From: Syntrophorhabdaceae bacterium
GTDB lineage: Bacteria > Desulfobacterota > Syntrophorhabdia > Syntrophorhabdales > Syntrophorhabdaceae
Length of the DNA: 49,084 nucleotides
NCBI GenBank assembly: GCA_035541755.1
Contig: DATKMQ010000040.1
Span: 1 to 49,084, forward strand
Direction: 5' to 3'
Part shown: positions 1-49,084 of the stretch, piece by piece
Position numbering within the stretch: the stretch's first letter is position 1
How the letters are laid out: the number at the start of each line of letters is the position of its first letter
Notes under the pieces: model-generated
What the model was told of the DNA's origin: nothing
The model's input: the letters and a program-made list of their open reading frames with translations, nothing else
Database searches by the model: none
Program-made: the position numbers and the translations under genes

Positions 1-122
1 ACAACGTGACCCTGAACGTGGAACTGGTGACCCCCATCGCCCTGGAGAAGGAACTCCGCTTTGCCATCCGTGAGGGCGGCAAGACGGTGGGCGCCGGTGT
101 TGTTACCGAGATCATAGAGTAA
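1..122 (+). CDS. tuf: elongation factor Tu, C-terminal end (partial)
   Basis: Only the last 39 codons are present; the gene begins outside the window. The frame from base 3 to the TAA at 120-122 reads the third beta-barrel domain of EF-Tu, including the nearly invariant [16 protein letters not shown] stretch and the terminal EIIE. EF-Tu is the cytoplasmic GTPase that brings aminoacyl-tRNA to the ribosome. It is followed after 11 bases by rpmG on the same strand, so tuf appears to head the translation and transcription operon that follows. The identity is secure despite the truncation. Confidence 0.95.
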
Positions 123-133
123 AGGGGAAGAAG

Positions 134-283
134 ATGAGGCAACTTGTAACATTAGCCTGTGCAGAATGCAAGAACAGGAATTATAATACTACCAAGAACA
201 AACAAAAGACACCCGACAGACTGGAGATCAAGAAGTACTGTAAGGTCTGCAGAAGGCACACTAACCACAAGGAGACCAAATAA
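134..283 (+). CDS. rpmG: 50S ribosomal protein L33
   Basis: This 49-residue protein belongs to the large ribosomal subunit. It carries two CxxC pairs (CAEC near residue 9 and CKVC near residue 36), so it is the zinc-binding (C+) form of L33. The middle [20 protein letters not shown] is the family signature. A GGGGAAGAAG stretch directly before the ATG serves as ribosome binding site. The stop codon lies only three bases before the mature 5' end of tRNA-Trp, so the tRNA must be cut from a transcript shared with rpmG and secE. Confidence 0.96.
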
Positions 284-286
284 CGA

Positions 287-360
287 AGGCCAGTAGCTCT
301 AACGGATAGAGCACCGGACTCCAAATCCGGGTGTTGGGGGTTCGAATCCCTCCTGGCCTG
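287..360 (+). tRNA. tRNA-Trp (anticodon CCA)
   Basis: A full cloverleaf can be folded by eye. The acceptor stem AGGCCAG (287-293) pairs with CTGGCCT (353-359), with G360 as discriminator. The anticodon arm is CCGGA-CTCCAAA-TCCGG with anticodon CCA. The T arm is GGGGG-TTCGAAT-CCCTC. The 3' CCA is not encoded, since AAT follows. A tRNA-Trp between rpmG and secE is a familiar arrangement in bacteria. Confidence 0.97.
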
Positions 361-377
361 AATAATACGGGGAGAAG

Positions 378-578
378 ATGGAATATAAGGAGAAGCTCGA
401 AGGCATAACCAACTATTTTAGGGAAGTATATATGGAGGCAAAAAGGGTCACCTGGCCGTCAAGAAAGGATGCCCTGAAGGGGACCTATATTGTGCTCATA
501 ACGGTTTTTGTTACAGCCCTGTTTCTTGGGATTGTCGATATAGGGCTCGCAAAGATCATACAGAACCTTATACGGTAA
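378..578 (+). CDS. secE: preprotein translocase subunit SecE
   Basis: This 66-residue single-spanning membrane protein clamps the SecY channel in the inner membrane. The amphipathic segment FREVYMEAKRVTWPSRKDAL (about residues 14-33) holds the conserved VTWPS motif. One transmembrane helix follows (about residues 37-58, YIVLITVFVTALFLGIVDIG). It is the short single-helix form found outside gamma-proteobacteria. GGGGAGAAG precedes the ATG. It lies 17 bases after tRNA-Trp and 5 bases before nusG, the usual secE-nusG pair. Confidence 0.95.
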   Translation: MEYKEKLEGITNYFREVYMEAKRVTWPSRKDALKGTYIVLITVFVTALFLGIVDIGLAKIIQNLIR

Positions 579-583
579 GGACG

Positions 584-1129
584 ATGGAAACGGCAATGGA
601 AAGAAAATGGTATGTGGTGCATACGTATTCGGGATACGAGCAGAAGGTGCGGGAACTGCTTGAGGAGAATATCAAGATCAACAAGATGGAGGACTATTTC
701 GGGGACATTATTGTTCCTTCTGAGATTATCATGGAGAAGGTAAAGGGCCAGGTAAAGAAATCACAAAGGACCGTGTTCCCGGGCTATATAATCGTCAACA
801 TGGCAATGAACGACACGACCTGGCACTTCGTGCGAAACACGCCAAAAGTCACCGGTTTTGTGGGATACGATAAGATGAACCCCCCTCCGCTGCCGGAGAA
901 AGAGGTAAGCGATATCATCAATGCGATCCAGGAAGGCAAGGGTAAGATAAAACCGAAGATTCGTTTTGAAAAGGGGGACGGGGTCAAGGTAACCGAAGGC
1001 CCTTTTACGAACTTCACGGGTAATGTAGAAGAGATAAAACCGGAAAAAGGCAAGGTCAAGGTGCTCCTCAATATATTCGGACGCACGACCCCTGTCGAAC
1101 TGGATTTCATACAGATAGAAAAAATCTAA
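584..1129 (+). CDS. nusG: transcription termination/antitermination factor NusG
   Basis: This 181-residue protein binds RNA polymerase, suppresses pausing and links it to Rho or the ribosome. The NGN domain covers about residues 8-115 ([15 protein letters not shown], then FPGYIIVNM). The C-terminal KOW domain starts at about residue 131 ([20 protein letters not shown]). TAAGGACG before the first ATG supports the start used; an in-frame ATG four codons later is also possible. It lies between secE and rplK as in most bacteria. Confidence 0.96.
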
Positions 1130-1140
1130 GGAGTTGCGTA

Positions 1141-1569
1141 ATGGCAAAAAAAGTAGTGGCATTGGTGAAATTGCAATTGCAGGCCGGTCAGGCCACACCG
1201 TCTCCTCCTGTAGGCCCGGCACTCGGTCAGCATGGCGTCAATATCATGGAATTCTGCAAAGCCTTTAATGAGAAGACAAGAAGCCAGGAAGGTACGGTCA
1301 TCCCGGCATTGATAACAATTTATTCGGATAGAACGTTCAGCTTTATTACAAAAACGCCGCCGGCAACATTTCTCATCAAGAAGGCAGCAAAGCTGGCAAA
1401 GGGCGCCCACACTCCAAGAAAGGAAGTCGTAGGAAGCATCCCTAAGTCTTCGATCAAAGAGATCGCACAGCTCAAGATGGTGGATTTGAATGCGAAGAAC
1501 CTGGAAGGGGCTATGCGGATTATCGAAGGATCTGCGAGAAGCATGGGACTTGAAGTGGTGGAGGGATAG
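1141..1569 (+). CDS. rplK: 50S ribosomal protein L11
   Basis: This 142-residue protein forms the GTPase-associated centre on 23S rRNA with L10 and L12. The N-terminal domain has the family hallmark [20 protein letters not shown] (about residues 18-37), the proline-rich loop near the thiostrepton site. The C-terminal rRNA-binding domain ends in [22 protein letters not shown] precedes the ATG. It lies 11 bases after nusG. The following gap of about 100 bases to rplA holds a hairpin. Confidence 0.97.
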
Positions 1570-1607
1570 GCAACTGAAGGAAAGAAGACAAGAAGGGCAA
1601 AGGTGGG

Positions 1608-1638
1608 AATGAGAAGAACCCATCGGCATCTTCTTATT
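1608..1638 (+). promoter_or_regulatory. hairpin in the rplK-rplA gap
   Basis: AATGAGAAGA (1608-1617) pairs with TCTTCTTATT (1629-1638) through ten base pairs including one G-T pair, with an 11-base loop. It lies about 33 bases before the rplA ATG. It could be an RNA processing site or part of L1-dependent control. The sequence alone does not decide, and no U-run follows, so it is not a standard terminator. Confidence 0.4.
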
Positions 1639-1670
1639 GCTTTATAGACGAATAACACGAGGTGATACAC

Positions 1671-2375
1671 ATGGCGACTTCAGGGAAAAAATATTCGGCA
1701 GCACGGGATAAAATAGATCGGGAAAAACGATACGACATGGATGAAGCCCTCAATCTTCTGCCGCAGGTGAAATACTCCAAATTTGATGAGACGGTCGAGG
1801 TTGCATTCAGGCTTGGTGTTGATCCTAGACATGCCGACCAGATGGTAAGGGGCAGCGTGGCCCTTCCCAACGGACTCGGCAAAAAGGTGGTCGTACTCGT
1901 GTTTGCCAAAGGCCAAAAGGAAAAAGAGGCCCAGGATGCAGGCGCTGACTATGTAGGGGCCGATGACCTTATAGAGAAGGTCCAGAAGGGCTGGACTGAT
2001 TTCGATAAAGCCATTGCAACGCCCGATATGATGGGCGCCGTGAGCAAACTGGGTAAGATACTTGGTCCGAGAGGACTCATGCCCAATCCGAAAGTGGGAA
2101 CCGTGACCTTTGATATCGCCAAAACCGTCCAGGAGATGAAAGCCGGTAGGGTCGAATTCAGAGTGGATAAGGCGGGCAATCTCCACGTTCCTGTGGGAAA
2201 GATCAGTTTCGGAAAGGAGAAACTTATGGAAAACGTAAACACGCTCCTCGACGCGGTAATGCGATTGAAGCCGCCATCAAGCAAAGGCACATATATTAAG
2301 GGATTTGCAATCAGCACGACCATGAGCCCAGGCATAAAGATTGATCCTGCCTATGCTCGGAACCTGACAAAATAG
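1671..2375 (+). CDS. rplA: 50S ribosomal protein L1
   Basis: This 234-residue protein builds the mobile L1 stalk near the ribosomal E site and often represses its own mRNA. Family signatures are [20 protein letters not shown] and [17 protein letters not shown] place the start at the ATG at 1671 because GAGGTGA (1659-1665) sits five bases upstream. A GTG three codons earlier overlaps that ribosome binding site and is unlikely to be used. A leader of about 130 bases separates it from rplJ. Confidence 0.96.
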
Positions 2376-2473
2376 GGAAAAGGTCAGAGAAAGCAGGTGT
2401 TCTGCTTGAAAAGCGGAAGTAAGCGAAAACGGCCTGCCGAGACTTTTTGGTGAGTTGGTCTCCCTGACTTTCC
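2376..2473 (+). promoter_or_regulatory. ribosomal protein L10 leader (autoregulatory RNA)
   Basis: The rplA-rplJ gap can fold as a closed multi-branch RNA. GGAAA-AG-GTCAG (2376-2387) pairs with CTGACTTTCC (2464-2473) as the closing helix. Inside, GCAGG (2393-2397) pairs with CCTGC (2433-2437), and GAGAC (2439-2443) pairs with GTCTC (2458-2462). Bacterial L10 leaders at this position bind the L10-L12 complex and repress rplJL translation. The position and nested helices match that class. The exact kink-turn was not verified. Confidence 0.7.
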
Positions 2474-2508
2474 ATACATATCTTCGTTGAAAGGAGGGAT
2501 AAAAGCCA

Positions 2509-3033
2509 TTGGAGAGACAAAAGAAAGAAAAAGTCGTTCAAGAATTAGGGTCAAAACTGAGTAAGCTCGAGTATTTATTTCTGGCCGAGTACAGCGGTAT
2601 GAGCGTAGCGCAGATAACGCGTCTGCGCAGAGAGCTTCGGAGCGTTGATACGGAATTCACCGTCATCAAAAACAGTCTCATGAAGATCGCATCGAAAGGC
2701 ACGAAAGCAGAAGCTTTACAGGACAAGTTTGATGGTCCGAACGCGATCATCAGCATTTACAAAGACCCGATCGGCGCTGCCCGTGTCGTCGCAAGCATCG
2801 TGAAGGATGTCCCGAGCCTGAAGCTCAAAGCAGGGTATCTCGGCACACGGCTCATTACGGCAGAGGATATTCTAAAACTCGCCACACTGCCGTCAAGGGA
2901 AGCATTGCTCGGCAAGCTTGTCGGCGTACTGAAGGGCCAGCCGTCAAGGCTTGTCTACGCTTTATCGGGAAATCTGAGTAAGCTTATGCTCGTATTGAAT
3001 TCGATCAAAAACCAAAAAGAACAGCATGCATAA
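2509..3033 (+). CDS. rplJ: 50S ribosomal protein L10
   Basis: This 174-residue protein anchors L7/L12 dimers to the large subunit stalk. The N-terminal part MERQKKEKVVQELGSKL, followed by LAEYSGMSVAQITRLR and NSLMKIASKGT, is typical. The C-terminal helix (about residues 140-174) is where L12 dimers dock. Translation starts at TTG (2509) with AAGGAGGG ten bases upstream; no ATG fits. The weak start codon may belong to the leader-based autoregulation. rplL follows after 12 bases. Confidence 0.95.
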   Translation: MERQKKEKVVQELGSKLSKLEYLFLAEYSGMSVAQITRLRRELRSVDTEFTVIKNSLMKIASKGTKAEALQDKFDGPNAIISIYKDPIGAARVVASIVKDVPSLKLKAGYLGTRLITAEDILKLATLPSREALLGKLVGVLKGQPSRLVYALSGNLSKLMLVLNSIKNQKEQHA

Positions 3034-3045
3034 GGAGGCATATAC

Positions 3046-3438
3046 ATGAGCATCACAAAAGAAGAGGTAATTCAGTACATTGAAAACATGACCGTTCTCG
3101 AACTGTCAGAATTTGTGAAGGAGCTGGAAGATAAATTTGGCGTTCAGGCTGCCATGCCTATGATGGCGGCAGGCGCAGGGGCAGGCGCAGCTCCGGCGGC
3201 CGCAGCAGCTCCGGCCGAAGAGCAGACGGAATTCACCGTTATCCTCGCTGGTTACGAAGCCGACAAGAAGATACAGGTCATCAAAGTCGTCAGGGCCATC
3301 ACCGGTCTTGGCCTCAAGGAAGCCAAAGACTTGGTAGAAGGCGCACCCAAGCCGGTTAAAGAAGCTGTATCCAAAGATGAAGCAGCAAAAATCAAGAAAG
3401 ATCTTGAAGAAGTGAGCGCACAGGTCAAAGTTGAGTAG
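3046..3438 (+). CDS. rplL: 50S ribosomal protein L7/L12
   Basis: This 130-residue stalk protein recruits translation GTPases. The N-terminal dimerisation domain (about residues 1-35) is followed by an alanine-rich hinge (about 36-58). The globular C-terminal domain contains [20 protein letters not shown], the factor-binding helix. AAGGAGGCATATAC precedes the ATG. It is normally made in several copies per ribosome. The gap after it holds a strong hairpin before rpoB. Confidence 0.97.
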
Positions 3439-3443
3439 AACAA

Positions 3444-3498
3444 CAGGTGAGGGTTGAAGGGCCAGTCCTGTGTTACGAGGACTGGTTCCCCAAACCTG
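3444..3498 (+). promoter_or_regulatory. rplL-rpoB intergenic hairpin (attenuator or RNase III site)
   Basis: CCAGTCCT (3462-3469) and AGGACTGG (3478-3485) form a perfect eight-base-pair stem. GGG (3459-3461) can extend it by pairing with CCC (3488-3490) across a TT bulge. An outer helix CAGGT (3444-3448) with ACCTG (3494-3498) is possible. There is no downstream U-run. In E. coli the same gap holds an attenuator and an RNase III site that set the ribosomal protein to polymerase ratio; a similar role here is inferred. Confidence 0.6.
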
Positions 3499-3534
3499 AC
3501 TCCGGAACCCCGAATCTAAGAGGTGAAAAAATCC

Positions 3535-6500
3535 ATGAGAGAAACTTTCCATAACAAAATATTCAGAAAAAATTATGGGAAAATAAAAGAGGTTCTCGAT
3601 ATTCCTAATTTGATTGAAATTCAACTTGACTCTTACGAGAAATTCCTCCAGAAAGATCTTCAACCGCCAAAAAGAGAGAATGTCGGGTTGCAGGCCGTTT
3701 TCAACAGTGTCTTTCCTATCAAAGACTCACACGAGACGACAACGCTGGAGTTCGTGAAATATGAAGTTGGGGACCCGAAGAATTCTGAAGAAGAATGTAT
3801 CTTCCGCGGTCTGACTTACGCCGCCCCCATGAAGGTCACCATAAGGCTCGTTGTATGGAATATCGACCCGGAAACCAAGATACGCGATATCCGGGCCGTA
3901 AAGGAACAGGACGTCTACTTCGGTGAAATCCCCCTCATGACGGAGAGAGGGACTTTTATTATCAATGGGACCGAGCGGGTGATTGTGAGCCAGCTGCACA
4001 GGTCTCCCGGGGTCTACTTCGATAACGACCAGACAAAATCACTGATCGGTGGCGGACTCTCCTACACTGCGCGAATTATACCGTACAGAGGCTCCTGGCT
4101 TGATTTCGAATTTGACCATAAAGAACTTGTTTATGTGAGAATAGATAAGAAGAAAAAGATTCCCGTAACACTCTTTTTGAAGGCGCTCGGGTATCCGGAA
4201 AATGAGATCCTGGATTACTTCTATGAAAAAGAGAAGATACTCATCAAAGACAAGAAGTTCTTCAAAGAAACGCACCTTCAGCTTCTTGTGGGCCAGAAGG
4301 CGCCGTCCGATATAATAAATGAAAAAACCAAGGAAGTTCTCGTAAAGAAACATAAGAAGATCACCCGGGCAATCATCAAAAAGATGGAGCAGGCGAGGAT
4401 ACACGAGATACACATCGAGGAAGAGGATGTCATCGGAAAAGTAACTTCCGGCGATATCGTGGACCCCAAATCAAAAGCGGTCCTTATACCTGTCAATAAA
4501 GAGATCACCGCCGATGACCTCGAAACGCTCATTGAGAAGAAGGTCAAGGAGTTTGATATACTCTTTATCGATAACCTCAATGTGAGCCCCTCTCTGAGAA
4601 ATACTCTGCTCGTCGACAAAGTGAGCACCAAGGATGATGCACTTCTCGAAATATACCGGAAGCTGAGACCGGGCGACCCGCCTACAATTGAGTTTGCGGA
4701 AAACCTGATTCATAATATGTTCTTCAGCCCTGAGCGCTACGACCTTTCGAAAGTGGGCAGGCTCAAGATAAACCACCGCGTCGGGGTCGATGTACCTCTC
4801 GATGTAACGGTCTTAAGAAGAGAGGATATTATTGAGGTCGTGAGGCAACTCCTCAAGCTCAAAGACGCACGAGGCCTGGGCGACGACATCGACCACCTGG
4901 GAAATAGAAGGGTGAGGACGGTGGGCGAGCTTTTGGAGAACCAGTTCAGAATGGGGCTCGTGAGGATGGAAAGGGCGATCAAGGAAAGACTGACGTTTCC
5001 CGAGATGGAGACGCTCATGCCGCATGATCTCGTCAATCCCAAGCCGGTTGCCACTGCGGTAAAGGATTTTTTTGCGAGCAGCCAGCTTTCCCAGTTTATG
5101 GACCAGACAAACCCTTTGAGCGAAATTACCCACAAGAGGCGGCTTTCAGCCCTAGGTCCCGGAGGACTCACGCGAGAGCGGGCCGGATTTGAAGTGCGCG
5201 ACGTTCATCCTACCCACTACGGAAGAATATGTCCTATCGAGACGCCGGAAGGCCCGAACATCGGTCTTATCGCATCCCTTTCGACCTTTGCCAAGGTAAA
5301 TGAATTCGGTTTTATCGAGGCCCCGTACAGAAAAGTGGTCAAGGGCAAGGTCACAGACGATGTGAGTTACCTGTCCGCCCTCGAAGAGGAACAGTACTAT
5401 ATTGCTCAGGCAAACGCCCCGGTCGATCATGCGGGCAACCTTGTGGGCGATCTTATCCCCGCCCAGAAGGGAGGAGGGGTCTTCCTCATCAGCCCTGAGC
5501 AGATCGATTACATGGACGTTTCCCCCAAGCAACTTGTGAGCGCATCAGCTGCGCTTATCCCGTTTCTCGAACATGACGATGCAAACCGCGCGCTCATGGG
5601 CTCCAATATGCAGAGACAGGCAGTGCCTCTTCTTGTTCCTGAGGCTCCGCTCATCGGCACCGGCATGGAAAAGATGGTAGGAAGAGATTCACGGGTTACA
5701 ATCATTGCGAAACATGATGGAATTATCGAGAGCGTTGACGCGAGTCGCATTATCCTCAAATACGAGGAGAAGAAGAGCGGAGAAGAGCCGGTAACCAAGA
5801 TCGATGTGTATAAGCTTCTGAAATTCAGACGGTCAAACCAGGACACGTGCATCAACCAGCGCGTGATCGTAAACGAAGGCGACTTCGTGAAAAAAGGCGA
5901 TGTGCTTGCGGACGGTCCTTCTACAGATAGCGGAGAGCTGGCCCTGGGAAAGAACGTCTTTGTGGCCTTTATGCCCTGGAGGGGATACAATTACGAGGAT
6001 TCGGTGCTGGTCAATGAACGCCTCGTGAAGGAGGATACGTTTACCTCCATCCACATCGAAGAACTTGAATGCGTTGTCCGTGACACCAAGCTTGGAAAAG
6101 AAGAGGTGACAAGGGATATCCCCAACGTTGGCGATGATGCGCTGAAAGACCTTGACGACAGTGGTATCGTCCGTATCGGTGCGACGGTCAAGCCCGGGGA
6201 TATACTCGTGGGAAAGGTCACGCCCAAAGGCGAGACACAGCTCACTCCCGAGGAAAAACTGCTCCGCGCTATATTCGGAGAAAAGGCGGGCGACGTGAAA
6301 GACACGAGCCTGCGCGTGCCCCACGGTATCGAGGGCATTGTCACCGATGTAAAGGTACTGTCAAGGCGAGGCGTGGACAAGGATGACAGGAGCCGTACCA
6401 TCGAGGACAAGGAAGTATCCAATATCCTCAAGGATCAAGAAGATCAGATCAAGATCATCGTGGAAAGCAAGAAGACGAAGATTGCAGACCTTATTGCCGG

Positions 6501-7650
6501 GAAGACTGCCCATGCCGATATCAAAGACGGCAAGGGCAAGGTGTTGCTCAAGAAGGGTGAAACATTTACCAAGGAGAAGATCGACACGATCAGTTTTGAC
6601 AAATTGCAGGATATAGATTTCAAAGACAAAGACCTTTCGGGAAAGATCGCGAAGATCGTCGATAGCAAAGACAATCAGCTTGAAATTATTCGGCTCATAT
6701 ATGAAGACAAGATAAACAAGATCAAAAGGGGCGATGAACTGCCCCCCGGTGTGATCAGGACCATCAAGGTATATGTAGCTATGAAAAGAAAGGTGGCCGT
6801 CGGAGACAAGATATCCGGTCGGCACGGTAACAAGGGCATCGTATCGGTTATCCTTCCGGAAGAAGATATGCCCTTTATGGAAGACGGCACCCCTATCGAT
6901 ATCGTGCTCAATCCCCTGGGCGTGCCTTCGAGAATGAACGCCGGCCAGATTCTTGAGACCCATCTCGGATGGGCCGCCAAGGAACTCGGCAAGAGGGTGG
7001 GAGAGCTTGTCGACAGTTTCTACAAACATACCTGCGAAGCGGCTTCCATCAAGAAACAGCTCAAAAAGGTTTTTTCCAACGGAGAGCTGAAGGGGCTCAT
7101 CGACAGGTTGAGTGACGAGGACCTCGCGCGGCTTTCCGAGCGAATGCAAGATGGCGTGCACATCGCAGTGCCTGTTTTTGACGGCGCAAAAGAACAGGAG
7201 ATCAAAGACCTTTTCAAAATGGCCGGATTGAAGGACAGCAGGCAGACAACGCTCTATGACGGAAGAAACGGCGACGCCTTTCATCACCAGATCACCGTGG
7301 GAAATATGTACTTTCTCAAATTGCACCACCTTGTTGATGACAAGATCCATGCACGGTCTATCGGACCGTACTCTCTTGTTACGCAGCAGCCTCTTGGCGG
7401 AAAGGCGCAGTTTGGCGGTCAGAGGCTCGGTGAAATGGAAGTGTGGGCCCTCGAGGGATACGGAGCTTCTTTCTCCCTCCAGGAATTTCTCACCATTAAG
7501 TCGGATGATGTGAACGGCAGGATCAGGGCCTACGAAGCGATCGTCAAGGGTGAAGATGTGCTGGAACCCAATCTGCCGGAATCGTTTAACGTACTGGTTA
7601 AAGAGCTGCAGGGTTTGTGTATCGATGTAGAACTGATCAAGGAAGAGTAA
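3535..7650 (+). CDS. rpoB: DNA-directed RNA polymerase subunit beta
   Basis: At 1371 residues this is a full-length beta subunit of the core RNA polymerase. The rifampicin region reads [20 protein letters not shown] followed by [11 protein letters not shown]. The residues equivalent to E. coli D516, H526 and S531 are the sensitive type. The catalytic-face motifs [13 protein letters not shown] and [20 protein letters not shown] are present. I choose the ATG at 3535, ten bases after AGAGGTGA; the GTG at 3523 lies inside that ribosome binding site. rpoC follows after 11 bases. Confidence 0.98.
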
Positions 7651-7661
7651 GGAGGAATGCC

Positions 7662-10600
7662 TTGGAAGAATATTTTAAGACTGATAAACAAAAAGATCCG
7701 CTGAGCTATTCAGCAATAAAAATAGCGCTTGCTTCCCCTGAGCTCATCGAGAAATGGTCCTACGGGGAAGTGAAGAAACCGGAGACCATCAATTACCGGA
7801 CATTTAAACCGGAGCGAGACGGACTCTTCTGCGCCAAGATATTCGGCCCTGTAAAAGACTACGAATGCATCTGTGGAAAGTATAAGAGGATGAAACACAG
7901 GGGCATCATCTGCGAAAAGTGCGGCGTCGAAGTCATTCAGTCCAAAGTGCGCAGGGAAAGGATGGGTCATATAAAGCTTGCCTGTCCTGTGGCCCACATC
8001 TGGTTCCTCAAGAGTATGCCGAGCAAAATAGGGACGCTCCTTGAATTGACCATAAAAGAGGTCGAAAGGGTGCTTTATTTTGAACAGTACATTGTCATTG
8101 AACCGGGTAATTCTCCTTTTGAATTCTGCGAGATCATCACCGAGGAGAGATACATAGAGGCGAGAGACAAGTATACCGAAGGGTTCATGGCAGGGATAGG
8201 TGCTGAAGCCATCAGGGAATGCTTAAAGAGAATCAACATTGACGATCTTTCCAAGACGCTCAGGGAAGAAATGAGAGATACCTCGAGTGATGCGAAGAAG
8301 AAAAAGATCGCCCGAAGACTGAAAGTGGTGGCCGCGTTCAAGGCGTCCGGTGTGAAACCCGAGTGGATGATCCTTGACATTATCCCGGTCTTGCCTCCGG
8401 AATTGAGACCTCTTGTTCCGCTCGATGGCGGCAGGTTTGCCACTTCCGACCTCAATGACCTGTACAGAAGGGTGATCAACAGAAACAACAGGCTGAAGCG
8501 GCTAATGGAGCTCAACGCCCCCGAGATTATTATCAGGAACGAAAAGAGAATGCTGCAAGAGGCCGTTGATGCTCTCTTTGACAACTCCAAACGCGGCCGG
8601 GTGGTAACCGGCGCGAGTAAGCGGCCATTGAAGTCGCTTTCCGATATGCTTCGCGGCAAGCAGGGAAGGTTCCGTCAGAATCTTTTGGGCAAAAGGGTCG
8701 ACTATTCAGGCAGGTCGGTTATCGTGGTGGGTCCGGAATTGAGGCTTCATCAGTGCGGGCTCCCGAAATATATGGCGCTGGAGCTTTTCAAGCCTTTCGT
8801 TTACAACAGACTTATCACAAAAGGTTTCGCAACAACAATCAAGAATGCAAAGAAGATCGTGGAGAAAGAACGGCCGGAAGTGTGGGACGTGCTGGAAGAG
8901 GTCATTAAAGAACATCCGGTGCTACTCAACAGGGCGCCGACCCTGCATCGTCTCGGCATACAGGCCTTCGAGCCGCAGCTTATCGACGGAAAGGCGATCC
9001 AGCTCCACCCGCTCGTGTGTCCGGCTTACAATGCCGACTTTGACGGTGACCAGATGGCGGTCCATGTGCCGCTGTCGATCGAGGCTCAGACCGAAGCCCG
9101 GGTACTTATGATGTCCACAAACAACATCCTTTCACCGGCAAACGGCAAACCGATTATCGTTCCCACGCAGGACATCGTGCTTGGCCTCTACTACCTTACG
9201 ATTGACAGAAAACACCGGAAGGGTGAGGGAAAGACGTTTGCGGACGTGGAAGAAGTCCGGGTTGCCCATGATGCGGGCGAGATAGACCTGCACGCGAGAA
9301 TCAAAGTTCGGATAGATGGAAAGATTGTCGATACCACCGCAGGCAGGGTCATATTGAGGGATGTTATCGAAGATGCCCTCGAGGAGCTTGATGCCCCAAA
9401 GAAGAAGGCCATCATGAACGATATGTTCGGCCTTATTAACCGCATCATGGATAAAAAGACTATCGCTCAGCTTGTCGATAAATGTTACCGTGACGCGGGC
9501 GAAAAGAGCACAGTCATCCTGTCCGACCGTCTGAAAGACCTTGGATTTACCTATGCCACAATGGGAGGTATTTCCATATCGATTGACGACATGATCATCC
9601 CCCAGAAAAAGAAGAAACTCCTCGATAAGGCCGAGGAAGCGGTCAAGAACGTGCAGAACCAGTATCAAGAGGGCTTGATTACCGACGGCGAACGATATAA
9701 TCAGGTCATCGACATATGGGCCAACGTGACCGAGGATGTGGCTAAAGAACTGATGGACGAATTAGGCTCAGAGATCGTCACCGATGAAGAGGGCAAACCG
9801 ATCATGGGGGCGGGCGGAAAGCCGGAGCACCAGAACAGCCTGAATCCCATCTTTATGATGGCTCATTCGGGGGCAAGAGGTAACCCGCAGCAGATCAGAC
9901 AGCTTGCCGGCATGAGGGGACTCATGGCCAAGCCGTCAGGCGAGATTATTGAGACGCCAATTACCAGCAACTTCCGGGAAGGCCTCGACGTGCTCCAGTA
10001 CTTTATATCCACACACGGTGCGCGAAAGGGTCTTGCCGATACAGCGTTAAAAACGGCCAATTCGGGTTATCTGACGAGAAGGCTTGTGGATGCCGCGCAG
10101 GACGTTGTGGTGTCTGAGCATGACTGTGGCACCTTTGATTATATCGAGGTCAGCTCGCTTATCGAAGGCGGTGAGGTCATAGAGCGTCTCGACGCACGAA
10201 TCCTGGGCAGGGTGTCCCATGAAGACTTGAAAGACCCTGACGGGGCGATTATCGTGCACAAGAATGAAGAGATTACGGAGAGCCACCTTAGGCTCATAGA
10301 GGAAGCCGGATATGAGAAAATTAAGATACGATCGGCGCTCACATGCCGCTCGAAAAGAGGTATCTGCGTGCTCTGCTATGGCCGTGACCTCTCTCGGGGA
10401 AGACTGGTCAGTATCGGCGAGGCCGTAGGCATCGTTGCCGCACAGTCGATCGGAGAGCCGGGAACACAGCTTACCATGAGAACCTTCCATATAGGCGGCG
10501 CTGCCTCCAGAAGGGTGGAGCAGTCGACGCTGGAAGCGCGAAACGAAGGGGCACTCAAGTTCATCAACGTCAAGGCCGTTCTTAACAGGGACGGTGTGCC

Positions 10601-11843
10601 GGTAGTAATGAACAGAAATGGAGAGATCGCCATCCTCGATGAAGCGGGTCGTGAAAGAGAACGATATTCTATTATTTATGGGGCCAAATTAAAAGTCAAA
10701 GACGGACAATCCGTGAAAGACGGCCAGACGCTTGCTGAATGGGATCCCTACACGATACCGATCCTCTCGGAAGAGTCGGGTAAGGTCAAGTTCGGCGACA
10801 TATTCGAAGGCGAGACCATGCAGGAGAGTAAAGACGAAGTAACCGGTCTTTCCTATAAGGTTATCATAGAGCCGAAAAACGCCGAGCTGAGACCGAGAAT
10901 ATCAATTAAGGACGAAAAGGGCCGGACCAAGATTATCCCCAATTCCACGAGCCCCGCACGCTACATGCTTCCTATCGGAGCTCACATAGTGGTTAACGAA
11001 GGGGATGGAATCTTTGCCGGCGACGTCATCGCCAAAATGCCTCGTGAAACAACCAAGACAAAGGATATCACGGGAGGTCTGCCGAGGGTGGCAGAACTCT
11101 TCGAAGCGAGAAAACCCAAAGAGAACGCCATCGTCAGCGAGATCAACGGTATCGTGAGCTTTGGGAAGATGGCGAAAGGCAAAAGAGAGATTATTGTCAA
11201 CCCGGAAACTGTACACGGAGAGCCGAGAAAGTATACGATCCCGAGAGGTAAACACATTATCGTTCACGAGGGCGATTATGTGCGAGCCGGCGAACCATTG
11301 ATGGACGGGCCGGTCAATCCTCACGACGTTCTGCGCATCCTGGGCATTAAGGATCTTGCCCGTTACCTTGTAGACGAGATCCAGGAGGTCTATCAGCTCC
11401 AGGGCGTCAAGATCAACGACAAGCATATCGAGATTATCGTGCGTCAGATGTTAAAGAGGGTCAAGATTAAAGACGTAGGAGACACGAACTTCATTATCGA
11501 CGATTTCGTGGAATGGTGGGTGTTCGAAGAAGAAAACAAGCGCGTCATAGCCCAGAGTGGAAAGCCCGCCCAGGCCGAGCCTCTGTTCCTGGGAATCACC
11601 AAAGCGTCGCTCATTACCGACAGTTTTATATCGGCCGCGAGCTTCCAGGACACGACAAAGGTGCTGACTCAAGCCTCGATTGAAGGCAGGGTAGACTACC
11701 TGAAGGGGCTCAAAGAGAACGTGATCATGGGCAGGATTATCCCCGCGGGAACAGGTTTTGCCAAGTATAGAGGCTACGACATGAACATCCTGGGCAAGAC
11801 CGACGAAGAACTCCCCGCAGATTCAGAGGTTACTGTTTCGTAA
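7662..11843 (+). CDS. rpoC: DNA-directed RNA polymerase subunit beta'
   Basis: This 1393-residue catalytic subunit has the N-terminal zinc site ([20 protein letters not shown]), the magnesium-binding [12 protein letters not shown] motif and the second zinc site ([15 protein letters not shown]). The start is TTG at 7662, with GGAGGAAT just upstream and the family-typical [20 protein letters not shown] following. Reading frames that begin earlier run into rpoB. The last 21 bases overlap the 3' end of cpoB on the other strand, and its terminator lies inside that gene. Confidence 0.97.
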
Positions 11844-12653
11844 CTTTCGCTCTGCGATAGTCGCCTCTTCGGTTTTGGGATACAGCTCTATAACCCTTTT
11901 CAAAAGGGTTATAGAGCTTTTTTTATCGTTGATCTGACGAAAGGCCTCCGATTGTGACAGGAGCGCTCGGGGGGCTTTTTCGCTCTTCGGATATTTGTCG
12001 ATGACCTCCTGAAAATAGAGAATAGCTTTATCATAATTTTTGAGGCTTAGATAGCTCTCGCCGATCCAGTAGTAAGCGTTAGAGGCTAGCGGCGTGCCGC
12101 TGTATGATTCGATGAACGCCGAGAATCTCTTCACTGCTTCTTCATACTTTCCTTTCTGAAACGTATCGAAAGCGTCTTTGTATGCGTCTTCGTATTTGGC
12201 GTCAACTGTGGTCTGACCGGATGTACCCGGCGACTGCGTTTGAACGTTTGTATCGTCCTGGTTCTTACGCGCAGCGACAAGCTTCTTTGTGTCGGCAAGG
12301 GCGCTGTTTGTTTCGGCCCAATACGTCCTCAACTGATACTCGAGTTCGTCTATTTTACCCATGAGACCCTTGATTTTTTCATCCCTGCTCTCCATAGCGG
12401 AGTAAACGTTGACCACTTGCTTGCTCAGAGCCTCGTTTTCTTTTGCCATGTTTGCAAGCTTTGCATCCAGCTCCTGTCTAAGTTGCGTGAGCTCATCCTG
12501 GTTCGACACGACAGACCTCTGGAGTTGCGCCGTTTCCTGGGTAGTGGCACATCCCGTGAGCGATGCGACAAGTATCACGAGTACGGCGCAAAGACAAAAC
12601 GGTGGCAAACTAAATAAACAAACCGTCCGCTCTCGCGGTGTTATGATCTTCAT
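11823..12653 (-). CDS. cpoB: Tol-Pal cell division coordinator CpoB (YbgF), lipoprotein form
   Basis: This 276-residue envelope protein links Tol-Pal to septal peptidoglycan synthesis in the family's model. The N-terminus has a hydrophobic stretch and lipobox LTGC with Cys near residue 35, so it is probably lipidated. A coiled coil (about 40-125) and C-terminal TPR repeats follow ([20 protein letters not shown], then [20 protein letters not shown]). The start is the ATG at 12653, four bases after pal and preceded by GGTAGGA. Its last codons overlap rpoC and encode the rpoC terminator on the other strand. Confidence 0.92.
11884..11924 (+). terminator. rho-independent terminator of the rpoBC operon
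   Basis: A 17-base arm AGCTCTATAACCCTTTT (11884-11900) is followed after one base by its exact complement (11902-11918) and seven T residues (11918-11924). The T-run lies only on the + side, so the hairpin should stop rpoC transcription and not the opposing cpoB message. The whole terminator lies within the cpoB coding sequence. Confidence 0.95.
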
Positions 12654-12657
12654 AGTC

Positions 12658-13206
12658 CTACCCTTTCTTATCAACCTTGAAATGGACGCGTCTGTTTTTG
12701 GCCCAGGCCTCCTCGGTGTGGCCGGGATCAAGAGGCATTTCCTTGCCGAAAGAGACGACCTTCATTCTGCCGTTTTCAATACCCATCTTTGTGAGGTAGC
12801 TCCTGACCGCCTCGGCCCGTTTCTGTCCCAGGGCGAGATTATACTCCACCGTGCCTCTCTCGTCGCAGTGGCCCTCTAAAACGAGGTTAGTCGCCCCCTC
12901 GCGTTTCATCCAGGTGCCCACCCGCTCGATCTTAGGGAGCTCCGACCCTCTGATGGCATAACTGTCGAAATCAAAGCCGATGTCCTGCAAAATGGCTTGC
13001 AGAGAACGGTCCGGCTGCTCCTCTTTTGCTTCAGCGAGCTCTTCCTCGCTAATGCCCTCCTTCTTCATCTTTGCTCCGCTGTCCTCGACGGCGAGAGGCC
13101 TCTCCACTACGGTAGGTGCTACGGGCTGCGTCTGTTGAACGACCTTTGGAGCGCACCCGGCCAACACAAAGATACCGACAACAATGAGAATGAAAACATG
13201 TTTCAT
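12658..13206 (-). CDS. pal: peptidoglycan-associated lipoprotein Pal
   Basis: This 182-residue outer-membrane lipoprotein has signal peptide MKHVFILIVVGIFVLAGC with lipobox LAGC and Cys18. The C-terminal OmpA-like domain (about residues 75-180) carries the diaminopimelate-binding pattern LEGHCDERGTVEYNLALGQK. It tethers the outer membrane to peptidoglycan and binds TolB. It lies between tolB (39-base gap) and cpoB (4-base gap). AGGGAGAT precedes the ATG. Confidence 0.96.
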   Translation of the reverse strand: MKHVFILIVVGIFVLAGCAPKVVQQTQPVAPTVVERPLAVEDSGAKMKKEGISEEELAEAKEEQPDRSLQAILQDIGFDFDSYAIRGSELPKIERVGTWMKREGATNLVLEGHCDERGTVEYNLALGQKRAEAVRSYLTKMGIENGRMKVVSFGKEMPLDPGHTEEAWAKNRRVHFKVDKKG

Positions 13207-13245
13207 GATCTCCCTCCTTTTTCTGGTTATAACTCTTTCATATTC

Positions 13246-14532
13246 TCACGGCATAAACTTGGGCTGCTCTTCGTTGTAATCGGTAAACTTGAGCAGCCGC
13301 TTGTTTTCGCCATTAAACAGCATAACATAGATAGCGTATTTTCCGCCTCTTTGCGACGAATACAGGATATAACGTCCATCAGGAGAGAATTGAGGTGAAT
13401 CATTAATGGTCCCGTCGTTTGTCAGTACCCGCTGGTTGGAGCCGTCGACATTGATTGTAGATATTTCAAAGCCGCCCTCCAGTTTGGAGACAAAGACGAT
13501 GAGATCTCCCTTCGGAGACCATGCCGGTGCGCTGTTGTACGTCCCATAATAGGTGAGTCTTTTTATTTCTCCTGAGTCGTTATCCCTTACGAAAATCTGC
13601 GGCGATCCGTACATATCGGAGACAAAGAGCATCTTCTTGCCGTCGGGCGATACCGCAGGGGACGCAAGGATGCCCTCTCTCTGCAGGATTGTTTTTTTAT
13701 CCTTTTTTTCGACATCATAGGCGTAAATCGCAGAGCGCCCGCCCGTGGTGTGCGAGTAGAGGATAGTCGATTTGTTGAGCCAGAAGGTGCCGATCTTTGT
13801 TCCATCCGACCGGTCCGCATAGATCTCCGTGTTTTTTTCAATGTCCTTGATGTAGAGATTGGGTTTTCCTTCCTTATAGGAGGTGTAAGCCAGATACTTT
13901 CCTTCCGGCGAAATGGAAGGGGACAAAGCGATGTTCCGATAATTGGTCAGCTTCGCTACGTTCTGTCCGTCGATATCTGCCGTGTACACTTCCTTGAGAT
14001 TGCGGACCCCCGCGGTGAAAAGAACCCTCGAACTCATGATGCCCTTCTCTCCGGTGACGGTGAGTATGATATCGTCAGCCAGTCTGTGGATCATCCTTCT
14101 CCATTCGCTCTCACGTCCTTTGTATCGCTTTGCGAGCAGAAGAGAGCCGTCGAGCGTGTCATAGAGAAAGGCTTCCAGTGTTGTATCTCCATTCTGCGAC
14201 TGCTGAAGGCGTCCCTTGCACACAAGTTCGACCCCCATTGAACGCCAGTTGTCAAACTTTATGGCCGGCTTCTCAACGCCTTCGTCAAGTAGTTCTTTAT
14301 CCATGAGGGACGCAGGCGCCGTGATAAAAAAGCCGGACATATCGAAGTCCTTATTCAACAGGTCGCTCATGTCAGAGGGCAGCTTTTCTGAGGGCGCCCC
14401 CTTGAAGGGAGGCGCGCCGATGGTAATCTTCTTAAAACTCGACCCGTAGATATCAATATACCCCCGAGCCTCGGCAAGTGTTACGGAGCAGAGTATACAG
14501 AGGGCGACGAACGTTAAGCTACATCTTTTCAT
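13246..14532 (-). CDS. tolB: Tol-Pal system periplasmic protein TolB
   Basis: This 428-residue protein has a cleavable signal peptide (about residues 1-22, ending TLAEA). An N-terminal domain is followed by a beta-propeller. Four propeller repeats are plain: SPSISPEGKYLAYTSY, SPAVSPDGKKMLFVSD, APAWSPKGDLIVFVSK and SPQFSPDGRYILYSSQ. TolB relays between Pal and TolA in the periplasm. Its start overlaps the end of the LysR gene by 14 bases, so the two are probably translated from one message. tolQ, tolR and tolA are not in the window. Confidence 0.94.
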   Translation of the reverse strand: MKRCSLTFVALCILCSVTLAEARGYIDIYGSSFKKITIGAPPFKGAPSEKLPSDMSDLLNKDFDMSGFFITAPASLMDKELLDEGVEKPAIKFDNWRSMGVELVCKGRLQQSQNGDTTLEAFLYDTLDGSLLLAKRYKGRESEWRRMIHRLADDIILTVTGEKGIMSSRVLFTAGVRNLKEVYTADIDGQNVAKLTNYRNIALSPSISPEGKYLAYTSYKEGKPNLYIKDIEKNTEIYADRSDGTKIGTFWLNKSTILYSHTTGGRSAIYAYDVEKKDKKTILQREGILASPAVSPDGKKMLFVSDMYGSPQIFVRDNDSGEIKRLTYYGTYNSAPAWSPKGDLIVFVSKLEGGFEISTINVDGSNQRVLTNDGTINDSPQFSPDGRYILYSSQRGGKYAIYVMLFNGENKRLLKFTDYNEEQPKFMP

Positions 14533-15418
14533 GCTTTCTCCATGTGTCGATCATTTCAGTGAGCGCCCGTACCTGGGGGAGCGCTGTCTTTCCTTTTCTG
14601 GCGATGATAAAGAAGGACCTTCGGATTTCCGGGAATCCTTCGATTGAAACACGTTTCAGCTTTCCCGAAGACATATCGGCCGCGACAGCCATATTCGATA
14701 TATAGGCGAGGCCCATGCCGGCCTTGACCGCTTCTTTAATCGCTTCGGTGTCTGTGAGTTCGGCCACAACCTTGAGGTCCTCGGGACTCACGTGCTTTGA
14801 TTTCTTGAGAGACGACTCGAAATTGTTGCGGGTGCCCGAACCGCTCTCCCGGGCAATGAGCGGATATTCTTTGAGGTCCTTGAGCGGAATTGTGCCGGGG
14901 AATTCAGGCGGGGCGATCACGGCGATCGTGTCTTCTACAAATTTCTTAAAGTCGATCTTACCTGTCGGACTCTTTGCTCCCACAAAACCGATATCTATGA
15001 CCCCTTCCTCCATTTTTTCTATAATGTTCTTTGTATCGGATATAATCAGCTTAATTCCTATGCCGTCGTACTTCTTCTTGAACATGCTTAAGACCTTGGG
15101 AAGAATGTACGTTCCGGGGATCGTGCTCGCGCCTATGACAATACTCCCCATTTTCAGGCCTTTGAAGGAAGCGATAGCCTCAACGGCGTCCTTCTTCAAA
15201 CCGATGAGATCTCTGGCGTATCCGATGAGGATTTCACCGGCTTTCGTGAGCGCCACAGTCCTCTTGGTCCTGTCGATGAGCTTTACCTCGAAGAAACGCT
15301 CCAGGTCCACGATCTGTTTGCTCACGGTGGGTTGAGTGAGACAAAGATCTTCCGCGGCTTTCGTGAAGCTCCTATGTTCCGCGATCTTCAGGAACGTTTC
15401 AAAGTGTCGTAGGTCCAT
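14519..15418 (-). CDS. LysR-family transcriptional regulator
   Basis: This 299-residue regulator has a winged helix-turn-helix at residues 1-60 (MDLRHFETFLKIAEHRSFTK, then TQPTVSKQIVDLERFF). A CysB/CysL-like effector domain begins near residue 90 (GSIVIGASTIPGTYILPKVL). It is divergent from the oxidoreductase operon, the usual layout for a LysR regulator and its target, but also heads the tolB-pal-cpoB genes. The effector is unknown. A selenium-metabolism-associated LysR subgroup is possible given yqeC elsewhere in the window; this is a guess. Confidence 0.9.
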   Translation of the reverse strand: MDLRHFETFLKIAEHRSFTKAAEDLCLTQPTVSKQIVDLERFFEVKLIDRTKRTVALTKAGEILIGYARDLIGLKKDAVEAIASFKGLKMGSIVIGASTIPGTYILPKVLSMFKKKYDGIGIKLIISDTKNIIEKMEEGVIDIGFVGAKSPTGKIDFKKFVEDTIAVIAPPEFPGTIPLKDLKEYPLIARESGSGTRNNFESSLKKSKHVSPEDLKVVAELTDTEAIKEAVKAGMGLAYISNMAVAADMSSGKLKRVSIEGFPEIRRSFFIIARKGKTALPQVRALTEMIDTWRKHEKM

Positions 15419-15432
15419 CTCTATAAAAAACT

Positions 15433-15473
15433 ATGATATATATTCTCTTAATGCAACAAAAATGATATTTCTC
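15433..15473. promoter_or_regulatory. direct repeat in the LysR/ferredoxin divergent region (candidate operator)
   Basis: ATGATAT followed closely by TTCTC occurs twice, at 15433-15447 and 15462-15473, 29 bases apart. It lies just upstream of the LysR start (15418) in an AT-rich stretch. LysR proteins bind repeated sites in such divergent regions, so this is a candidate autoregulatory site. No clean T-N11-A palindrome was identified. Confidence 0.35.
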
Positions 15474-15627
15474 ACAAGAGCCTCAAGAGAAGCATAAATG
15501 TTTGCGCAAGGCGCAGTTTGCGCAGTCTTTGTGTGAGTCTCATACGGTCTCTCAATTGATGAGTCCTTCTTTTTATGGGCCGGCTTAGTACTCTGGGTAC
15601 TTCCACTCGAAAATCGGGAAAAAGTAT

Positions 15628-15657
15628 TTGACAAGGGTTGCCGCGGTAGGCTACCTT
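15628..15657 (+). promoter_or_regulatory. candidate promoter of the ferredoxin-oxidoreductase operon
   Basis: A perfect -35 box TTGACA (15628-15633) is followed after 18 bases by TACCTT (15652-15657), a poor -10 box. It lies 30 bases before the ferredoxin start. A strong -35 with a weak -10 would suit an activator-dependent promoter, for example by the divergent LysR protein. Confidence 0.4.
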
Positions 15658-15686
15658 AAAAGGGCTTTTAGGATCCGAGGCGCACA

Positions 15687-15896
15687 TTGAAAGGCACCAT
15701 CACCATAGACCGGGAACGCTGCAAGGGCTGCGCCCTCTGCATCGAATTCTGTCCGAAAAAGGCGATTTTTATTTCCGATGACCTGAATCTCAAAGGATAC
15801 TATGTTGCAGCTTTCGATGAGACCGGAGGATGCACGGGCTGCGCGACCTGCGCCGTCATGTGTCCCGATGTTGCCATTGAGGTGGAGAAGCATTGA
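15687..15896 (+). CDS. 2x[4Fe-4S] ferredoxin subunit of 2-oxoacid:ferredoxin oxidoreductase
   Basis: This 69-residue protein has two cluster motifs, CKGCALCIEFCP (about residues 12-23) and CTGCATCAVMCP (about 49-60), the classical bacterial ferredoxin pattern. It is the delta subunit that carries electrons from the thiamine-diphosphate site. The start is TTG at 15687 with GAGG six bases upstream. Its stop overlaps the TTG start of the alpha subunit (TTGA), a sign of coupled translation. Confidence 0.93.
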   Translation: MKGTITIDRERCKGCALCIEFCPKKAIFISDDLNLKGYYVAAFDETGGCTGCATCAVMCPDVAIEVEKH

Positions 15897-16969
15897 AGCG
15901 ATTAATGAGCGGTAACGCCGCCCTCGGTGAGGCAGCGATCCTATCAGGATGTACCTGTTATTTCGGGTATCCTATAACCCCGCAGAACGAGCTCACGGAA
16001 CATATGGCCAAACGGATGGCCGAAGAGGGTTTTGTTTTCATCCAATCGGAGAGCGAAATTGCAGCCATCAACATGGTTCTCGGGGCATCCGTGGCGGGCG
16101 CGCGGGCCATGACGTCATCGAGCGGGCCAGGTATGAGTCTCAAGCAGGAAGGCATCTCGTATCTCGCGGCCGATGAGTTGCCCGCTGTGATTGTCGATAT
16201 GGTACGCGGCGGCCCCGGCATGGGTAATATTTCACCGGCCCAGTCCGATTACCTTCAGGCGACCCGCGGCGGAGGACACGGCGATTACAAGACAATTGTA
16301 CTCGCGCCGGGATCAGTCCAGGAGCTGACCGAAGTCGTGCCACTTGCTTTCGATCTTGCAGACAAGTACCGCAACCCCGTGATCATCCTGGGTGACGGCA
16401 TGTTGGGGCAGATGATGGAGCCGGTCGATTTTACCAACATCAAGCCGCCCTCGGTCTACGAAAAGGACTATATTCTGACGGGCGCCGATGGAAGGCCTCC
16501 CCGCACCATCTATTCCCTGCTCTTTGACACCAAGCTCCAGGAGGAGCATAACTGGAAGCTCTTCAGAAAATTCCAGCGCATGGAGCAGAACGAGGTGAGG
16601 TACGAAACATACCTTGTCGATGACGCCGATATGGTGGTCGTAGCCTATGGCATCGGGGCGAGAATCGTAAAAGGCGCCATCAAAAGACTCCGCCAGGAGA
16701 ATCTGAAGGTTGGCATGATTCGCCCTATTACGCTCTGGCCATTCCCGGTGAAGGCAATCAAGGACCTGGCAAAGACGATTAACGATTTCTTCGTCTTTGA
16801 GATGAGCGCCGGCCAAATGGTGGAGGACGTGAAGCTCGCCCTGGAGGGGAGGGGACACGTGCATTTCTATGGCAGGCCGGGCGGTGTGATACCCACACCT
16901 GTCGAGCTTTTCAGGATTATTTCGCGTCACTGCTACCAGGCACAGTCGCGAAAAAGGAAAAAGGCATGA
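15893..16969 (+). CDS. 2-oxoacid:ferredoxin oxidoreductase, alpha subunit (VorB/KorA type)
   Basis: This 358-residue subunit of a thiamine-diphosphate enzyme oxidises a 2-oxoacid with CoA to acyl-CoA, CO2 and reduced ferredoxin. YFGYPITPQNELTEHM near residue 23 and TSSSGPGMSLKQEGISYL are hallmarks of the pyrimidine-binding domain. The C-terminal half contains MIRPITLWPFPVKAIKDL. The style resembles branched-chain (3-methyl-2-oxobutanoate) VorB more than pyruvate enzymes, but 2-oxoglutarate KorA cannot be excluded. TTG at 15893 is used; an in-frame ATG at 15905 is an alternative. Confidence 0.9.
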   Translation: MKRLMSGNAALGEAAILSGCTCYFGYPITPQNELTEHMAKRMAEEGFVFIQSESEIAAINMVLGASVAGARAMTSSSGPGMSLKQEGISYLAADELPAVIVDMVRGGPGMGNISPAQSDYLQATRGGGHGDYKTIVLAPGSVQELTEVVPLAFDLADKYRNPVIILGDGMLGQMMEPVDFTNIKPPSVYEKDYILTGADGRPPRTIYSLLFDTKLQEEHNWKLFRKFQRMEQNEVRYETYLVDDADMVVVAYGIGARIVKGAIKRLRQENLKVGMIRPITLWPFPVKAIKDLAKTINDFFVFEMSAGQMVEDVKLALEGRGHVHFYGRPGGVIPTPVELFRIISRHCYQAQSRKRKKA

Positions 16970-17706
16970 AGAAGGCGTACACGAGGCCGACACTTCTCAA
17001 ACCGGCTCACTTCCATTATTGTCCCGGCTGCGGACACGGCATTATCAACCGGCTCATCATGGAGGTCATCGAAGAGATGGACCTTAGGGCCAGAGCAATC
17101 TGTGTGGCGCCGGCCGGCTGTGGCATGCTCCTCTATAATTATTTCGAAATAGACACCCTGGAATCGGCCCACGGACGAGGCGCGGCAGTGGCCACGGGTA
17201 TTAAAAGGGTGCGCCCGAAAAACCTTGTCTTCTCGTACCAGGGTGACGGCGATCTTGCAGCCATCGGCACGGCCGAAGGGTTTCATGCGGCCAACAGGGG
17301 AGAGAATATTACGGTTATCTTCGTGAATAACGGGGTTTACGGTATGACGGGCGGACAGATGGCCCCGACCACACTCATCGACCAGGTAACGACCACAACC
17401 CCTGGCGGAAGGAATTCACTCATTGCGGGACACCCTGTGAGGATCTGCGAGGTTTTTGCCCAGCTTGACGGAACGGTTTATCTGGAGCGGGTCGCCGTAA
17501 ACAAGCCGACGGCTGTGCTCAAAACCAGGAAGGCCATCGCAAAGGCGTTTCAATACCAGATTGAGGGGCGTGGTTTTTCTCTCGTGGAGATCCTCTCTCC
17601 CTGCCCCACGAACTGGAAGATGGATGCGCGTCAGGCCTGCAGGTGGATCGATGAGGTGATGAGCACGGTATTTCCTCTCGGTGTTGTCAAAGAGGCTATA
17701 TGCTGA
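16966..17706 (+). CDS. 2-oxoacid:ferredoxin oxidoreductase, beta subunit (thiamine-diphosphate binding)
   Basis: This 246-residue subunit binds the pyrophosphate of thiamine diphosphate. The conserved FHYCPGCGHGIINRLI lies near residue 16. The magnesium and cofactor motif is GDGDLAAIGTAEGFHAANRG followed by VIFVNNGVYGMTGGQMAPTT. The form matches the KorB/VorA family. Its ATG overlaps the end of the alpha gene (ATGA), and its end overlaps the gamma start, so the subunits are translationally coupled. Confidence 0.92.
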   Translation: MKKAYTRPTLLKPAHFHYCPGCGHGIINRLIMEVIEEMDLRARAICVAPAGCGMLLYNYFEIDTLESAHGRGAAVATGIKRVRPKNLVFSYQGDGDLAAIGTAEGFHAANRGENITVIFVNNGVYGMTGGQMAPTTLIDQVTTTTPGGRNSLIAGHPVRICEVFAQLDGTVYLERVAVNKPTAVLKTRKAIAKAFQYQIEGRGFSLVEILSPCPTNWKMDARQACRWIDEVMSTVFPLGVVKEAIC

Positions 17707-18239
17707 TCAAGACCATATTTTCTGGATTCGGCGGCCAGGGCGTTCTATCCATGGGCACGACGCTCGCCACCGCCGCCATGCTTGAAGGCAAGTACGTTAC
17801 ATATTTGCCCTCCTATGGCGTCGAGGTGAGAGGGGGCACGGCCAATTGCACCGTGGTTGTGGCCGATGAGGAGATCGCGTCTCCGGTGGCTTCCGAACCC
17901 GAGTTTGTCGTTGCGATGAACCAGCCGTCGTTCGCCAGGTTTCAGAGCATCCTTCAGGCGGGAGGACTTCTCTGCGCGAATTCATCTCTCGTGAACACCG
18001 AATCAGCGAGGTCCGATATAGAGATACTGTCAATCCCGACAAGTGAGCTTGCCGAAAAGCTGGGAACTATCAAGGTCGCGAACATGATCATGCTGGGCGC
18101 CTTGATCAGGGCGAGCAGCATGATCTCGTACCAGGCCATCATCAAGAACCTCAACGAGATATTAGGTGAAGGCAAGGCCAAGCTCATCAAGCTCAACAAA
18201 GAGGCCCTGGAACTGGGCTACAATTATGTAAAGGAGTAA
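17700..18239 (+). CDS. 2-oxoacid:ferredoxin oxidoreductase, gamma subunit
   Basis: This 179-residue subunit belongs to the gamma domain family. The start IFSGFGGQGVLSMGTTLATA and SYGVEVRGGTANCTVVVAD are diagnostic. It completes a ferredoxin-alpha-beta-gamma set in one operon. The ATG at 17700 overlaps the beta stop codon. The ACT-domain gene follows five bases later. Substrate specificity cannot be read from this subunit. Confidence 0.93.
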   Translation: MLIKTIFSGFGGQGVLSMGTTLATAAMLEGKYVTYLPSYGVEVRGGTANCTVVVADEEIASPVASEPEFVVAMNQPSFARFQSILQAGGLLCANSSLVNTESARSDIEILSIPTSELAEKLGTIKVANMIMLGALIRASSMISYQAIIKNLNEILGEGKAKLIKLNKEALELGYNYVKE

Positions 18240-18244
18240 GGCGC

Positions 18245-18673
18245 ATGGTGATCAAACAGATATCGGTGAGCCTTGACAACGTACCGGGGGCTTTCTCGCG
18301 GATCAGCGAGCTTTTGGGCCGGGAAGGGGTCAACATCAGGGCCATCTCCGTGGCAGACACCTCCGACATCAGCACGGTCCGCTTTGTCGTCGATGATCCG
18401 GAAAAAGCGCTCAATATTCTTAAAGGGAACGGCTATAACCCGAAAGTAACGGACGTGCTCGCCGTGGAGACACCGGACCATCCGGGCGGGGTAAACGCCG
18501 TGCTCAAGCCTCTTATGAATGCCGGCATCAATGTTCATTACCTCTATCCTCATCTCGGAAGAGTGAACGACAATGCCATTGTAATCCTCGGTGTAGACAG
18601 AACCGACGAGGCGGAGCGTGTGCTTCAACAAAACTGGGTACACACGCTCGGCAAGGAAGCATACACACTTTAA
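18245..18673 (+). CDS. tandem ACT-domain protein
   Basis: This 142-residue protein consists of two ACT domains (about residues 1-70 and 71-140). The first opens with IKQISVSLDNVPGAFSRISE and the second contains DHPGGVNAVLKPLMNAGINV. ACT domains bind amino acids and usually regulate enzymes. No catalytic domain is attached. It is the last gene of the oxidoreductase operon, so it may report branched-chain or aromatic amino-acid level to that enzyme or its regulation. AAGGAGTAAGGCGC precedes the ATG. Confidence 0.88.
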   Translation: MVIKQISVSLDNVPGAFSRISELLGREGVNIRAISVADTSDISTVRFVVDDPEKALNILKGNGYNPKVTDVLAVETPDHPGGVNAVLKPLMNAGINVHYLYPHLGRVNDNAIVILGVDRTDEAERVLQQNWVHTLGKEAYTL

Positions 18674-18709
18674 CAGTCGAATTCTCTTCAATCGCATTAT
18701 GTTTTTTTG

Positions 18710-18891
18710 TGAGCGGTCAAACGCGTGTTCGGGAACCGCATCTGCGGCGGTCTGCTTCGCCATGCGCTGCTCGACGTATGCATATACGCCTGCGCGCGAG
18801 CATGGCTTGCAGCCCATCCACATCTGCTTCTTCCACTCCACGCCTTCGGCCACTCCACCCGCGACCCTCTGCTAGGTCGCAGAGTTCGCGG
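18710..18891. other. inverted-repeat-rich intergenic stretch after the ACT gene
   Basis: The gene-free region 18674-19187 holds many short hairpins. Here they include CCGC-ATCT-GCGG (18736-18747), CGTAT-GCAT-ATACG (18775-18788), ATGGCT-TGC-AGCC (18802-18814) and a strong composite CCGCGA..CTCTGC-TAGGTC-GCAGAG..TCGCGG (18859-18891). CCACTCCA is directly repeated at 18833 and 18850. Open frames here lack ribosome binding sites and family resemblance. It may be a structured RNA or a multicopy palindromic element; I cannot tell which. Confidence 0.45.
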
Positions 18892-18999
18892 ATACTACGT
18901 CTGAATCTACAATTGGTTTGGGCTTTCGCCTTCCAGTCTGCGTTAATATGCGGGGTAAGTTACTTCCGCCGAAGAAGCCGAAAAGAGATCTTTATATCA

Positions 19000-19090
19000 T
19001 GGACGTCCGTAGGACGGGGTACGAGCGTCCAGCACTTGAGGCCGGAAGCCCGGCGCTGCACTTTTTCAGGCCGCGAAAAGCGGTGCGGCC
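19000..19090. other. second block of GC-rich hairpins before ffh
   Basis: TGGACG (19000-19005) pairs with CGTCCA (19026-19031). GCCGG-AAGC-CCGGC (19041-19054) is followed by CACTTTTT, so it may end the oxidoreductase operon. GGCCGC (19069-19074) pairs with GCGGCC (19085-19090), with an alternative CCGC/GCGG inside. It was checked for the SRP RNA because ffh is next, but the conserved SRP loop bases are absent. Confidence 0.45.
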
Positions 19091-19098
19091 CCCACAGG

Positions 19099-19145
19099 TT
19101 AAGTGCTTCTGGCGATTTGATCTTTAAATCGCCAAAAGCACTTAA
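19099..19145. repeat. 47-base near-perfect inverted repeat upstream of ffh
   Basis: TTAAGTGCTT (19099-19108) and GGCGATTT (19111-19118) pair with AAATCGCC (19126-19133) and AAGCACTTAA (19136-19145). This forms a stem of about 20 pairs with a single C-A mismatch and a seven-base loop. No U-run follows on the + strand. It ends three bases before the candidate ffh -35 box, so it could be an operator, a transcription stop or the end of a small repeat element. Confidence 0.7.
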
Positions 19146-19148
19146 TAA

Positions 19149-19177
19149 TTGACTATTTATGCTATTTCCATTAAACT
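19149..19177 (+). promoter_or_regulatory. candidate ffh promoter
   Basis: TTGACT (19149-19154), a 17-base spacer and TAAACT (19172-19177) fit a sigma-70 promoter. Transcription would begin around 19184, only about four bases before the ffh ATG at 19188, giving a nearly leaderless message. No Shine-Dalgarno sequence is present before that ATG, which fits. Confidence 0.5.
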
Positions 19178-19187
19178 ATCTGCCACA

Positions 19188-20519
19188 ATGTTCGAGAGAT
19201 TACAGGAAAGACTGGAAGCCACCTTCAAGAAATTGAGAGGCTACGGCAAACTGAGCGAGGCCAATATCAAAGATACCTTGAGGGAGGTCCGCGTCGCTCT
19301 GCTTGAGGCCGATGTGAATTACAAGGTGGCCAAGGATTTCCTGGACAGGGTCAAGGAAAAGGCAATGGGCGAGGACGTTGTCGCGAGCATCACACCTGGA
19401 CAGCAGTTCATTAAGATCGTCTATGACGAGCTCTGTGAGCTTTTGGGCTCTACGAACAAGCCGCTTGATGTAGCGGGCTCGCCTCCCGTGGCCGTCATGC
19501 TTATCGGCCTTCAGGGCTCGGGCAAGACCACGACCTGTGGGAAGCTGGCCCTCCATCTGAGAAAGAAAGGAAAAAGACCCTTGCTTGTGCCTACAGACGT
19601 CTACAGGCCGGCCGCAATCGACCAACTGGTGAAGGTGGGCAAGCAGATCAATGTCCCCGCTTTTATGATGGAAGACACACGAGATCCGCTTACAATCTGC
19701 AAAGAGGCCAAGGCCTACGCCATGAAGAACAGCTTCGATACCTTGATCGTGGACACGGCAGGACGGCTGCACATAGATGATGCTATGGTAAACGAGGTTG
19801 TCGCGCAGAAAAAGTTCCTAAACCCTCGGGAGACGCTGCTCGTGCTCGACGCCATGACCGGCCAGGACGCCGTGACCATTGCTGGCACGTTTAACGAAAA
19901 AGTCGGGGTCGACGGCGTTATTTTTACCAAGTTAGACGGTGACACGCGGGGCGGCGCGGCCATTTCCATTAAAGCGGTCACAGGAAAGCCCATCAAATTC
20001 GTGGGCACCGGCGAGAAACTTGACGCACTGGAGCCTTTTTACCCTGACAGGATGGCGTCCCGTATACTCGGCATGGGGGACGTGGTCTCCCTTGTGGAGC
20101 GCGCCCAGGATTTATTTGACGAGAAACAGGCCCTGGAGTTTGAGCGCAAGCTCAAAAGGGATGAGTTTACGCTCGAAGACTTCAGCGCGCAGATAAAGCA
20201 GATGAAGAAACTCGGTTCTATGGAATCGATTCTCGGTATGATCCCCGGTCTGGGAAAGTTCAAAGGGGCTATTGATTTTGCTCAAGCGGAGAAAGATATT
20301 AAGAAGACAGAGGCCATTATCAGCTCCATGACGGCGAAAGAGAGACTCTATCCCAGCATCATAGACGGAAGTAGGAGGGTCCGCATCTCCAAAGGCAGCG
20401 GAACTCAAGTCCACGATGTTAACGAGCTCTTAAAAAGGTACATGGAAACCAAGAAGATGATCAAGAAGCTCACAAAGGGAGGCATGAAAGGCCTCCAGAG
20501 GCAACAACTATTCCGATAG
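19188..20519 (+). CDS. ffh: signal recognition particle protein Ffh
   Basis: This 443-residue GTPase binds signal sequences and 4.5S RNA and delivers nascent membrane proteins to FtsY. The N domain (about 1-95) is followed by the G domain with P-loop GLQGSGKTT (about 107-115), DTAGRLHID and [11 protein letters not shown]. The methionine-rich M domain contains [20 protein letters not shown]. The start is the ATG at 19188 giving [20 protein letters not shown], the canonical N-terminus. No ribosome binding site precedes it. rpsP follows after 11 bases. Confidence 0.96.
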
Positions 20520-20530
20520 GAGGTGGAGAT

Positions 20531-20773
20531 TTGGCGGTAAAATTCAGATTGACGAGGTTCGGTTCCAAGAAGAAACCATTTTACAGGATTGTAGTCGCAG
20601 ACGAGAGATCGCCGAGAGACGGCCGGTTTATAGAGAAGGTGGGATTGTATGATCCGCTGAAAGAGCCCGCGCTCATAAACCTCGACAAAGAGAAGATAAA
20701 GTCCTGGTACGAAAAAGGGGTAAGGCCCACGAAGACCGTGGAAAACCTATTCAAAAAGGAAGGGGTTCTGTAG
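20531..20773 (+). CDS. rpsP: 30S ribosomal protein S16
   Basis: This 80-residue small-subunit protein begins [20 protein letters not shown] and continues [20 protein letters not shown], the S16 signature. Translation starts at TTG (20531), with GGAGGTGGAGAT just upstream; no ATG fits. It follows ffh and precedes khpA-rimM-trmD-rplS, the common bacterial S16 cluster. Confidence 0.96.
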
Positions 20774-20804
20774 GAATTACCATAAAACTTATGGAGGTGG
20801 ACCT

Positions 20805-21038
20805 GTGTTGAAAGAGCTGATCGAGTACATCGCGAAGGCATTGGTAGACAGTCCGGATCAAGTAAGGGTATCGGAAATCGAGGGAGAAAAGACCTCGGTC
20901 ATAGAGCTCAATGTTGCCAAGGATGATCTCGGAAAGGTTATCGGAAAACAGGGGAGAACCGCACGGGCCATGAGAACCATACTGAGCGCCGCTTCAACCA
21001 AGGTGAAGAAGAGGGCGGTGCTCGAGATTATCGAGTAA
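20805..21038 (+). CDS. khpA: KH-domain RNA-binding protein KhpA
   Basis: This 77-residue single-KH protein (former YlqC/UPF0109) has the GxxG loop in [20 protein letters not shown] (about residues 44-63). It is an RNA-binding protein conserved between rpsP and rimM and often works with KhpB. ATGGAGGTGG precedes the start; either the GTG at 20805 or the adjacent TTG at 20808 could be used. Its stop codon TAA shares a base with the rimM ATG. Confidence 0.92.
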
Positions 21039-21538
21039 TGAAGTGGATCCCCGTGGGCCGGGTCGTATCCACCCACGGTACCAGGGGAGAAGTAAAGTTT
21101 CGCTATTACAACGAGGTACAGGAAGATTTCCTTGGCTATACCTCGCTATTCGTGGGAAAGGATGAAGTCAAAACCGAGATCAGACCGGCTCGGGTCAAAT
21201 TCCGGCAAGACTCAGTGTATATACAATTCCATGGTCTTAACAACCTCGACGAGGTCTCTTTTCTTGTAAACAAGGAACTTTATGTGCGGGAGACAGACCT
21301 CGCGGACCTGAAAGAGGACGAATACTATGAGTATCAGCTTATCGGTCTTAACGTGACGAACCTGAACAAGGAAACGATAGGAAGGGTGGAATCGGTATTG
21401 CACACCGGGGCGAGTGATGTGCTGGTCGTGGCCGGTAAGGAAAAGGAGCTCATGGTGCCCCTCATTGAGGGCTACGTGACCGATATCGACATGAAGAACG
21501 GCACGATTTGTGTTGACGAGAAGGCGCTGTCCCTGTGA
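21038..21538 (+). CDS. rimM: ribosome maturation factor RimM
   Basis: This 166-residue factor assists 30S head assembly and binds S19. The N-terminal domain starts WIPVGRVVSTHGTRGEVKFR, and the C-terminal PRC-barrel contains DVLVVAGKEKELMVPLIEGY. It overlaps khpA by one base (TAATG) and trmD by four (GTGA), so it is translated within a coupled cluster. Confidence 0.94.
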   Translation: MKWIPVGRVVSTHGTRGEVKFRYYNEVQEDFLGYTSLFVGKDEVKTEIRPARVKFRQDSVYIQFHGLNNLDEVSFLVNKELYVRETDLADLKEDEYYEYQLIGLNVTNLNKETIGRVESVLHTGASDVLVVAGKEKELMVPLIEGYVTDIDMKNGTICVDEKALSL

Positions 21539-22269
21539 TTTTTTCTATCCTTACGCTCTTTCCCGCAATCTTTGAGTCGCCGCTCGCCGAGAGCATCATA
21601 AAGAAAGCGGTGGATAAGGGCCTCATTCGTTTCGACATCGTCAACATCCGGGATTTTGCGGAAGATGTACACAGAACTTGCGATGACAGCCCTTACGGCG
21701 GCGGCCCCGGCATGGTGATGAAGGTTGACCCCATCTACAGGGCCGTAAAGGATGTAGAGAACCGGTTCACTAAGCCCAAAATCGTTCTTCTGACGCCCCA
21801 GGGAAAGACCTTGAACCAGGTCACGGCCGAGCGTCTTGCCAGAGCGGCGCATATCTGTCTCGTCTGCGGACGCTACGAAGGGGTGGACGAGCGCGTGCTC
21901 GAATTTGTCGATGAAGAGATCTCCGTGGGAGACTATGTAGTTTCGGGAGGGGAATTTCCCGCCCTTGTTTTGATTGACGCGGTATCTCGGTGTATTCCGG
22001 GAGTTCTTGGCAACGAGGAATCGGTAACGAACGAGAGTTTCAAAGGATCGCTCCTTGAATATCCTCAGTACACGAGGCCCGAGACATTCGCAGGATTACG
22101 GGTGCCCGAAGTGCTACTCTCGGGCAACCACGAAGAAATCCGGAAGTGGAGGAAGAAGGAGGCCATCAGAAAGACGATTCTCAAGCGCCCTGATCTGTTG
22201 GACGGGTTCGTGCCGGGCGATGAAGAGCGCAAAATGATGAGAGAAATCATGGAGGAGATACCTGAGTAA
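21535..22269 (+). CDS. trmD: tRNA (guanine-N1-)-methyltransferase TrmD
   Basis: This 244-residue enzyme methylates G37 of tRNAs with S-adenosylmethionine, preventing +1 frameshifts. The trefoil-knot motifs are all present: DDSPYGGGPGMVMKVDPI, LVCGRYEGVDERVLEFVDEE and ISVGDYVVSGGEFPALVLID with VSRCIPGVLGNEES. The start is GTG at 21535, overlapping the rimM stop. The next gene begins within its last codons. Confidence 0.96.
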   Translation: MIFSILTLFPAIFESPLAESIIKKAVDKGLIRFDIVNIRDFAEDVHRTCDDSPYGGGPGMVMKVDPIYRAVKDVENRFTKPKIVLLTPQGKTLNQVTAERLARAAHICLVCGRYEGVDERVLEFVDEEISVGDYVVSGGEFPALVLIDAVSRCIPGVLGNEESVTNESFKGSLLEYPQYTRPETFAGLRVPEVLLSGNHEEIRKWRKKEAIRKTILKRPDLLDGFVPGDEERKMMREIMEEIPE

Positions 22270-22834
22270 GGTCAGCATAGGGGTGATTCACTACCCTGTC
22301 TATGACAAAAGGGGTGAGATCGTGGCAACGAGTGTCACGAACCTGGAAATACATGATATTGCACGAACATGCATGACTTTTGGTATTGACTTATGCTATA
22401 TTGTAACGCCTCTTATAAAACAACGGGAGATCGCTGAAAAGCTCATCCGCCACTGGGTTCACGGATATGGAGCCACATACAATCCCGCAAGGGGCGAGGC
22501 ATTACGGAAGGTACGGATTATGGCCACGGCCGAGGAAATGATCGACCATATGGGGCGGGAGGAGAGGCCCCTTGTGGTGGGCACGTCGTCGCGAGAGAGG
22601 GCCCATAAAGCCGTGACGTATCAGGAACTGAACGGATTCATCCAAAGGGAGGCGCGGCCATGTGTTGTGCTTTTCGGCACGGGATGGGGCCTTGCAGACG
22701 AAATCGTCGATGGGTGCGACAAGATGCTTGTTCCCATCAGGGGAAAAGGCAATTATAACCACCTCTCCCTGAGGGTAGCGATAGGTATTATACTTGACAG
22801 AATTTTCGGCGAAAGAGGAGGACACAATGAATGA
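22262..22834 (+). CDS. SAM-dependent RNA methyltransferase-like protein, probable CTG start
   Basis: This is a SPOUT-type RNA methyltransferase relative often found between trmD and rplS. Motifs include [20 protein letters not shown] near the start and [20 protein letters not shown] near the end. The first beta-strand (SIGVIHYPV) lies upstream of the only conventional start (GTG 22283). The in-frame CTG at 22262 would include it (190 residues) and has GGAGGAG six bases before it. The frame closes at a TGA at 22238. It overlaps the end of trmD and the start of rplS. The RNA target is unknown. Confidence 0.8.
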
Positions 22835-23174
22835 AATGATCGATTTGATGGAAAAAGAGCATATGAGACTTGACCTGCCCGAGGTCAAGGTTGGCGATAA
22901 CGTAAAAGTCTATACGCGTATCTTTGAGGGTGACAAGGAGAGGATTCAGGTCTTCGAAGGTGTTGTGATCCGCAAGAGAGGCGGCAACACAAAAACCACC
23001 TTCACCGTACGGAAGGTTTCCTACGGCGTAGGCATCGAGAAAACGTTTCCCATGCATTCACCCTTAATTGACGCCATAGAGACGACCGGCAAGAGCAAGG
23101 TGAGACGTTCGAAACTCTACTATCTGCGGAGCCTCAAAGGCAAGGCCGCGAAGCTGAAAGAAAAAAGAGATTAA
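22827..23174 (+). CDS. rplS: 50S ribosomal protein L19
   Basis: This 115-residue protein sits at the subunit interface. The core [20 protein letters not shown] followed by [20 protein letters not shown] is diagnostic. The start is the ATG at 22827 with AGAGGAGG five bases upstream; an ATG three codons later is possible. It overlaps the methyltransferase stop by eight bases and shares a base with the rnhB start (TAATG). Confidence 0.95.
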
Positions 23175-23758
23175 TGAAGTGTCTGCTTGCAGGTCTTGTA
23201 GGCGGGATAGATGAGGCCGGGAGAGGGCCTCTCGCCGGACCTGTTGTTTCTTCCTGTGTTGTCTGGCAGTATATGCCCCGGGATACAAAAGGCGTCATTG
23301 ATTCCAAGCTGTTAGGCGAGCCGGACAGGGTGCGTCTATTTTCGTGGATCCTGGAGAATGCCTCACGTGTGGGCATAGGCATGGCGAGCCATGAAGAGAT
23401 CGACCGGATAAACATCCTCAGGGCAAGCCTTCTTTCCATGGAGAGAGCCCTTATCGCCACGGGTGTCATGCCAGCGCTCATTCTCGTAGACGGAAATCAC
23501 AGCCTCAATGACCATCCCCAGGCAAAAGCCGTGGTCAAGGGTGATAGAAAGTGTTTTTACATCGCCTCTGCATCGATCATTGCAAAAGTAGTAAGAGACC
23601 GGATTATGGATGCCTACCACCTGGTCTATCCTCAATATGATTTCAACAAGCATAAAGGTTATCCTACAAAGGGCCATAAACTGGCCATTGCGAGGCACGG
23701 CGTCTCTCCGATTCACCGCAAGACCTTTCGAGGCGTGAGAGAGTATTGTGCTGAATAA
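23174..23758 (+). CDS. rnhB: ribonuclease HII
   Basis: This 194-residue nuclease removes ribonucleotides from DNA and RNA-DNA hybrids. GGIDEAGRGPLAGPVVSS (about residues 10-27) supplies the first two acidic residues. LILVDGNHSL supplies the third. ASIIAKVVRDRIMDAYHLVY and FNKHKGYPTKGHKLAI are further signatures. It overlaps rplS and yraN, continuing the coupled cluster. Confidence 0.95.
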   Translation: MKCLLAGLVGGIDEAGRGPLAGPVVSSCVVWQYMPRDTKGVIDSKLLGEPDRVRLFSWILENASRVGIGMASHEEIDRINILRASLLSMERALIATGVMPALILVDGNHSLNDHPQAKAVVKGDRKCFYIASASIIAKVVRDRIMDAYHLVYPQYDFNKHKGYPTKGHKLAIARHGVSPIHRKTFRGVREYCAE

Positions 23759-24113
23759 GAAAGAAATAGGCGCCGAGGGCGAAGGCCTGGCCGTAAAAGC
23801 TCTGAAAAAGCAGGGCTACAAGATCATCGAGAAGAACTATCGAACAAGGTTCGGCGAGATCGATATCATCGCCGAGGAAAAGGGGTACCTGGTATTCATC
23901 GAGGTGAAGCGCCGCAGTTTCGCCTCTTTCGGAGCCTCCCTCGACGCCGTCGATGAAAAGAAGAAAGATCATATGATTCGAGCCGCCGCCTACTACCTCA
24001 AGGATCGTAGGTGCTTCAACAGAAAAGTGCGCTTTGACGTAGTAGGTATTGACGACGACAGGTTGAAAATTGTGCGCCATGCGTTTATAGTAGAAGAGGA
24101 TTCCCGAACATGA
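23748..24113 (+). CDS. yraN: YraN-family (UPF0102) nuclease-fold protein
   Basis: This 121-residue protein has a restriction-endonuclease-like core: RTRFGEIDIIAEEKGYLVFI followed by EVKRRS gives the E-D-ExK arrangement. It is usually found next to rnhB, as here, and its cellular role is not settled. GTG at 23748 is the start, overlapping rnhB by 11 bases. Its stop overlaps the larB start (ATGA). Confidence 0.9.
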   Translation: MLNKKEIGAEGEGLAVKALKKQGYKIIEKNYRTRFGEIDIIAEEKGYLVFIEVKRRSFASFGASLDAVDEKKKDHMIRAAAYYLKDRRCFNRKVRFDVVGIDDDRLKIVRHAFIVEEDSRT

Positions 24114-24856
24114 TCGACGAGAAGGTGATGAGATTGCTCAGGTCTGTAGAAGAGGGGAAGGTGTCCGTAAACGACGCCTACAAAGCCCTTCAGGACATGC
24201 CATATGAAGATTTGAGCCATACCAAGGTGGATCACCACAGGGTCATGAGAAAAGGTCTTCAGGAAGTCATATTTGGCCAGGGCAAGGCACTCAACCAGAT
24301 TATCGACATCGTTGCGTCCATGCGCAAGAGAAACCAGGATGTGCTCGCGACCCGTATCGATAAGAAGGCCGGTGGGGTCCTCAAAAAGAGATTTCCAGCC
24401 GGTACCTATCATGAAGCGGCGCGGTGTTTCGCTATTATGAAACGGTCGACAAAAAAATTGGGCAAAGGGATGATTCTCGTTATATCGGCCGGCACGAGCG
24501 ACATCCCCGTAGCTGAAGAGGCTTACGTGACGTCGGTGTTCTTCGGGAATGAGACAGAGAAGCTCTATGACGTGGGCGTGGCAGGCATTCACCGGCTCTT
24601 CGGAAATCTTGACGTCGTGAAGAAAGCCAAAGTGATCATCGTGGCTGCCGGCATGGAAGGTGCCCTGCCATCCATTGTGGGCGGTATCGTAGGAGTGCCG
24701 GTTCTCGCGGTGCCTACAAGCGTTGGCTACGGCGCGAGCTTCGGAGGACTTACCGCCCTTCTCGCCATGCTCAATTCGTGTTCCACCGTTTCTGTTTTCA
24801 ATATCGACAATGGTTTCGGTGCTGCATACTTTGCAACCTTGATAAACAGACTATGA
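24110..24856 (+). CDS. larB: nickel-pincer cofactor biosynthesis protein LarB
   Basis: This 248-residue enzyme carboxylates and hydrolyses nicotinic acid adenine dinucleotide, the first step to the nickel-pincer nucleotide. The C-terminal half resembles AIR carboxylase (PurE): LVISAGTSDIPVAEEAYVTS, AAGMEGALPSIVGGIVGVPV and VPTSVGYGASFGGLTALLAM. It overlaps larC by four bases. Together they imply an NPN-dependent enzyme such as a lactate or other hydroxyacid racemase elsewhere; larE is not in the window. Confidence 0.93.
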   Translation: MIDEKVMRLLRSVEEGKVSVNDAYKALQDMPYEDLSHTKVDHHRVMRKGLQEVIFGQGKALNQIIDIVASMRKRNQDVLATRIDKKAGGVLKKRFPAGTYHEAARCFAIMKRSTKKLGKGMILVISAGTSDIPVAEEAYVTSVFFGNETEKLYDVGVAGIHRLFGNLDVVKKAKVIIVAAGMEGALPSIVGGIVGVPVLAVPTSVGYGASFGGLTALLAMLNSCSTVSVFNIDNGFGAAYFATLINRL

Positions 24857-26022
24857 AAATATTGGTTATTGATCCCATTTTCGGCATAAGCGGCGACATG
24901 ATGATTAGTGCCATGATCGACGCCGGGATGCCCTTTCAAGAGGTTCAGGACATGCTCAGGAAGATACCGAAGCCCCTGCCGGCCATGGCTCCCGAACGAC
25001 TGACGCAGGGGGTGATCGACGGTGTCCATCTTGCCATCGGCAAAAGCGAGCTCCATCTCACCATAGGTGAGATGCAACAGATAATCAGTAAGATCGATGT
25101 GGAAGAGAAGATAAAACAGGACGCTCAGTCCATGCTCGATATTATCCTCGACGCCGAATCCAAGATACACGGCATACGACGAGACGAGCTCCATCTCCAC
25201 GAGCTCTCCCACGTGGACACGCTCATAGACCTTCTATGCGTGGCCAAGGGAATGAACTATTTCAAAATAGAAAAGGTATATTGCGGGGCCGTGCCCTGTG
25301 GCAGAGGCACCATCGCCACGGCCCACGGGATCATCCCGAACCCACCGCCGGTCACCCTTGAGATACTCTCGGGCCATGCTATAGTCCTCTATGATGAACC
25401 TCTCGAACTGACGACCCCTACGGGTGCGACGATAGTGAGACACTACGCGAAAGACAAAAATGCGTCCCCGCCTTTCGTCGTCGAGAGAATCGGTTACGGC
25501 CTCGGGACATACAAGACGGCGAAACCGGACGCGCTCAGGATATTTATCGGCTCAGTTGAGACGGCGTTGTCGGACGAGCACGTGTTCGTCGTTGAATGCG
25601 ATCTCGATGATATGGAGACCGAGTATATGGGGGCAGCTGCGGACAGGATACGCGCAAGTGGAGCCCTTGATGTGCTCTATTTCCCGGTCCATATGAAAAA
25701 GGGAAGACCCGGCATACGCGTTTGCGCGACAGTCTCCTCTGAAAAACTTGAAGACGTTATCGAGAACATCTTTCAGGAGACCTCCACATTCGGCGTGAGA
25801 GTCGCGCGCGAAGGCCGCCGTATTCTGAGAAGGAAAGAAACAACCGTTGAGACCTCCTACGGACCGATTCGCGTTAAGAACGGTTTTGACGCTCAGGGGA
25901 GACTCGTGAAAACCCACATCGAATTCGAAGACATAAAGAAGATTGCCGACGAAAAAGGTCTTCCGTACAGGCTCCTCCTCGATTCGGTGAGGTTAGAGAT
26001 AGGACACCGGAACAGATCATAG
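24853..26022 (+). CDS. larC: nickel insertion protein LarC
   Basis: This 389-residue CTP-dependent protein inserts nickel to complete the nickel-pincer nucleotide. MKILVIDPIFGISGDMMISA begins the protein, and HLHELSHVDTLIDLLCVAKG with TPTGATIVRHYA are family motifs. It is a single continuous frame, unlike the larC1/larC2 pair joined by frameshifting in Lactiplantibacillus. The start is the ATG at 24853 overlapping the larB stop; earlier in-frame starts lie within larB. It ends the co-directional run that began at ffh. Confidence 0.93.
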   Translation: MKILVIDPIFGISGDMMISAMIDAGMPFQEVQDMLRKIPKPLPAMAPERLTQGVIDGVHLAIGKSELHLTIGEMQQIISKIDVEEKIKQDAQSMLDIILDAESKIHGIRRDELHLHELSHVDTLIDLLCVAKGMNYFKIEKVYCGAVPCGRGTIATAHGIIPNPPPVTLEILSGHAIVLYDEPLELTTPTGATIVRHYAKDKNASPPFVVERIGYGLGTYKTAKPDALRIFIGSVETALSDEHVFVVECDLDDMETEYMGAAADRIRASGALDVLYFPVHMKKGRPGIRVCATVSSEKLEDVIENIFQETSTFGVRVAREGRRILRRKETTVETSYGPIRVKNGFDAQGRLVKTHIEFEDIKKIADEKGLPYRLLLDSVRLEIGHRNRS

Positions 26023-26058
26023 AAAGAAGCCACGAGTAACTGAGTCGGTCTTCTCGAT

Positions 26059-26697
26059 CTATTTTGCCGCGTTCTTCATTTCGTCGCGGAATTTCTCCGC
26101 GCATTCCGGGCAAATGCAGTGGGTAAACATTGCGTTGGTATGCCTGGTGAAATAGGCCTCCAGCTGGTCCCAGTAACCCTCATCGTCTCGTATTTTTTTG
26201 CAGGAGGCGCAGATTGGTATGAATCCTCTCAGGGTCTTTATCTCCGCGAGAGCTTCCTGTAAATTTGCGATCAGTTTCTTCTGCTCTCTTTCTTTTTCTC
26301 TGAGAGCGTTCTCTGCCCGTTTGATCCGTTCCATGGACTGTACCCTGGCGAGAAGCTCCCTATTGGAAATGGGTTTGACGATATAACCGTCAGCCCCGCT
26401 GTTCAAGCCCTCCGCCTGGTAGTCGGAAGAGATCCGGACCCCCGACGTAAGAATGACAAACGTGTCTCGTAACCTCTCCTCTGCCTTAATCTGTCTACAT
26501 ATCTCAGTACCCGAGGCGTCGGGAAGCATCACGTCGAGCAAGACGAGATCGGGTTGCTCACGCCGAAGAATTTCAAGACATTCGCGCCCTGTTTCAGCTT
26601 GAAGCACCTCATATCCCCCCCTTGTCAAAACCGCGATCGCCAAAAGGAGGAGCTCCGGGTCGTCGTCCGTTACGAGCACTTTCATCGTTTCATTCAC
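26059..26697 (-). CDS. response regulator with C-terminal cysteine-rich domain
   Basis: This 212-residue protein has an N-terminal receiver domain (about residues 5-120). The acidic pocket DDD is near residue 11, the phospho-acceptor is D55 in LVLLDVMLP, and the conserved lysine is in GYIVKP. A coiled-coil linker (about 120-155) leads to a Cys-rich end, FIPICASCKKIRDDEGYW with HCICPECAEKF, a likely metal site. There is no DNA-binding domain, so output is probably by protein contact. No kinase is adjacent. Confidence 0.9.
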   Translation of the reverse strand: MNETMKVLVTDDDPELLLLAIAVLTRGGYEVLQAETGRECLEILRREQPDLVLLDVMLPDASGTEICRQIKAEERLRDTFVILTSGVRISSDYQAEGLNSGADGYIVKPISNRELLARVQSMERIKRAENALREKEREQKKLIANLQEALAEIKTLRGFIPICASCKKIRDDEGYWDQLEAYFTRHTNAMFTHCICPECAEKFRDEMKNAAK

Positions 26698-26896
26698 GTG
26701 TGGCCTCGCCGGGGTGTTTTGCCGGTCCGTAATCCCGGTGCCGCCTCGTAACGCAACGTATCTTTTTTTGTTGTATACTCCGTACGATCATATGCTCAGT
26801 CTGTCTTTGTTTAACAATATGGTCAATATAGTGATGAAGAACTCGGGCGTCAACCTCTTGAAAAATATTTTGTGAAAAGATTGAAGATGATCGCTC

Positions 26897-27190
26897 TTAC
26901 GATCTGTTCTTAAGAAAGAACCGCAGGTCCTTGAACAGACCTTCTTTGATATTTCTATCGATCTTTGTGATGATATCGACCTTCATATATTTTAGCTGGG
27001 AAAGCCAGAGGGGATCGTCGACTTCAACATAGAGGACTCGGTTGCTCACGTTGGCGGGCCGCGCGTGGCTTGCCGTTTTTTCTCCCACGATTTCCTCCCA
27101 GGAGCTGAAGATCTTGATCTCTTCCAGATCCTTGATGTTGTAGTCTTTGAGAACTTTTCTGAGGGCGCCTCTCAAGGGGACAAAAGCCAT
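26897..27190 (-). CDS. DUF721 (DciA-like) protein
   Basis: This 97-residue protein is built around the DUF721 core, IFSSWEEIVGEKTASHARPA followed by VLYVEVDDPLWLSQLKYMKV. DUF721 proteins include DciA, which loads the replicative helicase in bacteria without DnaC. Whether this short version does so is inferred. It lies three bases after metG and is last in its transcription unit. Confidence 0.82.
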   Translation of the reverse strand: MAFVPLRGALRKVLKDYNIKDLEEIKIFSSWEEIVGEKTASHARPANVSNRVLYVEVDDPLWLSQLKYMKVDIITKIDRNIKEGLFKDLRFFLKNRS

Positions 27191-27193
27191 TAT

Positions 27194-28720
27194 CTACGCC
27201 TCTATTCTTGGAAAAATGGGGGCTATTTTGTCGATGGCGGAAAGATCAGGGGGAGTGAAGAACCGTGCTTCGTCATCAAAGATGGCCGATTCAATTGATT
27301 TTCCTATGCCTAAGGCGCTCCAGATCTGTTGGGACCTCGTGGGCATGAAAGGATAGAACAGAACGGCAACTATGCGCAGGCCGTTCCAGATATTGTAAAG
27401 GACCGTCTTGATGCGCGGATCGCCCTCTTTTGCGAGCCTCCAGGGCGCTTCGGAATCAATGTATTTGTTGAGAATCGAGACAATTTCGAAGGCGTTCTGC
27501 AAAGCCTTGTGGTACGAGAATACCTCCATCTCTTTCCGATACTCGTCGATGGCTTTCATAGCGGCATCCTCAACGTATTCGTCCATGCCGCCCTTTTTCT
27601 CGGGTTTCTGAATCCTGCCCCCCAAGAATTTTCCGATCATGGTGACGCTTCTGCTCGTCAGGTTTCCGAAGTCATTGGCCAGATCGCCGTTAATTCTGTG
27701 GACCACGGCTTGCTTTGAAAAATCGCCGTCAAGGCCAAAGGGCACTTCCCTGAAGAGGAAGAACCTGAATTCATCGACGCCGTACGTTTTCACGATTTCG
27801 CGAGGGTCAACGACATTGCCTAAGGATTTGGACATCTTTTGTCCCTCGATAGTCCACCAGCCGTGCGCGAAGATATGTCTGGGCGGGGTAAGGCCATAGG
27901 ACATGAGGAAGCTCGGCCAGTATACGGCATGAAACCTGAGGATGTCCTTGCCGATAAGATGAGCGTCGCAGGGCCAGTAGGCATTGAACGTCTCCATATC
28001 TTCAAGGAAACCGATGCCGGTCAGATAATTCGTCAGGGCGTCAAACCACACGTAGACTATGTGACGCTCGTTTCCGGGCACGGGAATTCCCCACTGAAAG
28101 CTCGTCCTGCTGACGCTCAAGTCCCTAAGCCCGCCCTTGACGAAACTTGCAACCTCGTTATATCTGATCTCCGGCAGGATGAAATTTTTCTGATGGTTGA
28201 GTAGATCAAGGAGGGGTTGAGTGTACTTTGAGAGTTTGAAAAAATAACTCTCTTCTTTCAATTTTTCGGGTTTTCTCAGACAGTCCGGACAGAGCCCGTC
28301 CTTGAGCTGCAACTCCGTATAGTATGCTTCGCAAGGAACACAATACCAGTCCTCGTATTCGCCAAGGTAGATATCACCTTTCTCAAGGACTTTCTCAAAT
28401 ACGTGCTGGACCACCTTTCTGTGACGTTCTTCGGTCGTCCTTATGAAACCGGTATTGGTAATATTGAGCGCATGCCAGAGATCGGTGAACCGGTGGACCA
28501 TGTTGTCTGCGTGCTCTTTGGGATGGATGTTGAGCGCCTGGGCGGCCTTCTCCACCTTCTGCCCGTGTTCATCCGTGCCTGTCAGGAAGAATACCCTGAA
28601 CCCTTGAAGGCGCCTGTACCGTGCCATTATGTCCGCTGCGATCGTGGTATATGCGTGGCCTATGTGGGGCACGTCATTGATATAGTAGATCGGGGTGGTG
28701 ATATAGTATTTTTTGTCCAT
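27194..28720 (-). CDS. metG: methionyl-tRNA synthetase
   Basis: This 508-residue class I synthetase charges tRNA-Met. The HIGH motif (HIGH, residues 19-22) and KMSKS motif (GQKMSKSLGNVVDP) are intact. A zinc-knuckle insertion reads CVPCEAYYTELQLKDGLCPD. The C-terminal EMAP-like tRNA-binding domain of longer forms is absent. The start is the ATG at 28720, with GGAG seven bases upstream; a TTG four codons earlier is unlikely. A gap of 138 bases with AT-rich promoter-like sequence separates it from ricT. Confidence 0.95.
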   Translation of the reverse strand: MDKKYYITTPIYYINDVPHIGHAYTTIAADIMARYRRLQGFRVFFLTGTDEHGQKVEKAAQALNIHPKEHADNMVHRFTDLWHALNITNTGFIRTTEERHRKVVQHVFEKVLEKGDIYLGEYEDWYCVPCEAYYTELQLKDGLCPDCLRKPEKLKEESYFFKLSKYTQPLLDLLNHQKNFILPEIRYNEVASFVKGGLRDLSVSRTSFQWGIPVPGNERHIVYVWFDALTNYLTGIGFLEDMETFNAYWPCDAHLIGKDILRFHAVYWPSFLMSYGLTPPRHIFAHGWWTIEGQKMSKSLGNVVDPREIVKTYGVDEFRFFLFREVPFGLDGDFSKQAVVHRINGDLANDFGNLTSRSVTMIGKFLGGRIQKPEKKGGMDEYVEDAAMKAIDEYRKEMEVFSYHKALQNAFEIVSILNKYIDSEAPWRLAKEGDPRIKTVLYNIWNGLRIVAVLFYPFMPTRSQQIWSALGIGKSIESAIFDDEARFFTPPDLSAIDKIAPIFPRIEA

Positions 28721-28858
28721 TGAGCACTCCAAATGAGCGTAACCAAATAGTGCTGTTGCAGGAACCAGATTAGGATATAATAACCGGTTGCCAAATTACA
28801 ATAACAAAAGACTTCGGATAATAGGCCACGCTTGGTAGTTGTTTTTGAATCGTCGCCT

Positions 28859-29695
28859 TCAGCGTTTTTTGTCCGCTTGCGGGTGATGAGGGGGCGCCGG
28901 TTTCTTCTCCTGGTCAGGATGAAGGGTTATGTCCTTGAGCGGCAGGGTCACCTCTTTGCCGTCGTCGAGGTGAACGGTGATGGTGGAATTCAGCGTGTTG
29001 TGTTTTACGACCTTGCCTTCCCCCTGGGGCACCACAACCCTTTTGCCGATTTTGGGGAACCCCTTCTTCCCGTCGACGTAGGTATCGTACTCATATGAAA
29101 GACAGCACATGAGCCTTCCGCATATGCCCGAAATCTTTGCGGGGTTGAGCGCCAGACTCTGCTCCTTCACCATCTTAATGGAGACAATAGAGAAGTTATT
29201 CAAAAACCTCCTGCAACAGACCGTGTTTCCGCAGTTCCCCAATCCCCCGATAATCTTCGCCTCATCCCGCACACCGACCTGTCTCAATTCGACCCTGACC
29301 TTGAATTCTTTTGCCAGTTCCTTGACAAGGTCTCTGAAGTCTACCCTGTTCTCCGCTATGAAATAAAAGAGAAGTTTACCCCCGCCAAAAAGGTACTCGG
29401 TGTTGAGGAGCTTCATGGGGAGGCCCATTTCCTGGATCTTCTGTCTGCAGAAGTCGAAGGCATAACGCTCCTTTTCCTTCAGGGCCTTATATTCCTTTAC
29501 CTCTTCCTCCGTCACCTTCCGCGTCATTTTCTTTAATCCTTCCCTGGAGGTCTCAACAGGTTCAGTAATGACTTTGCCGAGACAGGCCCCCTTATCCAGC
29601 TCGCTCACGACAAAATCGCCGATCCGCACATCACCTATTGCCTCGAGCTCGACTACGCCTGTCAGTCTATCTATGGCCACGTAACAGCTTTTCAT
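28859..29695 (-). CDS. ricT: PSP1-domain protein RicT (YaaT family)
   Basis: This 278-residue protein has the PSP1 C-terminal domain with a cysteine cluster, GGLGNCGNTVCCRRFLNNFS and GICGRLMCCLSYEYDTY. In Bacillus, RicT with RicA and RicF binds iron-sulfur clusters and directs RNase Y maturation of mRNAs. In this lineage the role is inferred. The C-terminal tail (about 255-278) is proline- and lysine-rich and probably disordered. It lies six bases after holB, matching the common tmk-holB-ricT-metG order. Confidence 0.9.
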   Translation of the reverse strand: MKSCYVAIDRLTGVVELEAIGDVRIGDFVVSELDKGACLGKVITEPVETSREGLKKMTRKVTEEEVKEYKALKEKERYAFDFCRQKIQEMGLPMKLLNTEYLFGGGKLLFYFIAENRVDFRDLVKELAKEFKVRVELRQVGVRDEAKIIGGLGNCGNTVCCRRFLNNFSIVSIKMVKEQSLALNPAKISGICGRLMCCLSYEYDTYVDGKKGFPKIGKRVVVPQGEGKVVKHNTLNSTITVHLDDGKEVTLPLKDITLHPDQEKKPAPPHHPQADKKR

Positions 29696-29701
29696 ACCGT
29701 C

Positions 29702-30688
29702 CTACCTCATAACCTGGAACAACAGGTTCTCAAATGCGAGCCACCTGTTTATATTATACCGCATAACGCGCGTGGTTTCCTGAATTCTTTGAAGTCTATC
29801 CTCAACCCATCTCACGTCCGGTCCCTGTCGGGACAGAAGCTCTTCCACATCCTTATTCACTAGTTTCCCGCGATCGCCGGTATGCTTGAGCACGAGAAGG
29901 TCCCGAAAGAGCGAAAGCAAGAAAGCGAGATACATGCCGAAGCCGCCCTCGGTGGCGGCAATCCTCTCTGTTATGAGAGACGCCCCGACAAAGTTCCTTC
30001 CTCCGCCGAGAATGAGTTCCGCGACCATGCGCCGCAAGTTCAGATTGTCGTCTTCGTTCCAGAAGAGTCCGCATCCGATACTTCCATAGGAAATATCGGC
30101 AAGAAGCTCAGCATGTCTCTCCTGAACCTGTTCTCCGGAAGCCGGCTTATTGTCGGTATACAGGTGTTGCACAAAGTATTGTTTCAATTGTTCCTTGAGA
30201 AGAGGGGTGAAGAATATCCTCGTGCATCGTGACCGTATGGTGAGAGGAATTTCCTTCTCGGCTGAGGTGACGAGAAAGAACACATTGAAAGGGGGCGGCT
30301 CTTCCAGGGTCTTTAGGAGGGCGTTAGCGGCCTCAGGGGTGAGTTTTTCCGCGCTATCAATAATGATGGCCCGCCTGTCACTCTCGTAAGGGTATTCGTA
30401 GATTTCCTTACTGAGCATCCTTGACCGGTCTATACCGATCGAACCCTGGCCCTCGATGGCGATGAGATCCGGATGGCTTCCGCGGGTGAGCTTAATGCAG
30501 GCGCGACATGTGCCGCAGGCCGAGTGGGTTTCACAGAACAGGTAGTTAACAAATTCGCGCGCAACCTGCTTCTTTCCGATCCCGTCCTGGCCGCAGAACA
30601 GAAAGGCATGCGCGATATTCTTGCGCTCAAGCATGGCCAAGAGAAGTCTCTTTTGCCTTTCATGGCCGATGATACGGTCAAATCCCAT
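29702..30688 (-). CDS. holB: DNA polymerase III delta-prime subunit
   Basis: This 328-residue clamp-loader subunit has a Walker A-like FCGQDGIGKKQVA near residue 31 and a zinc site CETHSACGTCRAC (residues 52-64). The SRC-type motif appears as TIRSRCTRIFF. The start is the ATG at 30688, giving MGFDRIIGHERQKRLLLAML. Longer in-frame starts lie inside tmk, which it overlaps by 11 bases. Confidence 0.93.
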   Translation of the reverse strand: MGFDRIIGHERQKRLLLAMLERKNIAHAFLFCGQDGIGKKQVAREFVNYLFCETHSACGTCRACIKLTRGSHPDLIAIEGQGSIGIDRSRMLSKEIYEYPYESDRRAIIIDSAEKLTPEAANALLKTLEEPPPFNVFFLVTSAEKEIPLTIRSRCTRIFFTPLLKEQLKQYFVQHLYTDNKPASGEQVQERHAELLADISYGSIGCGLFWNEDDNLNLRRMVAELILGGGRNFVGASLITERIAATEGGFGMYLAFLLSLFRDLLVLKHTGDRGKLVNKDVEELLSRQGPDVRWVEDRLQRIQETTRVMRYNINRWLAFENLLFQVMR

Positions 30689-31298
30689 AGGTTGTAAAAA
30701 GCTCCTCCACTTTCTTTCTAATGGCCATCTGTATGGTATTTTTATCGAGCGTGCCCTTGATGACAAAGAAACGCTTTGGATCTTCTTTAGAGAGTTTCTC
30801 ATAAGCCTTCCGTATCTTTCTGTGGAACGAAAGGTCCTCTTTTTCGAACCTGTCCATGGATGCTGCCCGCGCTTTTCTGCCGAGCCCCTCTTTTACCGGA
30901 CAGTCGAGCAGGATCGTGAGATTGGGTCGGATGCCTTTCGTAACGAACCGATTGAGCGTCTCAATGATACCGAGATCGATGCCCCTGCCATAGCCCTGGT
31001 ATGCATATGAAGCATCGACGAACCGGTCACAGAGAACGATTTTGTGTTCCTTGAGGGCAGGTCTGATCAGTTGTTCCACGTGTTGCGCCCTCATGGCCAT
31101 GAATACGAGAAGTTCAGAAAGAGGATAAACCTCCATATGCTCGTGGAGAAAGACTTTCCTCAATATTTCACCGAACGGTGTACCGCCAGGTTCGCGGGTC
31201 TTGATGACCTTTTTCTTTTTGCCTATCAGATAGTTATACAGGAGTTCTATCTGCGTGGTTTTACCGCTTCCTTCAATACCTTCAAACGTGATCAGCAT
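30678..31298 (-). CDS. tmk: thymidylate kinase
   Basis: This 206-residue enzyme phosphorylates dTMP to dTDP. The P-loop is FEGIEGSGKTTQIELL near residue 5. The DRxxxSxxAYQ motif appears as CDRFVDASYAYQGYGRGI, and TREPGGTPFGE is the dTMP-binding segment. The LID region is EGLGRKARAASMDRFEKED. It overlaps holB and begins 155 bases after efp; GACGTC-centred inverted repeats lie in that gap. Confidence 0.95.
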   Translation of the reverse strand: MLITFEGIEGSGKTTQIELLYNYLIGKKKKVIKTREPGGTPFGEILRKVFLHEHMEVYPLSELLVFMAMRAQHVEQLIRPALKEHKIVLCDRFVDASYAYQGYGRGIDLGIIETLNRFVTKGIRPNLTILLDCPVKEGLGRKARAASMDRFEKEDLSFHRKIRKAYEKLSKEDPKRFFVIKGTLDKNTIQMAIRKKVEELFTTYGI

Positions 31299-31453
31299 GA
31301 AACCCTCTTGGATGGAATGATGAGTATCGTATATACAACCCGGACGGATATGGACGAGACGTCATCGTCTCACCTGCTCGGATTCGTTATGACCTGAGCG
31401 CATCGCGCGTAAGGTTGTAGGTGACTTCATTTGTCCTTGTTTCAATTTTCCTT

Positions 31454-32020
31454 CTACTTGAGAACCCTGTCCATGTAATCGCCGGTCCTCGTATCGATGC
31501 GGACCGTATCACCCTCTTCAACGAACAGGGGGACCTGTATGGTGTACCCTGTTTCCAGAACCGCTGGTTTCGTGGCATTCTGAGCGGTGTCACCCTTTAC
31601 CCCGGGCTCGGCCTGCACAATGCGCAGCTCGACGAAATTCTGTATGTCTACGCCCAGTGTCCTTCCCTGGTAAAAAAGGATTGTTGCGACCATGCCTTCT
31701 TTCAAATAGTTCTTGGCGTCGCCTAAGCTCTTTTCGTCGATGAAGAGCTGGTCGTAGGTATTCTGGTCCATGAAGTGGTAGTTGACGTCTTCCTTATAGA
31801 GGAACTGCATGGCTTTTTCCTCCATCTCAGGGACTTCCGCCTTGTCGCCGGAACGATACGTTCTATCAAGTACGTTACCCGAGACGAGGCTTTTGAGACG
31901 TGTTCTCACAAAGGCTCCGCCCTTTCCTGGTTTCACATGCTGAAAATCAACGATCACAAAAGGTTCGTTGTCGACCAATATTCTCAAACCTTTTCTGAAT
32001 TCCGATGTACTGACAATCAT
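31454..32020 (-). CDS. efp: elongation factor P
   Basis: This 188-residue protein rescues ribosomes stalled at polyproline. Three beta-barrel domains are seen, with the tip loop HVKPGKGGAFVRTRLKS carrying the lysine that is modified in EpmA-containing bacteria. No modification enzyme is present in the window. The start is the ATG at 32020 with GGAGGAAAGA directly upstream; the frame extends farther but overlaps pepQ. It follows pepQ by 58 bases, a frequent pairing. Confidence 0.95.
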   Translation of the reverse strand: MIVSTSEFRKGLRILVDNEPFVIVDFQHVKPGKGGAFVRTRLKSLVSGNVLDRTYRSGDKAEVPEMEEKAMQFLYKEDVNYHFMDQNTYDQLFIDEKSLGDAKNYLKEGMVATILFYQGRTLGVDIQNFVELRIVQAEPGVKGDTAQNATKPAVLETGYTIQVPLFVEEGDTVRIDTRTGDYMDRVLK

Positions 32021-32078
32021 TCTTTCCTCCTGCTTTAAATTCTGTCCGGCATGCGCATCCGCCGGATCACGTTTATCT

Positions 32079-33146
32079 CTAAATGATGAAGAGATCCTTC
32101 CGAAGACGGGTGAGGACGCTTGCACCTTCTTCGGTAATAAGGACCATGTCTTCGAGCCTTACCCCGCCGATATTCGGCAGGTAGATACCCGGTTCTATGG
32201 TGACGATCATATTTTCCTCGAGGAGGCCTTGGGAGTTACTGGATATGGTCGGGGCTTCATGGACGGCGATGCCGACCCCATGACCCACGCCGTGCCGGAA
32301 AAATTCTCCGTATCCTTTTTCTCCGATATATCCCCTAACAATAGCGTCAAGGTCTTTTATGGCCACCCCCGCTTTCGCGTGCGCGAGCCCGAGCCTTCTC
32401 GCCTCGTCGACGATCGTATAAATTGCCCCGATCTCTTCCTTAGGTGGCCCCATGAGCACCGTGCATGTTTCGTCGCTGCAATACCCGTTTACCTGGACAC
32501 CGAAATCGATGATAACCGCGTCGCCCAGTGCTATGGGTCTGTCTGACGGTTCTGCGTGCGGAAGAGCCGATCGCGGCCCTGATGCCACGATGGTCTGAAA
32601 TGCCGCGTTATCAGCCCCCAATCTTCGCATGGCATAATCGAGGTCGCTCGCGACCTCCTTTTCCGTTCTGCCGGGCACGATCCTTTCTAAAACTTCGGTG
32701 AACGAATCCGTCGCGATCGTTATTGCATTAACCATCGCGTTTATTTCATCCGGTTCCTTAATCTGTCTAATCTCTTCTATGGAGTTTTCAAGCGGAATGA
32801 GCGACACATCGGGCAGCATTTCCTTTAAGAGTTGGTAAAGGTTGTAGGGCACATGGAAACTGTCGAAGCCCATCCGCTGAATGCCGTATTTCTGACAGAT
32901 ATCGAGGAAGACGTTCTGTTTTTGTCTGACCTCGACGACCTGAATACCCCTGGTTGCCTCTTTTGCGTGGGTAATGTAGCGAAAATCGGTGAGAAGGATA
33001 ACATCTCCCTTGGTAACGACAAGCGTGCCCTCGGAACCCCTGAACCCCGTGAGGTAAAAGATATTGTCCATACCCTTGAGCACACATGCATCGAGACCTG
33101 CCTCCCCGATGACGTGGAGCACTTTTTCAATCCGGTTTTCTCGCAT
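32079..33146 (-). CDS. pepQ: M24 family Xaa-Pro aminopeptidase
   Basis: This 355-residue metallopeptidase removes the N-terminal residue before proline or cleaves X-Pro dipeptides. The C-terminal pita-bread fold has the metal ligands in IDFGVQVNGYCSDETCT, GHGVGIAVHEAP, MIVTIEPGIY and GVRLEDMVLI. The N-terminal creatinase-like domain covers about residues 1-125. It precedes efp, as in many bacteria. Aminopeptidase P and prolidase cannot be separated by sequence alone, so the symbol is approximate. Confidence 0.9.
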   Translation of the reverse strand: MRENRIEKVLHVIGEAGLDACVLKGMDNIFYLTGFRGSEGTLVVTKGDVILLTDFRYITHAKEATRGIQVVEVRQKQNVFLDICQKYGIQRMGFDSFHVPYNLYQLLKEMLPDVSLIPLENSIEEIRQIKEPDEINAMVNAITIATDSFTEVLERIVPGRTEKEVASDLDYAMRRLGADNAAFQTIVASGPRSALPHAEPSDRPIALGDAVIIDFGVQVNGYCSDETCTVLMGPPKEEIGAIYTIVDEARRLGLAHAKAGVAIKDLDAIVRGYIGEKGYGEFFRHGVGHGVGIAVHEAPTISSNSQGLLEENMIVTIEPGIYLPNIGGVRLEDMVLITEEGASVLTRLRKDLFII

Positions 33147-33194
33147 CCTCTGCTACCGCGCCTTCTCGACTGAGATTATATTCAATACGAAGCC

Positions 33195-33365
33195 CTACCT
33201 CTTTGCCTTCAGATCTTTTTTCAGTAAGGCGATTTGTTTCTTATAAAAATCGTTGTGAGGCTCTTTCTTGAAAAGTTCCTTATATATCTCCAATGCCTGC
33301 TCTACGTAGCCCTGGTCCAGATAAATCTTTGCCAGGGTGGCCGATATAATCCCGGGTTTTTCCAT
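33195..33365 (-). CDS. small single-TPR protein
   Basis: This 56-residue frame begins at the ATG at 33365 with CCCCTGT just upstream. ISATLAKIYLDQGYVEQALE followed by IYKELFKKEPHNDFY matches one tetratricopeptide hairpin, and a basic helix (KKQIALLKKDLKAKR) follows. It ends 48 bases before pepQ on the same strand and probably shares its transcript. A clear repeat motif in-frame, though short, argues for a real gene; partner and function are unknown. Confidence 0.7.
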   Translation of the reverse strand: MEKPGIISATLAKIYLDQGYVEQALEIYKELFKKEPHNDFYKKQIALLKKDLKAKR

Positions 33366-33477
33366 ACAGGGGATAGTTAAATGAATCTCTCGCCAAAAAT
33401 CAAGCTAAATCGTATAATATCGGCCTTTTATCGTGCAATCGCTGGCGTACGCATAAGCCTTTCCAAGTCGAGGAGAG

Positions 33478-34206
33478 CTACCCCGTGAGCTGCCGCACTT
33501 CGTAGAAGAGATCGCAGGCCACACTGGCGATGATAACCATTTGAAGACCTGTATTCCTCATGATGGCTTTGGCCACCTCGATGGGGCTTTCTCGCTTAAT
33601 CAAGGCGTCGTACTTATTGAGCACGAAGAGGCAATGTGCTTTTTGCACGTTCTTAAGCATGCTCTCGTTTGTGAGAAGCATCGCAAAGATATCCGGCGAG
33701 ACTATCCCGTCCCCCGTCCTCCCGCCTTCTTTCTCGAACAGTTCCCACCTGAAGACCTTCTCCCGCACGGGGCCAAAGAAACCGTCAAGACCGGCTACCA
33801 CGAAAACCAATTCGGAGAAAGGTGGTATCACGGGTTCATGGGAGGCAGGGTATTTAAGAGGTCTGCCTTTTGCCCCGTCTGCTTCTATGAGAATCGTATC
33901 GAAGCTCCCACCCAGTTCGAGAAGATCCTCAAAATCCAATGCGGTGAGTTTCTCGTTTTCAAGGGTCTTTCCGATCCGAACCACGCCGCCCTGCGTGGCC
34001 GTGTTCAGGGAGCCTTTTGAAAGGAGTCTGTACGGCTCGCGAGCGTATATCTTTGTCGTGGTCGTAATCGCAGCCTTTCTGTGTTGCGATGCGACCCGGG
34101 CGGCCAGATATTCCATGAGGGAAGTTTTACCCCCGGCCCCCACCAGGGCGATATATTTCTTGTCTGCGATGTGGCGTAAAGGGTCAATCTTTTGAATATG
34201 CCACAT
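33478..34206 (-). CDS. yqeC: selenium cofactor biosynthesis protein YqeC
   Basis: This 242-residue protein has an N-terminal P-loop, ALVGAGGKTSLMEYLAARVA (about residues 20-39), then TTTTKIYA and LIEADGAKGRPLKYPASHEP, the signatures of the YqeC family. YqeC is linked to labile selenium cofactor in molybdenum hydroxylases such as xanthine dehydrogenase. No such hydroxylase is in the window. Its start overlaps the DUF2007 gene by 23 bases, and it is last in the rplC-led unit. Confidence 0.85.
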   Translation of the reverse strand: MWHIQKIDPLRHIADKKYIALVGAGGKTSLMEYLAARVASQHRKAAITTTTKIYAREPYRLLSKGSLNTATQGGVVRIGKTLENEKLTALDFEDLLELGGSFDTILIEADGAKGRPLKYPASHEPVIPPFSELVFVVAGLDGFFGPVREKVFRWELFEKEGGRTGDGIVSPDIFAMLLTNESMLKNVQKAHCLFVLNKYDALIKRESPIEVAKAIMRNTGLQMVIIASVACDLFYEVRQLTG

Positions 34207-34438
34207 AGGGAAGGCGTTTGATACGTTCGACTATTTCAAGAACCCGCTTTTTGTTCTCTTCTTCCACGAAGAGCGTCGCGTAGCCTTTTTGGAGAATAAA
34301 AAGGCCGTCATAGGCGGTATCCTTGTGTTCTTTGATGCTACAGGCTATGTTCTCTTTTTCGAGAGCATCTTTGATCATGTCCATTTCAAAGATGCTCTCG
34401 ATGGTATGAATCTTTACCCATTTATTTGACGGACTCAT
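34184..34438 (-). CDS. DUF2007-type putative signal-transducing protein
   Basis: This 84-residue protein has the pattern of DUF2007: WVKIHTIESIFEMDMIKDAL then LEKENIACSIKEHKD, a ferredoxin-like fold that looks like a PII-related sensor. FVEEENKKRVLEIVERI forms the last helix. The start is the ATG at 34438, overlapping the lipoprotein gene by 17 bases. The function is unknown. Confidence 0.75.
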   Translation of the reverse strand: MSPSNKWVKIHTIESIFEMDMIKDALEKENIACSIKEHKDTAYDGLFILQKGYATLFVEEENKKRVLEIVERIKRLPYVAYSKD

Positions 34439-34883
34439 TTGGTGTCTGGACTGAGCCCCTGTCGCTTGGTCCAATCCAAATTTCCACCTCCGTCGTCCCA
34501 AAGGCTGCGCGAGACATCTTGATATTGCATGTCTTGTCTTCTTTTACGTAATTCAGCACAACGTCTTTGTATCGAAAACTATTGATGTATTTCCATCCGT
34601 TCTTGGGCATGTTTATCTTGAAATAGTTCTCGAGGGATTGGAATTCGACGTTCCCGCTCAGGAAGAGCACACCGGCCCTGAACGTGGGAGTTTCATAGAC
34701 GAAGCTCTTCTCGCTCACGATAGTGAGTTCCTTGGGCACAGGTACATCAGGAAAGCCGTAAAACACCTGATTGGGTCCTTCCTGCCTCGGCGGGGCAGCG
34801 TTCTCGGCGCCTCCCTTCTGAAAATACGCACACCCGGAACAGAGCAATAGAATGACAAAAAGCAGAACGATAGATTTCCTCAT
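34422..34883 (-). CDS. putative lipoprotein of unknown function
   Basis: This 153-residue protein has a signal peptide MRKSIVLLFVILLLCSGC with lipobox CSGC and Cys18. The mature part begins disordered and continues VPVPKELTIVSEKSFVYETP, FLSGNVEFQSLENYFKINMP and NGWKYINSFRYKDVVLNYVK. That looks like a small alpha/beta domain repeated in delta-proteobacterial lipoproteins, but I cannot name the family. Its ATG overlaps the folE2 stop (ATGA), so it is coupled to that gene. Confidence 0.82.
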   Translation of the reverse strand: MRKSIVLLFVILLLCSGCAYFQKGGAENAAPPRQEGPNQVFYGFPDVPVPKELTIVSEKSFVYETPTFRAGVLFLSGNVEFQSLENYFKINMPKNGWKYINSFRYKDVVLNYVKEDKTCNIKMSRAAFGTTEVEIWIGPSDRGSVQTPNESVK

Positions 34884-35698
34884 ACACTCCCTCCCTTGTT
34901 ATTTCTTTCAAGATACGCATAGGCGCTGTGGTTATGGATACTCTCAAAATTTTCGGCCTCAACGGCGAACCACTCGATATTCGTATCTTTTGAAAACGTA
35001 TCGGCTATGTCCCTCACGACGTCCTCGACGAATTTAGGGTTTTCGTAGGCCTTTTCCGTGATGAACTTTTCATCTTCCCTTTTGAGAATAGAGTATATAT
35101 CACTACTGGCACATTTTTCTATAGTATTTATTATATCTTCTATCCAGAAGAGCCGCTTAGCCCTCAGGTTTGTTTTCACCACGCCACGCTGGTTATGCGC
35201 TCCATACTTGCTTATTTCTTTGGAGCAGGGACACAGCGTGTTGATAGGCACCGACACGGAGACAACAAATTCCTTCATAACGTCTTGATTATCCATGGAG
35301 CCCCAGAATCCGCACTCATATTCCATATAGCTCTGGGTTTTTGATACGGGGGCTTCCTTCTTGATGAAATAGGGGAATTTGACGATTATGTAAGCCGATT
35401 CCGCATCCAGTCTTCTTTTCAGCTCTTTCAAAATATCGGGGAAATTCTTCATGTTGATCATGTTCTTGTTCTCGTGGAGGATCTCAACGAATCTGCTCAT
35501 ATGAGTCCCTCTGTAATGATGCGGAAGGTTGACGTACATATCGATGGTCGCAATAGTGTGCTGGGTACCGTTTGCCTTGTCGAGCACGATGATCGGATAT
35601 TTTACGTTCTTGACCCCCACCTTATCGATCTCGATTTCCCGATCGTCAGGCATGCTCTGCACGTCGGCCATCTTTGCTTTATCGCTCATAAGCGGCAT
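34880..35698 (-). CDS. folE2: GTP cyclohydrolase I, type 2 (FolE2)
   Basis: This 272-residue enzyme of the FolE2/MptA family converts GTP to 7,8-dihydroneopterin triphosphate. The conserved TLCPCSKEISKYGAHNQRGV carries the active-site cysteine. VKNVKYPIIVLDKANGTQHT and MSRFVEILHENK are further family motifs. I start at the ATG at 35698 (MPLMSDKAKMADVQSMPDDR); ATG 35689 is also possible. It overlaps the end of queD. Paired with QueD it more likely feeds 7-deazaguanine than folate synthesis. Confidence 0.92.
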   Translation of the reverse strand: MPLMSDKAKMADVQSMPDDREIEIDKVGVKNVKYPIIVLDKANGTQHTIATIDMYVNLPHHYRGTHMSRFVEILHENKNMINMKNFPDILKELKRRLDAESAYIIVKFPYFIKKEAPVSKTQSYMEYECGFWGSMDNQDVMKEFVVSVSVPINTLCPCSKEISKYGAHNQRGVVKTNLRAKRLFWIEDIINTIEKCASSDIYSILKREDEKFITEKAYENPKFVEDVVRDIADTFSKDTNIEWFAVEAENFESIHNHSAYAYLERNNKGGSV

Positions 35699-36047
35699 AC
35701 GCCTTGTCCGATTCCCAGACCCGTACCTCTTTGAGTGAGACGCCGGTTGTCTTGATCTTTTTTTCCATCTGTCCGTGTATGTACATGGCGATATATTCTG
35801 CTGAGCTTGCCTTCTCGGAAAAGAAAGGTATCTCGTTGAGATACTTATGATCGAGTAGAGCGAGCACCTGTCGTAAGTTATCCTTGAGAATTTTGAAATC
35901 GATGAGCAGCCCGTCCGCGCCGAGCGTCTCTCCCGAGAAGAAAGCCTCGACAAGGAAATTATGGCCGTGGAGTTCCTCGCACTGTCCTTTGTACCCCACG
36001 AGCCTGTGCGCGGCCGCGAAGCTATCCTTAACACATAGGGTAAACAT
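35679..36047 (-). CDS. queD: 6-carboxytetrahydropterin synthase QueD
   Basis: This 122-residue enzyme turns dihydroneopterin triphosphate into 6-carboxytetrahydropterin for queuosine. Zinc-binding histidines are in SFAAAHRLVGYKGQCEELHG and HN, the catalytic cysteine precedes HGH, and LLDHKYLNE and VRVWES complete the active site. The start is the ATG at 36047, giving MFTLCVKDSFAAAH; longer frames run into rplC. It lies 70 bases after rplC. Confidence 0.92.
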   Translation of the reverse strand: MFTLCVKDSFAAAHRLVGYKGQCEELHGHNFLVEAFFSGETLGADGLLIDFKILKDNLRQVLALLDHKYLNEIPFFSEKASSAEYIAMYIHGQMEKKIKTTGVSLKEVRVWESDKAYAAYER

Positions 36048-36117
36048 ACGATACTCTATAGTCTGGATTGGGATAAAGTCAATAGATAAGGGAAGACGCC
36101 CTCTCCTCGATACGCGA

Positions 36118-36768
36118 CTACTTCTTGACCTTCTTGACTGCCTTTCTGATGACGACGTAACCCTTGGCCGGGCCCGGAACCGCGCCTTCGATGAGAAGGA
36201 GGTTCGTATCACCTCTCACATCGATCACTTTCAGGTTCTGTACCGTTATCCGGGCAGCGCCCATATGGCCGGGCATCTTCTTGCCCTTCATGGTCCTGCC
36301 GGGGGTCATGTTCTGGCCGATCGATCCGCCGTGTCGGAAATATTCATGTGCGCCGTGAGATGCCGGTGCGCCACCGAATCCATGGCGCTTCATAACGCCA
36401 GCGAATCCCTTGCCTTTTGACGTGCCAACCACGTCCACATAATCTCCGATCTCGAACATGTCTACCGAGTGTGTACTTCCTACTTCGCTTAACTCGAGGT
36501 CCGCTTCGGTTACCCTGAATTCCTTCAACACGGCGGTCGGTTTCATATTTGTCTTCTTGAAATGGCCGAGAAGCGGTTTATTGAGCCGCTGAGTCTTAAC
36601 TACTTCCTCAAAGCCGAGTTGAACCGCGTTATACCCTTCTTTAAGCACCGATTTCTTCTGAATGACTGTGCACGGACCTGCCTGTATTACCGTAACGGGT
36701 ATGATGTTCCCGTGTTCGTCAAAGATTTGTGACATGCCGAGCTTTTTGCCTATAAGTCCTAATCCCAT
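36118..36768 (-). CDS. rplC: 50S ribosomal protein L3, outside the S10 operon
   Basis: This 216-residue protein nucleates large-subunit assembly and reaches the peptidyl-transferase centre. GLIGKKLGMSQIFDEHGNII and GKGFAGVMKRHGFGGAPASH with GSIGQNMTPGRTMKGKKMPG are diagnostic. It looks intact. The start is the ATG at 36768 with GGAGGTG upstream. In most bacteria it sits between rpsJ and rplD; here it is followed by queD and folE2 and has its own promoter. Whether a second copy exists elsewhere cannot be seen. Confidence 0.96.
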   Translation of the reverse strand: MGLGLIGKKLGMSQIFDEHGNIIPVTVIQAGPCTVIQKKSVLKEGYNAVQLGFEEVVKTQRLNKPLLGHFKKTNMKPTAVLKEFRVTEADLELSEVGSTHSVDMFEIGDYVDVVGTSKGKGFAGVMKRHGFGGAPASHGAHEYFRHGGSIGQNMTPGRTMKGKKMPGHMGAARITVQNLKVIDVRGDTNLLLIEGAVPGPAKGYVVIRKAVKKVKK

Positions 36769-36794
36769 GATACACACCTCCGGAAAATTGTAAG

Positions 36795-36823
36795 ATAATA
36801 GTAGAAAAAGCCTGTAAAGTCAA
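36795..36823 (-). promoter_or_regulatory. rplC promoter
   Basis: Read on the minus strand, TTGACT (36823-36818) is followed after exactly 17 bases by TATTAT (36800-36795), a good sigma-70 promoter. Transcription would begin about 20 bases before the rplC ATG, leaving room only for the ribosome binding site GGAGGTG. It shows that rplC heads its own unit. Confidence 0.75.
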
Positions 36824-36897
36824 GATGGAAATCGATTTCTCACCCCGTTTAGCCCGTGACGAGCCGGATATATGGTGCGAAAATTGTGATAAATTGA

Positions 36898-36907
36898 ACG
36901 AATTCGT
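36898..36907. promoter_or_regulatory. palindrome between rplC and the HDOD gene
   Basis: ACGAATTCGT is a perfect ten-base palindrome in the AT-rich divergent region, about 63 bases before the HDOD start. It could be an operator, but a single short palindrome is weak evidence. Confidence 0.25.
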
Positions 36908-36969
36908 AAATTTTTCTTAAAAAATCCTTTATTTTTTTCTCAAATGTACGAAAATATGGGTATAGACGT

Positions 36970-37782
36970 ATGGCGACCAATCTATCAAGAGTGGAACTAG
37001 TGAACAGGGCGACCGATTTGAAGGTGATCCCTACCTTGAATGGCATCGTGGAAAAGGTCTTTCACGTGCTCGGCAACAACAATTCCTCATTCAACGACCT
37101 CTGCGACGTGGTCCAGTATGATCAGGCCATATCGTCGAAGATAATCAGTATTGCGAACTCAGCCTACTACAGCAGGGGGGTGGAGATCTTCAACCTGCAG
37201 AGGGCAATGCTGACCATCGGTTTTGAAGAGGTGAGGGGAATTGTCACCTGTCTCATGTTTATGGAGAATATTCTCAAGAAATTGAAACTCAAGGAACAGG
37301 ACCTCTTCACCCTGTGGAAACATGCCATCGAGGTTGCCTGCGGCGCGCGGACCCTTTCGGAAAGGATGATCCTGGAAGACGCACCCAAGGTATATACCGT
37401 ATCGCTTCTCCACGATCTCGGAAAGATCGTTTTCTATCTCAGCGCCCCAGACTACGGTGAAATCATGAAACAGACAAAACAGAACGGAAAAGACACCGTG
37501 GCCGTGGAAAAGGAGTACTTTGGCATCGATCATCAAGAATTAGGATATATGATAGCCGTTAAATGGAAGTTCCCGCACGATTTTGCCCATGTTATCCGGT
37601 ACCATCATACGTCAGAGGCCGGGGACAAATATACCACTCTTTTTCGGCTCGTGAATGCCGCAAACCGGTTCACCCACGGTACGCACAACCCGCAGAGCCC
37701 TGAAGGATTCATTTTGGAAAAGGAAAAGGACAATATCGGCAAAGAGGTAGATAAAATTATGGATTTTTTGCAATTAAGCTGA
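36970..37782 (+). CDS. HDOD-domain signalling protein
   Basis: This 270-residue protein is an HDOD domain over most of its length. LKVIPTLNGIVEKVFHVL, VVQYDQAISSKIISIANSAY and LQRAMLTIGFEEVRGIVTCL are typical. SLLHDLGKIVFY and the YHHTSEAGDKYTTLFRLVNA segment retain HD-like residues. HDOD proteins act in signalling without proven phosphodiesterase activity. The gene is one base ahead of a hybrid kinase, so the two almost certainly form one pathway. The upstream sequence lacks a clear ribosome binding site. Confidence 0.9.
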   Translation: MATNLSRVELVNRATDLKVIPTLNGIVEKVFHVLGNNNSSFNDLCDVVQYDQAISSKIISIANSAYYSRGVEIFNLQRAMLTIGFEEVRGIVTCLMFMENILKKLKLKEQDLFTLWKHAIEVACGARTLSERMILEDAPKVYTVSLLHDLGKIVFYLSAPDYGEIMKQTKQNGKDTVAVEKEYFGIDHQELGYMIAVKWKFPHDFAHVIRYHHTSEAGDKYTTLFRLVNAANRFTHGTHNPQSPEGFILEKEKDNIGKEVDKIMDFLQLS

Positions 37783-37783
37783 C

Positions 37784-39724
37784 ATGAAGAGAGAAGAATT
37801 ACAGTCCGAATCGATCAAACTGCAGTGGAACTTTTACGAAAGGGCCATCAACAACTACTCGATCATTATGCGGATCATGAGCAGCGTCGAAGACGACCTC
37901 CTCATAAGCTATATACCGAAAGTTTTTGTGGAAGAGTCGTTCTTTGATGTCTGTAAGATCATGATTGACGATAACGGCGTTATCCGCCAGGGTTTCTACA
38001 GCATCGACGACACGCTGGGCGACCTTGATTTTACCAGCATTTCTATGCTCAACAGCGGGGCCAGCGCCCCGTCCCTTATCGACGATGTATTCGGGTACGG
38101 TACCCTCTATGTTTATCCGTTGAAAAAAGATCTGAGCGTGATCGGTTATCTGGTTCTGGGCAAACGGTATTATATAGATCTTGAGGTGAGGCTGCTGCGA
38201 GAGCTCGAGATCGTCTGCGACATCTATAACAAATCCTTGCTCCTCAACACCAACGGACGGCGCCACGAGGTCCACTCGAAAGAGGCCTTTGAAAGGGTTT
38301 TAGAAGAGCTTCCCGATGCCTTTCTGCTCATCGATAAGAAGAACTTTATCTGTTACGCGAATAGAAAGGCCAAGGCCGAATTCGAGACCAAGAAGGGGAT
38401 GCTCATAGGTGAAAAGATTGAGCAGATCGTCCCCGGTATTACAGAGGAATTCACGAAAAAGACCGGGGTTCATTACGGGCAGGTCACGTACAAATATGGC
38501 GAGGCCTACAAGATATTCAAAATCGAAAGTTTCACCGTAAAAGAGACGGACCATAAGGGCGAGTGGCGAGGTCTCATGCTCAAAGACGTCGTGGGCAAAA
38601 GGATCAGCGAGGAAGAATACCTGGTCAAGCAGAAGATGGAGAGCATAGGCATGCTCGCCGGAGGTATTGCCCATGATTTCAATAACATGCTTACCGGCAT
38701 TCTGGGTTACGCATCGCTCATGAAGAAATTCTTGCAGGATAACTCCAAGCTCAACCGGTATGCGGAGGCCATAGAACATTCGGCGCAGAGGGCATCAAAA
38801 CTGACCCAGCATCTTCTCAATTTCTCACGGCGGCAGAAAAAGTCGACGGGAACGGTCAACCTCAATGCATTACTTGAAGATGTGCTCTTCCTCCTCAAAG
38901 AGAGTTTCAGGGAAATTACCATTGAGAAGGCCCTGGAGGAGACGCTGCCTTCGGTAAAGGGAGACGAGGCGGAGCTGCAGAATGTCTTTCTCAACCTCCT
39001 CATTAATGCCAAAGACGCCATGGACGGCAAAGGCCTGCTCCAGGTGGCTACGATGCTGAAGACGCACGTCGACGGTAAGCAATTCGTCACCGTTGAGATA
39101 ACAGACACGGGCAAAGGCATAGACGAAGATCTCAAGTCGAAGATCTTTGAACCGTATTTTTCCACTAAGGAAAACGGTTTCAACCTGGGTATGGGCCTCT
39201 ACCTTGTCGACCGAGTCATCAAGGACCATGGCGGGTTTATCGAGATCGAGAGCAAGAAAGAAAAAGGGACAAAATTCATTCTGTATATGCCCGTTCCCAC
39301 TGCCACTGTCACAAGAGAGATCGTCAAACAGGTGTCCTTCAAAAAGGAGATCCTTAAAGGGAAATCAATCCTTGTGGTCGATGACGAGGAGATGATCAGA
39401 GAGCTTGCAAAAGGCGTCCTCGCGGACACCGGCATTCGAATCTTCGAGGCGGTAAGCGGAGACCAGGCAATCAGTATCTTCAAGAAGCATCGGGACTATA
39501 TTGATGTGGTCTTTCTCGATGTTATCATGCCGGGGCTCAAGGGCGATGAAGTGCTCAAGAGACTTCGCGAAATCAGAAAGAATATCAAGGTCATCATTTC
39601 AAGCGGTTTCATGAGCGAAGACCAGCGAGATAAACTCAAAGGATTCACCATCGAAGCCTTTCTTGATAAGCCGTTTAAGGATGAGGACATCCTTGCATCG
39701 ATCATAGAAGTCCTTTCCAAATAG
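37784..39724 (+). CDS. PAS-containing hybrid sensor histidine kinase/response regulator
   Basis: This 646-residue protein has an N-terminal GAF-like sensor region (about 1-155), a PAS domain (about 165-275), a HisKA domain with phospho-acceptor H297 (GGIAHDFNN), and an ATPase domain with N408 box and DTGKGI (441-446). A C-terminal receiver (about 525-646) carries phospho-acceptor D579 (FLDVIMPG). No transmembrane segment is evident, so sensing is cytoplasmic. It is translated directly after the HDOD gene. Confidence 0.93.
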   Translation: MKREELQSESIKLQWNFYERAINNYSIIMRIMSSVEDDLLISYIPKVFVEESFFDVCKIMIDDNGVIRQGFYSIDDTLGDLDFTSISMLNSGASAPSLIDDVFGYGTLYVYPLKKDLSVIGYLVLGKRYYIDLEVRLLRELEIVCDIYNKSLLLNTNGRRHEVHSKEAFERVLEELPDAFLLIDKKNFICYANRKAKAEFETKKGMLIGEKIEQIVPGITEEFTKKTGVHYGQVTYKYGEAYKIFKIESFTVKETDHKGEWRGLMLKDVVGKRISEEEYLVKQKMESIGMLAGGIAHDFNNMLTGILGYASLMKKFLQDNSKLNRYAEAIEHSAQRASKLTQHLLNFSRRQKKSTGTVNLNALLEDVLFLLKESFREITIEKALEETLPSVKGDEAELQNVFLNLLINAKDAMDGKGLLQVATMLKTHVDGKQFVTVEITDTGKGIDEDLKSKIFEPYFSTKENGFNLGMGLYLVDRVIKDHGGFIEIESKKEKGTKFILYMPVPTATVTREIVKQVSFKKEILKGKSILVVDDEEMIRELAKGVLADTGIRIFEAVSGDQAISIFKKHRDYIDVVFLDVIMPGLKGDEVLKRLREIRKNIKVIISSGFMSEDQRDKLKGFTIEAFLDKPFKDEDILASIIEVLSK

Positions 39725-39840
39725 GGCCAAGCCGGGTCCGATCATCTGCGCGAATCCATCGCTTCACCGCTCCAAAACCTGATGAGCACTGAAGAAGTGC
39801 TACGCAAAAGGGGGCCTTCTACAAATTTTGTAGGTATCCC

Positions 39841-39939
39841 GAACGCCACATGTTCCGTCTCAAGACATGTTTGAGAGGCGTAAGCTACGCGTTCTGACTC
39901 AAGAATCCTTCATGGTCATGTCCAGGCATTGAGTCCTGG
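39841..39939. other. folded intergenic stretch after the hybrid kinase
   Basis: The 388-base gap 39725-40112 has no convincing gene. GAACGC (39841-39846) can pair with GCGTTC (39889-39894). GCGTA-AGC-TACGC (39878-39890) and CCAGG/CCTGG (39922-39926 with 39935-39939) form other hairpins. ACATGT occurs twice inside. No U-run follows, so these are not plain terminators. The rest of the gap shows nothing I can name. Confidence 0.35.
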
Positions 39940-40112
39940 TAACTATTTGTATTCATTATATATCATCGACTATTATGGAAACGACGTCCCCTTGGCTCGG
40001 GGCGGTTCGCGGCCGCGGCGAGGGTCTTTCAGGGCAGGCTGAAATCCATGCGGCATACTTATTGCTCTACTAGATATTCATGGCAGCTGACACGATAAGG
40101 AGGGAACCTAAA

Positions 40113-40340
40113 ATGATAGACTTCATTCTTGAATGTAAATGTGCTTTTTGCGGTACGCCCTATCCGGTAAAATTGAGAAAAATGTGGCTCAATCTCCATG
40201 ACGCCTGTCCTGTCTGCGGATTCGAAAATCAATTGTCTGAAGAGAAGGCGATTATGGCCTATAAGTATCTGGAAGACCTTGAATACGAACAGATCGTGAT
40301 GCAGCAGGAAGAACCTGTTCGTTCTGTATGGATGCAATAG
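40113..40340 (+). CDS. small zinc-ribbon protein
   Basis: This 75-residue protein has two CxxC knuckles, CKCAFCGTPYPVKL (with CAFC) and CPVCGFENQL, spaced like a zinc ribbon at about residues 8-38. An acidic helical tail follows. The ATG at 40113 has AAGGAGGG eight bases upstream, a strong ribosome binding site, which decides the start against an earlier ATG at 40080. I do not recognise the family. It stands alone between two kinases on opposite strands. Confidence 0.75.
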   Translation: MIDFILECKCAFCGTPYPVKLRKMWLNLHDACPVCGFENQLSEEKAIMAYKYLEDLEYEQIVMQQEEPVRSVWMQ

Positions 40341-40542
40341 CAGTGAGACCCCGCTATTCATTTTCTTGAAGAAGCTCTAACCGACTCGCCGCTAACCTCC
40401 ATAGCCATCCCGTGCTGCAATATATCGTCGATTGACAATCGCCAGGGGGAAGCCAGAGGTAGACCGATGACTACGAATCAGCGTATCAATTCGTTACCTT
40501 ACCCCACAACCAGGCATTGGTAGGTTCTTAAAAAATCATGGT

Positions 40543-43302
40543 TTACGGCAAGAAATCCTTGCGGGTCGCTTTCTCAGGGTCCGGGTCATTGTCGAGCACC
40601 TCTCTTACCTTCTGCAGGAGAGTGATCGGCATGATGGGCTTCTGGAGAAAGTTGAACTCTTTGTGTTGAACCCCTTTGTCGAGAACAACGTCCCTCGTGT
40701 GTCCACTTGTGAAGATCACCTTGATCCCGGGTCTGATCATACATATTTCATTATAGGCTTCCCGCCCATTTTTTTTCGGCATGACCGAGTCAAGGATGAG
40801 AAGGTGAACCGCATCGGATTTCTTGAATTGTTCAACTGCATCCTGACCATCAACCGCTTTAATTGTCGTATATCCGCATTGAGTGAGTATTTTGCTTGTA
40901 AGCTCTCTGACCGCTTCATTATCCTCTCCGATGAGAATGGTTTCCCGGCCTCCTTTGATTGGCGCTGGTCCGGATGTTTCTTCCTTTGAAGTTTCTTCTG
41001 CCAGAGGAAGGTGAATATGAAATGTCGTTCCCATGTTCGGTTCACTGTACACGGTAATATACCCGTGATGCTGCTTTACGATTCCGTAAACCGTCGATAA
41101 CCCGAAACCTGTTCCTTTTCCTTCTTCCTTGGTGGTGAAGAAGGGGTCGAAGACCCTTTCCCTGGTAACCTCATCCATACCCGCACCCGTATCTGATATG
41201 TAGAGAAGGGCGTATCGCCCGGGTTTGCCGTAACCGTGAAAATGTTGAAACTTATCGTCCAAATCAACCACTTTTGTCTCTATGGTAAAAGTGCCCCCCT
41301 GCGGCATGGCGTCTCTCGCATTCGTAGCAAGGTTGAAGAGAATCCGGTCAATCTGGGTTGCATCCGCCATAACGATGATGTCCTGAGCGGCAAGGCGTGT
41401 CTCCATAATGATATCCTCAGTGAGGAGGCGGTTAAGGAGCTTTCCCGTCCTCCTGATGATCTTGTGCAGACTCACCTGTTTAAGAGAGATGCGCTGTTGT
41501 CTGCTGAAGGCGAGAAGGTTGTGTACAAGGTCGGCCGCTTTTTGCGAGGCAGCGAGCATCTGATCCACATATTCCCGTGACGTTCCACCCTTGACGTGCA
41601 TTTGCAGGAGAGTAGCGTATCCCACGAGGGCTGTGAGAATATTGTTGAAGTCATGGGCGATACCCCCGGCTAAGGTGCCGATGGCTTCCATTTTCTGTGC
41701 CTGATATAATTGGGCCTCAAGGCGTGCTTTTTCCCGCTCGGCCCGTTTCAGGTCTGTTATATCGACGAGCGATGCCACACTCTTGTCAGTGCCCGGGATC
41801 ATATCGACCACAAAATACATATCCCGCACTTCTCCGGTTCGTGTCACGAACTGAAATCCATATTGTCTCGGGACGGCATCAGGGTTCTTGCGGCGCAAAT
41901 AATGCGAGGCGAGCATCCTTCCTTGATCCTCTTGCGATACAAATTCGGTCCAGCTCTTCTTGTTTTCAATTTCCTCCTTCGAATAACCGGAAAGGCGTTG
42001 ACACTCGCTGTTGCAAAGGCTGATTGTCGTATCATTCTCGACGATTATCGTCGCCGCTCCGGTGTTTTCAAATAGCGCCCTGTAGTGCCTCTCCGATTCG
42101 GATATTCGTATTTCTGCCCGCTTCCGGTCGGTGATGTCCTGGTTTACCCCGTATCTCTTGACGACTCGGCCTGAATGGTCTTTGACGATACGTCCCCGAA
42201 CGACGATATGTCGTACGTTACCATCGCGCCGAATAATACGGTGCTCAAGATCGGGAGGGGACTCGGCGGCATATCTCGCGAGATTCTGCTGCACGGTTTG
42301 AGAATGACGCAGCCTGTCATCAGGATGCACAAACCGTTCTGCGTATTCCTGCCGTGTCATCCGGTACCCGCCTTCCCGTTGGACGGTCGTGCCGTAAAAG
42401 GCGTAGAAGGCATCGTTGAATATCAACACATCCTCGATCGGATCAAGCTCCCAGTAAACGATATTGGCAAGGTCCATGCCCTGAGATAAATGAAGTTCGC
42501 TCGTGCGCAGGGCCTCTTCCATCTGTTTTCGTTCCGTGATATCACGCGCTATGCCCATGATCTCTGTTGGATCGCCGTTGGCGTTACGGAGAAACGATGC
42601 CTTGACCTCGGCCCATATGGTTGAGCCGTCTTTGCATAACATTTCCAGTTCCAGGACTGTTGTCCGGCTGGGGTCGGCTGTCCCGGTCTTTTCAAGCTCC
42701 AATTCTTCTCTGATGGCCCTTTTCACCGATTCCAGACTATGAGCTGTCATGGATTGGCCGACAGGCTGACCGATAAGCTCTTCGGGGGAAAACCCCCTTA
42801 CTTGCTTTATAGAGGGGCTGACGTATTTGTATTTTAGGTCCAGGCTGTGAACGTAGATCACATCGGTAGCATTGTCGGCAAGCAGACGGTATCTATTCTC
42901 GCTTTCTTTCAAAGCCGCCTCGGCGCGTTTATGTCCCGTAATATCGCGGGAAACACCGATCACATATTGTTTTCCGGCAGCATCAGTGTAAAGGGTTTTC
43001 GTTGTTTCGATTGTGAGGACATTGCCATGCGGATCGGTTATTGGTTCTTCACTGATGTCTTGCTTCCCGGTCTCGAACACGCGCCCGACACGTGTCCTGA
43101 AAATATTAGCTTGCTCTTTTAGGAAAAGATCATACGGGGTTCTTCCCAGCCATCGTTCTAGAGGTATTCCAGACTGTTCGCAAAGCGCCTTGTTGACGAA
43201 AATATATCTGTATTGTCCATCGACCACGAAGACCGCATCTCCAAGATGGTCGAGAATCCATTTGCAATATTCAAAGGATTCGGTGAGACTATCTGTGTTC
43301 AT
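40543..43302 (-). CDS. multi-PAS hybrid sensor histidine kinase/response regulator
   Basis: This 919-residue protein has four PAS domains (about 10-125, 135-255, 270-392 and 400-518), the later ones with PAC ends such as IARDITERK and VNQDITDRK. A HisKA domain has H550 (GGIAHDFNN), an ATPase domain contains NLATNARDAMPQGG and DTGAGMD, and a receiver domain (about 787-905) has D838 (LILDSVMP). No transmembrane segment is seen. Its Shine-Dalgarno AAGGAGG lies in an AGGAG-CTCCT palindrome (43311-43321). No partner gene is adjacent. Confidence 0.93.
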   Translation of the reverse strand: MNTDSLTESFEYCKWILDHLGDAVFVVDGQYRYIFVNKALCEQSGIPLERWLGRTPYDLFLKEQANIFRTRVGRVFETGKQDISEEPITDPHGNVLTIETTKTLYTDAAGKQYVIGVSRDITGHKRAEAALKESENRYRLLADNATDVIYVHSLDLKYKYVSPSIKQVRGFSPEELIGQPVGQSMTAHSLESVKRAIREELELEKTGTADPSRTTVLELEMLCKDGSTIWAEVKASFLRNANGDPTEIMGIARDITERKQMEEALRTSELHLSQGMDLANIVYWELDPIEDVLIFNDAFYAFYGTTVQREGGYRMTRQEYAERFVHPDDRLRHSQTVQQNLARYAAESPPDLEHRIIRRDGNVRHIVVRGRIVKDHSGRVVKRYGVNQDITDRKRAEIRISESERHYRALFENTGAATIIVENDTTISLCNSECQRLSGYSKEEIENKKSWTEFVSQEDQGRMLASHYLRRKNPDAVPRQYGFQFVTRTGEVRDMYFVVDMIPGTDKSVASLVDITDLKRAEREKARLEAQLYQAQKMEAIGTLAGGIAHDFNNILTALVGYATLLQMHVKGGTSREYVDQMLAASQKAADLVHNLLAFSRQQRISLKQVSLHKIIRRTGKLLNRLLTEDIIMETRLAAQDIIVMADATQIDRILFNLATNARDAMPQGGTFTIETKVVDLDDKFQHFHGYGKPGRYALLYISDTGAGMDEVTRERVFDPFFTTKEEGKGTGFGLSTVYGIVKQHHGYITVYSEPNMGTTFHIHLPLAEETSKEETSGPAPIKGGRETILIGEDNEAVRELTSKILTQCGYTTIKAVDGQDAVEQFKKSDAVHLLILDSVMPKKNGREAYNEICMIRPGIKVIFTSGHTRDVVLDKGVQHKEFNFLQKPIMPITLLQKVREVLDNDPDPEKATRKDFLP

Positions 43303-43472
43303 AGTGCTTTAGGAGCCTCCTTGGATTTGTGCACCGGGGTCGTCAGAATCCGTGGCGCGGGATGAAGCCGACATCCGACCTTATTTTTCCGATTGTTGCA
43401 TATCATAAACCCAACCATTGCAACATTAATATTATCGTCATAGGCATGCAATTAACTAAGGAGAGAAATCCG

Positions 43473-43595
43473 ATGAGACAGCTCGACGAAACGGAGCAAA
43501 GCCATAGGCAGCGGAGAGATTATATTCCAGAGGTAAGACTACTGAAACGTAGAACAATTGCAAAAAACAGTCAAAATCAGGATTGCGGGCAATAA
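43473..43595 (+). CDS. possible 40-residue protein
   Basis: An ATG at 43473 has AAGGAGAG eight bases upstream and opens a 40-codon frame, MRQLDETEQSHRQRRDYIPE continuing to a basic end. It has no family resemblance I know. The rest of the 471-base gap 43303-43773 holds one copy of a direct repeat (43594-43635) and no other visible gene. The ribosome binding site is the only support. Confidence 0.3.
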   Translation: MRQLDETEQSHRQRRDYIPEVRLLKRRTIAKNSQNQDCGQ

Positions 43596-43635
43596 CAAAG
43601 CCCCCATGTTCGTCCGCTCGCAAAGACTCGTCTAT
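43594..43635. repeat. imperfect direct repeat, left of the MFS gene
   Basis: This 42-base stretch, AACAAAGC followed by CATGTTCGTCCGCTCG and CAAAGACTCGTCTAT, returns at 45228-45267 with four substitutions and a two-base gap. Both copies have the same orientation and bracket the MFS transporter gene. The origin is unknown. Confidence 0.75.
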
Positions 43636-43773
43636 GACACCCTCCGGCAGGATCGATGGGAACTGCTACTCTGCGGGAGAGACCATTCACTCATCGCTGG
43701 CAATCCAGGGCGAACTGTGATAGCCTAAGCCGGTAATACTGATCCTTAGGATGCGATAGCTTCAAGCTCAACC

Positions 43774-45009
43774 ATGCTGCGAAACGATCCCAGTCACCCC
43801 TCTGCCGTGGCCATCCACCGTGACAACACACAATTGATCCTTTTTCTCAGCGCGCGCGTATCGAGCGTCATGGCCTATCAGATGTTGTCGGTTGCTGTTG
43901 GCTGGCACATATACGCCCTTACGGGCAGTCCGTTTTATCTCGGACTTGTGGGGCTTGCGCAGTTCTTTCCCTTGTTCCTTCTCGCCCTTATCGTCGGCCA
44001 TGTGGCCGACCGGTATGAGCGCCGGACTGTCGGCCGCCTGTGCCAATTATTCGAAAGCGCGGGGGTTGCGGTTCTCGCGGCGGGAAATCTTGCGGGCTGG
44101 CTTAACGCTCACCTTATCCTCGGGATTGTGCTGCTCATTGGGGGAGCCAGAGCCTTCGAGGCTCCCACCATGCAAGCGTTTCTGCCAAACCTGGTGTCGA
44201 GAGACCGCTTTCCTAAAGCTGTGGCCTGGGCGACTTCCTCCTCCCAGACCGCCGTCATCGTCGGACCCGCTCTTGGGGGCTTCCTCTATGCTGCAAATCC
44301 GTCCGTTGCCTATCTTGCAATCGTAGTTCTGTTCGCGGGTGCGAGTCTCGTTACTTCTCGCATTAAGGGGGGACGGGTGAAGAAGGAATCGAGCACAGCC
44401 GATCTCAGGTCGGTTTTTGCAGGGATCACTTTCATTCGGGCCAATCCGGCGATCCTGGGGGCAATATCTCTCGATCTCTTCGCGGTTCTCCTTGGGGGTG
44501 CAACCGCCCTCTTGCCTGTGTACGCCCGAGACATTCTGTGCGTGGGTCCCTGGGGCCTCGGCTTGCTGCGGTCAGCGCCGGCAGTCGGTGCACTGGCTAT
44601 GTCGATCAGCCTTGCGCGTCACCCCCTTCAGTCCCGGATCGGCCGCACCATGTTCCTGGCTGTCATCGTTTTTGGAATGGCGACAATCCTCTTCGCGCTA
44701 TCCACATCACTCATAGTTTCCCTTATAAGCCTGGTCATTCTTGGAGCCGCAGATGTAACCAGTGTCGTTATCCGACAGTTTCTCGTCCAGATTAGAACGC
44801 CGGACAACATGCGGGGTAGGGTTGCGGCAGTCAACTCGGTGTTTATCGGTACCTCCAACCAACTGGGTGAATTCGAGTCCGGACTGACCGCGGCCTGGTT
44901 CGGAGTGGTACCCGCCGTGCTGATCGGAGGAATAGGCAGCATCATCATCGCCCTGGGGTGGATGCGCCTGTTCCCTGAGCTACTTCACGTCGATAAGGCC
45001 CAAGATTGA
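43774..45009 (+). CDS. MFS transporter (MFS_3, EntS-like exporter)
   Basis: This 411-residue integral membrane protein has about 11-12 predicted hydrophobic helices. The cytoplasmic loop GHVADRYERRTVGRLCQL is the MFS motif A. QTAVIVGPALGGFLYA and TPDNMRGRVAAVNSVFIGTS are typical of the EntS-like MFS_3 family, which includes siderophore and drug exporters. Substrate is unknown. The ATG has a weak ribosome binding site. It stands alone between direct repeats. Confidence 0.88.
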   Translation: MLRNDPSHPSAVAIHRDNTQLILFLSARVSSVMAYQMLSVAVGWHIYALTGSPFYLGLVGLAQFFPLFLLALIVGHVADRYERRTVGRLCQLFESAGVAVLAAGNLAGWLNAHLILGIVLLIGGARAFEAPTMQAFLPNLVSRDRFPKAVAWATSSSQTAVIVGPALGGFLYAANPSVAYLAIVVLFAGASLVTSRIKGGRVKKESSTADLRSVFAGITFIRANPAILGAISLDLFAVLLGGATALLPVYARDILCVGPWGLGLLRSAPAVGALAMSISLARHPLQSRIGRTMFLAVIVFGMATILFALSTSLIVSLISLVILGAADVTSVVIRQFLVQIRTPDNMRGRVAAVNSVFIGTSNQLGEFESGLTAAWFGVVPAVLIGGIGSIIIALGWMRLFPELLHVDKAQD

Positions 45010-45078
45010 ATGTGGATCGGCTTGCTCCTTGTCGTCTGGAGATTCCTCTCGGGCATCACGTGGTCCAGTGAAATAGGA

Positions 45079-45090
45079 CCGGCATGCCGG
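45079..45090. repeat. 12-base palindrome after the MFS gene
   Basis: CCGGCATGCCGG is a perfect palindrome within the 319-base gap 45010-45328. No U-run follows, so it is not a complete intrinsic terminator. Otherwise the gap holds the right-hand copy of the direct repeat and nothing I recognise. Confidence 0.4.
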
Positions 45091-45227
45091 CACCATCTTT
45101 TGCTGACGGATGAGGGATCAGTGCAGCCTGCGCCACAGATTATACTAAAGAACAAACGTATAAGTCGGCAGTGAACACGGCTAATATCCAACGAACCGGT
45201 AAGACGCAGTTACAGTCAACCGTGCCT

Positions 45228-45267
45228 AACAAAGCTCATGTCCGTCCGCTCGGAAAGATTCGTCTAT
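45228..45267. repeat. imperfect direct repeat, right of the MFS gene
   Basis: This 40-base copy, AACAAAGCTCATGTCCGTCC then GCTCGGAAAGATTCGTCTAT, matches 43594-43635 at about 36 of 42 aligned positions. It is not an inverted repeat and no transposase lies between the copies. Confidence 0.75.
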
Positions 45268-45328
45268 ACTAGTCGATTCTCCATTCAATATAGTTGCCCA
45301 TTGATGACGTTTTCCTTAATATCGTCAG

Positions 45329-46456
45329 TTATAAGCTTCGAATCTTTTCACTGAAAACTTTCTCCAATTCTGCAAGCGCCACCTTAAGATCAGCCTCCTC
45401 GATGGTCGGACCGCACCAGAAACGGTAGCCGGCGGGTGCATCCTTGTAAGAGTTGATGTCATGCGCGATGTTTTTCTTGCTCAGATCCGACGCGATACTT
45501 TTCAAGAATTTGCTCCTTTCATCGGCACCAAGTGCATTGACCTTGGGATGGGTCACGCTCAAACAAACGGACGTATTGGAGCGCACGTTCGGGTCATCGG
45601 CCAGAAACTCTATCCAGTCAGTTTTTGCCACCCAGTCGGCCACTACTTTCAGGTTGCCCTGACTTTTTTTAATAAGACCGGAAAGGCCGATCTTGCCTGC
45701 CCAATCCAGAGCGTCCAGATAGTCTTCCACACAGATCATCGAAGGTGTGTTGATGACGTCCCCCTCGAAGATCGCCTTATTAATTTTGCCGCCCTTCTTG
45801 AGGCGGAAAATCTTAGGCATCGGCCAGGGCGGATCGTATGATTCCAGGCGCGCGACCGCCTTGGGGCTTAAAATCAAAATGCCGTGCGCGGCCTCACCGC
45901 CCAGACATTTCTGCCAGGAGAATGTCAAAACATCAACCTTGCTCCAGTCTATTTCCATCGCAAATGCGGCGCTGGTGGCATCACATAAAGACAGGCCTTC
46001 GCGGTTGGCCGGAATCCAATTATAGTCAGGAATCTTAACGCCGCTGGTTGTCCCGTTGGCCACAAACACCACGTCATTTGTCCAGTCGACCGACTTTAAA
46101 TCGGGCAATTTGCCATAATCGACCTTGATGATTTTTGGATTGAGCTTGAGCTGTTTGGCAACATCTGTTGCCCAGCCATCTGAAAAGCTTTCCCAGACCA
46201 ATACGGTAACCGGCTTGGGGCCAAGCAGACTCCACATGGCGCACTCATAGGCGCCGGTATCAGAAGCCGGCATAATGCCCACCAGGTAATCTGCCGGAAT
46301 ATCCAATAATTTTCGTGTATCGTTAATGGCTTTGACGATTCTTTCTTTGCCGAGCGCGGATCGATGGGATCGGCCGACCGGCGCATTCTTCAGTGCATCG
46401 AAACTCCACGACGGTCTCTTGCTGCATGGTCCGGAACTAAAATTAGGATTTTGCAT
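45329..46456 (-). CDS. serC: phosphoserine aminotransferase (archaeal/alpha-proteobacterial type)
   Basis: This 375-residue PLP enzyme converts 3-phosphohydroxypyruvate and glutamate to phosphoserine. NPNFSSGPCSKRPSWSF at the N-terminus and FSWQKCLGGEAAHGILIL with the probable PLP lysine match the SerC subfamily known from Methanosarcina and alpha-proteobacteria, not the common E. coli form. HRSALGKERI and CDATSAAFAMEI are also typical. AAGGAGCG lies seven bases before the ATG. serA is not adjacent. Confidence 0.9.
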   Translation of the reverse strand: MQNPNFSSGPCSKRPSWSFDALKNAPVGRSHRSALGKERIVKAINDTRKLLDIPADYLVGIMPASDTGAYECAMWSLLGPKPVTVLVWESFSDGWATDVAKQLKLNPKIIKVDYGKLPDLKSVDWTNDVVFVANGTTSGVKIPDYNWIPANREGLSLCDATSAAFAMEIDWSKVDVLTFSWQKCLGGEAAHGILILSPKAVARLESYDPPWPMPKIFRLKKGGKINKAIFEGDVINTPSMICVEDYLDALDWAGKIGLSGLIKKSQGNLKVVADWVAKTDWIEFLADDPNVRSNTSVCLSVTHPKVNALGADERSKFLKSIASDLSKKNIAHDINSYKDAPAGYRFWCGPTIEEADLKVALAELEKVFSEKIRSL

Positions 46457-46848
46457 AAATAACGCTCCTTAAAATGAATTTTCGAAAACTGTCACTTTCT
46501 TACCGGTATCGCTACCTGCTTATCTCGCATTATATCCCCTGCACCATGTAGAAGAGCGACGACCCTCACCGATTTCCCGGTTCTCCCAGCCGAATGCAGG
46601 GCAATCGAGACCTTTTCGCAGAGTATAGTATTTTCTCGCAAGAAAGGCCGAATTACAAGTAGAAAGTTATACGGTTGAGGCCGAGCCGTACAGACCGTGC
46701 TGTGCCGGCATCCCAAAAAGGAATACACTTATTCCGGCCGAACCGACGTTACCCCTTCAAATAGAAAGCAATATCAGGTGAGCGGGTTAGGCACCTTCAA
46801 GAAATTCCCTTTATCTCTTGGTCCGTTTAGTGCTACTGTAATAGCCTT
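46457..46848. other. gene-poor divergent region between serC and the Cys/His-rich gene
   Basis: This 392-base gap holds the divergent starts of serC and the small metal-binding protein. A minus-strand frame (46492-46728) has no ribosome binding site and no family resemblance. TATACT near 46625 on the minus strand could be a -10 box but has no good -35. I see nothing else in it. Confidence 0.4.
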
Positions 46849-47091
46849 ATGGCAGATTGCAAACGATGCGGTAGAGATAGTGAAGATCCGAAGACAATAA
46901 CCTGCTCCCCTCAACCAATAGAGTATCAGGACGATATATCTATTCGACGCCTGCCCTATCCGGAAGATACAAAGGAACAGTGTCCCGTGTGCCATGTGAC
47001 GCCGGGTGGCTTTCACCATGAAGGCTGTTATATGGAGAGATGTCCCAGGTGCGGAAAAAGACTCATATCCTGCGGATGCCCAAAAAAATAA
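46849..47091 (+). CDS. Cys/His-rich small metal-binding protein
   Basis: This 80-residue protein has three knuckle motifs: ADCKRCGRD at the start, CPVCHVTPGGFHHEGCYMER in the middle and CPRCGKRLISCGC at the end. The spacing is that of a treble zinc-ribbon family with a conserved GGxHHxGC centre, found as lone genes in several bacterial phyla. Function is unknown. The ribosome binding site is poor, so the identity rests on the motif pattern. Confidence 0.75.
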   Translation: MADCKRCGRDSEDPKTITCSPQPIEYQDDISIRRLPYPEDTKEQCPVCHVTPGGFHHEGCYMERCPRCGKRLISCGCPKK

Positions 47092-47250
47092 AGTCCCCCC
47101 GTTTCAGTCCATCTGAGGGGAGATGTCTTGCCCGAAGGGGCGCGAAACGGCGGGATTGGTTGGCTCAAGTGATTCTGAGGATACAACAAGAAGGCTATTC
47201 ATTCGTATTCTTGTGTTGCAGTACGTTGCGGGAAACGTTAGGTATTATCA

Positions 47251-48381
47251 TCAATCGCTCTGTGAAGGGCACCGGTCTCCATTCGTTTCACTCGTCAATT
47301 CAGCCATCAATTCTTTGACCGTTGTACGCCTGTCGACGCGGTAACCGTTCACACCCACGGTGTACAAAGGTGCCTCTTGTAGATGATTGTGACCGGCAGA
47401 GCTTAAAAGGCCATTGCATATACAGAAGCTCGTGCCATCATCAACTCTCGCCCGACATTGGTTAAACACACCATTCCTGTCCTGTCTTAAAATATAGCCC
47501 TTGTCGCAGAGAGGCTTTCTCTCCCGATGTAGGGCATTCTGGTACATGGGTGATTCCTTGATGACCATGAACGGAAGACCGCAGGGAGAGCCAGGACTGT
47601 GAGACACGATAATATCTTCCCTGCGTGCGTTGATAACGGCCTGCTTGTAGGCGTCAGTGGCACTGCTCTCGTTGGTAACCAGAAAACGCGTGCCCATCTG
47701 CACTCCGTCGGCACCCATCTTGAGGAATCTCACGATGTCATCATGGGTGTAAATACCACCTGCGACGATAACCGGAAAATCCCCATGCTTCCCGGCCATT
47801 TCTTTTACGGGGGGCAAAAGATTTTCGAGCTTGTTTGATTCGAGATAGATGTCCTCCAGCTTGAAACCCAAATGTCCACCAGCAAGCGGCCCCTCGAGCA
47901 CGACGGCGTCAGGCCTGTACCCAGTCCGCTCCCATTTCTTGCATATAAGTTCGAGCGCCCTTGCCGAAGAGACGATTGGGATTAGTGCGGTTTCACCAGG
48001 TTTTTGGATAACCGGCAGGCCGAGCGGTAATCCTCCCCCGGAGACGATAACGTCCGCCCCGGCATCGATTGCACCCCTTACGGTGTCGTCATAGCTTTTC
48101 ATGAGGGCTACCATGATGTTGATGCCTGCCACGCCGCCTCTCGCCTTTGCGAGAGAAACCTCTTCGTAGGCTGCTTCGTAGGTCTTCAAATTTTTGCCAT
48201 TTCTTACGGAGACAAGCCTGTCTAAGGCTGCGCTCGATACGACCCCCAGGCCTCCTTCTTGCGCGACGGCACTGGCCAGGGGAGACAACGATACGCCCAC
48301 ACCCATGCCTCCCTGAACAATGGGTATCTTTATTGTCTTTCCTTTTATTACGAGGGGCGGCAGCGCCTGTCTAAAATCCAT
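47251..48381 (-). CDS. nitronate monooxygenase-family FMN enzyme
   Basis: This 376-residue TIM-barrel flavoprotein starts with PIVQGGMGVGVSLSPLASAV and contains VVLEGPLAGGHLGFKLE, VIVAGGIYTHDDIVRFLKMG and ADGVQMGTRFLVTNE, the FMN-binding signatures of 2-nitropropane dioxygenase and FabK relatives. A cysteine-rich stretch (FNQCRARVDDGTSFCICNG) near residue 320 distinguishes a subgroup common in anaerobes. Because an anaerobe would not use oxygen, the true substrate may differ. AAGGACT precedes the ATG. Confidence 0.85.
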   Translation of the reverse strand: MDFRQALPPLVIKGKTIKIPIVQGGMGVGVSLSPLASAVAQEGGLGVVSSAALDRLVSVRNGKNLKTYEAAYEEVSLAKARGGVAGINIMVALMKSYDDTVRGAIDAGADVIVSGGGLPLGLPVIQKPGETALIPIVSSARALELICKKWERTGYRPDAVVLEGPLAGGHLGFKLEDIYLESNKLENLLPPVKEMAGKHGDFPVIVAGGIYTHDDIVRFLKMGADGVQMGTRFLVTNESSATDAYKQAVINARREDIIVSHSPGSPCGLPFMVIKESPMYQNALHRERKPLCDKGYILRQDRNGVFNQCRARVDDGTSFCICNGLLSSAGHNHLQEAPLYTVGVNGYRVDRRTTVKELMAELTSETNGDRCPSQSD

Positions 48382-48435
48382 AGTCCTTGCTTCACTATCT
48401 ACGAGATCAAAACGATAGCTCTTTTAACTAACTTA

Positions 48436-48450
48436 AGGCATGGCATGCCT
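48436..48450. promoter_or_regulatory. 15-base palindrome upstream of the nitronate monooxygenase gene
   Basis: AGGCATG-G-CATGCCT is a perfect inverted repeat centred about 62 bases upstream of the start codon at 48381. GTTCAGG (48462-48468) and CCTGAAC (48497-48503) form a second, wider inverted repeat just beyond. Either could bind a regulator. The 327-base gap 48382-48708 holds no gene. Confidence 0.4.
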
Positions 48451-48648
48451 GATCAAAAGCCGTTCAGGACAACCACGAGACGATCAGTTCGTCCCCCCTG
48501 AACCGGTTCTCATTCTGGTCAGGCGTGTCATAGCGCCACATAACTACCATATTGCCGATATCTTCCGTATTGATACGGGCCTCTTAAGTTAAACAGGCCA
48601 GGGCCTTCTTTCGCCCGAGCAAAGTTAGGTAGTGGTCCCGCTCGGTTA

Positions 48649-48666
48649 AGGCACTAGAAAGTGCCT
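48649..48666 (-). terminator. terminator-like hairpin after the cold-shock gene
   Basis: AGGCACT (48649-48655) and AGTGCCT (48660-48666) form a seven-pair stem with a four-base loop, 42 bases downstream of the cold-shock stop codon. Only TTAA follows on the minus strand, so intrinsic termination would be weak. Confidence 0.4.
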
Positions 48667-48708
48667 CCCGCTACGGAAAACTCTTACACACGGAAACGGG
48701 GTTCAGTC

Positions 48709-48909
48709 TTATATTTTGCGAACGTTCTCCGCGGCAGGTCCCTTTTGACCTTTAACAACATCGAAAGTGACCCGATCACCCTCGGAAAGCGATTTATAAC
48801 CTTCTCCCTGGATCGCTGAATGGTGAACGAATACGTCTTTGCCGCCTTCCTGCTCGATAAACCCGAATCCCTTTGAATCGTTAAACCATTTAACTCTTCC
48901 TTCTGCCAT
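48709..48909 (-). CDS. cold-shock family RNA-binding protein
   Basis: This 66-residue OB-fold protein carries RNP1 (KGFGFI) and RNP2 (DVFVHHS), with [20 protein letters not shown] near the start. Such proteins bind single-stranded RNA and DNA and melt secondary structure. GGAGAGGGG lies directly before the ATG. A TCACGTGA palindrome is present about 45 bases upstream. It is a stand-alone gene; no cold-shock leader can be assigned. Confidence 0.95.
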
Positions 48910-49084
48910 TTTCCCCTCTCCTTGTATTTTGGTCCTGGCTATAGACTCACGTGAAACAGTGAATACGAGTCGTTTGCGGAGGAATACAACGCCCCATTCC
49001 TTCGGCCAGGTATTCTGGACAATTTGAAACCGACAAAGCTTTCTAGCCTGCGGTCTTCCTTATTCGTGAAAAGCCTCCAGTCTC

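What the first reader, a model, noticed from the sequence alone, without database searches (positions are those of the whole stretch)
18674..19148. Long gene-free stretch packed with hairpins before ffh
About 470 bases contain at least eight inverted repeats, from short GC stems to a 47-base near-perfect one (19099-19145), plus a direct repeat of CCACTCCA. Such density exceeds what ordinary spacers show. It may be a structured non-coding RNA, or one or two copies of a palindromic repeat family. It is not the SRP RNA.
Basis: partly seen in the sequence, partly recalled or inferred. Interest (0 to 1): 0.5.

Follow-up and report, generated by a model that had tools for sequence, protein, structure and literature searches.

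The report
Mobile RNA hairpin repeat near ffh
The gene-free stretch before ffh holds one copy of a scattered, jumping-type DNA repeat whose RNA folds into one long, carefully preserved hairpin; such repeats are a known kind of thing in bacteria, but this family is in no RNA library searched here and what its RNA does is unknown.

Summary
The stretch is real but composite. Its left part (18700-18919) is one copy of a dispersed structured element encoded on the MINUS strand: a short hairpin (18856-18894), then a ~147-nt hairpin (18710-18855) with conserved inner motifs. A covariance model finds 17 distinct places in the own genome, 56 in a relative, and hits in 7 of 39 family and 11 of 46 order genomes. 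Covariation is strong (37 of 42 pairs change on both sides in 79 copies), and all 20 copies tested fold better on the minus strand. In one related genome (G004) intact copies are 360-471-bp MITEs with 16-bp terminal inverted repeats; 3 of 13 have exact 8-bp target duplications. The window copy lacks these ends. Close copies break pairs fairly often, so constraint on single insertions looks weak. The right part (18920-19148) is single copy. It includes the 47-base palindrome, which is not seen before ffh in 29 relatives' loci and abuts a conserved ffh promoter. No Rfam family matches; a looser sister repeat is spread over the phylum and resembles published Geobacter "predicted short RNA elements". 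Best reading: a non-autonomous, MITE-like mobile hairpin RNA (compare Correia/ERIC/BOX), not a dedicated ffh regulator. Mover and RNA function are unproven.

The parts
18700..18919 (-). Approximate extent of the dispersed element copy (RNA read on the minus strand)
   Evidence: blastn copies in own genome cover query 27-246; a search with another copy gives 16 places in the own genome; flank alignment
18710..18855 (-). Main ~147-nt hairpin of the RNA
   Evidence: Covariance model R1, 144.4 bits (this copy is one of the 20 the model was built from); covariation
18856..18894 (-). 5' hairpin of the RNA; in other copies its sequence varies but looks paired by eye
   Evidence: Fold of 18700-18919 minus; flanks of 64 copies printed
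18810..18826 (-). Conserved inner motif, 5' side (CAGATGTGGATGGGCTG on the minus strand)
   Evidence: Alignments
18739..18755 (-). Conserved inner motif, 3' side (GCAGACCGCCGCAGATG on the minus strand); by eye it can face 18810-18826 with tandem G-A mismatches
   Evidence: Alignments; the G-A pairing is read by eye, not tested
18773..18790 (-). Apical hairpin (GGCGTATATGCATACGTC), shared in form with the wider phylum repeat
   Evidence: Fold; relatives
18920..19098 (.). Intergenic sequence without a second copy in the genome, no better folded than shuffles
19099..19145 (.). 47-base palindrome, no second copy in the genome, not seen upstream of ffh in 29 relatives' loci; function unknown
19149..19177 (+). 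Likely ffh promoter TTGACT-17-TAAACT
   Evidence: TTGACTAT stands shortly before the ffh ATG in all 30 loci printed, own included

Best explanation
18700-18919 is one insertion of a non-autonomous, MITE-like dispersed element whose conserved part is a structured RNA read from the minus strand. SHOWN: many copies at unrelated places, patchy distribution, strand-specific RNA covariation and, in the related genome G004, terminal inverted repeats with some 8-bp target duplications. INFERRED: a transposase acting in trans on the DNA ends spreads it (now or in the past). When a copy is transcribed (its own or a host transcript) the RNA folds into two consecutive hairpins, the large one with a conserved inner core. 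That fold is selected in the spreading lineage, most likely because it shapes the fate of transcripts carrying it (attenuation, or RNase III-type processing or protection, as reported for Correia/ERIC). Single insertions such as the window copy are only weakly constrained and need have no role for ffh.
For: Dispersed copies: 10 and 16 blastn places in the own genome; 21 CM matches there, of which 4 re-read a listed copy on its other strand, so 17 places. Relatives: 8 of 60 by blastn, own included; 7 of 39 in the family, G004 with 57 matches, 56 listed at distinct places; 11 of 46 in the order. Covariation: 22 of 33 pairs with double changes in an unfitted MAFFT alignment of 20 copies; on 79 CM-fitted copies 37 of 42 pairs, 91.7% of cells paired against 78.4% shuffled and 30-44% slid. 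RNA strand: 20 of 20 copies have a lower z on the minus strand. G-U against A-C cells on the minus strand: 76:7 on minus-predicted pairs, 17:10 on plus-predicted pairs, 14:3 on pairs shared by both (unfitted); 418:58 fitted, or 189:51 without pairs whose commonest form is a wobble. MITE in G004: 40 TIR sites within 1 mismatch against 1 for the reversed pattern; of 13 TIR-bounded elements, exact 8-bp repeats at the ends of L102, L104 and L154, shifted or shorter repeats in 5, none found in 5; internally deleted derivatives of 250 and 143 bp. Weak constraint: 19 nearest same-genome pairs under 8% apart differ at paired sites by 24 kept and 29 broken single changes, 28% kept expected.
Against: No transposase with these ends was found (12 single-TIR places read). 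TIRs are clear only in G004, and there not in all copies: of 38, 21 have a 5' end and 16 a 3' end within 4 mismatches. Elsewhere the ends are at chance level but for one 5' end in G015 (L127), one 3' end in G001 (L122) and a weak one in G011 (L116); the window copy has neither. So mobility of the window's subfamily is inferred from dispersal. Among close copies 6 double changes keep a pair and none breaks one, which speaks for some constraint on single copies. No transcription data. In G004, 29 of 38 examined copies lie sense upstream of the next gene, 26 of these 29 within 51-97 nt of its start (home-made gene caller, copies partly chosen by TIR), which could mean a real regulatory role there.
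Confidence: 0.62

Rival explanations
1. A host-recruited regulatory RNA: a cis-acting 5'-leader element (attenuator, mRNA stabiliser or riboswitch-like) or a trans-acting sRNA, present in many loci because it controls a regulon.
For: Conserved inner core and covariation. In G004, 29 of 38 copies are sense to the downstream gene and 26 of these 29 lie 51-97 nt from its start; most intact G004 elements end just before ribosome-binding-site-like sequence, read by eye. 6 double changes kept and 0 broken among close copies.
Against: The window copy is antisense to both neighbours (36 nt after the upstream stop). Downstream gene sense:antisense is G000 6:5, G001 4:2, G011 4:6, G015 1:3, G019 1:1, so no clear bias outside G004. 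No match in 32 of 39 genomes of the same family. Single changes between close copies break pairs more often than not (29 of 53).
Confidence: 0.17
2. A DNA-level palindrome (REP/RAYT-type, attC-like or protein-binding cruciform); the arms stay complementary through DNA recognition or quasi-palindrome correction by template switching.
For: Long inverted repeat; arms vary but stay complementary; 10 copies' palindromes are also recognised, weakly, on the wrong strand.
Against: Wobble asymmetry and fold z favour one strand; template switching would not leave G-U on one strand. Y1 transposase (PF01797) has no match in G004, the genome richest in copies. The conserved inner motifs are not a short REP stem. 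attC was not tested.
Confidence: 0.1
3. RNA-dependent mobility: the RNA itself is part of the transposition machinery (bridge-RNA, omega-RNA, retron or SINE-like).
For: The RNA core is shared across genera while the G004 ends are not recognisable in most copies elsewhere. Structure is kept in the deep lineage, less clearly between recent copies.
Against: No associated recombinase, nuclease or reverse transcriptase was identified; apart from Y1 transposase none was searched for genome-wide. No Rfam match (that Rfam holds HEARO is recalled). G004 insertions look like ordinary DNA transposition with TIR and 8-bp TSD.
Confidence: 0.08
4. Remnant of a protein-coding sequence (minus-strand ORF 18224-18853, 209 aa).
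For: An open frame exists across part of the element.
Against: Matches of the same element vary in length by 1 or 2 nt (for example 144, 145, 146, 147, 148), and changes preserve base pairs. The frame was not tested by protein search.
Confidence: 0.02

Closest known systems
Correia (NEMIS), ERIC and BOX-type MITE-like hairpin repeats
   Same: Short dispersed non-autonomous elements that form stable RNA hairpins, sit near genes and can be modular; Correia- and ERIC-containing transcripts are reported to be affected through RNase III or RNase E (PMC10969869, passages seen); BOX modular, transcribed, structured and judged probably parasitic (PMC3049150, abstract and passages seen).
   Different: Hosts differ; sequences were not compared here. 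In this family the RNA core recurs in lineages where the G004 ends are not recognisable. No RNase cleavage has been shown here.
Geobacter metallireducens 'predicted short RNA elements' (24 copies, Gmet_R1005 family)
   Same: Intergenic, multicopy, central palindrome GRCGTAGCGCTGCTACGCC (PMC2700814, passages seen). Exact matches occur in 12 of 395 phylum genomes; in 8 of 13 places read the palindrome sits at the apex of a hairpin of similar layout, and L184 joins it to the CATCTG/CATCTGG motifs of the wider phylum repeat.
   Different: Arms and inner motifs differ from the window family; L176, L177 and L187 carry the palindrome in other surroundings. Homology is by layout and one intermediate, not proven. 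The published alignment (a supplement) was not read.
Chunjie MITE of Geobacter uraniireducens
   Same: A 235-bp MITE with many copies in the same broad group (named in PMC10969869, passages seen).

Membership tests
MITE | Under ~500 bp, no transposase gene, many copies | tested here: met
   Copies in own genome and relatives; 11 TIR-bounded G004 elements with the core span 360-471 bp
MITE | Terminal inverted repeats and target-site duplications | tested here: inconclusive
   Met in G004 (TIR; exact 8-bp TSD in 3 of 13 elements); not found for the window copy or the other 11 G000 copies examined
MITE | A parent insertion sequence with matching ends | tested here: inconclusive
   None among 12 single-TIR places read; transposases were not searched genome-wide
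Correia/ERIC/BOX families | Sequence membership in that particular family | not tested
   No consensus of these families was compared; only the way of working is likened
Correia/ERIC-like transcript processing | RNase III or RNase E cleavage of the element in mRNA | not testable with these tools
   needs RNA experiments
Rfam families incl. SRP RNA | Score at or above the family's gathering cut-off | tested here: not met
   window; 10 other loci, no match at E up to 1
REP/RAYT | Associated Y1 transposase in genomes rich in copies | tested here: not met
   G004 has 57 CM matches and 0 PF01797 matches; the other 6 genomes with the element have 1 to 7
Geobacter predicted short RNA family | Central palindrome GRCGTAGCGCTGCTACGCC | tested here: not met
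   0 exact matches in G000, G004, G008, G011, G015, G019; related layout only
Riboswitch or leader regulator | Consistently 5' of functionally related genes, sense orientation | tested here: not met
   Window copy antisense to both neighbours; bias only in G004. Gene functions were not tested

The most novel reading that the evidence does not exclude
The RNA, not the DNA ends, is the unit of selection: a bacterial mobile RNA module whose fold is needed for its own spread (RNA-dependent or SINE-like), and which has been carried by different transposon ends in different genera.
Probability: 0.1. Interest if true: 0.85.

Novelty: new variant of a known kind. Interest (0 to 1): 0.45.

Why it matters
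Many bacterial hairpin repeats are thought of as DNA palindromes. This family shows strong, strand-specific RNA covariation over about 40 pairs, kept across genera although the DNA ends seen in one genome are not recognisable elsewhere. That makes a testable question of whether a mobile repeat's RNA is selected for spreading. It also gives a covariance model for elements that the Rfam searches here did not recognise and that could be mistaken for regulatory RNAs or small ORFs in this phylum.

Tried and rejected
Rfam at gathering cut-off and at relaxed E-value: below-threshold microRNA- and scaRNA-like hits only, and a tRNA elsewhere in the window. RAYT/IS200-type mobilisation: Y1 transposase has no match in G004. 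Autonomous element sharing the TIR: none seen in 12 single-TIR places. Viral-contig scans with two motif patterns: 0 and 0. Empty-site comparison at ffh: not possible, since none of the other 29 ffh loci (about 1.5 kb upstream or less) has the same upstream ORF. The 47-base palindrome: no counterpart seen in the up to 160 nt before ffh, no second copy within 3 mismatches per arm beyond the reversed-pattern control level. Literature: a 17-base motif of the sister repeat, 0 papers; Geobacter multicopy elements, 9 papers (passages of three seen); a search with Syntrophorhabdus, repeat, noncoding RNA and miniature inverted-repeat, 187 papers, of which the 8 listed are on eukaryotes. In one search, 10 of 74 CM matches were weak reads of a listed copy on its other strand; I left them out of the copy lists, and one search used a stricter E-value so that A5 has none. 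Counts still include such reads.

Full report
WHAT IS THERE. The window is contig C40 of a 3.85-Mb draft genome in 180 contigs. Blast within the genome splits the stretch: 18700-18919 recurs, 18910-19148 does not.

THE REPEAT. Searches with the window stretch and with a second copy gave 10 and 16 places in the own genome. Relatives carry it too: 8 of 60 genomes, own included, by blastn. Aligned copies show outer arms that vary in sequence yet remain complementary, and conserved inner motifs. RNAalifold on unfitted MAFFT alignments of 20 copies gave 24 pairs (16 with double changes) on the plus strand and 33 pairs (22 with double changes) on the minus strand. Each of the 20 copies has the lower fold z on the minus strand.

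COVARIANCE MODEL. R1 (147 positions, 42 pairs; built from 20 copies, the window's among them) found 7 of 39 genomes of the family: 57 matches in G004, 31 in G011, 21 in G000, 20 in G001, 16 in G019, 5 in G015 and 1 in G008. Some matches re-read a copy on its other strand (4 of the 21 in G000); for G004, 56 distinct places are listed. In the order it found 11 of 46, adding all 4 genomes of family f2 and none of the 3 of f3. On 79 copies 37 of 42 pairs show changes on both sides, 91.7% of cells pair (shuffled 78.4%, slid 30-44%), and 0 of 500 shuffles reach the observed values. That alignment was fitted to the model, and related sequences can beat shuffles without structure, so the unfitted result and the slid control matter more. 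G-U exceeds A-C 418 to 58 on the minus strand, or 189 to 51 when pairs whose commonest form is a wobble are left out (fitted). Unfitted it is 76 to 7 on minus-predicted pairs, 17 to 10 on plus-predicted pairs and 14 to 3 on pairs shared by both; on the shared pairs 11 copies have more G-U, 2 more A-C and 7 tie.

MOBILITY. In G004 the RNA lies in a larger element. Of 13 TIR-bounded elements examined, 11 hold the core (360-471 bp) and 2 have lost most or all of it (250 and 143 bp). Ends resemble GGTATTGTCAAAAGTT and its complement. Exact 8-bp direct repeats flank L102, L104 and L154; shorter or shifted repeats were found for L142, L143, L150, L155 and L159, none for L108, L109, L151, L152 and L153. 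The TIR has 40 matches within 1 mismatch in G004 (reversed-pattern control 1), 3 in G015 and none in G000, G001 or G011. With a looser test (at most 4 mismatches near the copy) 21 of 38 G004 copies show a 5' end and 16 of 38 a 3' end. Outside G004 only L127 (G015), L122 (G001) and L116 (G011) pass at one end, and the mean over the 12 G000 copies, the window's included, is at shuffled level. So the RNA core is common while these ends are not. The L122 and L116 matches leave open that the ends were once shared and have decayed. Y1 transposase is absent from G004 and no parent element was seen in 12 single-TIR places.

CONTEXT. With a home-made gene caller, 38 G004 copies (those in fetched loci, some chosen by their TIR, not all matches) have a sense downstream gene in 29 cases, 26 of them 51-97 nt away, and an antisense one in 9. 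Elsewhere sense:antisense is G000 6:5, G001 4:2, G011 4:6, G015 1:3, G019 1:1. The window copy is antisense to both neighbours.

SELECTION ON SINGLE COPIES. In 19 nearest same-genome pairs under 8% apart, paired sites show 24 pair-keeping and 29 pair-breaking single changes, 6 double changes that keep the pair and none that breaks it. About 28% of single changes are expected to keep a pair with a transition weight of 2; a stronger transition bias would raise that. At 8-20% divergence, double changes are 75 kept and 12 broken. So constraint on recent single insertions is weak rather than shown absent, while deeper comparisons are rich in kept pairs. This fits selection on a spreading lineage better than a set of individually conserved regulators, but does not exclude the latter in G004.

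WIDER KIN. A phylum sample gave 28 of 395 genomes, 6 of them in the window's family. Matches outside the order score 44.4 bits or less. One locus from each of 12 such genomes was read: they share the CATCTG/CAGATGG motifs, with small variants in L166, L167 and L169, and the apical hairpin form. The central palindrome published for a Geobacter RNA family occurs in 12 of 395 genomes, up to 26 times (G392), with reversed-pattern matches in 1 genome. Of 13 places read, 8 have Geobacter-type arms of similar layout, L184 is intermediate with the wider phylum repeat, L186 is a variant, and L176, L177 and L187 differ. One of the 8 stretches found by the motif scan of named genomes is a contig labelled Chitinivibrionia, where the match is cut by the contig's end.

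THE RIGHT PART. 18920-19098 has no second copy and is not better folded than shuffles. The 47-base palindrome is far beyond chance (0 of 200 shuffles) but has no second copy and no counterpart in the up to 160 nt before ffh in 29 other loci. It directly precedes TTGACT-17-TAAACT, whose TTGACTAT is kept before ffh in all 30 loci printed. Its role is unexplained.

JUDGEMENT. The finding is a real RNA-bearing family of the class of MITE-like hairpin repeats. Its being a dispersed RNA family is shown. Mobility is shown in a related genome and inferred here. The effect of the RNA is inferred only. Comparisons with Correia, ERIC and BOX rest on passages of PMC10969869 and PMC3049150; the Geobacter families on passages of PMC2700814, PMC2996986 and PMC3543383.

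Noticed in passing
window 19149-19177: A conserved promoter-like TTGACTAT element stands shortly before the ffh ATG in all 30 loci printed (own included).
   Followed up: partly
L026:6656-6878, L027:4762-4983, L033:437-660, L106:3095-3318, L158:1407-1631, L156:3377-3597: Some copies in two genera (G000 and G004) carry a similar ~75-nt insert at the apex of the hairpin (a palindrome around ACCCACG...CACGTGGGTGG or a close variant), as if the apex were a socket for a second module.
   Followed up: no
L102:8466-8650: A copy with an exact internal duplication within the 3' arm (ATCGCAAGGCGAAGCAGACCGCCGCAGATCAATATCC twice).
   Followed up: no
L142:1576-1825 and L143:1745-1887: Internally deleted G004 elements that keep the TIRs but have lost most or all of the RNA core, again just before ribosome-binding-site-like sequences.
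   Followed up: partly
L122 and L116, 22-40 nt past the 3' end of the main hairpin: TIR-like 3' ends in G001 and G011 (2 and 4 mismatches), a hint that the ends seen in G004 may once have been shared.
   Followed up: partly
L058:1-122: A strong but truncated match (84.4 bits) on a short contig labelled Chitinivibrionia; possible mis-binning or transfer.
   Followed up: no
L176-L187 (G392, G106, G321, G140 and others): The repeat with the published Geobacter central palindrome reaches 26 exact matches in one genome (G392).
   Followed up: partly
window 287-360: A tRNA gene, the only Rfam match at gathering cut-off in the window.
   Followed up: no
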